Shown here piece by piece: positions 1 to 39,168 of a DNA stretch of 39,168 bases. The DNA is from a virus. The number at the start of each line of letters is the position of its first letter. The stretch's first letter is position 1. The DNA lies in IMG/VR virus record IMGVR_UViG_3300005096_000118, positions 1 to 39,168 of that record; one strand, written 5' to 3'. The notes below the pieces were generated by a model that made no database searches, was not told the origin of the DNA, and worked only from the letters and a program-made list of their open reading frames with translations. The position numbers were made by a program, and so were the translations under genes.

Positions 1-91
1 GAATGGGCGTTAGAGCTTGGTTGTTACGATACTGGAACGATCGGCATGGCATTACGCAAATGTAAAGCGACTTATCTCAATCACGCGCCGA
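1..91. repeat. Terminal direct repeat (circular-assembly overlap), copy 1
   Basis: These 91 bases are identical to positions 39078-39168. The replication P-like gene reads through the repeat in one frame when the ends are joined. This is the usual sign of a circular or circularly permuted molecule that the assembler closed with an overlap, giving a unit of about 39,077 bp. A true 91-bp physical terminal repeat is possible but less likely, because it would lie inside a coding gene. Confidence 0.95.
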
Positions 92-279
92 CGCTTCCAC
101 AATTTGCCGCGTTATGTAAATCATGCAAGCCATCTTCTGCTGCGCACAGCGAATACAAATGCCTTGAGCAACTGGTGACAGACCCAGCAAAGGCCAGAGA
201 TAATTTAAAAAAAATGAGGGAAGCAATTGCAGGAACAAAGGTTTTAGTCGACGAAGATATTATGCAAGGTAATCGCTAA
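1..279 (+). CDS. Replication protein P-like helicase loader (3' part of gene spanning the junction)
   Basis: This is the C-terminal part of a 145-residue protein whose start is at 38919 on the other side of the circular junction; base 1 is the first base of a codon. Visible here is the pattern W-x-L-E-L then T-G-T-I-G-M-A-L-R-K-C then P-T-L-P-Q-F-A-A-L-C-K. It matches the C-terminal half of lambda P-type proteins, which deliver the host DnaB helicase to the phage origin. The family call rests on this pattern and on the position directly after an O-like gene. An internal ATG at 46 is not the true start, because the reading frame continues upstream through a good ribosome site at 38909. Confidence 0.8.
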   Translation, partial: EWALELGCYDTGTIGMALRKCKATYLNHAPTLPQFAALCKSCKPSSAAHSEYKCLEQLVTDPAKARDNLKKMREAIAGTKVLVDEDIMQGNR

Positions 280-686
280 TGTCTTATATTTTTCAATACT
301 TTATGGCTAATATCAGTTCCCGCTTTTCTCTTTTAGTTTTAACTTATTCACTGCTGCTCGTCTGCAAGCTAGATGGCCGTTGGTTTTGCGGTGGCTACTC
401 GGCAGGCGGTCTGTTTTGCAGTGTCGCGAATGGTCAAAAGTTGTGGAACTGGAATGCGGCGCCGCTGGCACGGTTTATGCTAGGCGTGGCGCGGCTCGCG
501 GCGTGTTGGTTGGGGTGGGGGCTGAACACGGAGGGCACCCCCTGTGCAAAGCCCAACTGGTTTTTACTATGCCGCCTCCTAGGTAGCGCCTTTAAAAAAT
601 GGGGGTTTTTTAAAGCGATCCGAGGGGGGCGCGGGGGGAGTTGGGCGTTTTATCCCGACTTGCGGGTTGTGGAGGTGAAGCCATGA
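279..686 (+). CDS. Uncertain 135-residue ORF, possibly membrane protein
   Basis: The frame starts with an ATG touching the stop of the P-like gene and ends overlapping the ATG of the recombinase at 683, so spacing favours a gene. The first 28 residues are hydrophobic (F, L, V rich). The rest is rich in W, G and C without a recognisable fold. A second frame is open at 380-586. The DNA is strongly G-rich on this strand and contains an AT-palindrome at 591-614, so part of the stretch may instead be a control region or packaging signal. I do not recognise the protein. Confidence 0.3.
   Translation: MSYIFQYFMANISSRFSLLVLTYSLLLVCKLDGRWFCGGYSAGGLFCSVANGQKLWNWNAAPLARFMLGVARLAACWLGWGLNTEGTPCAKPNWFLLCRLLGSAFKKWGFFKAIRGGRGGSWAFYPDLRVVEVKP
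591..614. repeat. Perfect inverted repeat around a G5 core
   Basis: Nine-base arms TTTAAAAAA and TTTTTTAAA flank TGGGGG. It lies about 70 bp before the recombinase start. The AT arms followed by no U-run argue against an ordinary terminator. It may be a protein-binding site or simply a low-complexity palindrome. Confidence 0.5.
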
Positions 687-1762
687 GCGAATCTCGCGAC
701 CTATACGCCGCCAGCACAACCTCACGGCAGGTGCTTAGCGAAATCAGCACTGGCGTGGCCTACCGCGTTTCTGAGCTTGATCGTCGTGTGCCTGGCAAAT
801 TGGCCGACCTGGCCATCGACTGGCTGATCTATCTGCGTGTATCGAAGGGGCTTGCCGCGCAAACAATCGATACCTACTGCAAGGGATTGATTCAGTTTTG
901 GCTCTGGCTATCATCCCATCGCATTGAACTTGAAGATGTTTCCGTGTCGACGATCAATGACTGGCAGAAATCGCTGTACGTCGAGCGTCGGCTGTCAAAT
1001 CGTACCCGCCGGCAACAGCTGGTTCTCGTCCGGCAGTTTTTTGTCTGGCTAAAAGCAAACCGTGGCGGTATTAATCCGGCCGAAGGTGTGCCATCGCCGA
1101 AAATAAGTAAGCTGACGCCGCGCAAATACACAACGCCAGAGTTGAAAAAATTATTTGAAGCCTGCCGTGGCGATGACCACCGAGCAATTCGAGACTATGC
1201 GCTGATTTTGTTTTTTTATGCCACCGGTGCTCGTCGTGAAGAGACATCCGTGCTGCAAATGGATCAGCTAACGTTTCTCGAACGTGTTGGCCGGGTAAAG
1301 TTTATCGGTAAGGGCGCGAAAGAGCGCGAGGTGTCGTTCGAACAGCCAGTTGCTGATGCTCTGCGCCGTTGGCTAACAGTGCGAGATACCATCGACGTTG
1401 TTGATCAGGGAAACGTTTGGTGCAACGTCGACGGTCAGCATTTTCGCGAGCCGACAAGAATGGTAACCATTGAAAATATTTTTAGACGACGCTGCAAGCA
1501 GGCAAAAATCCCGCATCGCGGCCTGCATGCCCTGCGCGTAACATTCGCCACCGATTTGTACGACAGCGGCGAGCGCATCGAAGTAATTCAAAACATTTTG
1601 GGGCACGAATCCGTGGAAACCACACGGGGCTACATCGTGGTATCTGAAACTCACCGCCGGGTAAAAATGCCGGCAAATCGCATAAACGCACTCACTGGAG
1701 AAACTAAAAATGGCCTTCCGCTCTGGATACAAAAAAAACAACAAGCCAACGAGCAACGATGA
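683..1762 (+). CDS. Tyrosine site-specific recombinase (XerC/D-like integrase)
   Basis: A 359-residue tyrosine recombinase. An N-terminal SAM-like core-binding domain (about residues 40-130) is followed by a catalytic domain with all key residues: Arg184 in ATGARREE, Lys210 in IGKGAKERE, His282/Arg285 in HALR, His308 in LGHES and nucleophile Tyr317 in RGYIVV. The start at 683 is chosen because GGAGG at 671-675 stands seven bases upstream; the frame stays open to 641. It overlaps the following activator gene by 53 bp, so the two are probably co-transcribed. It may be the phage integrase, a dimer resolvase for the circular genome, or an inversion enzyme. The sequence alone does not say which of the four tyrosine recombinases here does lysogenic integration. 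Confidence 0.85.
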   Translation: MSESRDLYAASTTSRQVLSEISTGVAYRVSELDRRVPGKLADLAIDWLIYLRVSKGLAAQTIDTYCKGLIQFWLWLSSHRIELEDVSVSTINDWQKSLYVERRLSNRTRRQQLVLVRQFFVWLKANRGGINPAEGVPSPKISKLTPRKYTTPELKKLFEACRGDDHRAIRDYALILFFYATGARREETSVLQMDQLTFLERVGRVKFIGKGAKEREVSFEQPVADALRRWLTVRDTIDVVDQGNVWCNVDGQHFREPTRMVTIENIFRRRCKQAKIPHRGLHALRVTFATDLYDSGERIEVIQNILGHESVETTRGYIVVSETHRRVKMPANRINALTGETKNGLPLWIQKKQQANEQR

Positions 1763-2042
1763 ATATAACAAGCTGCTTGAATGCTTTACCGCCGATTACA
1801 GCGAAATGGTTCGCCTGGCGCAGCAGCTTGGCGCTGAAAAATTTAACGACGTGCTGGAAGCGCTTGGTGGTACAAAGCCGCATATACCAACGAAGAAGGT
1901 TTTTTGGCACCGTCTGCAACGCGAATGCCGTGACGAATCCATCCGTGCAAAATTTACCGGTGATAATTACAACCAGCTCGCCGAAGAGTACGATTTATCG
2001 CGCACCCAGGTGTATCGAATCATCGAATGGCGTCCACGTTGA
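1710..2042 (+). CDS. Mor-like transcription activator
   Basis: A 110-residue protein. Its C-terminal third carries the pattern R-A-K-F-T-G-D-N-Y-N-Q-L-A-E-E-Y-D-L-S followed by Q-V-Y-R-I-I, a helix-turn-helix of the Mor/C family of phage Mu middle and late activators. The N-terminal half is helical, as expected for a dimerisation domain. It overlaps the end of the recombinase gene. The first of four copies of a conserved promoter-like motif lies five bases after its stop. The inference is that it switches on late transcription at 2047, 7719, 12028 and 25833. A small terminase subunit with a helix-turn-helix is the main alternative. Confidence 0.65.
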   Translation: MAFRSGYKKNNKPTSNDEYNKLLECFTADYSEMVRLAQQLGAEKFNDVLEALGGTKPHIPTKKVFWHRLQRECRDESIRAKFTGDNYNQLAEEYDLSRTQVYRIIEWRPR

Positions 2043-2046
2043 AAAA

Positions 2047-2068
2047 TCTTTAACACGTTTCGGACGAC
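2047..2068 (+). promoter_or_regulatory. Late-operon motif, copy 1 (terminase operon)
   Basis: The sequence ends in AACACGTTTCGGACGAC and starts five bases after the Mor-like gene. The same motif stands before three other operons. It is the likely activator-binding part of a late promoter driving 2101-7698. No clear sigma-70 -35 box is present, which fits an activator-dependent promoter. The -10 box is not certain; the next 20 bases are A-rich. Confidence 0.7.
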
Positions 2069-2100
2069 AACGATAAAAAAATAAGCGATGCTAAAAAAAC

Positions 2101-2928
2101 ATGCCTAACAAAATCGACAAATCGAAAAAGAAAAAGCTATCTGCCGCGCAAATAAAACAGCGCGTCGAAGCGGGAAAAAAACGCAAGGGCGTGAAAAATA
2201 AAAATGGCTACGCAATGACGGATGAAGCATTAAATCAACGCAAAGCAGCTTCGCAGCTGAGCACTGGGCCACGTACCGAAGAAGGCAAAGCTATTAGCAG
2301 CCGCAATAACTATATCCACGGCATGTACAGTCGTGGCCGCGCGGTAATCGAAAGCGACTGGAGCGTCGGAGCATTTGGCAAACCCTGCCAGACAACCTGC
2401 CAGTATCACCCGGATAATAAAAAAATAACACCGGCATATCCGTGTACGCTGGTACTCGAAGGCGTTACCAAAGCCGGCGGCGATTGCATGGACAAAACCA
2501 TTTACGTCACCGCATTCGACCGCCTGCTTAAATCGCTTGAAAGCGGTAGCGTCGAAAGCATGAACGAAATACTGGCCGCCGAAGCCGCTGGTGCGCTGGA
2601 AATTCTGCACAGCTTGCGAAAAGAAATATCCGAACACGGGTTTGTGGTGCGCGTGCCGGCAATCAACAAAGACGGCGAGCCGATTATGGATAAAGCCGGC
2701 AACGTGATCATCACCAAGGTTTTGCGCAACCCGATCCTGCCGGATTATTACAAAATGCTCGACACTCTCGGCATTAACCTGCCGGAACTTCTCGCCACAC
2801 CGCTGGCAAACAGCAAAATCGGCGAAGTTGAAGACGGCGCAAACACCCTGGCGCATATGCTCGGAGCAGCGCTTGGCAACGTATCAAACGGCCAACGCCG
2901 TGGCCGCACATTCGAGCACGACAAATAA
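2101..2928 (+). CDS. Putative terminase small subunit
   Basis: A 275-residue protein just before the large terminase, whose start codon overlaps this stop (TAATG). The first 40 residues are very basic (K-rich). A segment T-G-P-R-T-E-E-G-K near residue 56 recurs in many phage proteins at this position. The C-terminal part is acidic to neutral with a P-D-Y-Y-K-M-L motif. The function is inferred mainly from position; no DNA-binding domain is obvious beyond the basic start. Confidence 0.5.
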   Translation: MPNKIDKSKKKKLSAAQIKQRVEAGKKRKGVKNKNGYAMTDEALNQRKAASQLSTGPRTEEGKAISSRNNYIHGMYSRGRAVIESDWSVGAFGKPCQTTCQYHPDNKKITPAYPCTLVLEGVTKAGGDCMDKTIYVTAFDRLLKSLESGSVESMNEILAAEAAGALEILHSLRKEISEHGFVVRVPAINKDGEPIMDKAGNVIITKVLRNPILPDYYKMLDTLGINLPELLATPLANSKIGEVEDGANTLAHMLGAALGNVSNGQRRGRTFEHDK

Positions 2929-4835
2929 TGCGCGCCGCTGCCAAACGTACCCAACACAACCTTGGTTCAGCCATGGAAAAAGCCTTTGACATCGACGGCT
3001 TTGATGCCTGGCTGGAAAAACAGCAGATGGCGTGGCAGCCATTGTCGCGTGGCGAGTACGGCATAACCATCGAGCAGGCGCAGCTGGCATATATCTCGCA
3101 AGACCCTGTGCTTTGGTGCAAAGCATTTTTGAAAGAGCCGAACCCGACTGACGACATGATTCGCACCCGGGGAAACGACGAAGGCGATGTGCCTTACGAG
3201 CTGTGGCCATACCAGCAGGAAAGCGTTCGCACATGGCAGCAGGACGTTATTCACCAGGATGCTGCCGAAGTTGGTAAAACCCGCGAGATCACCGCGCTGA
3301 TCCTGTGGGGCGAGTGCACCGCGTTTGGCGGCAAAATATTCCGGCCCTACATCCTCGTCGGCGCGCCGCAACAAACCCACCTCGACGAAATCATCATGGA
3401 CATCGAGGAACACGTTGGCATCAACGATGACCACAACGGCGCAAAACCATTCATTCACCACTTTTGGCGCAAACCAAAACGCACCCCGCATACCATGCTG
3501 CGTTTTTTAACGCCAAACCCGGCACGACCAGACCGCCCCAGCATTGGCCGTGTTTACTTCCGCCCTGCCGGGCATGATGGTGAAGCATTCCGTGGTGTGC
3601 ACGTCAACGCGCTCGGCCTGATGGACGAAGCCGCAAAAATCAAAGGCAAAACCATCTGGAGCGAATTTTTCCGCGCACTCAAGCCCGGCTGCCCGCATCG
3701 AATCTACAGCGTGCCAGATGGCGACATCGACAGCGAGTTTTACCGCATGGGTCAGCAGGCAATACCCGATCTGCAACCTGGAAAAGACGGCCTGCGATTA
3801 TTTCACTGGGCAAAGTCTCTAATGCCGCCACCATTCTGGACGGCTGATCGCGAGCAATATTTTATCCGCATCTACGGCGGCAAAAACACACCCGGCTACC
3901 AGCGCAACGTGCTCGGCTTAAATGGCCAGCAGGAAAATACCATCTGGTCGTGGGAAGTGATGGAGCCAAACTACCAGAACGTGCCGGAGTATCGCGGCAT
4001 AAAAATTGAAATCGATAAAACCGAAGGCAGCGTGCAGGTGCAGGCGTACAGTATCGAATACAGCATAATCGAAAATCGAAAAGCCGGAAAAGATAATTAT
4101 TTAACCGACCGCGCTGAATCGCTAAGTGATTACCCGGAAAAAGATCACGCCAAACAGTTTGCCGCCTGGAAACAACTGCTGCGCGAATTTATCAACACGC
4201 CACCACAAGGCGTGTACTGGATAGGTGCCGACCTTGGCTACAGCAAAGACCCGACCGAAATATTCGTGTATCAGGAACTCGGGCAAGAGCTGAAAGAAGT
4301 ATTGCGCGTGCACACCAAAGGCATGGGCTACGACATGCAGGCCGTTTTAATCTACGCCATCGATGCCGTATTTCACCGTGCCGGAAACTGGGGCGTTGAC
4401 TTTGGTAGCGCCGGAACCATGGTGGTGCAGATCCTGCAAAATTACGAACAGTTCGAAGATGCAAATTTTGATGACCGAATGACCGGGTTTTTATTCGCCA
4501 GCGCGTTAGATGCCATCGACGAAGACGGCGAAGTGCTGGAAGAGGACGACAAAAAAACCGGCAACAAAAAAGCCATCCGCCTGCCTGCAAAACAACTGGC
4601 AACCGATTTAATCACGCAGCGTTTTCAGCGCGTAGGCTGGATACTGCCGATTGATAACGAAGTGCTGCAGCACTACAGCAACCACACCGCAAAGCAGGGC
4701 GCACGGCATTTGATTTATAGCAAAGAAAACGATCACACCATCGATGCGCGGCGTGTAGCCATGCTGCGCAAAGTGTTTAACGAAGGTGGTGCGGTTGATG
4801 TGTTTAGCAGCGGCGCTCATGCGAGGGCGGCTTAA
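2928..4835 (+). CDS. Terminase large subunit
   Basis: A 635-residue DNA-packaging motor. A Walker A-like loop A-E-V-G-K-T-R lies at residues 113-119 and a Walker B with the catalytic acid in L-G-L-M-D-E-A. A C-terminal RNase-H-like nuclease is shown by acidic motifs G-A-D-L-G-Y, G-V-D-F-G-S and D-H-T-I-D-A. Order and length fit the Mu-type group of large terminases. Translation is coupled to the previous gene. An internal ATG at 2973 is a possible alternative start. Confidence 0.85.
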   Translation: MRAAAKRTQHNLGSAMEKAFDIDGFDAWLEKQQMAWQPLSRGEYGITIEQAQLAYISQDPVLWCKAFLKEPNPTDDMIRTRGNDEGDVPYELWPYQQESVRTWQQDVIHQDAAEVGKTREITALILWGECTAFGGKIFRPYILVGAPQQTHLDEIIMDIEEHVGINDDHNGAKPFIHHFWRKPKRTPHTMLRFLTPNPARPDRPSIGRVYFRPAGHDGEAFRGVHVNALGLMDEAAKIKGKTIWSEFFRALKPGCPHRIYSVPDGDIDSEFYRMGQQAIPDLQPGKDGLRLFHWAKSLMPPPFWTADREQYFIRIYGGKNTPGYQRNVLGLNGQQENTIWSWEVMEPNYQNVPEYRGIKIEIDKTEGSVQVQAYSIEYSIIENRKAGKDNYLTDRAESLSDYPEKDHAKQFAAWKQLLREFINTPPQGVYWIGADLGYSKDPTEIFVYQELGQELKEVLRVHTKGMGYDMQAVLIYAIDAVFHRAGNWGVDFGSAGTMVVQILQNYEQFEDANFDDRMTGFLFASALDAIDEDGEVLEEDDKKTGNKKAIRLPAKQLATDLITQRFQRVGWILPIDNEVLQHYSNHTAKQGARHLIYSKENDHTIDARRVAMLRKVFNEGGAVDVFSSGAHARAA

Positions 4836-4855
4836 ATAACTGGGGAGTTAAAAAA

Positions 4856-5146
4856 ATGAAAGACGCATTATTAAAAAAAGACGTAGAAAATTATCTGGCA
4901 CAGCTGCCGCCACATGTCGCAGAAAGAGAAGCCGCGAAACTGCTTAACAGGTGTCGGCAGAAAATAGAAACGCTTGAAGATGTTACAAAAGAAATGGCTT
5001 TAATGCTCGACTTTCTGCACAGCTGCATAGCAACAGAAGCAATGCCGGTATTAAACAGCGAATGCGATGAGAAAATTCTTGGTCTGCTTGTGCGCGCAGG
5101 AAAAAAGCCAACGCTTAACGCCGCAGGTGAGCAGTATGGGAGTTAA
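4856..5146 (+). CDS. Hypothetical small protein in head operon
   Basis: A 96-residue protein with GGGGAG ten bases before its ATG. It is mostly helical, with a likely coiled coil from about residue 20 to 50. I do not recognise it. It sits between terminase and portal and overlaps the next gene by 11 bases, so it belongs to the packaging/head operon. Confidence 0.65.
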   Translation: MKDALLKKDVENYLAQLPPHVAEREAAKLLNRCRQKIETLEDVTKEMALMLDFLHSCIATEAMPVLNSECDEKILGLLVRAGKKPTLNAAGEQYGS

Positions 5147-5417
5147 AGGTGCGCCAAACCCGAGGCCGACGCCAATAGCGCGCCCAGGTAGTAACTGCTC
5201 TCATGCTGGACTTACTTTTATACCTGCTGGCGCAGAGCCTGTAGGAAGGCCGCCAATGAGCTTTAGATTTTGTTTAGGGAAGCCGGCAACGGTTGGCGAG
5301 CTGCGAAAAATACTAGAAGAATATCCAGATGAAGAAATGTTAATGCTTCGCAATGGACCGCTACCGACATTTTATTTGCACGTGTTGCGTGGCAATAAAT
5401 TTATTGAGTTCGATTAA
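5136..5417 (+). CDS. Hypothetical small protein before portal
   Basis: A 93-residue protein. The start at 5136 is preferred to the earlier in-frame ATG at 5067 because AGGTGA stands just before it and the overlap with the previous gene is short. The first 40 residues are rich in P, G and A. The second half (T-V-G-E-L-R-K-I-L-E-E-Y-P-D-E-E) resembles small phage proteins that begin with a helix and a short beta sheet. No function can be assigned. Confidence 0.6.
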   Translation: MGVKGAPNPRPTPIARPGSNCSHAGLTFIPAGAEPVGRPPMSFRFCLGKPATVGELRKILEEYPDEEMLMLRNGPLPTFYLHVLRGNKFIEFD

Positions 5418-5445
5418 ATATTAAAAAAACAAAACGGAAAAAACA

Positions 5446-7698
5446 ATGAACTTACAAATGCTCAATCCGAAGAACTGGTTTAACCCTGCCGCTATCACCC
5501 GCAAAGCTTTGCAGGGCCAGCCACTAACCACCCGCGACAGTCTGCCACAAGGCCCGTGGACGGGCGTGCATGATGACTGGATAGCCCGCGAGGTAGCGCC
5601 ACGCTTTTACGAGGCTATACGCGAGGCGGTACCGGTAGTCGATGCCGCCATCAATCGGTTGGTGACGTTAGACGGCATTGTGCGTGTCGAGGGCGATAAC
5701 GAAACCCTGGTAAGTGGAATTGAAGACTGGATGTTTAACGTGCAGGTCGGCGATATGCAGCACGGCTTCCAGGCTTTTTACGCCGGGCAGGGTAACGAGC
5801 TATACGAACAGGGTTTCAGCATCGGCGAGGCGGTTTTAAACAGCGCGAAAAATACCGTGGCGCGGCTGAATGTTGCCGACAGCAAAGGCGTGTATTTTCG
5901 CCGCGTAGAGCCGGGCAAGTTGGACGTTTATTACCGCGACCCTGCACCCGTGCGAAACCGTAACGACGGCACTGATAACGTCGAGCGCGTACTGCGTAAC
6001 AACTACCAGACCACGGTCGATCTGCAAGCCTATCTCGACAAGAGCGGCTTTGTAAAATTGCGTAGCGATTCAATCGTGTACGCCGGGTTAAATAACGAAG
6101 CTTGTAATGCTTACGGCGTTAGCCTGTTGCGCAGCATGGAATTTGTAACAAAAATACTGCTCACCATCGATAACGCCACACTGCAAACATGGCAGCGCTT
6201 CGGCAGCCCGAGTTTTGATGTGCAGTACAAAACAAAATCAAAAATCAGCGCCGAAGAACTGGAAAAACGCCGCAAAACAATCTCGGATAATTTAAAAGCC
6301 GCCATGGACGTAAAAGGCGACGGCAACACCACCGACCTGATCACCGCGCTTGGCATAAACGACGAGTTGGTAATCAACGTGCTGGGCGCGGGTGGCGATG
6401 TGCTGGAAATAGAGCAATCTGCCAAGCACATACTTGAGCAGATCGTCGCAAAAACCGGCCTGCCACCGTGGATACTTGGTTACGTGTGGGGCACGGCAGA
6501 GCGCCTGGCATTAAAACAGGCGGAGTTGTTGCTGCAAGAAAGCAAAACCAGATTTGAACTGCGCCGCCCGGGGCTGGAAAAAATTGTAGCCATGCACCTG
6601 CGCGCCAGCGGCGTTACCTGGAACAAGGGCGACTGGAAACTGGTGCAGGAACTGCCAAACATGCAAGATATTTTAGCCATGGCCCAGGCAGAATTTTTAC
6701 AGGCACAAACCGAGCTTATGCAAAGTAACACTGGCGATGGCATGGGTGCGCAAGTGTCAGAAAGTGGCAAAGTGCTTTTTCCCGGTGACGAAGGCTACCG
6801 CATGAGCAAGGCTCAAAAAAAAACAATTGAATTAGATGTTAACGGTGTATTGACGCCAGAAATTGTTGATAAGTATTTGATCCCGGCAATTAAAAGCGCT
6901 GCAAACAGGGAGGCAGTAAAGATTGCCATCAAGGCCGGTGAGCCATACGCCGAAAACGACAAAGAACTGCCGCGCATCGAGCGCCGCGCAATAAAAGCCG
7001 CCGTTGACGAATGGCAAAGCCTGTACACCGATGTAATCGCTATTTTAGGCGTAAACGCACACAAAGCCGCCAGTGGCGAAAACATCGCAACAAAAATGGA
7101 TGAGCCGGTATTTGTGTTTGATGCAGGGTTGATGCTTGAGGATCTTCTGCAGTTGGAACCGCTTTTTATCGAAATGGTCGGTGGTGAAGATGCCGAGCTT
7201 GCCGGCGAAATATTCAACGCCTGGCTACGCGGCGAACTAAACAGCGCCGCCGAGTTTGAAGGCGTGAACGCCATAACTGAAGGCATAAGAGAATTTAACC
7301 GGCAGGCAATGGCGCAGCAGGGGTTAGAGCAAGTAAAAGCCACCACCGCCCGCATTTACCGCAATGGCATAGTAAAAGACCTGCAAGACGGCATCTACGA
7401 CGGCGTAAACCCGCAAGACGTAGCCAGAAAGCTAAAGCAGCGATTCGATATAAACGACTACGACTGGGAGCGATTAGCGCGCAGCGAAGTAACCGCCGCC
7501 CACGGTCGCGCAAAAATAGCCCAGTACCAGGCGCACGAAGTTGATCAGTACAACTACACCACCTCCGGCGATGCAAAAGTAAGCGCAATATGCCGCCGCC
7601 TTGCCGCAGCAGGCCCATACAGAGTAGGCGGCGGGCCGCTACCGATGACCAGTAGCCACCCCGGTTGCAGATGCACAACTACCGCCGTAATTAGCTAG
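5446..7698 (+). CDS. Portal protein fused to MuF-like head morphogenesis protein
   Basis: A 750-residue single reading frame. Residues 1 to about 450 look like a Mu gp29-type portal (DUF935 group), with the typical stretch Y-V-W-G-T-A-E-R-L-A-L-K-Q-A-E. Residues from about 620 resemble the Mu gp30/F minor head protein, with A-R-S-E-V-T-A-A-H-G-R-A and the closing signature S-S-H-P-G-C-R-C. In Mu these are two proteins. Here they are joined by a linker containing the segment V-N-G-V-L-T-P-E-I-V-D (residue 464 on), which recurs in the tape-measure protein. The product should form the capsid vertex ring and carry the MuF domain into the head. Both domains look intact. Confidence 0.8.
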   Translation: MNLQMLNPKNWFNPAAITRKALQGQPLTTRDSLPQGPWTGVHDDWIAREVAPRFYEAIREAVPVVDAAINRLVTLDGIVRVEGDNETLVSGIEDWMFNVQVGDMQHGFQAFYAGQGNELYEQGFSIGEAVLNSAKNTVARLNVADSKGVYFRRVEPGKLDVYYRDPAPVRNRNDGTDNVERVLRNNYQTTVDLQAYLDKSGFVKLRSDSIVYAGLNNEACNAYGVSLLRSMEFVTKILLTIDNATLQTWQRFGSPSFDVQYKTKSKISAEELEKRRKTISDNLKAAMDVKGDGNTTDLITALGINDELVINVLGAGGDVLEIEQSAKHILEQIVAKTGLPPWILGYVWGTAERLALKQAELLLQESKTRFELRRPGLEKIVAMHLRASGVTWNKGDWKLVQELPNMQDILAMAQAEFLQAQTELMQSNTGDGMGAQVSESGKVLFPGDEGYRMSKAQKKTIELDVNGVLTPEIVDKYLIPAIKSAANREAVKIAIKAGEPYAENDKELPRIERRAIKAAVDEWQSLYTDVIAILGVNAHKAASGENIATKMDEPVFVFDAGLMLEDLLQLEPLFIEMVGGEDAELAGEIFNAWLRGELNSAAEFEGVNAITEGIREFNRQAMAQQGLEQVKATTARIYRNGIVKDLQDGIYDGVNPQDVARKLKQRFDINDYDWERLARSEVTAAHGRAKIAQYQAHEVDQYNYTTSGDAKVSAICRRLAAAGPYRVGGGPLPMTSSHPGCRCTTTAVIS

Positions 7699-7718
7699 CG
7701 ATATTTGCACGTTTGAAA

Positions 7719-7740
7719 ATTTTCACATACTTCGGACGAC
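7719..7740 (+). promoter_or_regulatory. Late-operon motif, copy 2 (fibre island)
   Basis: The sequence TTTTCACATACTTCGGACGAC is the most divergent of the four copies. It lies 20 bases after the portal stop and 50 bases before the first fibre gene, so the island at 7791-11952 probably has its own late promoter. Confidence 0.65.
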
Positions 7741-7790
7741 TTGCAGCGTAGAGAAGCGTAAAAGGCAGGTAATTGAATTGGAGGTGTGTG

Positions 7791-8240
7791 ATGAGTTGGC
7801 AATCTTTTTTGGCAAGTGTTACTGGCAGTGTATTGGTTAGCTATGACGAGAATGGGAATCTTTTAAAAACCAGCGATAGCAAAAATGCGGGGTTGGTGGT
7901 TGCTAAAGGGGGTGAGCTAAATAACTACCTAACGGCGCAAACAACAACTGGCGATAGCGCAAGTTTTGGCATATCTCTTTATCCAGCATGGCAGGCATTT
8001 CTAACCGGCACATCTGGCGCACTATCCGCAACTGTGGAGATTTACGCAAGCAACGATGATGCACATTGGACGCTCGTTGGCACGATGCTGCTTTCAGTAG
8101 CGTCATGGTCTGGAGCGTCTGATGATGATGTGGCAAAACTAATTCCTGTTAGTTTCGGTTCTTGGAAAATCACCAAAGCGACCATACCAGCAGGTGGTAT
8201 CACTGGTACTGGCGCCGCCGTTACAGTGATCGGGGGTTAA
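7791..8240 (+). CDS. Putative tail-fibre-associated structural protein
   Basis: A 149-residue protein. The start at 7791 follows GGAGGT at 7780-7785; the frame opens at a TTG at 7773, which is less likely. Composition is rich in S, T, G and A with alternating beta strands, as in phage fibre or baseplate parts. No named domain is recognised. It opens a three-gene fibre block with overlapping or nearly touching starts. Confidence 0.55.
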   Translation: MSWQSFLASVTGSVLVSYDENGNLLKTSDSKNAGLVVAKGGELNNYLTAQTTTGDSASFGISLYPAWQAFLTGTSGALSATVEIYASNDDAHWTLVGTMLLSVASWSGASDDDVAKLIPVSFGSWKITKATIPAGGITGTGAAVTVIGG

Positions 8241-8242
8241 TT

Positions 8243-8743
8243 GTGGGAACTGGCATACTAGAGGTGGGTTTTAGAGGGGTGCTTGATAGTGTCCCGGAGA
8301 TATTACGTCATTTTAATGCAGCAGTTTCTAGTGGTGGTGTAGCGGGAACAACTACGCTGCTTGATTATACGTTAATTGGTGGCCTGCTAAGGAAAAATGA
8401 TTCTATTCGTATATGGTCGTTTTGGTCTTGTGATAACACCGCTAATACAAAAAACGCCACCTTTAGTTTTGGGGGTAATGTATTTTTATCTAACAATCTT
8501 TCAAATGAATCTTCTTTTAATGCCGTGACTATTATTCATAATAATAACTCAGTAACAGCGCAAAAGGCACATAGTAAGTTTCCACAGAACGGTATCAGTT
8601 TTCAGGAAGAATCAAGCGCAATACAGGTTTTCGCTGTTGATACTACGGCCGATGTTAATATTGTTTTAAGCGCAAATGGCATGACCGCTACCGAGAACCT
8701 TATTTTAGAGAGCTGTACTATAGAATTGGTAAGAGGCACGTAA
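8243..8743 (+). CDS. Putative tail fibre / receptor-binding domain protein
   Basis: A 166-residue protein starting at a GTG two bases after the previous stop. The opening V-G-T-G-I-L-E-V-G-F resembles that of the next gene (M-G-A-S-V-L-E-A-G-F), suggesting a shared attachment tip. The rest has a beta-rich pattern (L-L-D-Y-T-L-I-G-G-L-L-R-K-N-D-S-I-R-I-W) common in the C-terminal domains of phage fibres. The start is set by this N-terminal match and by tight coupling; a longer frame reaches 8162 inside the previous gene. Confidence 0.5.
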   Translation: MGTGILEVGFRGVLDSVPEILRHFNAAVSSGGVAGTTTLLDYTLIGGLLRKNDSIRIWSFWSCDNTANTKNATFSFGGNVFLSNNLSNESSFNAVTIIHNNNSVTAQKAHSKFPQNGISFQEESSAIQVFAVDTTADVNIVLSANGMTATENLILESCTIELVRGT

Positions 8744-10905
8744 TGGGTGCCAGCGTTTTAGAAGCCGGTTTTTCTCGTGACAGTTTATTCTTTGATGTCT
8801 CTTGTTTTGGGGCTGTGGGAAACGGTAAAGATGAGAGCACTGCAATACAGTCTGCTTTAAAAGCAGCTAAATTGTTTGGCGGTACAGCTCGTCTTGATTC
8901 TACTAAAACATATTCAGTAAGTAAGTCATTGGAATTATATACTAATACTACTTTTGACTGGAACGGCGGAAAATTAAAACTGGCTAATGGTTCTGATTGT
9001 GTTCTACTAAAGAATAGGGACGCGCAGAATGCTCTAAAAGGAACGCAAGTGGTTGTATCGGGAAGCGTTGCTACTGTGACTGAAAAAGGTCACACAAAGG
9101 TTATAGGAACTGATGTTTATATTGAAAACGCTTTAGGCAACACTACATTAAACGGCGTTAAAACAGTTACTGGCGTTTCTGGTAATACCTGGACTTTTGC
9201 GGCGACAGGAGTTAGCCCTACAAATGCAGCTAATGATCGTATCTTTATATCTAATTATAATCCTTTGGTCGGCTCCAACTTCACAAGGGCGGCGAATGTT
9301 GTCACTGTTTTAGGAGCTAATCATGGCCGCAGGATAGGCGATCATGTTTATGTGGCTGGGCTTGGCGGAACAAACAGTTTTAACGGTATGCAAGTTGTTA
9401 TTGGTGTTTCATCTACTGGCTGGGATTATAACAACACTGGCATAAATGAAACCGCTACCGGAACCGCGCAACTTCTTGGCAATACAAACATACATCTAAA
9501 GAATGTTGATATTGACTGTAATAGAGCTGCTAATGATAACGATCAGTTCCAAGGTAACAGCATCCTGTTTTTAAACATGGGTAATAGCTCGGCTGATGTA
9601 ATACGCGCAGATAACGGTATTGTAAGAACTTTGGCACTGTACAACTGCGGTGAGATTTATATTCCTCGTTTTTATGCTGATAACGGTCATGTTGGAATAC
9701 AAGCTGAATCGAACTGCGACAATATTGAAATTGGCGTGGTTCGTGGCAACTCAATGACCGATGATGTGCTTGCCTGGGGCGTAATTGCTCAAGGTAGTTT
9801 TTGGGGTGATACCGCCTGCCCTTCTGGTTCAGGAAGTAATGGTTTATTAAGAGTTGGATCAATTCGCGGTGAATCAGAAACGTCATTCTTTAAAACATTT
9901 TGCGAAACTGGTTACGATAACGGAACAGTTATTATCGATAGCATAACCGGCATAGGGCAAGCAGTGGCCGGTGATACGCAATCTGGCGCTAGTGGCGGAA
10001 CGATGAAGCGGTTAGAGATAAAACATCTTGATACTACTCCTGTAGGTACAACACAAACAACATTCAATATACAAGGATTCTCGACCATAAACTTCTTACA
10101 GCTTGGAAGTTTTGAAAACAATGCTGCTGGCTCTACCGTTGCATACGCGAACATATCGTCTGATGTGGATAATTTCATCGTCAACGATATGAACGACGAG
10201 CAGTATCACACAAGCGCCGTTTTTAATATCGGAAGCACTATAAATAACATATCTGTAAACAATTCAAGATTAACTGCCGGTAATAGTGGGTGGGTGTTTG
10301 TGGTTTCTGCTGCTGGTGTTGTAAATAACCTTAGATTAAACGGTATTGAGTTTAGCGGCAACGGTTCAGGTTCAAATTATTATGGCGAACTTATATTTGC
10401 ATCAACCACGACAAGTGTAATAAAACATATCTGGATAAAGGGATTATCTTCTACTACTGGGCAGTGCAGTTCTTTATATAGAAACCTGAGTCAGTCATCT
10501 ACGCCGGTAGAAATAGATATTGATGGGTTGACTATAGAAGCCGCAGGCAAAGCAGGTTCAGGTTTCACATCATCTGGTACGGCTTCTGTCGATCACAATA
10601 TACGATTTAGCGGTATTAATGCCGAGGCCCTTGCGAATAACTTATTCCAGTTTGGCGGTACAGGTACTCATCGCATCGTTGGACGAGGTCTTTATCATCC
10701 AGCTGGTAAACTTGCATTACTTAGTTTTGAGACTCCAAGCATATCTATTGATTGTTCCGAGGCGAAGTTAGATCTTGGCGCTAATGCGGGCGCACCGCCA
10801 GCGCGTTTAGTACCCTTGCCTGGCGATCATCTTTGGAACACTAATGCAACCGGTACTGGACTGTATGGTAGAACAGCTGCCGCAGCTTGGCAGCAAGTTT
10901 TCTAA
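8743..10905 (+). CDS. Tailspike with pectate-lyase-like beta helix
   Basis: A 720-residue protein. Residues 15-95 show the classic opening of the pectate-lyase superfamily (F-D-V-S-C-F-G-A-V-G-N-G-K-D-E-S-T-A-I-Q). Long N/G/S-rich beta-helix rungs follow to about residue 660. Two related inserts of about 65 residues lie at about 100-240, each with the pattern V-x-T-V then N-G then V-x-G-V. Such spikes usually bind and often cut surface polysaccharide. The catalytic residues cannot be placed from sequence. The start overlaps the previous stop (TAATG). Confidence 0.75.
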   Translation: MGASVLEAGFSRDSLFFDVSCFGAVGNGKDESTAIQSALKAAKLFGGTARLDSTKTYSVSKSLELYTNTTFDWNGGKLKLANGSDCVLLKNRDAQNALKGTQVVVSGSVATVTEKGHTKVIGTDVYIENALGNTTLNGVKTVTGVSGNTWTFAATGVSPTNAANDRIFISNYNPLVGSNFTRAANVVTVLGANHGRRIGDHVYVAGLGGTNSFNGMQVVIGVSSTGWDYNNTGINETATGTAQLLGNTNIHLKNVDIDCNRAANDNDQFQGNSILFLNMGNSSADVIRADNGIVRTLALYNCGEIYIPRFYADNGHVGIQAESNCDNIEIGVVRGNSMTDDVLAWGVIAQGSFWGDTACPSGSGSNGLLRVGSIRGESETSFFKTFCETGYDNGTVIIDSITGIGQAVAGDTQSGASGGTMKRLEIKHLDTTPVGTTQTTFNIQGFSTINFLQLGSFENNAAGSTVAYANISSDVDNFIVNDMNDEQYHTSAVFNIGSTINNISVNNSRLTAGNSGWVFVVSAAGVVNNLRLNGIEFSGNGSGSNYYGELIFASTTTSVIKHIWIKGLSSTTGQCSSLYRNLSQSSTPVEIDIDGLTIEAAGKAGSGFTSSGTASVDHNIRFSGINAEALANNLFQFGGTGTHRIVGRGLYHPAGKLALLSFETPSISIDCSEAKLDLGANAGAPPARLVPLPGDHLWNTNATGTGLYGRTAAAAWQQVF

Positions 10906-10994
10906 ACTGTAAATTTAATAGGACGATAAAATGAAAAAACTAATATTGCTTTTACTCATATCTTTTAACGTGGCTGCTGCACCAGTTGACCCTG

Positions 10995-11292
10995 TTATAA
11001 ACCTAAATATCACCATTTAACGCATCTAAAATATCCTGCGGGTTTCCGGTTAGCGTTTGCTGTAATGCGGTAATTGTTAACCTCGCTTGTTCTGCCTTAC
11101 CCTCAAAGTAGCCTTTATTAAAACCACTCAGCGCAAGGTTTGCTTCTTTCTCAAATTCAACTGCTTTTTGTTCAAGTAATGCTTCTAATTTACTTTTCAT
11201 ATTTGCCTCTAGTTCGGTTTATAACAAGGCATTGCAGCAGACTCCGCTACACGCCGTTTCACTCTGTTCCGCTACGCGGCTGAATTTAGGCG
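10995..11292 (+). mobile_element. Integron gene cassette inserted in phage gene
   Basis: This 298-bp unit has the layout of a mobile cassette. It begins with TTATAA after a target G, holds one short ORF filling almost all of its length, and ends with an attC-like site whose last base is the G before TTAAAG. Precise removal restores the host gene frame. The target site GTT is a minimal integrase core site, so this looks like an insertion at a secondary site, probably by the IntI encoded at 36074. A second GTT at 10985 in the same frame is an alternative left boundary. Confidence 0.75.
11003..11200 (-). CDS. Cassette-borne small protein, antisense to attC
   Basis: A 65-residue, mostly helical and probably coiled-coil protein (E/K/A-rich first half). 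GAGG stands seven bases before its ATG, and a TG-T-TATAAA extended -10 element lies in the attC region upstream. It ends eight bases from the cassette boundary, so the cassette is this gene plus attC. The ORF reads against the attC orientation, so it must use its own promoter. No family is recognised. Confidence 0.6.
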   Translation of the reverse strand: MKSKLEALLEQKAVEFEKEANLALSGFNKGYFEGKAEQARLTITALQQTLTGNPQDILDALNGDI

Positions 11293-11298
11293 TTAAAG
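11219..11298 (+). other. attC site of the displaced cassette
   Basis: The 80-bp site has a left core TTATAAC and a right core GTTAAAG. Inner arms A-T-T-G-C-A-G-C and G-C-T-G-A-A-T pair except for one extra G in the left arm. That unpaired base in the L'' arm is the orientation mark of attC sites, so the site points along the + strand. The right half CGGCTGAATTTAGGCGTTA is typical of attC sites in gammaproteobacterial integrons. Confidence 0.8.
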
Positions 11299-11697
11299 AG
11301 CCTCTTAGCAATCTTAACTGCGCATATCCAACCGAACGTGAAAACGGTGACCCACTCGACTGGGCAACCGAGGGCGACACAATCAAATGGTACTACGGCT
11401 TTGTAACTGGCAAGTATGAGTTCGGTCCGGTCAATACAACGGCTTGTCAGTGGGTAGTTGATAACAATTTGTTTGCTAATAAGACGCTTTATGTAACAGC
11501 AACAGCAACTGACAAACAAGGAAGAGTGTCTACTTATACAACTGATGAATGGGTACATGAGGTGCTGCCAATAGTGCTGCCCCCAAAGCCGCCAACGGTA
11601 ATGCCAACGACTCCGGCAACGGCTGGACAAGTAGCTACACCGTTGCCATAACAGCACTGTGGGCAATAATAGTAAATCAATGGTTGAGGATAAGACG

Positions 11698-11952
11698 ATG
11701 GTGGAAGCAGTTTACAAGAAGATTCCGAGCAAGGGTACGCGCCTTTGGATGATGGGCGTTATGGAGTTAATGGCAACTTTATTCTGCTGGTATATCTTCG
11801 CGCATATTTTGAAAGCGGGCGTTAATTTGAAATACGTTGATGAAGCACTGGCAATATTTGCGGCGTGGTCTGCGTTTACCCAATGGAATGTCGGGATTTA
11901 TGCAATGAGCGAAACCGTGGTGAAGGGCGGCGAAGCGGTAATGAATAAATAG
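11698..11952 (+). CDS. Small membrane protein, holin-like
   Basis: An 84-residue protein with two likely membrane segments (about residues 13-37 and 46-70) and charged ends. The start at 11698 follows GAGGAT with normal spacing; earlier ATGs at 11659 and 11680 are possible. It is the last gene of the fibre island, just before a strong terminator. The two-segment layout fits a small holin or superinfection-exclusion protein, but nothing is specific. Confidence 0.5.
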   Translation: MVEAVYKKIPSKGTRLWMMGVMELMATLFCWYIFAHILKAGVNLKYVDEALAIFAAWSAFTQWNVGIYAMSETVVKGGEAVMNK

Positions 11953-11977
11953 TTATTTTTCCTGACGTTAATCATTT

Positions 11978-12002
11978 AAAACCCGCTTCACGCGGGTTTT
12001 TT
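11978..12002 (+). terminator. Rho-independent terminator after fibre island
   Basis: The nine-base stem AAAACCCGC / GCGGGTTTT has a five-base loop and is followed by T's. It ends the transcription unit that starts at the second late motif and separates it from the head operon. Confidence 0.85.
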
Positions 12003-12027
12003 ATCGCCTGTCAAATAATTTTAAAAA

Positions 12028-12049
12028 GTTTTCACACGTTTCGGACGAC
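12028..12049 (+). promoter_or_regulatory. Late-operon motif, copy 3 (head/tail operon)
   Basis: The sequence TTTCACACGTTTCGGACGAC is a near-consensus copy, 26 bases after the terminator and 70 bases before the first gene of the capsid operon. It probably drives the long unit from 12119 to about 25828. Confidence 0.75.
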
Positions 12050-12118
12050 CGGTAAGCAGTTTTTATGCAAACTGATTGCCATTGAGTATTTCACCTAATA
12101 AAAACGGGGAACGAAGGC

Positions 12119-12592
12119 ATGGCAAAGCGAGAAGACATTAAGGCGTATATCGACGGCAACGTGGCTGATACGGTCGCGCTGATTAAGGGCGATGTTGAAG
12201 CTGGCGAGTTGAGCAAAGATGATCTGCTGATGTTGCAGGATGCAGAAGCTGAAGGCGGAAAGCGCCAGGGCGTTCTGGGTGAGCTTGCCAAGTTAATTGA
12301 TGCCGCGCCTGAGTCTGGCGTTGCCGATCTTGATGACCTGGACGATGCCGAGGTTGATACCGATAAGCCAGACGAGCTGGACGGAACCGATGATGCTGCT
12401 GATGATACAGACAACGGAGTCACCGATGAAGAAGCTGATATCGATGATGAAGTCGATATTGATAATGATGACGGCGGCAAAGAAGCCCGCGGCGAAAAAA
12501 TCGACGAAAGCCATTTTAAGCATCCTGACTACAACGGCTCGCTGACTTCTGAGCAAGCCATGTGGCGCAACGAAAACATTACTATTAAATAA
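12119..12592 (+). CDS. Acidic hypothetical protein of head operon
   Basis: A 157-residue protein. The first 60 residues are mixed helix. Residues about 65-120 are extremely acidic (runs of D with few other residue types). The C-terminus ends D-Y-N-G-S-L-T-S-E-Q-A-M-W-R-N. Position before the protease suggests a head assembly or scaffolding helper. No family is recognised. Confidence 0.55.
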   Translation: MAKREDIKAYIDGNVADTVALIKGDVEAGELSKDDLLMLQDAEAEGGKRQGVLGELAKLIDAAPESGVADLDDLDDAEVDTDKPDELDGTDDAADDTDNGVTDEEADIDDEVDIDNDDGGKEARGEKIDESHFKHPDYNGSLTSEQAMWRNENITIK

Positions 12593-12604
12593 CTCCGCAC
12601 GAAT

Positions 12605-13753
12605 ATGACACTGCAAGCGCAAAAATCACTTCACAGCATTGCTTTAAAAGCAAACGCTAACGGTGTGCCGGATTATACCGAGCTAACGGCCATCAACCAG
12701 TACACTATTCGCACGCATACAGCGGATGAAGTGTATGCCCGCACCATGTACCTGGCGCATAACGCCATTGACCGTGACCGTGAAGCGATTGCTGATGATC
12801 TATTGCAGCAGCTTGCAAATACGCTACCGGGCAAAGGTTTTTTTATAAAACACCCAACGAGCTACGACGGCGATAGCGGCCCGGGAGAAGGTCGTTTTTT
12901 TCATGCTGAAATAAAACGCATAAGTCTGGATGAAGCGCGCACCGCGTTGCGTGAGCCTGATCTGAAGTTTTTAGAAGGTACCACCGAAGCGCTGTTGCTG
13001 GAAGCCAGCTTTTACACCGTGCGGGCAGGCCGTGAAGATTTAATTGCCGACATCGATGCCGGTGTTGCCGGTGATGTAAGCATGGGCTTTAGCTATGCCG
13101 AGCGCGCCCGTGTGCAGGATGCTGACGAAAACCTGCAAGGCTATCGCCTGCTGGCACCGGGTAAAGCTTATGAAGGCAGCCTGGTATGGCTGGGCGCGCA
13201 AAACGGCGCACGCATTACCAAACAATTTGACAACAACAAATCAACTGATGACGATGAGGAAAACCCCATGGAATTAAAAGACGCACTCGCAGAGATTGAC
13301 ACGCTGAAAACAAGTAACAAATCGTTATCAGCCGACGTAACAAAATTTAAAACTGCCAGCGGTAAGTACGATGCCGCCAAAGAAGTACTGGGCGATGTTA
13401 TCGACAACACTGACGCGCTGGCAACACTGAAAGCCACGGCTGATCTGGGCGAAGAACACCGCACCGCATTAATTACCGAAGCGGTAAAAGCAGAACGTCT
13501 TGCCGGTTTAATCGGTGATACCGAAGCCGATGTTAACGCAGCGAAAAAAGGTTACGAAGACATGCCGCTTGATCGCCTGAAGATGTACCACAAAAAAGCA
13601 TTAAGCATGATGCCGGAAGGTGCGCAGCTTGATGGTGATGATGCCAATAAAAACAACACCGACAGCGAAAACGGCGAAGTTGCCAAAAAAGATGCTGGTA
13701 ATGATGCGTTTAACCCGCTAAAAAACAAAGCCGTTACAGGCGTCGCTGCCTAA
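12605..13753 (+). CDS. Head maturation protease with C-terminal scaffold
   Basis: A 382-residue protein. The first 220 residues resemble capsid maturation proteases, with H-P-T-S-Y-D-G-D-S-G-P-G-E-G and the likely serine in G-D-V-S-M-G-F-S-Y. Residues after 221 are helical, charged and coiled-coil-like, as in internal scaffolds. It lies directly before decoration and capsid genes, the standard order. Which residues form the catalytic set is inferred, not shown. Confidence 0.65.
   Translation: MTLQAQKSLHSIALKANANGVPDYTELTAINQYTIRTHTADEVYARTMYLAHNAIDRDREAIADDLLQQLANTLPGKGFFIKHPTSYDGDSGPGEGRFFHAEIKRISLDEARTALREPDLKFLEGTTEALLLEASFYTVRAGREDLIADIDAGVAGDVSMGFSYAERARVQDADENLQGYRLLAPGKAYEGSLVWLGAQNGARITKQFDNNKSTDDDEENPMELKDALAEIDTLKTSNKSLSADVTKFKTASGKYDAAKEVLGDVIDNTDALATLKATADLGEEHRTALITEAVKAERLAGLIGDTEADVNAAKKGYEDMPLDRLKMYHKKALSMMPEGAQLDGDDANKNNTDSENGEVAKKDAGNDAFNPLKNKAVTGVAA
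13268..13753 (+). CDS. Nested scaffold protein (internal start)
   Basis: An in-frame ATG at 13268 follows TGAGGA by seven bases, exactly where the protease part ends and the helical part begins. This would give a 161-residue scaffold from the same frame, as in lambda C/Nu3 and Mu I/Z. The internal start is inferred from this ribosome site. Confidence 0.5.
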   Translation: MELKDALAEIDTLKTSNKSLSADVTKFKTASGKYDAAKEVLGDVIDNTDALATLKATADLGEEHRTALITEAVKAERLAGLIGDTEADVNAAKKGYEDMPLDRLKMYHKKALSMMPEGAQLDGDDANKNNTDSENGEVAKKDAGNDAFNPLKNKAVTGVAA

Positions 13754-13794
13754 CGGTTCGAAAAAAATAAAAACTAATTTAACGGAGAAAGATC

Positions 13795-14136
13795 ATGGCG
13801 ACAGAAGTTTTAAGCAAAAGCTACGCAAGCACCCTGCTGGCTCACACGGCGGCAACCACTGCCAAACTGTTTTACCTTATTCAGCCCGCAGTAGTTGGTC
13901 TGGCATTAAACGATGCTGCATCAGGCGAAGACAACGTGTTTGTTTACGAATCATCAATGGTGCGCGTGCCAAAAGCTACCGGCGAAGCCTGGGCGATGGG
14001 TACAAAAATTTATTACAGCAGCGCAAACAGCAACTTTACCACCACGTCCACCAGCAACGTGCTGGCTGGTATCGTAAACGAAGATGCCGCCACCGCTGAT
14101 GTTGAAGGCATTATCCATTTAACACCGTTCGCATAA
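13795..14136 (+). CDS. Capsid decoration protein (DUF2190-like)
   Basis: A 113-residue, beta-rich, A/T/S-rich protein with a strong ribosome site (GGAGA). The pattern of short strands ending in V-L-A-G-I-V-N-E-D-A fits the DUF2190 group of capsid cement proteins, which usually sit just before the major capsid gene, as here. Confidence 0.65.
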   Translation: MATEVLSKSYASTLLAHTAATTAKLFYLIQPAVVGLALNDAASGEDNVFVYESSMVRVPKATGEAWAMGTKIYYSSANSNFTTTSTSNVLAGIVNEDAATADVEGIIHLTPFA

Positions 14137-14181
14137 GTTCGGCCATTAAGTAAATAAGCTAAGTACACGAGGAAAATAACA

Positions 14182-15234
14182 ATGAAAACAGCAATTAAGT
14201 TTAACGAGCTTAAAGGCATGGACAAAGGCACACAGCTTAAAACACTGGCCGGCGCGATTGCATGGGAGCTTGAAAAGCCACAGCTATGTATGGACATTGC
14301 GGGCAATAAAGCCATAGCCAATGTCAAAGGCCTGAAAGGTGCAAACGATTCGGTTAACTTTGAGGTGATCAAAAACCACCTGGCAACAAAGTACGCCACT
14401 ACCAGCGACAACCCCATTTTAAACGATGTGGCAAACCAGCTGGAGCAGTTCTACCACACCAACATGCCAGAACTGGACATGGGTTTCGATCTACTGTTCG
14501 ACATGATCGATCTGCGTAACAGTACGCACGACCACTTCGACATTATAGACACCAGCGCAGGCCTTGCTTGGACACAGCGTCTGAGCGGGCAGGAAACAAA
14601 GATTCGCCGCGACATCACCGAATCTAAAACCACGGTCAGCGTTATCGAATATTCGGATGGTCTTGGTATTTTAGATCGATGGTTGCAGTTCAATCAATTC
14701 TGGTCAATTGATGAAGCCATTGCCGAGTTCCGCAGTACCTACTTCGACAAAATGGCCGACGCGCATTACGCGTTATTTACAGCGCAAGGCAGCGGTATCG
14801 ATGAAACGTTTACCACCGATGATGTAACCACTGCCAACAAAGCAGCGGCCACCATCTTACGTGCGATGCGCGGCAAGGGCCGTGATGCCAGCCAGAATAG
14901 CGGTTTTTATGCTATTTGCGCGCCGGAGCATGTCGGTCGACTGGAAAAAATGCTGACAGCACAACGTGGTAGCGCCATGGTTGACCAGGGCACTGCTAAC
15001 GAGCCGCTGGCTTATCGCATCAACGGCATTATCAGCACCACCAAAGTGCTAGCAGCAAGCACCGGCTGGTACCTGGTATTACCTGGTCGCAAAAACAAGC
15101 GCGGCGTGTGGAAAGACTTAACCGTCGAAGATGCACGCAACGCCTATGTTTCTGCAAATGATTTGGTCGGCGTCGGTCAGTACAACGCCGCCATCGGCGA
15201 CAGCGCGCAAGTTCGCCGCGTACTGTTCAGCTAA
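14182..15234 (+). CDS. Major capsid protein
   Basis: A 350-residue protein with ribosome site GAGGAAA and a terminator after it, as expected for a highly expressed gene. It has the layout of Mu-type and HK97-fold head proteins: a helical N-terminus, a central part with R-R-D-I-T-E, and a C-terminal P-domain region (Y-A-I-C-A-P-E-H-V, Y-R-I-N-G-I, W-Y-L-V-L-P-G). Position after protease and decoration genes supports the call. Confidence 0.75.
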   Translation: MKTAIKFNELKGMDKGTQLKTLAGAIAWELEKPQLCMDIAGNKAIANVKGLKGANDSVNFEVIKNHLATKYATTSDNPILNDVANQLEQFYHTNMPELDMGFDLLFDMIDLRNSTHDHFDIIDTSAGLAWTQRLSGQETKIRRDITESKTTVSVIEYSDGLGILDRWLQFNQFWSIDEAIAEFRSTYFDKMADAHYALFTAQGSGIDETFTTDDVTTANKAAATILRAMRGKGRDASQNSGFYAICAPEHVGRLEKMLTAQRGSAMVDQGTANEPLAYRINGIISTTKVLAASTGWYLVLPGRKNKRGVWKDLTVEDARNAYVSANDLVGVGQYNAAIGDSAQVRRVLFS

Positions 15235-15257
15235 CAGGCAAGGTCAGGGATGAGTGG

Positions 15258-15290
15258 AAAGCCGGGACGGTAACGGCCCGGCTTTTCTTT
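15258..15290 (+). terminator. Terminator-like hairpin after capsid gene
   Basis: A nine-base perfect stem AAAGCCGGG / CCCGGCTTT has a ten-base loop and a T-rich tail. It probably reduces transcription into the connector and tail genes, setting capsid in excess. Read-through must occur, since no late motif follows it. Confidence 0.7.
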
Positions 15291-15317
15291 TATAAAAAAC
15301 AATAATTATAAAGGCGC

Positions 15318-15758
15318 ATGGCAAAAGCAATCATACAACAGGTTAAAGATTTAGGTTTCGACAAAATACAGTTTGGCGATTTAGATGCCACTGCGTGGGA
15401 TACCTATCTAACCGCTGTACTGGATGAAGTTGCCCTGCAAGTTGCCGACATTGTTGGCACGGCCTATGCCGCCGCCAGTAGTGGCACGGTTGAATTTACC
15501 CGGCTGCAATATGCCGAAAAATATTTTGTTGCTGCCGAACTCTGGCAGCGCATAGAACTGTTTGAGCGACGATCAAGCCGAAAAGCGCGCACCGATGGTG
15601 ACGAATCACCCGCCAGTCGACCGCTTAAAAATGCCGAGCTTGCCGACGATATGGCGTGGCGCTACATGATGTATTTTGGCGTGAGCAAAGAAACTGCCAA
15701 TGCTTCTGTTGCTGTTGGTTATATCGAAACCGGTGCATTGCCGTTGAGTGCGGCATGA
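15318..15758 (+). CDS. Putative head-tail connector (head completion) protein
   Basis: A 146-residue, mainly helical protein directly after the capsid gene, where adaptor proteins of the gp6/gp36 type lie. A basic stretch R-R-S-S-R-K-A-R lies in its middle. The family is inferred from place, size and helix content. Confidence 0.5.
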   Translation: MAKAIIQQVKDLGFDKIQFGDLDATAWDTYLTAVLDEVALQVADIVGTAYAAASSGTVEFTRLQYAEKYFVAAELWQRIELFERRSSRKARTDGDESPASRPLKNAELADDMAWRYMMYFGVSKETANASVAVGYIETGALPLSAA

Positions 15759-15768
15759 AGGCCCTGAA

Positions 15769-16158
15769 ATGAAAGCAGTGAGCAACGCAGGCAAGCTGGC
15801 AAGAATCTATGCAAAGCGTGCGGCAGGCTTAAGTCACGCCCTGCGCACCGGTCTGCGAAACGCTGCCATTGCAGTGGATAACAAACAGGTGAGCCTGTTA
15901 AGTGGTGGTGACGGCGCAGGCGATTACCCAATACCGGTGCGCACCGGCAACCTGATGGGCGGCCACTTTTTCGCCGTGCGCAGCAGTAGCCTTGCCGTCG
16001 TTGGTAACACAACCAGCTACGCCGAAGCGATACACGAAGGCAAGGGCAGTAGCAAAGTATATGGCCGTCGCGCGTTTTTGGATGATGCCGTAGAGGCCGT
16101 TAACGTAACTGAAATTGTGCGCAACGTGGTTAAGCGCAAAGTGCTGGTCATAAGATGA
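15769..16158 (+). CDS. Putative neck / tail completion protein (HK97 gp10-like)
   Basis: A 129-residue basic protein starting at the ATG 15769, ten bases after the previous stop. The segment P-V-R-T-G-N-L followed by Y-A-E-A-I-H-E-G is the usual signature of HK97 gp10-type tail completion proteins (R-T-G-x-L, then Y-A-x-x-x-H/E-x-G). It joins head and tail. Confidence 0.65.
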   Translation: MKAVSNAGKLARIYAKRAAGLSHALRTGLRNAAIAVDNKQVSLLSGGDGAGDYPIPVRTGNLMGGHFFAVRSSSLAVVGNTTSYAEAIHEGKGSSKVYGRRAFLDDAVEAVNVTEIVRNVVKRKVLVIR

Positions 16159-16601
16159 GCCTGCAAGCATTCCACAGCGGCCTAACAACGCAGATGGGGG
16201 CAGATGCCGGATTAATCGCCTGGGCGAACACGCATTTTTCGTCCGCGCTGACATTAATCAACGGCAACACCGAGGTCGACTTAATCGACCCGACAAAATT
16301 ACCTGCCATGGTGGTCGAGCTGGGCGATGGTGAGCTTGATTTTCAGATAGGAGGTGACCGGCAAGCCGTAGAAGCCGAAATACTGGTCAGTTTCGTGTGG
16401 CGCGAAGATACAAACGACTCAGCGTTCACCCAGCGTCTTACGCTACCAGCAGTGGTGGCGGCAAGCATAAGTGCTGACCCGACCCTTAATAATGCCGTAG
16501 ACGGCGCGTGGTTAAGCGAATTTTCGCCAGACCGCAACATAATTCATCCGCTGCACGTTTTTCAATTTACCGTCAGTGGAAACTTTGAGGAGATAGCCTG
16601 A
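16155..16601 (+). CDS. Putative tail terminator-like protein
   Basis: A 148-residue protein whose start overlaps the previous stop by four bases and whose stop overlaps the next start. Beta strands with two helices and position before the tube gene fit a tail terminator or gp37-type protein. No motif is decisive. Confidence 0.45.
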   Translation: MSLQAFHSGLTTQMGADAGLIAWANTHFSSALTLINGNTEVDLIDPTKLPAMVVELGDGELDFQIGGDRQAVEAEILVSFVWREDTNDSAFTQRLTLPAVVAASISADPTLNNAVDGAWLSEFSPDRNIIHPLHVFQFTVSGNFEEIA

Positions 16602-16840
16602 TGAGCAAAAAAACAACAGACGAGCAGACAAAAATTATGCCGCCTAAAAAAATCATTTTAGAAGGTACCGGTGCTATCGCCTGCGGCGAATACAAAGCCG
16701 GAAAGATTTACAAAGTAGAAGGCACCGAAGCCGATCGACTAATAAATGTTAAAGGTTTCCGCCTGGCAACAGACGCAGACGAAAAGTCAGCCGCTGAGCA
16801 AGCCGATAAAAACGCAGACAACAAAAAACAGGAGGGTTAA
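16601..16840 (+). CDS. Small charged hypothetical tail-region protein
   Basis: A 79-residue, K/D/E-rich protein with a beta-rich centre (I-L-E-G-T-G-A-I-A-C-G-E-Y-K-A-G). It is translationally coupled to the gene before it (ATGA) and followed three bases later by the tube gene start. The function is unknown. Confidence 0.55.
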   Translation: MSKKTTDEQTKIMPPKKIILEGTGAIACGEYKAGKIYKVEGTEADRLINVKGFRLATDADEKSAAEQADKNADNKKQEG

Positions 16841-16843
16841 CCC

Positions 16844-17800
16844 ATGCCACAAGGTCAAGGCCACCAGCTGGCCGTAAATTTATACGACGAAACCGCATAC
16901 GGCGTCGACCCGGGCACACCCTCGGCAACCAAACTGTATATCGACGAGTTTGGCGTAGTAGCCGGCCAAGGTTATGACGAAGATAACAGCGTTGCAGATC
17001 GCTATCCTGATGCACCGCTACCAGGTGTGATTGATGTTACCGGCGCGATAAAGCCAAAGCTTTCCGCTGAAAACATCGGCACGCTGTTAAAGCATGCGCT
17101 CGGCAGCGTGGCAACCGCCGGCACAGGCCCGTACGCACACACCATCACCATCGGTGATCTGCCAGCCGGCATGGTCGTCGAAAAAGACATGGGCAGCAAG
17201 CTGAGCGGCGCTGCCCGTTACGAAAAATTTAACGGCGACAAAGTCAGTGGCTTCAGCTTTGAATTTGGCGGCAACGCGCAGCCATCATTAAGCTTCGACA
17301 TACAGGGCGCAAAATCCACCCTGGCAAGCTCACCGCTGGACGCCACCCCGACCGACAACGGTAACACCCGGTTTAGCCTGTTCCACGCCAGCGTTGAAGA
17401 AGGCGGCAGCGCATCGGCCATTGTTACCGCTGCCAGCCTAAGCTTTACAAACAACCTCAATGGCGATGGCTACGCAGTAAATGACAACGGCATACGCAGC
17501 ACGCTGGACGAAGGCAAGGTGGGCGTAAGCGGCGAGATAACCGCCCGCTTCGAAAACGAAACCCTACTCAACAAAGCCATCAACAACACCGAGAGCAGCC
17601 TCAAATTTATCTTAAGCCGTGGCGATGGCCTTGGCAGCGTTGGCAATGGTTACTTAGAGATCGAATGCGCCACCCTGGTATTCAGCCGCAACAGCCCGGC
17701 AATAGAAGGCCCGACCGGCATCATGGTGAAACTTGGTTTTGTCGGTTACGGCGCGAACGCATGCAAGACAGTGCTGAAAAACCAGTTGGCAGCAATTTAA
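16844..17800 (+). CDS. Major tail (tube) protein
   Basis: A 318-residue beta-rich protein with ribosome site GGAGGG. The pattern fits phage tail tube proteins: an opening A-V-N-L-Y-D-E-T-A-Y-G-V, a segment D-V-T-G-A-I-K-P near residue 65, and a second domain after about 190 (I-V-T-A-A-S-L-S-F-T-N-N-L). No sheath gene accompanies it, so the tail should be non-contractile. Confidence 0.7.
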   Translation: MPQGQGHQLAVNLYDETAYGVDPGTPSATKLYIDEFGVVAGQGYDEDNSVADRYPDAPLPGVIDVTGAIKPKLSAENIGTLLKHALGSVATAGTGPYAHTITIGDLPAGMVVEKDMGSKLSGAARYEKFNGDKVSGFSFEFGGNAQPSLSFDIQGAKSTLASSPLDATPTDNGNTRFSLFHASVEEGGSASAIVTAASLSFTNNLNGDGYAVNDNGIRSTLDEGKVGVSGEITARFENETLLNKAINNTESSLKFILSRGDGLGSVGNGYLEIECATLVFSRNSPAIEGPTGIMVKLGFVGYGANACKTVLKNQLAAI

Positions 17801-17807
17801 AAAATAA

Positions 17808-17884
17808 TGCGGGGTAGAGCAGCCTGGCAGCTCGCGTGGCTCATACCCACGAGGTCGGGGGTTCGAATCCTTCTCCCGCAACCA
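17808..17884 (+). tRNA. tRNA-Met (CAT)
   Basis: A complete cloverleaf is visible. Acceptor TGCGGGG pairs with TCCCGCA. The D stem GAGC/GCTC holds loop AGCCTGGCA. Anticodon stem CGTGG/CCACG holds loop CTCATAC (anticodon CAT). The T arm is GGGGG/CCTTC with TTCGAAT. A discriminator A and encoded CCA follow. The D arm and both ends resemble bacterial initiator tRNA, but the first base pair is T-A rather than the C-A mismatch and the anticodon stem lacks the full GGG/CCC. An elongator or lysidine-modified Ile tRNA is therefore possible. It lies inside the tail operon between the tube and chaperone genes. Confidence 0.9.
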
Positions 17885-17949
17885 ATGACGCAAGGGGTTA
17901 TTTTGCCCCCTGGCAAATATACACAATAACAACAAAGGGGAAATGAAAA

Positions 17950-18300
17950 ATGTTGATAGTAAATCCAGATCGTGAAGTTGACTGGCCGGTAGAGATACCC
18001 GTGCCACAAGACGGCGGCAGTACAGTAAAAGCAGAAGTGATGGTGCGCTTTAAGCTGGCCACAAAGACAGAAATATTCGGCTCCGGCGATACGCCACCGA
18101 AAAAAGACCTGCTGCCGAGCCGTATCTTAGGCTGGGGCACCGCCGAAGAAAATCACAAAGACGGTTTTGTCGATGGCAAAGAAAAACCGATACCGTTTAC
18201 CCCGGAAAACTTAAAAGCCGTTTTAAACATCGGTTATATCGAACGCGCTCTGGCATTGGCTTTGGTCAACGCCAGCAACGGAGCGGCAGCAAAAAACTAA
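17950..18300 (+). CDS. Tail assembly chaperone, short form (gpG-like)
   Basis: A 116-residue protein between tube and tape-measure genes, the fixed place of lambda G-type chaperones. AAGGGGAAA precedes its start. It ends at TAA 18298 directly after a slippery heptamer, so a share of ribosomes should continue in the -1 frame. The sequence is beta-rich at the start (V-D-W-P-V-E-I-P-V-P), like other G proteins. Confidence 0.75.
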   Translation: MLIVNPDREVDWPVEIPVPQDGGSTVKAEVMVRFKLATKTEIFGSGDTPPKKDLLPSRILGWGTAEENHKDGFVDGKEKPIPFTPENLKAVLNIGYIERALALALVNASNGAAAKN

Positions 18301-18635
18301 TCGAGTGGGTTCGCTGGCTCAATGGCGTAAGCGAAACCGGCGGCAGCCCGAAATATTGCAAAGACTGCCCCGACAAAGGCGAATCCACACGATGCGGAAA
18401 ATGTAACGCGCCAGAGCTGTACAGCGAAAACGTTGCAGCGGTAAATCTGTACCAAAATTGCAACACGCAATGGCGATACTCAGCTACCGGACTGGCGATA
18501 GGCTTTGATTACAGCGGCGTAAAGAAAGTGATGAGGTTCTACAAAATAAAAAACAAAAGCGATGCTTTTGAGCGACTGCAAATTTTAGAAAATGAAACCC
18601 TGAAAATTAGAGCCGAAAAACAAAAAGAAGAATAA
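17950..18635 (+). CDS. Tail assembly chaperone, -1 frameshift product (gpGT-like)
   Basis: Shifting back one base at 18291-18297 extends the short form by 112 residues (L-I-E-W-V-R-W-L-N-G and on) to a TAA at 18633 that overlaps the tape-measure ATG. The total is about 228 residues. The extension has C-K-D-C and C-G-K-C pairs that could bind zinc and a charged helical end. The frame has no start codon of its own near the junction, and the stretch would otherwise be a 330-base gap in a tightly packed operon. In lambda, gpGT binds the tape measure during tail assembly. Confidence 0.75.
18291..18338 (+). promoter_or_regulatory. Programmed -1 frameshift site with hairpin
   Basis: The heptamer A-AAA-AAC is in the correct phase, with codons AAA and AAC, followed at once by TAA. 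Ten bases downstream GGTTCGCT (18308-18315) can pair with AGCGAAACC (18330-18338) with one bulge. This is the classical arrangement of slip site, spacer and stem. Confidence 0.75.
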
Positions 18636-20569
18636 TGGCAAAGAAAAAAGACAGCCTGATTATAGAAATAAAAACCGATGGCGCAGGTAAAACCACGGCG
18701 TCGATTGCAGGCATTTCTAAAGGCATGGGCAAGCTGGACGGCAATGTTAAAGGCGCGTCTAAATCACTGCTGTCATTAAAAAACATCCTCGGCACCGTCG
18801 CATTCGCCGCTGCTGCAAAAGGCATATTCGATGCCAATGTTGAGTATCAGAAACTAAAAGCCAGCCTAAAAACCGTTACCGGCTCGATGGAAAAGGCGAA
18901 TGAAGAATGGGCGAAACTGGAAAAATTCACTCAGGACACGCCGTTCCAACTTAACCAGGTAGTCGATAGCTTTATCAAGTTGAAAGCGCTCGGCTTAAAT
19001 CCAAGCATGAAAGCGCTTACCAGTTACGGCAACACTGCCAGCGCAATGGGCAAAGATTTAAACCAGATGATCGAGGCGGTAGCCGATGCCAGCACCGGTG
19101 AGTTTGAACGTTTAAAAGAGTTCGGCATAAAAGCGCGGCAGCAGGGCGATGATGTTAGCTTCACTTTTCAGGGCATAACCACAACGGTTAAAAAGAACGC
19201 GGGCGACATAGAAGAATATTTACAAAGCATTGGTGAAAAACAGTTTGCTGGAGCCATGAAAGAGCAGATGGACACCCTTGGCGGCGCGGTATCGAACCTT
19301 GAAGATGCGTTTGGCGGGCTGGCACGACAGATTGGTGACTCTGGTTTTAACGATGCAATGAAATCGCTTATACAGGATTTTACCAGTTTGGTTAATGCAA
19401 TATCCGGTGCGCCAAGATCATTGGCAGAAATACAAAAAGAACTCGACAGCCTTGAGAACAGGCGTTTTGGCAGAAGTGCAAAATCAAATAACGCGGGGGC
19501 GCGGGCAAAGCTGCAAGATGAGCTTAGTGCAGCGAAAATAGCACTTGGTGGAATCCAGGGAATAACGGAAGAGGTTACAGTTGCTGAAGACGCTATTGCG
19601 GCGGCTGTTGAGCGTATCCGCGAGTTAAAGCAAAAAATTAACGAAACTCCAGAAAGTGAGCAGGTGACCACGCAAGGTAGTGGTCGCAGCAAACGCTTAA
19701 CTCTGTTCGGGCGCGCTAAAAAAGAGCTGGATGACCTGGAAGCCGCACTTCCAGAGCTACAGCAAAAGGCTGCTGATTTATTTAATACGATGTACGTAGG
19801 CGCACTTGACGACGAAAGCACCGATGCGCCAACGGGCGCTGCTGCCACAGGTAACGCCGAATCACGCCCGAACATCTTCACTGGCTTAACGCCCGAAGAA
19901 ATGGATGCTGACTACCAAAACGCGGTAGACATGGGCGCGCAGATGGCTGATGAGTTTCATGCGCAGGCGCAGGCAAGAGCAGATGCAGAGGTACAGGCTA
20001 ACGCCATTATTATGAATGCGCGAATGAATACCGCACGTCAGGGCGTGGCGTTACTTCAGGCGTTTGCCGGAAAAAGCAAAGCTGCTGCCATTGCGGCAAT
20101 TGCGCTATCTAAGGGCCTGGCAATGGCAGAAGCAAACAACGCCAACCTGGTGGCCGCCGAAGCGGCGAGAGCCAGCGCAACAATTGCAGCGCCGCCGGGT
20201 GCAGGCTTGGCGGCAGGTGCCGCAGCCTATGCCTCGGTAAGAACGCAGGGTGCTATTACGCTCGGCCTTATCGCCGCAACCGGCCTGGTGCAAGCTAGCA
20301 ACGTTGGAGGTGGCGCAGGCGGCGGCGCAGCCCTCGGCGCCCCCGCCAACCCGGTAACCACCACCAACGACTTCAACAGCGGCGCACCGCAGGATCTCAG
20401 TGGTGACGGTGGCACGGTCGGCACGATAAACATCGTGGTCAACGGCGTAATGACGCAGGAAATTGTTGACGACGTGCTGGTGCCAGCTATCCGCGATGGC
20501 ATCGATAACCGTGACGTTATTTTAATCAACGGCAGCTCACGGCAGGCGCAGGAGCTGGTTTCACTATGA
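18635..20569 (+). CDS. Tape measure protein
   Basis: A 644-residue protein. Residues 60-210 carry the tape-measure N-terminal domain (Y-Q-K-L-K-A-S-L-K-T-V-T-G-S then F-T-Q-D-T-P-F-Q-L). Long coiled-coil helices lie at about 270-390 and a hydrophobic A/G-rich segment at about 475-560. By the usual rule of about 0.15 nm per residue the tail would be near 95-100 nm. The C-terminal V-N-G-V-M-T-Q-E-I-V-D resembles a segment of the portal-MuF fusion. Confidence 0.85.
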   Translation: MAKKKDSLIIEIKTDGAGKTTASIAGISKGMGKLDGNVKGASKSLLSLKNILGTVAFAAAAKGIFDANVEYQKLKASLKTVTGSMEKANEEWAKLEKFTQDTPFQLNQVVDSFIKLKALGLNPSMKALTSYGNTASAMGKDLNQMIEAVADASTGEFERLKEFGIKARQQGDDVSFTFQGITTTVKKNAGDIEEYLQSIGEKQFAGAMKEQMDTLGGAVSNLEDAFGGLARQIGDSGFNDAMKSLIQDFTSLVNAISGAPRSLAEIQKELDSLENRRFGRSAKSNNAGARAKLQDELSAAKIALGGIQGITEEVTVAEDAIAAAVERIRELKQKINETPESEQVTTQGSGRSKRLTLFGRAKKELDDLEAALPELQQKAADLFNTMYVGALDDESTDAPTGAAATGNAESRPNIFTGLTPEEMDADYQNAVDMGAQMADEFHAQAQARADAEVQANAIIMNARMNTARQGVALLQAFAGKSKAAAIAAIALSKGLAMAEANNANLVAAEAARASATIAAPPGAGLAAGAAAYASVRTQGAITLGLIAATGLVQASNVGGGAGGGAALGAPANPVTTTNDFNSGAPQDLSGDGGTVGTINIVVNGVMTQEIVDDVLVPAIRDGIDNRDVILINGSSRQAQELVSL

Positions 20570-20967
20570 GCGCCATAACCTACACAGCCCATGCCCGCGC
20601 AACATTGATCAGCGGCCACACAGCAGGCAACAGCTACAGCTTTGACGTTAAGATCAGAGCTTATGACCGCACCATAAACAGCCCGAAAACACAGCACCGC
20701 TCGCTTGATAACACGATAGAAACAATTTTAAAACGTGTTGATCAGGGCTTGTCTATTACCATCGGCGCGTATGGTGAAAGCGATCAGGCGCAGATTGATG
20801 AGTTTGTTTATTCCGTTGCTGGCGGCGAAGCTTTTACCGTCGATTTAAACGGCACCGCTGCCACGCCAGACGCACCGGTCAGCGTGAAATATACCGGCAA
20901 GGTAGCAGGCGAACAGCGGGTAGGCGTTAATAAATTTATAATGCCGTTGCCGCTGGTTAGGCTGTGA
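20566..20967 (+). CDS. Hypothetical distal tail protein
   Basis: A 133-residue beta-rich protein between tape measure and tail tip, coupled at both ends by four-base overlaps. By position it may be a distal tail or tail-tip assembly protein. No family motif is recognised. Confidence 0.5.
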   Translation: MSAITYTAHARATLISGHTAGNSYSFDVKIRAYDRTINSPKTQHRSLDNTIETILKRVDQGLSITIGAYGESDQAQIDEFVYSVAGGEAFTVDLNGTAATPDAPVSVKYTGKVAGEQRVGVNKFIMPLPLVRL

Positions 20968-23900
20968 AAACGTTTAGCCCTGCCATTGCTGTTTTTGAAG
21001 GCGAAAGTAATAAGCAGCCGCATTTTGTTTTCGAGTTATTCTGGAACGTCGCCGGCATTGGTAACACTTATTTTACAAGCAGCGCTGATGCACAAACCCC
21101 GGCGAGCGCAGATGTTATCGCCAGCTCTTTTATATCTGTAAGCGGGCAAACGCAAAAAATAAAACCGGATATTGCCACAAGTGAAATCGGCTCAATCACC
21201 GTGAAGCTGCTTGATGTTAATCAGGCGATCACTAATAAAATTGGCACAAAGTTGACAGGCGGCAACGGCTTGCGTGGCAAAGTCGGCAAGGTTTACGTTG
21301 GTTACTACGGCATGCCGTTTAGTGATTATGACCTGCGTGTTACTTATGTGGTTGATGAAATAACTTTCCGTGATGGCGTTTATACTATAAAACTGAGCGA
21401 CATTCAGCGTGCATCTCGTAAAAAGATATTCAGCCCAAAAGAAACGACCCTGAATACGAGCGTTAGCGAAACCGATATGTTTATACCGGTTACCACTTCA
21501 GACTTAACGCTTTTTCCTACATTTGAGCACGGCGCAGAATACAAGGTTCGGCCAGGTGAAACGGTTAGTTATGCAAAGCTTGAAAAGGAGGTTTTTTGTT
21601 TCAGCAGCATAACAACCCACGCTACGCTTGGGCCGTCATTTGTTGTTGTCGAGCGCGGCGCTTTAAACACGAAAGCGGTGGCGCACACCGTAAAAACCGG
21701 CACAGAAACCAGCCGTCGGCAAAAAATAATCGAGCACATTTATATAGAAGGCGCAGCGCCAAAAGTTATTTACGCACTGCTTACCGGCAAAGTAGAAGGG
21801 CAGACCGGCGACATGCCTGCGCACTGGCATTTAGGCATTGCTACGTCATTTGTAAAGCTGACTGATTTTCAATCACTCGGAACGGACTACTGGAATACCG
21901 CTGATGACAGCGGCAGGCGCGTACGCATTGAAAACCCCGGCACACAGGATGGTAAGCGCTATCTTGAAAAAGAACTGCTGCTGTGGTTAGGCGCGTTTAT
22001 GCCGATTTACTCTGATGGCAGTATCGGCATAAAGCGGCTGAGCCAAACACTTTCAGATTCGTCTTATAACATTTATTTAAACAAGAGCAATGTAAAAAGT
22101 TACAGCACGCTGACGCATGCCATGCAGTCAGTAATAAATAATATAGAGATTAACTGGAACTGGGTCGATTCAAAAAAAGATTTTACAAAAACATCGGTGT
22201 TGATCGATGCAACATCAAATACTATACACGGCGATTCGAATGTTAAAAAGTTTGCTTTTAAGGCGGTGCACACCGGGCTGCACACAGATAATAATCTATT
22301 AACGTATTTTGACACGCTACGCAACCGCTACAGTGGGCCGCCACTGGTAATGAGTGTCGAGTGCATGCCAACGCTTTCGATGGTTGAGGTTGGCGACACT
22401 GTACGTCTTGCACTCGACCAGATAAGAGATTTTACCACCAGCAGTACGCTTAACCGGGTATTTGAAGTGCAGCAGGTAAGCACTAACTGGATGACCGGCA
22501 ACATACGCCTTAGCCTGTTTGGCAGCAGCCAGAAAGCCGGTGGGCTTTCTCGCACCACGTTAAGCACGGTATTAAACGACAGCTATTACACACAGGCCGG
22601 CACAGAGCTTTCAACCATTTTAACCATTGTTGCAGGCGCAGTAACCGCCAACGGCACGCTAACCGGGCATGCCACAGATATTGATAACAGCGCGGCTATT
22701 TATTATTACGATGGCGATTTAACGATAGATGCTGACATTGTTGTCAGCATCACAGAAAACGTGCAGCTGCGTATAAAGGGCAGCTTGCAAATTAATGGAG
22801 AAATTGAAGGCGTTGACGCGGGCGCAACGGGCGGGGCGGCGACCACACTTTTTATAAATGCGTTAACAACACAAACATTTGAGTCTGGGCCGCCATCTTA
22901 TAGTGCGCCTGTTGATCTTGACTTTGATGCGGGTGAGCAAGGTTTTTTTGGCACAACTATATCTCCACGCGGACTGGTAACGATTACCAACGCAATACCG
23001 CCACCGCCAGTATCTTCTGTAATAAATGCCGAGGGCTTTTTTGCTGGCGGGCAAAGCGCTGCTTTATCAGAAGTGCCTTACTACGAACTAAGTAACGCGT
23101 CATCTTTAGATGTATTGACTGGGTATCCTGCTGATTTACGCGGTAATTCTGGGATAGGTGGCACGCCTTATATACATGGTGCATTCGCGCAAACAAGTTT
23201 ATTTTCAGCAACATATAAGCTTTACATACTCGGCAACGGTGGCGCTGGCGGTAACGGTGGCGCTGGCCTTTTAATTGTTGCACGAGGTATGGCTTTTGGC
23301 GGCAGCGGTAAAATTGACTTAAGCGGCGGAGACTCATCTGTAGGTACTTCTTATACGCAGACAACAGGTGATAAATTCTGGGGTTCTTCTGGTGCGCCCG
23401 GCGCGCCGGGCGCACTATTGATTTTGATGGACGGTAACGCAACAAATCCTGATATTGATAGCACAAACTTTACTGCTAACTATGGTGACGCACCAGTGCC
23501 AGCGGGTGCAACGGAGGTTGGCATAACCGATGTCGCAAGCATTCAGCCGCTGGCGAGGTTAGACGCATGGACATTTGGCGATGCAGTACAAAATAAAGAG
23601 CCTTATCATGCGACAGAAAATATAAGCCACAGCGCGTCAGCACACGACATCCTCTGGATTCCAAAAGATGAAACCATACAGGAAGAAACTGACCCGGCGC
23701 CAGCCGACGTAAGCAACTTTACCGCCCTGCAAAATGGCAACGTGGTTGTATTCCGCTGGGATTCAAACCCGGACGTATTGCTTGCAGGTTTCGAGATACG
23801 CTACGGCGCGCGCGGTGCGACATCGTTTGAAGACGCAACGCCATTAACGCAGGTGACAAAAGGCACCAGCATTACCAGTGCCGACGTGCCGCCGGGCGAC

Positions 23901-24653
23901 TGGACTTTTTACAACGCGGCAGTAAATGATTCTACCGACATTAACTATTCCGAAAACCCGGCAACGGTTGACCTGGTTGTAACCGCCGCACTGGATATTA
24001 TTTTTCAGACAGCACAGGCGCCAGACTGGCTGGGCACGCTGACAAACTTCGTTAAGCATCACACCGGTGTGCTGGTGCCAAAAAGCCAGAACCTTGCCAG
24101 CGCGGACGGCTGGGATACCTTCGACGTATTCGTAATAAACCCGTATGACACATGCACTTACGAAGCGCCAGAGATAGATATAAGTTTCGACGATGCGGTG
24201 CGCGTGTGGGGTTCGATTGATTCCGCTCTTGGCCCCGACGAAACCACCGGCGTGGCAAACCCTGCACTGTCTATCGATTACAGGCTTGCTGCCGGATCAT
24301 ACGATGGCTTTGAAAGCTGGAGCGTCGGCGAAGTAACGCTGCGCTACTGCAAGCAAAAATTAACGCTGGACACCACTAAAGGCGTATCAAAAATAACCGA
24401 GTTTTTGCCAACCGTAGACGTGCTTGAGCGCACCATAAGCGGCGACGACATTACCGTTGCAGCAGGCGGTAGCGCAATAACATTCAGCCAGCCGTTTCAC
24501 AATAAGCCGTTTGTGCGGGTGTTTGTTGATTCGGCCAGCGCATTAATACCAACCAAAGAAAACGTTACCGTAAACGGTTTCGATTTTAATATTTTTAATA
24601 CATCGGGCACCAACGTCGGCGGCACCGGCAGTTGGGAAGCCATAGGATCATAG
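20964..24653 (+). CDS. Tail tip / hub protein with Gly-rich and FN3-like domains
   Basis: A 1229-residue protein. The first 560 residues look like a tail hub (short strands, M-V-E-V-G-D-T-V-R-L-A-L and V-F-E-V-Q-Q-V near 470-510). Residues about 750-830 are Gly/Ala-rich (G-G-A-G-G-N-G-G-A-G). A fibronectin-III-like domain follows near 905-1000 (V-V-F-R-W-D-S-N then G-F-E-I-R-Y). It is the longest gene here and stands where lambda J-type tip proteins lie. It probably forms the tip and contacts the host. Confidence 0.7.
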   Translation: MKTFSPAIAVFEGESNKQPHFVFELFWNVAGIGNTYFTSSADAQTPASADVIASSFISVSGQTQKIKPDIATSEIGSITVKLLDVNQAITNKIGTKLTGGNGLRGKVGKVYVGYYGMPFSDYDLRVTYVVDEITFRDGVYTIKLSDIQRASRKKIFSPKETTLNTSVSETDMFIPVTTSDLTLFPTFEHGAEYKVRPGETVSYAKLEKEVFCFSSITTHATLGPSFVVVERGALNTKAVAHTVKTGTETSRRQKIIEHIYIEGAAPKVIYALLTGKVEGQTGDMPAHWHLGIATSFVKLTDFQSLGTDYWNTADDSGRRVRIENPGTQDGKRYLEKELLLWLGAFMPIYSDGSIGIKRLSQTLSDSSYNIYLNKSNVKSYSTLTHAMQSVINNIEINWNWVDSKKDFTKTSVLIDATSNTIHGDSNVKKFAFKAVHTGLHTDNNLLTYFDTLRNRYSGPPLVMSVECMPTLSMVEVGDTVRLALDQIRDFTTSSTLNRVFEVQQVSTNWMTGNIRLSLFGSSQKAGGLSRTTLSTVLNDSYYTQAGTELSTILTIVAGAVTANGTLTGHATDIDNSAAIYYYDGDLTIDADIVVSITENVQLRIKGSLQINGEIEGVDAGATGGAATTLFINALTTQTFESGPPSYSAPVDLDFDAGEQGFFGTTISPRGLVTITNAIPPPPVSSVINAEGFFAGGQSAALSEVPYYELSNASSLDVLTGYPADLRGNSGIGGTPYIHGAFAQTSLFSATYKLYILGNGGAGGNGGAGLLIVARGMAFGGSGKIDLSGGDSSVGTSYTQTTGDKFWGSSGAPGAPGALLILMDGNATNPDIDSTNFTANYGDAPVPAGATEVGITDVASIQPLARLDAWTFGDAVQNKEPYHATENISHSASAHDILWIPKDETIQEETDPAPADVSNFTALQNGNVVVFRWDSNPDVLLAGFEIRYGARGATSFEDATPLTQVTKGTSITSADVPPGDWTFYNAAVNDSTDINYSENPATVDLVVTAALDIIFQTAQAPDWLGTLTNFVKHHTGVLVPKSQNLASADGWDTFDVFVINPYDTCTYEAPEIDISFDDAVRVWGSIDSALGPDETTGVANPALSIDYRLAAGSYDGFESWSVGEVTLRYCKQKLTLDTTKGVSKITEFLPTVDVLERTISGDDITVAAGGSAITFSQPFHNKPFVRVFVDSASALIPTKENVTVNGFDFNIFNTSGTNVGGTGSWEAIGS

Positions 24654-24665
24654 AGGGGATTTATT

Positions 24666-25577
24666 ATGGCATTACCAGATTTTACGACACAGGATGCTGC
24701 GACTTATAAGGCAAGTCTTGATGAGACGGCAGTCATACACGACCAGATTGCCGGTGCATTTTATGTGCATGAGGCGGCAACGCCTGATATGTCAGTTGTT
24801 ATAAATGGCGGAACTGTTAATTATAATAATTTTCCAGCAACCATAGGACAGCAACAAAAAACAGGTATTGTTGCGCCAACAGTAAACCCACGACTTGACG
24901 GTATTTATATTAGAAAAACAGATGGGTTGTGGGGCTATGTAGCAGGAACTGAAGCGGTAAGCCCAGTATTACCACCACACCCTGGACATCAATGGATTAT
25001 TGTAGCCAGCATACTGCTACAGGCAAGCCCACAAACGACTGCAATTACAAATTCTATGATAACGGATTTGAGGGCTGCTTTGGCTTTAAACTTGCTTGAC
25101 GAAGATGATATGGCGTCAGATTCTAATCTTGTCGCGCCAACACAGCAGTCTGTTAAGGCTTATGCTGATACAAAACGTGTTCTTGTGATGCTTGACGCGC
25201 CAATTAATATATTAAGCGTTATATCAGCAGGGGGTTCATGGGTAACACATGATTTAAGTGTTTCTGCGCCGGCAGTTGTTAGTGACGGCGCAAAAGAATT
25301 AATTTTGAGCGTTGAAATAAACAAAACAATTGCAGCCGTTGGTTCCTTTTATATGTCATGCGGTTTTAGGCGGGTAGGCTCAACAGCATCCCTTTCATTT
25401 TCACCGAGAGTAGGAATACAAGAGTATTCATGGGGATCGACTACATATAATAAAACAATATACGGACTAGTACATGTTGGGCTTGATACAAATGGTGATT
25501 TTCAGCTTTATATTGATCATGGTGGCGTTGGTGGGTCCCCCACGAATAAGCTATATGTTGTTGGTTACTACAAATAA
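24666..25577 (+). CDS. Tail fibre protein
   Basis: A 303-residue protein. The middle contains D-E-D-D-M-A-S-D-S then P-T-Q-Q-S-V-K-A-Y, a motif common at the joint between the stem and head domains of phage fibres. The last 130 residues are a beta-rich possible receptor-binding head. It is the second fibre set of the genome, separate from the island at 7791. Confidence 0.65.
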   Translation: MALPDFTTQDAATYKASLDETAVIHDQIAGAFYVHEAATPDMSVVINGGTVNYNNFPATIGQQQKTGIVAPTVNPRLDGIYIRKTDGLWGYVAGTEAVSPVLPPHPGHQWIIVASILLQASPQTTAITNSMITDLRAALALNLLDEDDMASDSNLVAPTQQSVKAYADTKRVLVMLDAPINILSVISAGGSWVTHDLSVSAPAVVSDGAKELILSVEINKTIAAVGSFYMSCGFRRVGSTASLSFSPRVGIQEYSWGSTTYNKTIYGLVHVGLDTNGDFQLYIDHGGVGGSPTNKLYVVGYYK

Positions 25578-25828
25578 TGAAAAAATTCTTGCCTTTAATT
25601 TTGTTACTACACGGTTGCCAATACGGTGCTGGCGTGGGCGTACGCCCAACAACATACGACAACGGTAATTTAGACAACATGAGCAACCCTGTAGGCATAA
25701 TCAGAGTAGAGCAGAAAGTAGCAAAGAACACGAAAGTTATTTACGAGCACTTAAGCTCAATACCGGATAACCGGGAAGACTACGGCATAAACACCTTCGG
25801 GATTATTTACATGTTTGGCGACAAGTAA
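25577..25828 (+). CDS. Small lipoprotein
   Basis: An 83-residue protein starting at the stop of the fibre gene (TAATG). A short hydrophobic signal (L-P-L-I-L-L-L-H-G-C) ends in a likely lipidated Cys14. The mature part is beta-rich. A phage-coded lipoprotein at the end of the tail operon may act in superinfection exclusion, but this is inference. Confidence 0.55.
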   Translation: MKKFLPLILLLHGCQYGAGVGVRPTTYDNGNLDNMSNPVGIIRVEQKVAKNTKVIYEHLSSIPDNREDYGINTFGIIYMFGDK

Positions 25829-25832
25829 CAAA

Positions 25833-25854
25833 TCTTTCACACGTTTCGGACGAC
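25833..25854 (+). promoter_or_regulatory. Late-operon motif, copy 4 (lysis operon)
   Basis: The sequence TTTCACACGTTTCGGACGAC begins five bases after the lipoprotein stop and 30 bases before the lysozyme. It is identical to copy 3 over 20 bases. TTATAT at about 25876 is a possible -10 box, but distances differ between copies. Confidence 0.75.
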
Positions 25855-25884
25855 AGCGCCACTGATTTTACTCATTATATCCGC

Positions 25885-26298
25885 ATGGATCAGCGCGCAC
25901 TCAATTTAATCGAAGAAGACGAAGACGATGTTTTAACGCCATACCGTGACACGGTTGGTGTTTTAACCGTTGGCCGGGGCCATAACTTAGAGCGACCGAT
26001 CACTCAGGCGCAGTCTGATGCTTACTTTAAGCAAGATATCGCCGACGCTGAATCTAGTCTTAAAAATTACCGCTGGTATGCGCTGCTGGACATCGTTCGC
26101 AGGGCCGTGGTTTTAAACATGATGTTCAATCTTGGCGCGCCACGCTTTGCCGGTTTTAAAAAAATGCTGGCCGCATTGGGCCATGCGGATTTTGCTACCG
26201 CCAGCGATGAAATGCTGGACAGCAAATGGGCGATGCAGGTTGGCAAACGCGCTGACCGCCTGGCAAAGATGATGAAAACCGGAGAATGGCCGGAATAA
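25885..26298 (+). CDS. Endolysin, T4-type lysozyme (GH24)
   Basis: A 137-residue muramidase. The catalytic triad of T4 lysozyme can be placed: Glu in L-I-E-E-D-E, Asp in Y-R-D-T-V-G and Thr in L-T-V-G-R-G-H. The C-terminal lobe shows R-R-A-V-V-L-N-M-M-F-N-L-G and the closing K-T-G-E-W. There is no signal peptide, so release needs a holin. It cuts the glycan chain of peptidoglycan. Confidence 0.9.
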   Translation: MDQRALNLIEEDEDDVLTPYRDTVGVLTVGRGHNLERPITQAQSDAYFKQDIADAESSLKNYRWYALLDIVRRAVVLNMMFNLGAPRFAGFKKMLAALGHADFATASDEMLDSKWAMQVGKRADRLAKMMKTGEWPE

Positions 26299-26339
26299 TG
26301 CGTAAATCAGCAATAACCCGGTGCCCAGAGTGATCTGAC

Positions 26340-26633
26340 GTGATGTCTTACCCGCAAAACTTCGACAATAATCGCGCTACGCGCCGCAAAATGGCGGTCG
26401 GTTGTTTTTGGGCGCTGCTTTTTCAGGTTTTTGTTTTATTCCCTGTAGCGCTGGTGCTGGTCATTGCCGGTGAGGCCGGGCTGGCGGACGTTATACAGAG
26501 CGTTGGTGTGTGGGCCGGTGGCCTCAATTTAGCACTGGGCGGCATCATTGGTACTTACAGCGTGCAAGCAACCAAAGACGACGAGCACCGGCGGGCTGCT
26601 TTTCATAAAAACAAAGTAGGAGAGGGCGAATGA
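26340..26633 (+). CDS. Holin-like membrane protein
   Basis: A 97-residue protein with two hydrophobic segments (about residues 19-45 and 52-75) and a charged C-terminus, placed between lysozyme and spanins. Two ATG codons in a row start it, which could give two forms as in some holins. The holin role is inferred from topology and place. Confidence 0.6.
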   Translation: MMSYPQNFDNNRATRRKMAVGCFWALLFQVFVLFPVALVLVIAGEAGLADVIQSVGVWAGGLNLALGGIIGTYSVQATKDDEHRRAAFHKNKVGEGE

Positions 26634-27355
26634 AAAACCTTTATTTAATCGGCGGCCTTGTGCTGATAATTGCCGGGCTACTGGTTGGCGCGGTAGCTTA
26701 TGGCGATCGGCAGTATGACGGTGGTTTTAATGCTGGCTACACGCTGGCACAAAAAGAAACGCTGGCATTAAACGAAAAAGCCGTGCAGCAGGCGGTGGCC
26801 GCAGCCGACGTGCAGCGGCGCAATGATGCGCAGCGGATACAGCGGCAGCAATTAAACAACAGCACATTGAAACGCAAGCTTGCCGTGCTAAAAAAACAGG
26901 GGGAAAAAGACGATGAAAAAAAACCTGATAAATATCCTGCTAATTGGCGGCTTACTGAGTTTGATTTACGGCTGCTCCAGCAATTCGCCGCAACCATCAA
27001 CAGTCGTCCAGAAATGGGAACCGATACCCGAGAACGACCTGCGCGAGCCGCACCAGAAGATAGAGCCACCGGTAACGGGGCACATGAAAGAGTTTCGGGA
27101 TTTATACCAGACAAACGGGTCGCTTTTTTTGGAGAATCGGGACCAGTTAAATGGCCTGATAAAAGCGATACGCCAACGCCAGCCGCTGGGTGTAACAGGC
27201 AAAGTTGCAGCGCCGTAACAAATCTGCCCGACAGTGTAGCCGTGCCCCGCACGGCGGAGCAAGAAGCCCCCGTCGCCCAACGGCCTGTTCTCCCCAGCAA
27301 GCCGGGCGGTGTATACATGGCAGCCTTACATAAAACCACGTTACCGCAAACATAA
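26630..27355 (+). CDS. Inner-membrane spanin (Rz-like)
   Basis: A 241-residue protein with one N-terminal membrane segment (residues 4-24), then a long charged helix (A-A-D-V-Q-R-R-N-D-A-Q-R-I-Q-R-Q-Q), the layout of Rz i-spanins. The Rz1 gene is nested inside in another frame. At 241 residues it is longer than usual Rz proteins (about 150). The last 90 residues are P/A-rich and disordered, partly because they share DNA with Rz1. It fuses the membranes at lysis together with Rz1. Confidence 0.75.
   Translation: MKNLYLIGGLVLIIAGLLVGAVAYGDRQYDGGFNAGYTLAQKETLALNEKAVQQAVAAADVQRRNDAQRIQRQQLNNSTLKRKLAVLKKQGEKDDEKKPDKYPANWRLTEFDLRLLQQFAATINSRPEMGTDTRERPARAAPEDRATGNGAHERVSGFIPDKRVAFFGESGPVKWPDKSDTPTPAAGCNRQSCSAVTNLPDSVAVPRTAEQEAPVAQRPVLPSKPGGVYMAALHKTTLPQT
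26913..27218 (+). CDS. Outer-membrane spanin lipoprotein (Rz1-like)
   Basis: A 101-residue protein nested in the Rz gene in a different frame. A signal N-I-L-L-I-G-G-L-L-S-L-I-Y-G-C ends in a lipobox Cys21, followed by a short P-rich part (P-Q-P-S-T-V-V-Q-K-W-E-P-I-P). A ribosome site GGGGGAAAAAGACG precedes the ATG. The nested arrangement is a hallmark of Rz/Rz1 pairs. Confidence 0.75.
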   Translation: MKKNLINILLIGGLLSLIYGCSSNSPQPSTVVQKWEPIPENDLREPHQKIEPPVTGHMKEFRDLYQTNGSLFLENRDQLNGLIKAIRQRQPLGVTGKVAAP

Positions 27356-27372
27356 ACAAGGCAGAGTTTAAT

Positions 27373-27648
27373 ATGGCTGAGCATTGGCACCTTGACAAAC
27401 GACTGAACGTATCACACTTGATAACCACCCTCGTATTTTTAGCTGGCGTCTTCACCTGGGGCGCAAATGTTGAAGAGCGCATTGGTGACAACGCGGCAGA
27501 AATTAAACATGGCCGCGAAATACAGCAACTACAAAATAAACAGGTCAACGAGTCTATTGAAGATATTAAAGAACAGGGTAAAGAAATAAACCAAAAGCTT
27601 GATAGGTTGATTGAGCGGCAAAACGGTAACGGAAACGGTATTAAATAA
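27373..27648 (+). CDS. Small membrane-anchored coiled-coil protein of lysis module
   Basis: A 91-residue protein with one membrane segment (residues 13-31) followed by a coiled coil (E-I-Q-Q-L-Q-N-K-Q-V then L-D-R-L-I-E-R-Q). This layout occurs in small phage holin-associated proteins; a role as holin or antiholin is possible. Its stop overlaps the start of the next gene. Confidence 0.55.
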   Translation: MAEHWHLDKRLNVSHLITTLVFLAGVFTWGANVEERIGDNAAEIKHGREIQQLQNKQVNESIEDIKEQGKEINQKLDRLIERQNGNGNGIK

Positions 27649-27857
27649 TGCGTGAAAAATACAATACCTTGCACTCTCACGGCACATGTGAGTGCGGCGG
27701 AACCGATATAGTAAAGTTAAAGCCGCAACGCATTGATCTTGATGAATTAAACACAGATCCGCCAGTAATCGGTGATTACAATTTTTTTGCCATCTGCTTT
27801 GATTGCAAAAACATAGTACAGTTTGGCTATGGAGACGTTGAAGAAATGGAGTATTAA
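27648..27857 (+). CDS. Small zinc-ribbon-like protein
   Basis: A 69-residue protein with two Cys pairs (C-E-C-G near residue 14 and C-F-D-C near 50) that could bind one zinc ion. It is acidic at the C-terminus. It ends the lysis operon and meets the minus-strand gene stop to stop with no gap. No function is recognised. Confidence 0.55.
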   Translation: MREKYNTLHSHGTCECGGTDIVKLKPQRIDLDELNTDPPVIGDYNFFAICFDCKNIVQFGYGDVEEMEY

Positions 27858-28094
27858 TTACTCTATTAAGCCGCCATTTTTATTCAATTTTATTCCGTGC
27901 CTGACTTCTATTTTTGATATTAAAATATGCGATACACGCCCCTGCACATTTAAAAGTCCGCAACAAATTTGACACAGCGTATACACACCGCCGGCAATTT
28001 GTTTCTCGTGCCAGTAAAAAGGCCGCCGCTGTTTTTCATTATCGTAACGCTCTGTCGCGCCACAACCCCAGCAAGTTTCTGTTTTTAATGCCAT
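27858..28094 (-). CDS. Small zinc-finger-like protein
   Basis: A 78-residue protein with C-W-G-C-G near residue 8 and C-Q-I-C-C near 41, a possible four-Cys zinc site. The ribosome site on the minus strand is GGGGAGGAG. It is the last gene of the leftward repressor operon. Similar small Cys proteins occur in phage accessory regions; the role is unknown. Confidence 0.55.
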   Translation of the reverse strand: MALKTETCWGCGATERYDNEKQRRPFYWHEKQIAGGVYTLCQICCGLLNVQGRVSHILISKIEVRHGIKLNKNGGLIE

Positions 28095-28157
28095 CCTGAC
28101 TCCTCCCCAGTAGCCAAACCTTACCTACACCGCGCCTCGCCGATTTTTACCCAGTCT

Positions 28158-28424
28158 TTATCGCGGGTTAGTTTTTTCACGCTTCATGTAAAGGGCATGA
28201 TGCGCATCAGATAATCCTGTAACAGCGACAATCTCCCATCCTTTGTCGCCTAAATCATTAAGCATTTTTGTTTTAAAATTATCTACGTAAGCGCCGGATT
28301 CAAGCTTTACTACCTCGCCCGGCTTTCCACTGGACGCAGAAAAATAAAAAACTTTATATTCCCACTGTGTTGCTGTTGCCGTTACTGGCAAGAATAGCAG
28401 TAGTGTTAGCAGCGTGGTTTTCAT
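28158..28424 (-). CDS. Secreted DUF4177-like protein
   Basis: An 88-residue protein. The signal peptide (L-L-T-L-L-L-F-L-P-V-T-A-T-A) is followed by W-E-Y-K-V then L-N-D-L-G-D-K-G-W-E-I-V-A-V and Y-M-K-R, the signature of DUF4177. The start overlaps the stop of the nuclease-like gene before it, so both are expressed with the repressor during lysogeny. It may be a lysogenic-conversion factor. Confidence 0.6.
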   Translation of the reverse strand: MKTTLLTLLLFLPVTATATQWEYKVFYFSASSGKPGEVVKLESGAYVDNFKTKMLNDLGDKGWEIVAVTGLSDAHHALYMKREKTNPR

Positions 28425-29251
28425 TGTTCTGTATTTTCCTGCATAGATGACAATAGCGGTTCATTGTACTCGGTAACCACCCTGTTTTCAGGCGCTGGAG
28501 ATTTAACGGTTTTGCGTTTCACTTTTTTGGCTGATTTTTTTACAGCTGCATCTGCCAGGTCGGCTGATTCGCTGTGCATGAGGTCGCGCTTTATAACATC
28601 TTCCAGCAACGCGCTGATTTCGTTAGCGTCGACCCTGGTGTTTTCTGCCAGCTTTCTTAACTCACGGCGCAGTACGTTGATAATGGTATCGCTACGCATA
28701 AGCGCCGCCACCATGTATGGGTTTACGACCTGAACGTGTTCGTGAAACGCTTCAATAGCAGCTTTTGCAATACCTTCCTTGCACAAAAGATAAAGGAGGC
28801 TGTGCGTATCTGCCAGCCTTGCATTCATTTCCAATAAATTAAACGTACACACCTGTTCAAAGTTTATCGGGCGCTCAAACTTTATTCTGTAAATATCCCA
28901 AACGATGCCGTTTGTTAAAATCACCCATGGTATACCCTGATTTGCGCCGTAATTAACAGCTTGCCGCAGGTGGTTTTCTTTTAGCGTTAAGCCAATAGCT
29001 TTTACTTCTATTAAAAATTTTATTTTTCCGTCAAGCTTTACAGCAAGATCGCAGTAAGTTCCGCGAATGGCTTGCTCGCTAGTGACGTCGTTATATTTAT
29101 CGAAGCCGAATACTTCTGACAGCATGTCGGTAATGATAGTAACGGTATCTGATTCGTTTACATCACGATCTTTTGCCTGCTGCAGCACGGCTTGAAACCG
29201 GGGTAGTGTCTTTTTTATCCGGTCGGCTACTTTCTTTTGGATGGTTGCCAT
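28421..29251 (-). CDS. HsdR N-terminal-type nuclease-like protein
   Basis: A 276-residue protein. Residues about 50-125 show a PD-(D/E)xK fold: the acid in G-T-Y-C-D-L-A-V and the pair in F-L-I-E-V-K-A-I-G, as in type I restriction HsdR N-terminal domains. No helicase part follows. The C-terminal 50 residues are basic and disordered. It is 13 bases downstream of the repressor gene in the same operon, so it is probably made in the prophage. A defence or exclusion role is an inference. Confidence 0.6.
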   Translation of the reverse strand: MATIQKKVADRIKKTLPRFQAVLQQAKDRDVNESDTVTIITDMLSEVFGFDKYNDVTSEQAIRGTYCDLAVKLDGKIKFLIEVKAIGLTLKENHLRQAVNYGANQGIPWVILTNGIVWDIYRIKFERPINFEQVCTFNLLEMNARLADTHSLLYLLCKEGIAKAAIEAFHEHVQVVNPYMVAALMRSDTIINVLRRELRKLAENTRVDANEISALLEDVIKRDLMHSESADLADAAVKKSAKKVKRKTVKSPAPENRVVTEYNEPLLSSMQENTEQ

Positions 29252-29264
29252 TATTACTCCTTTT

Positions 29265-29708
29265 TTATAATAATTTAACTAATTCAGTGACCTTATCTAC
29301 CGCAGGCGGCTGCCCGGTAGCAATCGATTCCCGATGCAGCATCTTCAATGCCTGGCTGAATTTGTCCGCCGGTATCTCTCGACCTTGCAGAGCTGCATGT
29401 AACTGCGCTGCAATATCGTACACCACGTCCTGATCTGTCTCTACATGATAAATAGCGCCTTCCTCTGTCACCATATTGGTAGACAGGAGAGGGCCCCGGC
29501 CATTTATTATCCACTCAAGAGATACTTTTTTTCTGCGGCTGTATTCAAACAGCCTTTCCCACGGAATTGAATCACGATTTTTCCATGTGTTTACTGTGCG
29601 CTCGGCAACCTTCAAAGGCACTGCTAACTCTTTGTCATACTTAACGTTTTCGGCTTCTTTCAGCCTGTTAAGTATTGTTCGCAACAGCGTTTTACCTTCA
29701 TCAATCAT
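29265..29708 (-). CDS. CI-like repressor
   Basis: A 147-residue protein. Residues 8-72 match the phage CI helix-turn-helix family, with L-N-R-L-K-E-A then K-E-L-A-V-P-L-K-V-A-E-R-T-V-N-T-W then S-L-E-W-I-I-N-G-R-G. There is no C-terminal LexA-type peptidase, so RecA-driven self-cleavage is not expected; the C-terminal part is probably a dimerisation domain. It is transcribed away from the early operon, with the operator/promoter between them. It is the best candidate for the lysogeny switch. Confidence 0.75.
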   Translation of the reverse strand: MIDEGKTLLRTILNRLKEAENVKYDKELAVPLKVAERTVNTWKNRDSIPWERLFEYSRRKKVSLEWIINGRGPLLSTNMVTEEGAIYHVETDQDVVYDIAAQLHAALQGREIPADKFSQALKMLHRESIATGQPPAVDKVTELVKLL

Positions 29709-29728
29709 AAAAATACTTCAAATAATTA

Positions 29729-29757
29729 TTGACTTCACCGCATTGAAGCGGTATAAA
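29729..29757 (+). promoter_or_regulatory. Early rightward promoter with operator dyad
   Basis: TTGACT (29729-29734) and TATAAA (29752-29757) are 17 bases apart, a strong sigma-70 promoter reading towards the early genes. A dyad CTTCA-N6-TGAAG (29733-29748) lies across the spacer, and related half sites flank it (ACTTCA at 29715, ACTTGAA at 29764). It is a likely repressor operator. Confidence 0.75.
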
Positions 29758-29787
29758 TACACCAACTTGAATCACTTTTGTAACGCA

Positions 29788-30072
29788 ATGAGAAAAATTA
29801 AGCCAAGATTTGACGATACTACCACAGTAGGTCGATTACTCAATGAGCACAGCATTGGTCTGCGCTCAATTTCTCGCGCCTCTGGCGCTGCCCCAAACAC
29901 AATCAAGCGTGTTCTGGATAAGAGATGCTTTTCAAAAACATATTCCTTGCAAAAAGCCGCCGTAAGAAATGCTGTAGAACGCTTGCTTAAAGCGTACCAA
30001 TGGGATGGCGAACCCAGCGACCTGTGGAACGAGTTCGACGTTTTAGAAGAGCACCACGAGGCTGCCGCATGA
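29788..30072 (+). CDS. Small helix-turn-helix protein, Cro-like by position
   Basis: A 94-residue protein. The segment S-I-S-R-A-S-G-A-A-P-N-T-I-K-R-V-L fits a helix-turn-helix. It is the first gene after the early promoter and divergent from the CI-like gene, the place of Cro. The start at 29788 is chosen because the longer frame (from 29476) would cover the promoter and run antisense to the repressor. Its stop overlaps the serine recombinase start. Confidence 0.6.
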   Translation: MRKIKPRFDDTTTVGRLLNEHSIGLRSISRASGAAPNTIKRVLDKRCFSKTYSLQKAAVRNAVERLLKAYQWDGEPSDLWNEFDVLEEHHEAAA

Positions 30073-30833
30073 AAATCATCGCCTACAGCCGCGTAAGCAC
30101 CGAAGAACAAGCGAAGGAGGGCCACAATGTTGACCTTTGGCCGAATAAATTTGAGCAGTACTGCAAGGTTTTTGATCACGAACTGGTACACGTTGAGATC
30201 GACCGGGGCGTATCGGGTGGCACGCTTTTTGAAAAGCGAACGGGCGGTAAAATTGTGCTTGGCATGCTTAGTAACGACATGGCTGACGCTATACTTGTAC
30301 CTGACCTTGACCGTATTTTTCGTGTAACCCGCGATGGCCTGCACATTGTTGAAGATGTGCTGACACCCATCAACAAGGCGCTGATCAGCGTTAACGACCA
30401 CATTGATACCAGCACGCCCATCGGCAAGTTTATGTTTACCATCAACCTTGCGCGCTGCCAGCTTGAGCGCGAGAAGGTGTGCCAGCGCACCCTTGAAACT
30501 ATGCAGGGCTTGAAAGCCGCCGGACAGGTTTATGGCCATGTGCCTTTTGGCCTTACTTCTGTTGACGGCCAGCTGTTTAAAGACCCTGAAAAATGGGCAA
30601 TTCGTCAGGGCTTGTTTGAGCTTCGGGCAGCGGGCATGAGTTACCGCGCTATTGCGGAGGAGCTGTGGCGCGATAGAACGCCAGCCCCCAACGGTGGTAA
30701 GCGCTGGCCGATTGGCACACTGACGAATATTTTTAGTTCTGAACATGACTTTGATCATATCCCTGATTTGCCTGCTGCCACAGATACTGTTGTTTCTATG
30801 GCTAAAAATGACGACCGGCGAGGTGCAGCATGA
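30069..30833 (+). CDS. Serine site-specific recombinase (resolvase/invertase family)
   Basis: A 254-residue protein. The catalytic serine is Ser10 in A-Y-S-R-V-S-T-E-E-Q. The conserved L-D-R and Arg pattern appears as P-D-L-D-R-I-F-R-V, and the E-helix as L-E-R-E-K-V-C-Q-R-T. A small C-terminal DNA-binding part follows (M-S-Y-R-A-I-A-E-E-L). It is coupled by a four-base overlap to the Cro-like gene, so it is under direct repressor control. That fits a role in excision or integration. The start at 30069 is set by this overlap and by the family N-terminus. Confidence 0.8.
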   Translation: MKIIAYSRVSTEEQAKEGHNVDLWPNKFEQYCKVFDHELVHVEIDRGVSGGTLFEKRTGGKIVLGMLSNDMADAILVPDLDRIFRVTRDGLHIVEDVLTPINKALISVNDHIDTSTPIGKFMFTINLARCQLEREKVCQRTLETMQGLKAAGQVYGHVPFGLTSVDGQLFKDPEKWAIRQGLFELRAAGMSYRAIAEELWRDRTPAPNGGKRWPIGTLTNIFSSEHDFDHIPDLPAATDTVVSMAKNDDRRGAA

Positions 30834-31459
30834 AACGAACAGCCGACAGTGCCGCATGGTCTGCCTTTGCCTTTGAAACCCGCGCCCAGACTATTGTGCG
30901 CTACACGCAGGACTATATGCGCTCCACCGGCACCAAAACGACGGCGCTTGCCGCTGATATTGCCCACAGTTACCAGGCCTTTGTACCGGCTATGTTGCGC
31001 CACATTAATTTTCATAAAACCCGCGACACCTATGCCGACATGCGCGCCAATGCGCAGATTATCCGCCGTTTTATGGAGGGTGATAACCGACTACCAGCCG
31101 AGCTGGAAGAAGCCTGGGTAAACAGCTTGCCAGAGCCGTGGCGTGTACGCCTGACGGCAGAGCTGGCAAAACGCTACGGCCTACTGGCGGTGAGTATGCC
31201 AGTAGGCGCTAACAGCCACACAGGCGACCTGGCGAAACTGATGCGCGAGACGGGTGAGGCGTGTGCAGTAACCGCGCTAATGCTGGCAAATGGTCACTTT
31301 GGCCCTGAAGACATGCCATTTTACAAAAAGGCGATTGCCGAGCTGGACGATGTGCTGGTAGCGGTGATGGAATTAAAAAACCGAATCACCACCGAGGTGG
31401 CCGGAAAAGATTGCGTTAAACAGTGCTGCGGTTCGACAAGCAGCGTAACCAAACATTAA
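30830..31459 (+). CDS. Hypothetical early protein
   Basis: A 209-residue, mostly helical protein in the early operon, coupled to the recombinase before it. A segment A-L-A-A-D-I-A then F-V-P-A-M-L-R-H-I-N-F-H is loosely like phage regulatory proteins of the CII/CP76 type, but the match is too weak for a call. A Cys cluster (C-V-K-Q-C-C-G) lies near the end. Confidence 0.55.
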   Translation: MKRTADSAAWSAFAFETRAQTIVRYTQDYMRSTGTKTTALAADIAHSYQAFVPAMLRHINFHKTRDTYADMRANAQIIRRFMEGDNRLPAELEEAWVNSLPEPWRVRLTAELAKRYGLLAVSMPVGANSHTGDLAKLMRETGEACAVTALMLANGHFGPEDMPFYKKAIAELDDVLVAVMELKNRITTEVAGKDCVKQCCGSTSSVTKH

Positions 31460-31474
31460 ATCTGGGGAGGTTTT

Positions 31475-31651
31475 ATGGATGCGAAAGTAATTAATTTAGG
31501 AATTGTGCGATTTGGTGGCCGCGTACACGTTGGCAGGGCCGAAGCCAGGGCGCTGATGAACTGGTACAAAGATATTCGCATGGTCGATTTGCCCTTGCTG
31601 GCAGAGCAGCGCGGCGGCCGGTATGTGGTTATACAGGGAGGCGCATCGTGA
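31475..31651 (+). CDS. Small 58-residue early protein
   Basis: GGGGAGG stands five bases before the ATG and the stop overlaps the GTG start of the next recombinase (GTGA). The protein is basic with a beta-rich start (V-R-F-G-G-R-V-H-V-G) and one helix. It could be a small DNA-binding helper, such as a directionality factor for the downstream recombinase. That is a guess from place and size. Confidence 0.55.
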   Translation: MDAKVINLGIVRFGGRVHVGRAEARALMNWYKDIRMVDLPLLAEQRGGRYVVIQGGAS

Positions 31652-32631
31652 GTGACGACAACAGCATCGATTTTAAGCCGCGAACCATTTTACCTGCCGG
31701 CACATTAATTAGCCTGTGCACGATGTTTTTAAAAAGCCTGCAAAGTATGGGCCGCAAGCAAAACACGTTAATCAGTTACAAATGCGATCTTGAACAGTTT
31801 GTCGGCTTTGCTGCCAGCCGTGATGTGCGTTTGATTATGCACGTTAACGACGTACTGATCGAAGACTGGATACAGGCGCTGACGCTGGGCGAGGGCATGC
31901 TGCACCGCACCGCCGCCCGCAAGCTGGAAACCATTAAAAGCTTTATTAAGTTTTGTATGCGCCGCAATGTGTTGGCGTTTAACCCGGCAGAGGGTATCGA
32001 CATTAAGTTTAATGTGCCGCGTGTTATTGCGCCGCCAGAGGAAAAGCTGCTGGCAGTGATCGACGCTATACCAACCACCGGCACTGAGAACATCCGTGAT
32101 CGGGCGCTGCTGAGAATCATGTTTGACGGTGCGTTGCGCATTGGCGGCCTGCTTGGCCTGGACATTTATGATGAAAAAGATATACCACAAACATGCGTGG
32201 CGCCGGACGGCGTTGTTTACTACCTGGCAAAAGGCGGCGATGTAAAACGCACGGTTATTGGCGAGCCAACGCTGGTGCTATTGAACGAGTGGCTAACGGT
32301 ACGCCAGCGCTTTGTAAATTATCACAAACCAGCGGTAGATCGCGCAGCGCTTTGTTTAAGCCGGCGCGGCACACGTATGACCCGGGCAGCACTACATGCC
32401 CGCATAAAGAAGCACGGTGCGCGTGTAGGCATGCCAGAGCTGCATAGCCACCTGTTTCGGCATCGCCGGTTGGGCGAAGTGTACGAGAAAACTGGCGACC
32501 TTCGCCTGGCGGCTGATTTAGGCGGCCACCGCAGCATTCAAACATTTGCAGAGATTTACGGGCATAACAGTGGTGAGGTGCAGCGCCAGCGTATTCGGCG
32601 CGACGCACCGCTGGGGGGTGTTGCCGCATGA
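31648..32631 (+). CDS. Tyrosine site-specific recombinase
   Basis: A 327-residue protein starting at GTG. Catalytic residues are all visible: Arg164 in G-A-L-R-I-G, Lys195 in L-A-K-G-G-D, His268/Arg271 in H-L-F-R-H, His294 in L-G-G-H-R-S and Tyr304 in E-I-Y-G-H. The spacing R-H-R-R-L-G-E-V and the short end make it a distinct subgroup from the recombinase at 683. It lies inside the early operon with four-base overlaps on both sides. It may be the lysogeny integrase. Confidence 0.8.
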   Translation: MSDDNSIDFKPRTILPAGTLISLCTMFLKSLQSMGRKQNTLISYKCDLEQFVGFAASRDVRLIMHVNDVLIEDWIQALTLGEGMLHRTAARKLETIKSFIKFCMRRNVLAFNPAEGIDIKFNVPRVIAPPEEKLLAVIDAIPTTGTENIRDRALLRIMFDGALRIGGLLGLDIYDEKDIPQTCVAPDGVVYYLAKGGDVKRTVIGEPTLVLLNEWLTVRQRFVNYHKPAVDRAALCLSRRGTRMTRAALHARIKKHGARVGMPELHSHLFRHRRLGEVYEKTGDLRLAADLGGHRSIQTFAEIYGHNSGEVQRQRIRRDAPLGGVAA

Positions 32632-32849
32632 CTTCCAGAAAAACGCAGCGCGAGGCTTTGCTTGCTGCACTTAAAAAACGCCGGATGACAACTGAGCAGA
32701 TTCGCAGCCAGTTGCACATTGGTATGCCAGCGACGCGCATATTTGAGCTGAAGCAGGACGGTCATAAAATTAAAAGCGAGCTAATAAAAATAAATACGCA
32801 CTATGGCGAAACAAAAGTTGCGCGTTATACATTACAGAGGGCTGCGTAA
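32628..32849 (+). CDS. Small winged-helix-type protein
   Basis: A 73-residue basic protein with R-K-T-Q-R-E-A-L-L-A-A-L then M-T-T-E-Q-I-R-S-Q-L-H-I then R-I-F-E-L-K-Q-D-G-H-K-I, the pattern of the small helix-turn-helix group often found next to phage replication genes. It probably binds DNA. It is coupled to both neighbours. Confidence 0.65.
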   Translation: MTSRKTQREALLAALKKRRMTTEQIRSQLHIGMPATRIFELKQDGHKIKSELIKINTHYGETKVARYTLQRAA

Positions 32850-33085
32850 TGGCCAGAGAATACAAACAGACGGCGCAGGTTAAGCATATTTATGCCGAGA
32901 TACAGCGCTATCTTGAAGCGATGCGGGTGGCCGGCAAAACACCTGGCACGATCTGGATAAAAAAAAAGGATTACGAGAAGCTGTTGGCTGATCAAAACAA
33001 ACTTAATAAATCGATGTGTCCTGATTCAAAGCCTTTAACAAAAGTGCCTGATTACAACGATATTCCAATTGATATTTACCGTTAA
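32849..33085 (+). CDS. Hypothetical early protein
   Basis: A 78-residue basic protein starting at the previous stop. It has one helix (I-Y-A-E-I-Q-R-Y-L-E-A-M), a segment T-I-W-I-K-K-K-D-Y-E-K-L and an acidic end. No function is recognised. It stands just before the SSB gene. Confidence 0.55.
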   Translation: MAREYKQTAQVKHIYAEIQRYLEAMRVAGKTPGTIWIKKKDYEKLLADQNKLNKSMCPDSKPLTKVPDYNDIPIDIYR

Positions 33086-33100
33086 GAAGGCAGAAAAGTA

Positions 33101-33505
33101 ATGGCACGCAGTTTAAACAGGGCGATGATTATTGGCAATCTTGGGCAAGATCCAAGTCTTAAATATATGCCAAACGGTGACGCGGTGTGCAATCTTTCGA
33201 TTGCAACAACCACCACCTGGAAAGATAAAAACAGTGGCGAGCGCAAAGAAAGCGTGGAATGGCACAACGTGGTTTTTTACAAGCGTATGGCCGAAGTAGC
33301 GGAAGAGTATTTAGCCAAGGGATCACAGGTGTTTGTTGAAGGCCGCCTGCGTACCCGTAAATGGCGCGACGAGAAGAAGAATGTTGACCGCTATACCACA
33401 GAAATTATTGGTGAGCAGTTGCAAATGCTTGGTGGCAAAAATGCTGCCGGTGGCGCGGGAAACGTGCCACCAGCAGCCGCACCGGATGACGACATTCCGT
33501 TTTGA
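33101..33505 (+). CDS. ssb: Single-stranded DNA-binding protein
   Basis: A 134-residue OB-fold protein. The start [18 protein letters not shown] is the usual SSB opening. W-H-N-V-V-F-Y and E-G-R-L-R-T-R-K-W are conserved strands. The short tail ends D-D-D-I-P-F, the tip that binds partner proteins. It coats ssDNA during phage replication. Confidence 0.92.
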
Positions 33506-33792
33506 GCGCAAGGTTAAAACGACAATGCCAGCGTTGCGGCCATAAGAACACAGGCTTAAAGCAGTGCGAAAACTGTGGCACAGCGTTGGTTAAAAAACGC
33601 TGGCGAATGACAAAGGGCCGTATCGGTTACGTGCATGCGGTGGCAAAGAAAAAGGGTTTGATTGTCGACTATGACAAAGACGATTATAAATTTTTATTAA
33701 GCACGATGGGCCTTGAAAGTTGCCTGGATATGAAGCGCGAGGATTTTATGAAATATAAAAAACATGTTGAGAGGCTGCCAGATGTCTGCTGA
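33502..33792 (+). CDS. Zinc-ribbon protein
   Basis: A 96-residue protein that probably starts at TTG 33502 overlapping the SSB stop. The Cys pairs C-Q-R-C and C-E-N-C in the first 27 residues form a likely zinc site and argue for this start over the ATG at 33607. The rest is basic and helical. No specific function is known. Confidence 0.55.
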
Positions 33793-34019
33793 TAAATCGT
33801 ACATAAACGATGCGCCGCCGTGTCCTTTTTGTGGGGGGCTTAAATCTTTCTGCAGGGTTTTGGTCTTTAGACGGCGGTGAGGTAGATGCTGTTGAATGTG
33901 ACGACTGCTATGCCGGCGCACCGGCAACATCGTGGAGCACTAGACACAACGAGATAAACAGCCCGGTAATGGCATCGCTTGCCGATGGCAAAATACCAGA
34001 ACATTTGAAAACGCTATAG
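33782..34019 (+). pseudogene. Lar-like zinc protein, frameshifted at a G6 run
   Basis: The frame from ATG 33782 gives A-P-P-C-P-F-C-G-G and then leaves the conserved path, stopping at about 33877. The other frame continues L-N-L-S-A-G-F-W-S-L-D-G-G then V-E-C-D-D-C-Y-A-G-A-P-A to 34019. Removing one G from the run at 33833-33838 joins them into the C-P-F-C-G-G ... C-x-x-C layout of Lar-type restriction alleviation proteins (about 78 residues). The break may be a sequencing error, a real mutation, or slippage that switches the gene on and off. Confidence 0.6.
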
Positions 34020-34027
34020 AGGCAAAC

Positions 34028-34258
34028 ATGCACCCATTAACATTGATAATAATCGCCGCCATCGTCTTATATTTTGGCCTGGGCATTATGTATGTGAAGA
34101 TGCTTCTTTGCCATTGGGGCGCTTTTTACCGCGCATCTAAAAAGCGGCAGACGTTACCAGTTTTAGCGACGTTTTTATGGCCGATTATATTCATTGTTTT
34201 TATTACCTGGCGAAGTTTTGAACAGTTGACAGTGAGCCGACGGGGAGATTGGGAGTGA
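34028..34258 (+). CDS. Small two-segment membrane protein
   Basis: A 76-residue protein with hydrophobic segments at about 4-26 and 44-60, and a basic loop between (R-A-S-K-K-R-Q). GAGG precedes the start. The function is unknown. Its stop overlaps the start of the next gene. Confidence 0.6.
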   Translation: MHPLTLIIIAAIVLYFGLGIMYVKMLLCHWGAFYRASKKRQTLPVLATFLWPIIFIVFITWRSFEQLTVSRRGDWE

Positions 34259-34422
34259 GCATCGAAGCACTCTTTCAGCCGAAAATATTTAATTACATCA
34301 TTATGGGAATGTATCTCACAAATGCGGGCTGGTGGTTATTTCACGGCAGCAAGGTCGATATGTTTTATTGGCTTTCTGCGCTGGCAATTACTGCGACAGT
34401 TACCTTTGGATATCAGCGATGA
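34255..34422 (+). CDS. Small membrane protein (55 residues)
   Basis: It starts at GTG overlapping the previous stop (GTGA) and ends overlapping the methyltransferase start. It has two short hydrophobic segments with W-W-L-F and F-Y-W-L. Perfect coupling on both sides is the main evidence that it is a gene. The function is unknown. Confidence 0.5.
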   Translation: MSIEALFQPKIFNYIIMGMYLTNAGWWLFHGSKVDMFYWLSALAITATVTFGYQR

Positions 34423-35291
34423 CGATAAGCGTTAACAGTTATTTTTCTGGCGCTGGCCTAATGGACATCGGGCTGATTGAGGCTGGCATTAACATCAACC
34501 AGGCTTTTGAGCTTGATGCAGACGCTTGCAAAACATACGAGCAAAACCTTGGTGGGCACATAAAGCAATGCGACCTGACGTCTGAGCTTGTATTTGAGCA
34601 GGACAGTTGTGACGGCATGGTTTTTACCTACCCATGCACAAAATACAGCGCCATTGCTGACATACACAACACGCGGTCTGGTGATGATCTATTTTTGCAT
34701 TCGCTGCGACACTTAGCGCTTGCAAAACCAGAGTTTTATGTCGTTGAAAACGTGCCAGGCATGCGGGCTTTTCCGGTGGTAATGGAAGTAATGACAAAAT
34801 TGCCTGATTATCATATTCAAACGTTCTGCCCAGTTAAATCGTCACATTGGCTGCCGCAACGTAGAGACAGGTTGATTATTATTGGCACCCGAAAAAGCTT
34901 TACAGTTCGCCCGCCAGAAAATACAAAACCTGTTTCATTAAAGGCGATTTTAGAAAGCGATCCAGATGTGACATTACCAAAAGCGATAAAAACACGGATG
35001 CAAGGCGGCTACCGCGATTTACCTATTGTTTCAGACCCAGATAAAAACGACATCGCGCCGACCTGTGTAGCACATTACGCAAAAGACAAAAGCACCAGGC
35101 TAGTTGCTGACAAACGCTTTCCGCTAGGCGTAAGGCCTTATTCTGTCAGAGAGTTTGCGCGACTTCAGGGAGTACCTGATTGGTTTAAATTCCCAGTATC
35201 TAATACGGCTGCTTATCGACAGATTGGTAATGGTGTTTCAGTGCCAGTTGGCCGATGGATAGGAAACGAATTAAACAGATATTTTAAGTAG
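34419..35291 (+). CDS. DNA cytosine-5 methyltransferase
   Basis: A 290-residue enzyme with the C5 motifs in order: I (F-S-G-A-G-L-M-D-I-G), IV with catalytic Cys73 (T-Y-P-C-T-K-Y), VI (V-E-N-V-P-G), VIII (Q-R-R-D-R-L-I-I-I-G), IX (R-E-F-A-R-L-Q-G) and X (Y-R-Q-I-G-N-G-V-S-V-P-V). The Y before P-C is unusual (P-P-C or F-P-C is more common). The start at 34419 is set by overlap with the previous stop; the frame is open to 34332. It probably protects phage DNA from host restriction. It ends 13 bases before the integron. Confidence 0.9.
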   Translation: MTISVNSYFSGAGLMDIGLIEAGININQAFELDADACKTYEQNLGGHIKQCDLTSELVFEQDSCDGMVFTYPCTKYSAIADIHNTRSGDDLFLHSLRHLALAKPEFYVVENVPGMRAFPVVMEVMTKLPDYHIQTFCPVKSSHWLPQRRDRLIIIGTRKSFTVRPPENTKPVSLKAILESDPDVTLPKAIKTRMQGGYRDLPIVSDPDKNDIAPTCVAHYAKDKSTRLVADKRFPLGVRPYSVREFARLQGVPDWFKFPVSNTAAYRQIGNGVSVPVGRWIGNELNRYFK

Positions 35292-35303
35292 ATGGCTTTT
35301 GTG

Positions 35304-35363
35304 GTTTAACGGCGGCGCTCACGGGCGGCGTGTTTTGCCGTCCGGTGCAGCTTTTTGTTATGT
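35304..35363 (-). other. attC-like site of cassette 2
   Basis: Read on the minus strand, this 60-bp site begins ACATAAC, ends GTTAAAC (exact GTTRRRY core), and has inner arms that pair as GCTGCACCGGACGGC with GCCGCCCGTGAGC. The two unpaired bases fall in the L'' arm of the minus strand, so the site points away from intI, as in normal integrons. Confidence 0.7.
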
Positions 35364-35723
35364 GTGTTTACGGGAGCAACTTAGGGTAGCTGTAAATGAC
35401 TGGCTTGATCTCCAGCAGACAGCAAACATATAAAGTAAAAAGCTTTGATGACGATTGAAGTAATAACTTAAAGGCTCGGGTTGCTCCGCGTAAGCGCATA
35501 TTTAATTTGGAGACGAAAGATGAGGCTAAGTGAGCAATTAAAACAAGATCACGAATCTGGTGATTTCGGCAAAGCACTGGAAGGTTACGCGGAAATAGCC
35601 GCTGAACTTGAAAGGATTGCGGAAGCGGTTTCACATATCGGGGTGGATTGGGGTTATGGAAAATATCAAATGTTACAAAACGATCAAATGGTAGTGCTGG
35701 CGAAGAAGTTATTAAACACATAA
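35310..35723 (-). mobile_element. Integron cassette 2
   Basis: A 414-bp unit bounded by G|TT at both ends (minus strand): TTATGTG at its start and the attC-like site at its end. It holds one ORF on the opposite strand plus 150 bases of upstream DNA with a promoter, TTGATC (35405) and TATAAA (35429), 18 bases apart. Confidence 0.65.
35521..35723 (+). CDS. Cassette 2 protein (67 residues)
   Basis: A small acidic helical protein (M-R-L-S-E-Q-L-K-Q-D-H then A-E-I-A-A-E-L-E-R-I-A-E-A-V) with GGAG eight bases before the ATG. The frame stays open to 35481, but that region has no ribosome site. Its stop codon is formed by the core site at the cassette edge (ACATAA|C). No family is recognised; cassette proteins are often unique. 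Confidence 0.6.
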
Positions 35724-35842
35724 CGGCGGCGAATTGAGGGGTTGCGATTATGTACTGTGAATTTTGCAATGAATATTTTGAATACTGCACATGTGAGAAG
35801 GGTATTGCTTATCGCAAATCCGCCTCGAATGAATTGTTGGGA
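35718..35842 (-). other. attC-like site of cassette 1
   Basis: On the minus strand it runs from TCCCAAC through AATTCATTCGAGGCGG to GTTATGT. The left half is the classical attC start (A-A-C-A-A-T-T-C-A-T-T-C). TTTGCGAT pairs with ATCGCAA and GAGG with CCTC, with extra bases in the left arm. At 125 bp it is a long attC. A perfect 17-base inverted repeat from 35722 to 35898 overlaps it and gives an alternative, longer hairpin. Confidence 0.6.
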
Positions 35843-36036
35843 GGCCGCGAAGCGGGCAACAACAATTCAGGCGATGGCAAACTCAATTCGCCGCCGTTGG
35901 GAAGCCATGAGTGCCGTCGTTGCTTAGGTAACGGATATACAATTTTCCACGAGGATGGCAGAACTTATCAGGATAGATGTTCATATTGCGGAGGCACGGG
36001 AGCGAAGTGACTGAAAGGAGCTTCGCGGCTTCCCAA
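35724..36036 (-). mobile_element. Integron cassette 1 (next to attI)
   Basis: A 313-bp unit between the attI-like core GTTGGGA (36031-36037, minus strand) and the attC-like end at 35724. It carries a zinc-finger ORF on the opposite strand that overlaps attC. An 18-base near-perfect inverted repeat (35836-35853 and 36020-36037) lies within it. Confidence 0.55.
35750..36010 (+). CDS. Cassette 1 protein, DnaJ-type zinc motif
   Basis: An 86-residue protein. It begins M-Y-C-E-F-C then C-T-C-E, and ends with C-R-R-C-L-G-N-G and C-S-Y-C-G-G-T-G, two halves of the DnaJ-type zinc fold (CxxCxGxG). The middle (residues 27-50) is low in pattern because it is encoded by the attC hairpin arms. GAGGGG stands eight bases before the ATG. 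The function is unknown; it may bind protein or RNA. Confidence 0.65.
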   Translation: MYCEFCNEYFEYCTCEKGIAYRKSASNELLGGREAGNNNSGDGKLNSPPLGSHECRRCLGNGYTIFHEDGRTYQDRCSYCGGTGAK

Positions 36037-36060
36037 CAGATATTAATCAGCAACTAGGCA
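36031..36060 (-). other. attI-like region
   Basis: On the minus strand TTGCCTAGTTGCTGATTAAT is followed by ATCTG|TTGGGA. This places one core site directly before intI and a weaker GTT (in AGTTGCT) 17 bases away, the usual layout of attI with two integrase-binding sites. The exact limits cannot be set from sequence alone. Confidence 0.5.
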
Positions 36061-36073
36061 AATATACACAATT

Positions 36074-37096
36074 ATGAAACTATCAGAAGTTATTAATTCA
36101 GTACGCAATACCATGCGATTCAGGCACATGTCTATTCGCACGGAAAAATCGTACATAATCTGGATTAAAGATTTTTCAAAATGGTGTAAAAATCACCCTG
36201 TTGGTGGCCACGGTGACAAACTTAAAGCTTATTTGACACATCTGGCACGAACAAGGAACGTGGCAGCAGCTACCCAACGCCAAGCACTAAATGCCATCAT
36301 ATTTTTATACAAGAATGTATTAAAAATTGATATTGGCGATATTTCAGGGTTCGCCTATGCTAAAAAGCCACGTACTTTACCTGTTGTTTTATCACAACAA
36401 GAAATAGCAGCGTTATTACCAAACATTGCTGGACAAAACTATTTAATCGTTGCGCTGCTTTATGGCGCAGGTTTACGATTAAACGAGGCTTTATCTATTC
36501 GCGTCAAAGATATCGATTTTGATCGTGGCATTATTACTGTTCGCCAGGGTAAAGGAAACAAGGATCGAGCAGTTATGTTGCCATCAACAATTGCTGATGA
36601 TTTGCAGTATCATATTAAAGAAGTAAAACGCATTCACAGTCGTGATTTGGCAGAGGGTTTTGGCGATGCTTACATGCCAAACGCTTTGGATCGCAAGTAC
36701 CCAGGCGCGGTTAAGTCGTTTTCATGGCAATTTGTTTTCCCCGCCACTCGCATTGGCCCTGATCCACGTACTGGTGCTTTACGGCGGCATCATATTCATG
36801 ATTCCGCGGTGTCAAAGGCCATCAAGTCAGCAGCACGGGTGGCTGGCATTAAAAAGCCTGTAGGCGCTCATACAATGCGCCACAGCTTCGCTACGCATTT
36901 ACTTGAATCAGGCACTGACATTCGTACTATTCAGCAGCTACTAGGCCATAAGCACGTTTCAACGACGATGATTTATACGCATGTTTCAAAATCAGGCGCC
37001 GCTGGTGTTGCTAGCCCATTGGAAAATTTAGCCGGGGATGTTTCGCCATCTCGCGTTTCAACGTGGCCACATCAACGGCAAGGTAGCGCAGGGTAG
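36074..37096 (+). CDS. intI: Integron integrase (IntI)
   Basis: A 340-residue tyrosine recombinase. Arg135 (G-A-G-L-R-L-N-E-A-L), Lys160, His266/Arg269 (H-T-M-R-H-S-F-A-T-H-L-L), His292 (L-L-G-H-K-H-V-S-T-T) and Tyr301 (M-I-Y-T-H-V) are all present. The IntI-only patch lies at about 191-240, with A-L-D-R-K-Y-P-G-A then W-Q-F-V-F-P-A then D-P-R-T-G-A-L-R-R-H-H. This patch separates IntI from Xer proteins and is needed to bind folded attC DNA. The N-terminus (R-H-M-S-I-R-T-E-K-S-Y) is also typical. It reads away from the cassettes. No LexA box is visible upstream. The enzyme looks functional. Confidence 0.95.
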   Translation: MKLSEVINSVRNTMRFRHMSIRTEKSYIIWIKDFSKWCKNHPVGGHGDKLKAYLTHLARTRNVAAATQRQALNAIIFLYKNVLKIDIGDISGFAYAKKPRTLPVVLSQQEIAALLPNIAGQNYLIVALLYGAGLRLNEALSIRVKDIDFDRGIITVRQGKGNKDRAVMLPSTIADDLQYHIKEVKRIHSRDLAEGFGDAYMPNALDRKYPGAVKSFSWQFVFPATRIGPDPRTGALRRHHIHDSAVSKAIKSAARVAGIKKPVGAHTMRHSFATHLLESGTDIRTIQQLLGHKHVSTTMIYTHVSKSGAAGVASPLENLAGDVSPSRVSTWPHQRQGSAG

Positions 37097-37982
37097 TATG
37101 GATATCTTTATGCCCAAGAAACGTTTGCACGACTCTCAGATCGCAGCCACGCTCTATGAGGCGTGTGGCAAAGGCCGCGCGCAACAGGTGCGGATAAAAA
37201 CCTTCCCATGGTCTCCTGTTAGCGGTGGCGTTTATTCTGTCATAAGCGCGGCCGATACCAATAGCTGGCCGAGCATAACGATTAACGATTTCCCAAATAC
37301 TTCGCGGTGTCGAAAACGATTTTCCGCGATGAGTAATAAACAGGCTCGAATTTTTACCTGGGCGAGCTGTACGGCGTTTTTTAAACCATTCATGCAGCAA
37401 GAAGTGCATTGGTACCGAGTATGGCAACCGGCGCGATTGACGGCCATCTGCAGACAGCATGAGCAGCCTGTGATCATCGAGCACGCTGCCAATAGTGAGG
37501 CCGACCACCTCGGCAGCAGTAATACCAGTTTCATAGATCAGGCGCATAATTACATGATCTCTAAAACCAACAAAAGCGGTCAAATCAGGCTCAGCAAGAA
37601 GGCGGCCAATTTGAGACTCACAAAGCAAATGCGGCAGCTTTTTTGGTGCCCGGTGCGACTTTGGAATAAGATCATTAATGGCCGTTTCGACATAACCGGA
37701 TTGATAAGCCCATCGATAAAACGACCTCAATACAGTCAGATCCAGATTAAAGGTAGACACCTTTACCTGGTGCCGCCGCGCTCTAATCCACTGGTGTAAA
37801 GAGTCTTTCGATGGCGATAATAAAACAACAAAAACCGACCACCGCAACAAAACAGATCGATACAATCGACGTGTTTCAGTGCTTCTATTACCGAAATTCA
37901 GGTAACAATCATACCGTCTTAAAATCTCTTGGTCAGAGACTTCAAGTTTACTATAAGACGGTTTTAACACGGGTAAAGACAT
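37011..37982 (-). CDS. Tyrosine recombinase lacking the first catalytic Arg
   Basis: A 323-residue protein with a core-binding domain (residues 15-110) and a catalytic domain. His265/Arg268 (H-L-L-R-A-A-F-A-T), His291 (F-L-G-H-K-D-I) and Tyr300 (L-R-Y-L-A) are present. However, the box that normally reads T-G-x-R reads E-T-G-I-T-A-A-E-V, so Thr155 replaces Arg I. It may be inactive, depend on a partner such as host XerC/D, or act as a regulator. Its last 86 bases overlap the end of intI on the opposite strand. Confidence 0.75.
   Translation of the reverse strand: MSLPVLKPSYSKLEVSDQEILRRYDCYLNFGNRSTETRRLYRSVLLRWSVFVVLLSPSKDSLHQWIRARRHQVKVSTFNLDLTVLRSFYRWAYQSGYVETAINDLIPKSHRAPKKLPHLLCESQIGRLLAEPDLTAFVGFRDHVIMRLIYETGITAAEVVGLTIGSVLDDHRLLMLSADGRQSRRLPYSVPMHFLLHEWFKKRRTARPGKNSSLFITHRGKSFSTPRSIWEIVNRYARPAIGIGRAYDRINATANRRPWEGFYPHLLRAAFATRLIERGCDLRVVQTFLGHKDIHTTLRYLAVDVATLKREMAKHPRLNFPMG
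37913..37962. repeat. Nested inverted repeats in recombinase 5' region
   Basis: ACCGTCTTA (37913-37921) and TAAGACGGT (37954-37962) are perfect arms. A second hairpin TCTCT-N5-AGAGA lies inside. They sit in the first 25 codons of the minus-strand recombinase. They could be a self-regulation site, a recombination core, or an RNA hairpin that limits translation. Confidence 0.5.
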
Positions 37983-38212
37983 TTAGTTGTAATTACTCTA
38001 ATTCGCTAACTAATTGTTTTGCAACAACAATACAATAATAATAAGGGTATAAAAATGCTATTTAACATAATATACATTTGTTTACGCAGTTCGTTAATCT
38101 CTTTATTTTTTAACGAGTTACGCTCTTGTAACAAAAAATATAATAAATTATACACAGTCATACCGCAACTATTTATCGGTGTGTTATCAGTGTTTCGCGT
38201 ATAGGTCTCGTC
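37983..38212. other. AT-rich intergenic region before replication genes
   Basis: A 230-bp stretch, much more AT-rich than the rest of the genome. It should hold the promoters of the rightward replication genes and the leftward recombinase. A short frame (ATG 38055, 49 residues, hydrophobic) follows AAGGGT but is not convincing. I see no tRNA or strong terminator. The low melting stability would suit DNA unwinding near an origin. Confidence 0.5.
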
Positions 38213-38980
38213 ATGGCGCGTGCAAGAAACATTAAACCAGGGCTGTTTAAAAATGAAATTCTGGGTGAGGCTAATCCACTTTACACAATATTATTTGCAG
38301 GACTTTGGTGCCTGGCAGACAAAAGCGGGCGATTGGAAGACCGGCCAAAACGAATAAAAGCCGAAGTTTTTCCGTATAGATTTGATCTTGACGCAAGCAT
38401 GGCTCTTGCTTGGCTCAACGATAACTCATTCATAAAACGGTACACAATCGATGGTGAAAACTACATTCAAATCCTAAAATGGAGAAAACACCAGGCGCCT
38501 CACCACAAAGAGACAAACTCAGTAATACCGGATTTTAAAGAGTGTAATAATATAGAAGAAAATCAACAGCATGCGCAAGCTAAAGCCAAGCATGGCTCAA
38601 GCATGGTTCAAGCTTGCGTTAAGCATAACGCTTCTTGCCCCACTGATTCCCTTAACCTGATACCTGATTCCCTTAACCTGATTCCTGAAGTTAATACCTC
38701 TCTCTTATTGCAAAATTTTGAACCAAATGAGCTGACTTTGGAATTTATAAAATCTTACAAATTACCAAAACCAGAGTCATCACACATCGCATCATTTATT
38801 TCACACCACGAAATTAAAAAAACATTTTTCAAAGATGGACGAGAGGTTCAGGCAGCGTTCAAGCGCTGGATGTCACGCCAAGCAGTTTTTGATAACCAAA
38901 AAAATCCCGGAGGAAATAATGCTAAGCAATCAGCAAGCGAATTACACGCCGAAGCAAATGCGGCAGCCTTTGAGCAATAA
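38213..38980 (+). CDS. Replication initiation protein, O-like
   Basis: A 255-residue protein. The N-terminal part (K-P-G-L-F-K-N-E-I-L-G then L-F-A-G-L-W-C-L-A-D-K-S-G-R-L-E-D-R-P) is a winged-helix domain frequent in phage replication initiators. The C-terminal part (F-K-D-G-R-E-V-Q-A-A-F-K-R-W-M-S-R-Q) resembles the DnaT-like ssDNA-binding domain. The middle is low-complexity because the DNA there consists of iterons. It overlaps the P-like gene by 62 bases. It should bind the origin and recruit the P-like loader and host DnaB. Confidence 0.75.
   Translation: MARARNIKPGLFKNEILGEANPLYTILFAGLWCLADKSGRLEDRPKRIKAEVFPYRFDLDASMALAWLNDNSFIKRYTIDGENYIQILKWRKHQAPHHKETNSVIPDFKECNNIEENQQHAQAKAKHGSSMVQACVKHNASCPTDSLNLIPDSLNLIPEVNTSLLLQNFEPNELTLEFIKSYKLPKPESSHIASFISHHEIKKTFFKDGREVQAAFKRWMSRQAVFDNQKNPGGNNAKQSASELHAEANAAAFEQ
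38577..38684 (+). repeat. Iterons, probable replication origin
   Basis: Five 11-base units follow without gap from 38577 to 38631: AAGCTAAAGCC, AAGCATGGCTC, AAGCATGGTTC, AAGCTTGCGTT and AAGCATAACGC. Twelve bases later a 21-base unit occurs twice (38643-38663 and 38664-38684) with one difference. Lying inside the O-like gene, this is the same arrangement as the lambda origin. Confidence 0.65.
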
Positions 38981-39168
38981 AAATATTTCTCAGTTATTTG
39001 TTCGACTTGGATCTAACTACGGCCACTTGTGGACCAGTGCCTGGAAAACTGCAGAATTGATTGAAGCAGCCAGGAAAGAATGGGCGTTAGAGCTTGGTTG
39101 TTACGATACTGGAACGATCGGCATGGCATTACGCAAATGTAAAGCGACTTATCTCAATCACGCGCCGA
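38919..39168 (+). CDS. Replication protein P-like helicase loader (5' part of gene spanning the junction)
   Basis: It starts at ATG 38919 with GGAGG six bases upstream and continues across the circular junction to 279 (145 residues in all). The N-terminal part reads Q-L-F-V-R-L-G-S-N-Y-G-H-L-W-T-S-A-W, a pattern common in phage P-type proteins (YGH-W). It overlaps the O-like gene, so the two are co-translated. The part at the beginning of the window carries the conserved C-terminal region. Confidence 0.8.
   Translation, partial: MLSNQQANYTPKQMRQPLSNKNISQLFVRLGSNYGHLWTSAWKTAELIEAARKEWALELGCYDTGTIGMALRKCKATYLNHAP
39078..39168. repeat. Terminal direct repeat (circular-assembly overlap), copy 2
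   Basis: Identical to positions 1-91. It should be counted only once when the genome is closed. Confidence 0.95.

Follow-up and report, generated by a model that had tools for sequence, protein, structure and literature searches.

A displaced integron cassette very likely splits a tail-region gene of a phage that encodes its own integron integrase

Results

The cassette and the gene that it interrupts

In the 39,168-bp virus record IMGVR_UViG_3300005096_000118, called the window below, a 298-bp integron gene cassette lies inside a gene of the tail region. The sequence makes it very likely that an integron integrase put the cassette, which probably comes from the phage's own integron, into a G|TT that is not an attI, in the manner of secondary or attG sites. 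An intact ortholog in another viral contig, the attC of the cassette, the complementarity between its R'' box and its first bases, and an R' box that derives from the target together lead to this reading. The features are collected in Table 1.

Table 1. Features of the cassette insertion and of the integron in the window
Feature	Position	Strand	Remarks
5' part of split gene	10931..10994	+	signal-peptide-like N-terminus; ends on G of GTT codon; uninterrupted in L005
Displaced integron gene cassette	10995..11292	+	298 bp between two G|TT cuts; this length gives the best fit to L005
Cassette ORF, 65 aa	11003..11200	-	AGAGG ribosome-binding site at about 11206-11210; strand opposite to attC
attC of displaced cassette	11219..11298	+	R'' 11219-11225 TTATAAC; extrahelical G 11234; R' 11292-11298 GTTAAAG; covariance model R1 27.8 bits, E 3e-5
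3' part of split gene	11293..11651	+	begins with TT; frame still open
Second attC, of array cassette beside intI	35304..35363	-	R1 22.8 bits, E 7e-4
Array cassette	35310..35723	-	414 bp; GTTATGT at its start exactly complements its R'' ACATAAC
Array cassette ORF, 67 aa	35520..35723	+	strand opposite to attC; 11 other viral contigs have relatives
intI, integron integrase, 340 aa	36074..37096	+	TIGR02249 412.9 bits (cut-off 265); PDB 2a3v E 8e-79

The left junction (10994|10995) reads CCCTG|TTATAAACC and the right junction (11292|11293) reads TTTAGGCG|TTAAAGAGCC. Joining the flanks gives a single 140-aa frame, MKKLILLLLISFNVAAAPVDPVKEPLSN..., as the first-pass annotation of this DNA had predicted. 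It had also proposed a search of related phages for the uninterrupted protein, which is found at locus L005 of the contig IMGVR_UViG_3300005096_000116: the intact ortholog has 140 aa, is homologous to both halves, and is 88% identical to the rejoined protein without a gap across the junction. When every left/right pair of cuts around the junction was tried and scored for its fit to L005, removal of 298 bp fitted best (51/60 bases), and the equally good cut points, 10992-10997, include the IntI cut point G|TT; the cassette limits given by the annotation are right to the base. This empty-site evidence consists of one genome and one empty relative, whose junction codon is TTG rather than GTT. A pattern scan of viral contigs for the 5' end of the split gene returned only the contig of L005, which is otherwise unrelated to the window phage: the two have in common only the split gene and the next gene, and the DNA of the L005 contig shows partial relatedness to Vibrio phages.

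The interrupted frame now stops after 29 residues, and the insertion would inactivate the gene, leaving a truncated product of that length. The dN/dS against L005 is 0.13 overall, 0.17 in the 5' part and 0.11 in the 3' part; the overall value and that of the 3' part point to purifying selection on the gene, with no decay since the insertion, which may be recent. The downstream half had been described as having no start of its own, and this holds in part: a TTG at 11232, within the attC, opens a 139-aa frame, but no ribosome-binding site is evident for it by eye. Neither the 140-aa protein in its intact L005 form nor the 3' half of the split gene has a family or PDB match, and the predicted structure of the L005 protein is uninformative (pLDDT 43). 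The label of tailspike given earlier to the neighbouring gene at 8743-10905 is backed by no family match.

The attC sites

The attC sites were located with a covariance model, R1, made from 22 bacterial attC only, which belong to Pseudomonadales integrons located via intI and were picked by their orientation to intI; R and L boxes covary among these references. R1 shows two matches only in the window up to an E of 10, the better at 11219-11298, where the first-pass annotation had placed an attC with an extra base in its left arm, and the other at 35304-35363. As controls, the known integron of Shewanella phage M16-3 yields 12 sites and 119 kb of three comparison phages none. R1 missed the attC sites of TJE1, P12002L, the first 50 kb of H101 and Rctr41k, and the orientation counts given below are without these. 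The extra base of the left arm, the bulged G at 11234, occupies the position of the extrahelical base in the 22 reference attCs.

Other searches are less direct. A position-weight scan ranks 11219-11298 first and the second attC next, with a best score that 2 of 60 shuffled genomes also reach; what carries the weight is that attC, junctions, ortholog and intI coincide, rather than this score alone. Strict scanners for RYYYAAC/GTTRRRY hairpins missed 11219-11298 owing to an R'' of TTATAAC and an R' derived from the target, and an Rfam search gave no attC. The lowest-energy fold of the attC strand at 11219-11298 differs from the canonical hairpin.

The circle of a cassette has a full attC, and the first bases of a cassette, once inserted, are therefore bound to be complementary to its R''. 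In the displaced cassette these bases are GTTATAA, an exact complement of the R''. The R' differs from the R'' at 2/7 positions, because the target gene supplied its TTAAAG, which is sequence of the interrupted gene. According to the accepted mechanism, a double-stranded G|TT target recombines with the bottom strand of the cassette attC in its folded form. Such an event would leave the TTATAA of the cassette at the left edge and would rebuild the right attC with the TTAAAG of the target.

A small transposon (MITE), with GTTA as a 4-bp target duplication and only a secondary likeness to attC, would explain the GTTA at both ends and the inverted CCTAAAT that the ends have in common. This reading of 10995-11292 is rejected as highly improbable: it leaves aside the match to the attC model, the extrahelical G, the complementarity of R'' and cassette start in two cassettes and the presence of intI in the same genome, and the window contains no second copy of the 298-bp unit.

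The first-pass annotation had also suggested a reversible switch, in which IntI excises and reinserts the cassette and so turns the gene on and off. Both halves are open and undecayed and intI is intact, which would suit a switch, but a recent insertion equally predicts intact halves. There is no attC at the left junction, the R''/R' pair on the right shows the two mismatches given above, neither an excised form nor a regulated alternation is known for this locus, and the data show no sign of excision, of a mixed population or of regulation. A switch is therefore improbable, and of the earlier proposal the insertion itself by integrase action at a secondary GTT is retained, with a genuine attC and a gene that is intact in a relative. 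The two outcomes that the annotation had named as refuting it did not occur: R1 accepts 11219-11298, and the intact gene of the relative matches both halves.

The insertion is precise, stands at a G|TT outside attI and attC, and its site is empty in a relative, as in secondary-site (attG) insertions. It is established that IntI1 can insert cassettes off target, into secondary G|TT sites (PMC10127599, PMC4618277), and PMC12901181 treats attG as a class of sites. As cited in these and related papers, the precedents include aadB in RSF1010 and the plasmid pIE723 (Recchia and Hall 1995, in PMC10127599) and the attG insertions of Loot et al. 2024 (in PMC11023631 and PMC12901181). The present case resembles these in the precise insertion of a single cassette and in the right R' derived from the target, and differs from them in the phage genome with its own intI, in the identifiable gene that was hit and in the cassette gene reversed with respect to its attC.

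The phage integron

The window encodes four tyrosine recombinases, of which only that at 36074-37096 is an integron integrase. It has the IntI-specific region. Its full length aligns with that of 2a3v, an integron integrase of Vibrio whose structure is solved, and the catalytic positions (R, K, H, R, H and Y) coincide. The displaced cassette is 24.8 kb from intI in one direction and 14.0 kb in the other, in agreement with the earlier estimate if the record is circular. The array is located to the left of intI, with a cassette boundary (G|TT, 35723/35724) 350 bp from intI and an ORF between them. The array gene reads towards intI, aligned with the upstream genes of the + strand, so an ordinary Pc would not read the array genes.

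Several other observations concern this region. A further cassette is suggested by GTTGGGA boxes; it would span about 35724-36034, with a second cassette boundary near 36034 and an 86-aa ORF on the opposite strand; the attC model gives no match there. Inverted repeats lie between the array cassette and intI: a perfect 17-bp pair (35722-35738/35882-35898) and a 19-bp pair (95%; 35835-35853/36020-36038). intI overlaps tail to tail a XerC-like recombinase gene (37011-37982), and since the counterpart of the latter in the relative G004 stands without intI, this lineage appears to have gained intI.

The enzyme that acted is most likely the intact IntI of the phage itself. Within the same reading of a secondary-site insertion, an integron integrase of the bacterial host could have catalysed it instead: several phage contigs show attC without a detectable intI, and a related IntI is encoded in 52 of 146 genomes of the order of the bacterial genome G002. 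This is possible, though the phage itself carries an intact intI and an array, and the same model accepts both of its attC sites, so the host enzyme is the less probable of the two.

The phage integron resembles the Pseudomonadales chromosomal integrons, of G002 and others, in its attC type, TAACAAG...GGCGTTA, and in its IntI (about 45-50% identity). Unlike the window phage, those integrons have cassette genes mostly on the same strand as attC. Phage genomes with intI and/or attC are also described by Qi et al. 2023 (PMC9892861), in a work which reports that 5 of 6 tested phage attCs are functional with IntI1. Sections 3, 3.1 and 3.4 of that paper describe no displaced single cassettes with an empty relative and no systematic reversal of genes, and the prophage M16-3, as it appears in its set, shows the ordinary cassette orientation, unlike the window phage.

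Orientation of cassette genes

The displaced cassette and the array cassette both bear their gene opposite to the attC, as read directly from the ORFs; the first-pass annotation had not noted this for the displaced cassette. Genes on the same strand as attC are a usual, non-defining trait of integron cassettes, and the ORF 11003-11200 (- strand, with attC on the + strand) departs from it. Orientation was scored more widely as the strand on which an ORF of at least 50 aa has its stop codon, TAA, in the outer TAAC box, a strict test in which the two attC sites of the window do not score. IMG/VR viral sites show 0 on the same strand, 16 opposite and 1 both; 12 of the 16 are on contigs fetched via a reversed gene (3 of them abut that gene), and the other 4 are on contigs fetched by intI alone and are unbiased but few. 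The bacterial-type control (Pseudomonadales chromosomes and M16-3) shows 17 on the same strand and 1 opposite (Fisher p 1.5e-8 against the viral sites), and a wider control at class level shows 13 same, 3 opposite and 3 both.

Among the 11 contigs with relatives of the 67-aa ORF, six have attC matches and no detectable intI. In the small phage protein family of 35520-35723 and its relatives (L082-L092), the first 30 residues (MKLSEQLKQDHECGDFGKALEGYAERA) hardly vary and the C-termini diverge; attC cassettes account for some members, and others have no attC match. A set of viral contigs without detectable intI (L082-L100, G152, G153, G154, G156, G159 and G162) contains attC clusters with genes opposite to attC, which often stop at a TAA in the complement of R'. 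In G152, attC sites are found in separate parts of the genome and on both strands.

A search of the open literature gave no earlier report of reversed phage cassettes. A distinct architecture for phage integrons is slightly more probable than not: when the array is upstream of intI, reversed cassette genes would be read by a phage operon towards intI, phages would share a cassette pool that orientation keeps apart from the bacterial one, and the integrase would also scatter cassettes through the genome, where they can break genes. Expression from the phage operon may favour cassettes with reversed genes. Such a rule is simple; it would separate phage from bacterial cassette pools and would explain the expression of phage cassettes without an ordinary Pc promoter.

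Nature of the displaced cassette

Because its gene reads against the attC, as in other phage cassettes, the displaced cassette probably comes from a phage cassette pool. Its 65-aa protein has a homologue, 53% identical over residues 1-47, in a Pseudomonadales genome, in a stretch adjoining a recombinase-like gene where the attC model finds no attC; no relative was found among viral contigs or phage or plasmid records. Within the tail region, where the cassette lies, its gene runs antisense to the neighbouring genes, and no promoter-like site was found on the strand of that gene within the cassette. For these reasons the insertion would seem to be a side effect of integrase activity, inactivating a gene, rather than a device. 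It is rare to catch a natural cassette insertion that breaks a gene and for which an empty relative can be shown. The present one is in a phage that has an integrase of its own, and would mean that a phage genome can be remodelled by integron activity beyond the array itself.

The phage genome and its relatives

The record has an exact 91-bp terminal repeat and the genome is therefore probably circular. Bases 1-25000 show no DNA-level match among phage records. Two relatives identified by terminase, G003 and G004, have part of the proteins of the window in common. Neither an attC nor an intI above the family cut-off is present in the contig of L005, in G003 or in G004. Three copies of a 29-nt repeat around ACACGTTTCGGACGAC (2044-2072, 12025-12053 and 25830-25858) each lie directly upstream of a gene; the repeat is a candidate phage promoter or operator.

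Follow-up and report, generated by a model that had tools for sequence, protein, structure and literature searches.

Replication genes and repeats at the end of the window

The window analyzed here is an IMG/VR virus record of 39,168 bases, taken at its full length. Near its right end lies a gene for an O-like replication initiator, and a gene for a P-like helicase loader follows directly on the 3′ side (Table 1). The N-terminal part of the initiator matched three PHROG replication initiation families, phrog_16167, phrog_12556, and phrog_1408 (E values of 4.8e-43, 1e-35, and 1.9e-19, respectively). The top PHROG match of the protein was phrog_17247 (3.1e-48), a family without a named function, and no Pfam or NCBIfam family was matched. 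Among named relatives, the next replication gene is a P-like, DnaC-like, DnaB-like, or primase/helicase gene, and in two relatives it carries no name. Since the type of downstream replication gene varies, the initiator is the constant partner.

An AT-rich block separates the O-like gene from a leftward integrase gene. An earlier note on this DNA had offered the block as a melting region or promoter. Its AT richness held up, and promoter DNA is the more likely of the two, but a promoter scan returned only chance-level results (4 sites, none on the plus strand, versus 3.1 expected). GC skew, suggested in the same note as a check near 38.6 kb, was uninformative: over the whole window it gave no origin pattern and nothing at the repeat site. 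Rfam gave no match in 36000-39168. Two convergent tyrosine recombinase genes with overlapping 3′ ends (36074-37096, plus strand, and 37011-37982, minus strand) lie to the left of the O-like gene, and a C-5 cytosine DNA methylase gene (PF00145; 34332-35291, plus strand) lies about 3 kb to its left.

Table 1. Features of the initiator locus in the window
Feature	Coordinates	Strand	Evidence or sequence
AT-rich intergenic block, possibly promoter region	37983..38212	.	28.7% GC
O-like replication initiator gene, 255 aa	38213..38980	+	PHROG match
Distal iteron copy in N-terminal coding region, CAAGCATGGCT then CTTGCTTGGC	38394..38414	+	exact CAAGCATGG
Five contiguous 11-bp iterons (AAGCNNNNNNN)	38577..38631	+	repeat analysis; family autocorrelation at 11/22/33 bp
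Heptamer array	38643..38691	+	CTGATTC CCTTAAC CTGATAC CTGATTC CCTTAAC CTGATTC CTGAAGT
P-like helicase loader gene, runs past window end	38919..39168	+	phrog_109, E 2.4e-6

Two kinds of repeats lie in frame within the O-like open reading frame (ORF), as the earlier note had described, and both were confirmed. The first consists of five contiguous 11-bp iterons, in order AAGCTAAAGCC, AAGCATGGCTC, AAGCATGGTTC, AAGCTTGCGTT, and AAGCATAACGC. Their lag-11 score of 23/33 was equalled in 1 of 2,000 codon shuffles and in 21 of 2,000 synonymous shuffles of the gene. The second is a 21-bp direct repeat (38643-38663 and 38664-38684; 95% identity) that encodes the peptide DSLNLIP twice; its score was equalled in 0 of 2,000 codon shuffles and 10 of 2,000 synonymous shuffles. 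When any lag from 6 to 30 was allowed, the lag-11 score was reached in 1 of 300 codon shuffles and the 21-bp score in none of 300. The exact iteron core CAAGCATGG also occurs at 38394, about 190 bp upstream of the iterons. There are three exact copies in the whole window, all of them inside the O-like gene; with one mismatch allowed, the 9-mer shows no enrichment over the window (10 versus 13 expected).

The 21-bp repeat is made of three 7-bp units, which together span seven codons, and it is better read as a 7-bp array that extends to about 38691. CTGAWTC occurs 13 times in the window versus 5.6 expected, with three occurrences at the array within 42 bp. The CCTTAAC units occupy the frame in which CTGATTC would create a TGA stop. 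GC content over the 150 bp after the array is 28 to 32%, compared with 41% for the gene.

The heptamer is conserved among initiator relatives

In a first set of 15 initiator genes (the window and 14 phage records), exactly the same 21 bases, CTGATTCCCTTAACCTGATTC, were found at the same place in the initiator genes of phages Louie, yong1, MD-2021a, 41E34.2, and 1.038.O, whose N-terminal domains are 39 to 56% identical to that of the window. Relatives were then chosen by the N-terminal domain alone, with a profile of the N-terminal 107 residues searched against genome contigs (best 80 of 227 relatives) and viral contigs (best 80 of at least 573). These 160 loci are thus the best-scoring relatives, and the two sets overlap. 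CTGAWTC was present at least once within the gene in 150 of 160 loci and at least twice in 145. Two of the 10 loci without a match (L218 and L270) are truncated; by eye, CTGACTC variants are present in L221 and L274 and CTATAAC/CTGTAAC in L157. Loss of the repeats in relatives had been named in the earlier note as evidence against an origin; most relatives retain both kinds of repeat.

Adding 17 genes (window, phages, and first contigs) to the 160 loci gave 177, of which 124 remained at less than 85% identity over the first 300 bases. These nonredundant genes hold 474 heptamers, whereas 100 within-gene synonymous shuffles averaged 90 and never exceeded 115. Hosts of the genome loci belong to eight named phyla, with labels that are approximate because many of these loci come from metagenome bins. 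For the 80 genome loci, an array within the gene was counted in 53/56 from Pseudomonadota, 13/15 from Bacillota, 2/3 from Acidobacteriota, and 1/1 each from Omnitrophota, Thermodesulfobacteriota, Nitrospirota, Melainabacteria, and Chloroflexota; it is not in the gene of the single locus without a phylum. The array is present in 19 of 5,426 E. coli genomes. It was also seen in seven PLSDB plasmid records from Escherichia, Salmonella, and Enterobacter (including OX345037.1, OX345447.1, and NZ_CP081778.1), which are perhaps phage-plasmids.

Selection acts on the DNA of the array

For a codon test, arrays were recognized by peptide alone and compared with the rest of the same genes. Ile was encoded by ATT in 178/189 cases in arrays (366/1,131 elsewhere), Asp by GAT in 275/281 (629/1,202), Leu by CTG in 180/223 (561/1,784), and Ser by TCN in 280/281 (427/727). 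In the 23 genes with at least 58% GC, the Ile contrast was larger (ATT in 24/26 in arrays versus 32/172 elsewhere). Selection on the heptamers thus acts on DNA rather than on peptide.

CTGATTC is read as CTG ATT C in 185 cases and as xCT GAT TC in 289, and the third frame holds TGA. Closure of that frame explains both the CCTTAAC unit and the 7-, 8-, and 14-bp steps between heptamers. Steps of 7, 8, 14, and 15 bp (124, 64, 74, and 47 cases, respectively) account for 309 of the 340 steps no longer than 30 bp. All 124 of the 7-bp steps go from phase 0 to phase 1 and, with the TGA frame shut, 8- and 14-bp steps can only return; these phases follow arithmetically from exclusion of the stop frame and so illustrate the model rather than test it independently. 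More informative are the step lengths, which run in units of about 7 bp, and the identity of the unit skipped in 14-bp steps, CCTTAAC in 45/74 and CGGATTC in 8/74. Such units are heptamers altered so that TGA is lost.

These data bear on a protein-level explanation, in which selection would keep DSLNLIP or LIPDS as a short linear motif (one that contacts a helicase or clamp, for example) and the DNA repeats would be a consequence. The array does lie in the same frame in all 119 loci with the 21-mer (the initiator start motif was recognized in 109), but that frame is the only open one over the 21-mer, so its constancy is expected. Against a protein motif, codon choice in the heptamers is far more rigid than codon usage would give, two reading frames of this DNA yield different residues, and pure heptamer tandems exist where translation in the array direction is impossible. 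Moreover, the heptamer-coded residues fall in a low-confidence, probably disordered linker. We therefore consider a protein motif very unlikely. The earlier note had read the repeats as forcing a repeated peptide. The peptide is indeed encoded twice; what is conserved is a 7-bp DNA array, and DSLNLIP, LIPDSLIP, and similar repeated peptides look like by-products of cis-acting DNA.

Heptamer arrays also occur outside the initiator gene

Three pure heptamers in a row have a TGA in every frame of their own direction and are therefore unreadable that way. Viral contigs contained 49 stretches with three pure heptamers in a row, consisting of 48 new loci and L132, in which a pure tandem accompanies the 21-mer. 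A common layout, with GAGCCCGG or AGCCGGG directly before the array, was found in 36 of the 48; these arrays have 5 to 9 copies, except for L314 with 3 at a contig end, and in 26 loci the upstream DNA is distinct. An O-like gene is present in the available stretch of 26 of the 48 loci; 23 of these genes contain no heptamer and 3 contain one, and hence none of the 26 has an array. Six of the 26 ORFs are short (74 to 137 aa), some being cut by the stretch end. The other 22 loci have no O-like gene within the stretch examined. In L343 and L350, the array comes directly after a short O-like ORF, and at some loci reverse-strand ORFs cover the array. In L330, pure CTGATTC heptamers lie reversed inside an 819-nt ORF that was not matched as O-like, beside 12-bp GGAAGGCTTTAC repeats. 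L335 has heptamers in several clusters apart from one another, and no O-like gene was seen in the 14 kb examined.

For ten loci whose O gene has at most one heptamer, the complete record was searched for CTGATTCCTGATTC. It was found in L239, L241, L244, L251, and L201 and was absent from L157, L181, L221, L274, and L296; the reversed control pattern occurred in none of the ten records. Eight of these records have no CTGAWTC in the O gene, and four of the eight lack CTGATTCCTGATTC elsewhere (L157, L181, L221, and the viral L274). For array-less viral O genes, 4 of the 5 searched have a tandem elsewhere in the record, L274 being the one without. The four records L239, L241, L244, and L251 form one lineage (92 to 94% identical to each other), and in them every forward frame over the array is stopped.

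Arrays in noncoding DNA might point instead to some other cis signal, for packaging, transcription control, or partition, located in the initiator gene by chance. L311 and L339 were read in detail, and both have the array in an intergenic position next to a repressor-like gene; the L311 neighbor matches cI genes by BLAST, and L339 looks alike. However, apart from records such as L157, L181, L221, and L274, wherever the family initiator was found the array lay in its gene or in the same record. The array also adjoins iteron-like DNA in the loci read, and the genes downstream of it vary. We judge another cis signal improbable.

Ordinary slippage of repeats in a disordered linker, with no function, would agree with the variable copy number of the array, and such repeats could explain the 9 of 48 pure-array loci that lack both the common layout and, in the available stretch, an O-like gene. 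Slippage does not readily account for the same heptamer in genes whose N-terminal domains are 39 to 69% identical to that of the window, or for its occurrence in hosts of many phyla while the adjoining iterons diverged, and we find it scarcely credible as a general explanation. Whether inside or outside the gene, a conserved two-part element at the DNA level is tied to this initiator family.

The iterons vary with the initiator clade

The 75 bp before the array were compared in 115 nonredundant genes. Autocorrelation was 0.409, 0.361, and 0.356 at 11, 22, and 33 bp, respectively, versus mostly 0.22 to 0.30 at other lags (0.335 at 21 bp). Across these 115 genes and the 48 pure-array loci, the best lag was 11 in 72/163 and 21 in 28/163. 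The iteron sequence classes differ among relatives (e.g., AAGCAC, CCGAT...ATCGG, and CCGTTA). On a tree of the N-terminal domain, drawn from few columns, iteron class changes 6 times, compared with 21 in shuffles, and 0 of 200 shuffles were as low; classes were assigned with hand-made patterns that left 65 of the 124 genes unclassified and assigned each of the other 59 to a single class. That iteron class follows initiator clade fits recognition by the N-terminal domain, and shared descent would also give common iterons. A distal copy, defined as a 9-mer common to the linker iterons and gene nt 160 to 209, is present in 19 of 115 nonredundant genes, compared with a mean of 4.4 and a maximum of 11 in 1,000 permutations; three control stretches were not enriched. 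Averaged over the family, the AT content of the array exceeds that of its gene by 9 points and the flanks are not AT-rich, so that a classical melting tract is not evident, although in the window the 150 bp after the array are AT-rich relative to the gene.

AlphaFold2 (AF2) models from 49 sequences gave pLDDT values of 88 to 98 for the 10-residue blocks from 11 to 120 and of 43 to 51 for those from 131 to 190. The predicted helix/strand order of the N-terminal domain fits a winged helix; a low-confidence linker and less confident C-terminal helices follow. The heptamer-coded residues (about 144 to 160) have pLDDT values of about 50, and the iteron-coded residues (about 122 to 140) straddle a helix end. 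Foldseek searches with the AF2 model matched mostly winged-helix proteins, weakly (best E value of 0.0089, none at 0.001). Against solved structures, the N-terminal profile returned three matches, led by a designed trefoil-knot protein (E value of 0.00099); all were treated as chance.

Distant relatives carry other short arrays

Among 25 nonredundant genes related to Tyrion or Streptomyces phage Ididsumtinwong, a 7-bp period was strong (at least 17/21) in 11 and weaker in 5; another period was best in 9. Tyrion-like enterobacterial phages (L139 and L377-L434) have GGATCAG heptamers in reverse orientation in the same linker, and the unit of the Streptomyces type is GGGAACA. A more distant subset (L426, L429, and L432) has 5/10-bp GGAAG/GGAAA repeats instead of GGATCAG. 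The initiator gene of Mycobacterium phage Bernal13 (L141) has both an 8-bp GGAACAGG linker array (lag 8 = 23/24) and 11-bp repeats (lag 11 = 24/33), each with 0 of 500 codon shuffles as high. CGCGAGACAYT-like 11-bp repeats lie at two places upstream of the 8-bp array, the second found by eye. Lag 11 was not significant in Tyrion (69/500 codon shuffles) or Ididsumtinwong (172/500). Mx8 and Mock2 have neither repeat type, and ct7QV12 has lag 11 only.

These relatives bear on the possibility that the winged helix of the initiator recognizes the heptamers as duplex, leaving the 11-bp units to another binding partner or to a purely structural role in the DNA. High conservation is common to the N-terminal domain and the heptamer, and each has changed in the distant Tyrion and Streptomyces phages. 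On the other hand, it is iteron class that tracks the N-terminal clade, and steps of 7 or 8 bp leave the helix face, while 11 bp nearly keeps one face. We regard this assignment of the two repeats as unlikely.

A putative origin inside the initiator gene

We consider it highly probable that the initiator gene of this phage contains its replication origin, an arrangement like that of lambda although built from different parts, namely, variable iterons and a constant heptamer array. The winged-helix-like N-terminal domain of the O-like protein would bind the 11-bp iterons, probably one per helical turn, and the distal copy about 190 bp upstream is probably bound by the same domain. The initiator complex on the iterons would then probably engage the heptamer array, perhaps as a single strand. 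By analogy with lambda (PMC7466680), this engagement may open the duplex and allow helicase to be handed to the P-like loader. The array is thus probably an opening or loading element. Because the array is more AT than the gene but the flanks on average are not, we propose sequence-specific engagement, by analogy with DnaA, RctB, and plasmid Rep proteins.

The broader proposal, which we see as evenly balanced, is that phages of many bacterial phyla share an unnamed, sequence-specific 7-bp origin element that the initiator recognizes as it opens the strands or loads the helicase. Such an element would be conserved near letter for letter while the iterons diverge, bent by TGA avoidance within the gene and a pure tandem outside it, with other heptamers, some reversed, in distant branches. 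In the open-licence PMC literature, no description of a heptamer array was recognized from titles and abstract starts, and searches with motif and peptide strings matched unrelated papers only; older subscription papers could describe single cases. That the 7-bp repeat is so nearly invariant among related phages from widely differing bacteria points to a standard, so far unnamed component of many phage origins. The heptamer would serve as a simple DNA marker by which to locate the origin in many temperate phages and prophages with an initiator of this family. With variable iterons and a constant heptamer, a possible determinant of origin specificity can be told apart from a possible helix-opening element, and the opening step becomes directly testable by synonymous recoding. 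The array also illustrates clearly how cis-acting DNA can shape a protein.

Comparison with known origins

The earlier note had likened the arrangement to the lambda origin despite a different protein, and the comparison bears this out: the repeats lie within the initiator gene, a P-like loader gene is next, and no similarity to lambda O was detectable (hhalign probability of 0.3 per cent, a weak test that used a single lambda O sequence and a shallow profile). A published account of lambda likewise places the origin repeats within gene O, with the P gene adjoining (PMC7466680). In the lambda origin, as in phi80 gene 15 and the Stx phages, the origin repeats sit in the middle of the initiator gene and a P-like loader gene adjoins, as in the window. 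The parts differ. Lambda has four 18-bp iterons with starts 20 to 24 bp apart and phi80 has four 15- to 16-bp sites 20 to 21 bp apart, whereas the window has 11-bp units and a 7-bp array. The heptamers occupy the position of the AT-rich tract of lambda; as a family mean their flanks do not share that AT richness, although in the window the DNA after the array is 28 to 32% GC.

By published description, oriL in gene 38 of SPP1 also resembles the window in having direct repeats within the initiator gene. According to the part of that source consulted, the gene 38 product binds repeats in its own gene and a second origin, oriR, lies outside the gene; the same part describes direct repeats and an AT-rich unwinding element and mentions no heptamer array (PMC6316719).

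A short repeated motif adjoining double-stranded initiator sites, as proposed here, is also found in the DnaA-trio, in RctB action on V. cholerae ori2, and in the RK2 13-mers. DnaA, RctB, and plasmid Rep proteins engage single strands sequence specifically, as stated in a published account (PMC10797057). The complement of the heptamer, GAATCAG, contains the (G/A)ATCA motif given there for ori2, a likeness that may be coincidence. The DnaA-trio is a 3-nt repeat by a DnaA box, whereas the unit described here is 7 nt long and lies in phage initiator genes.
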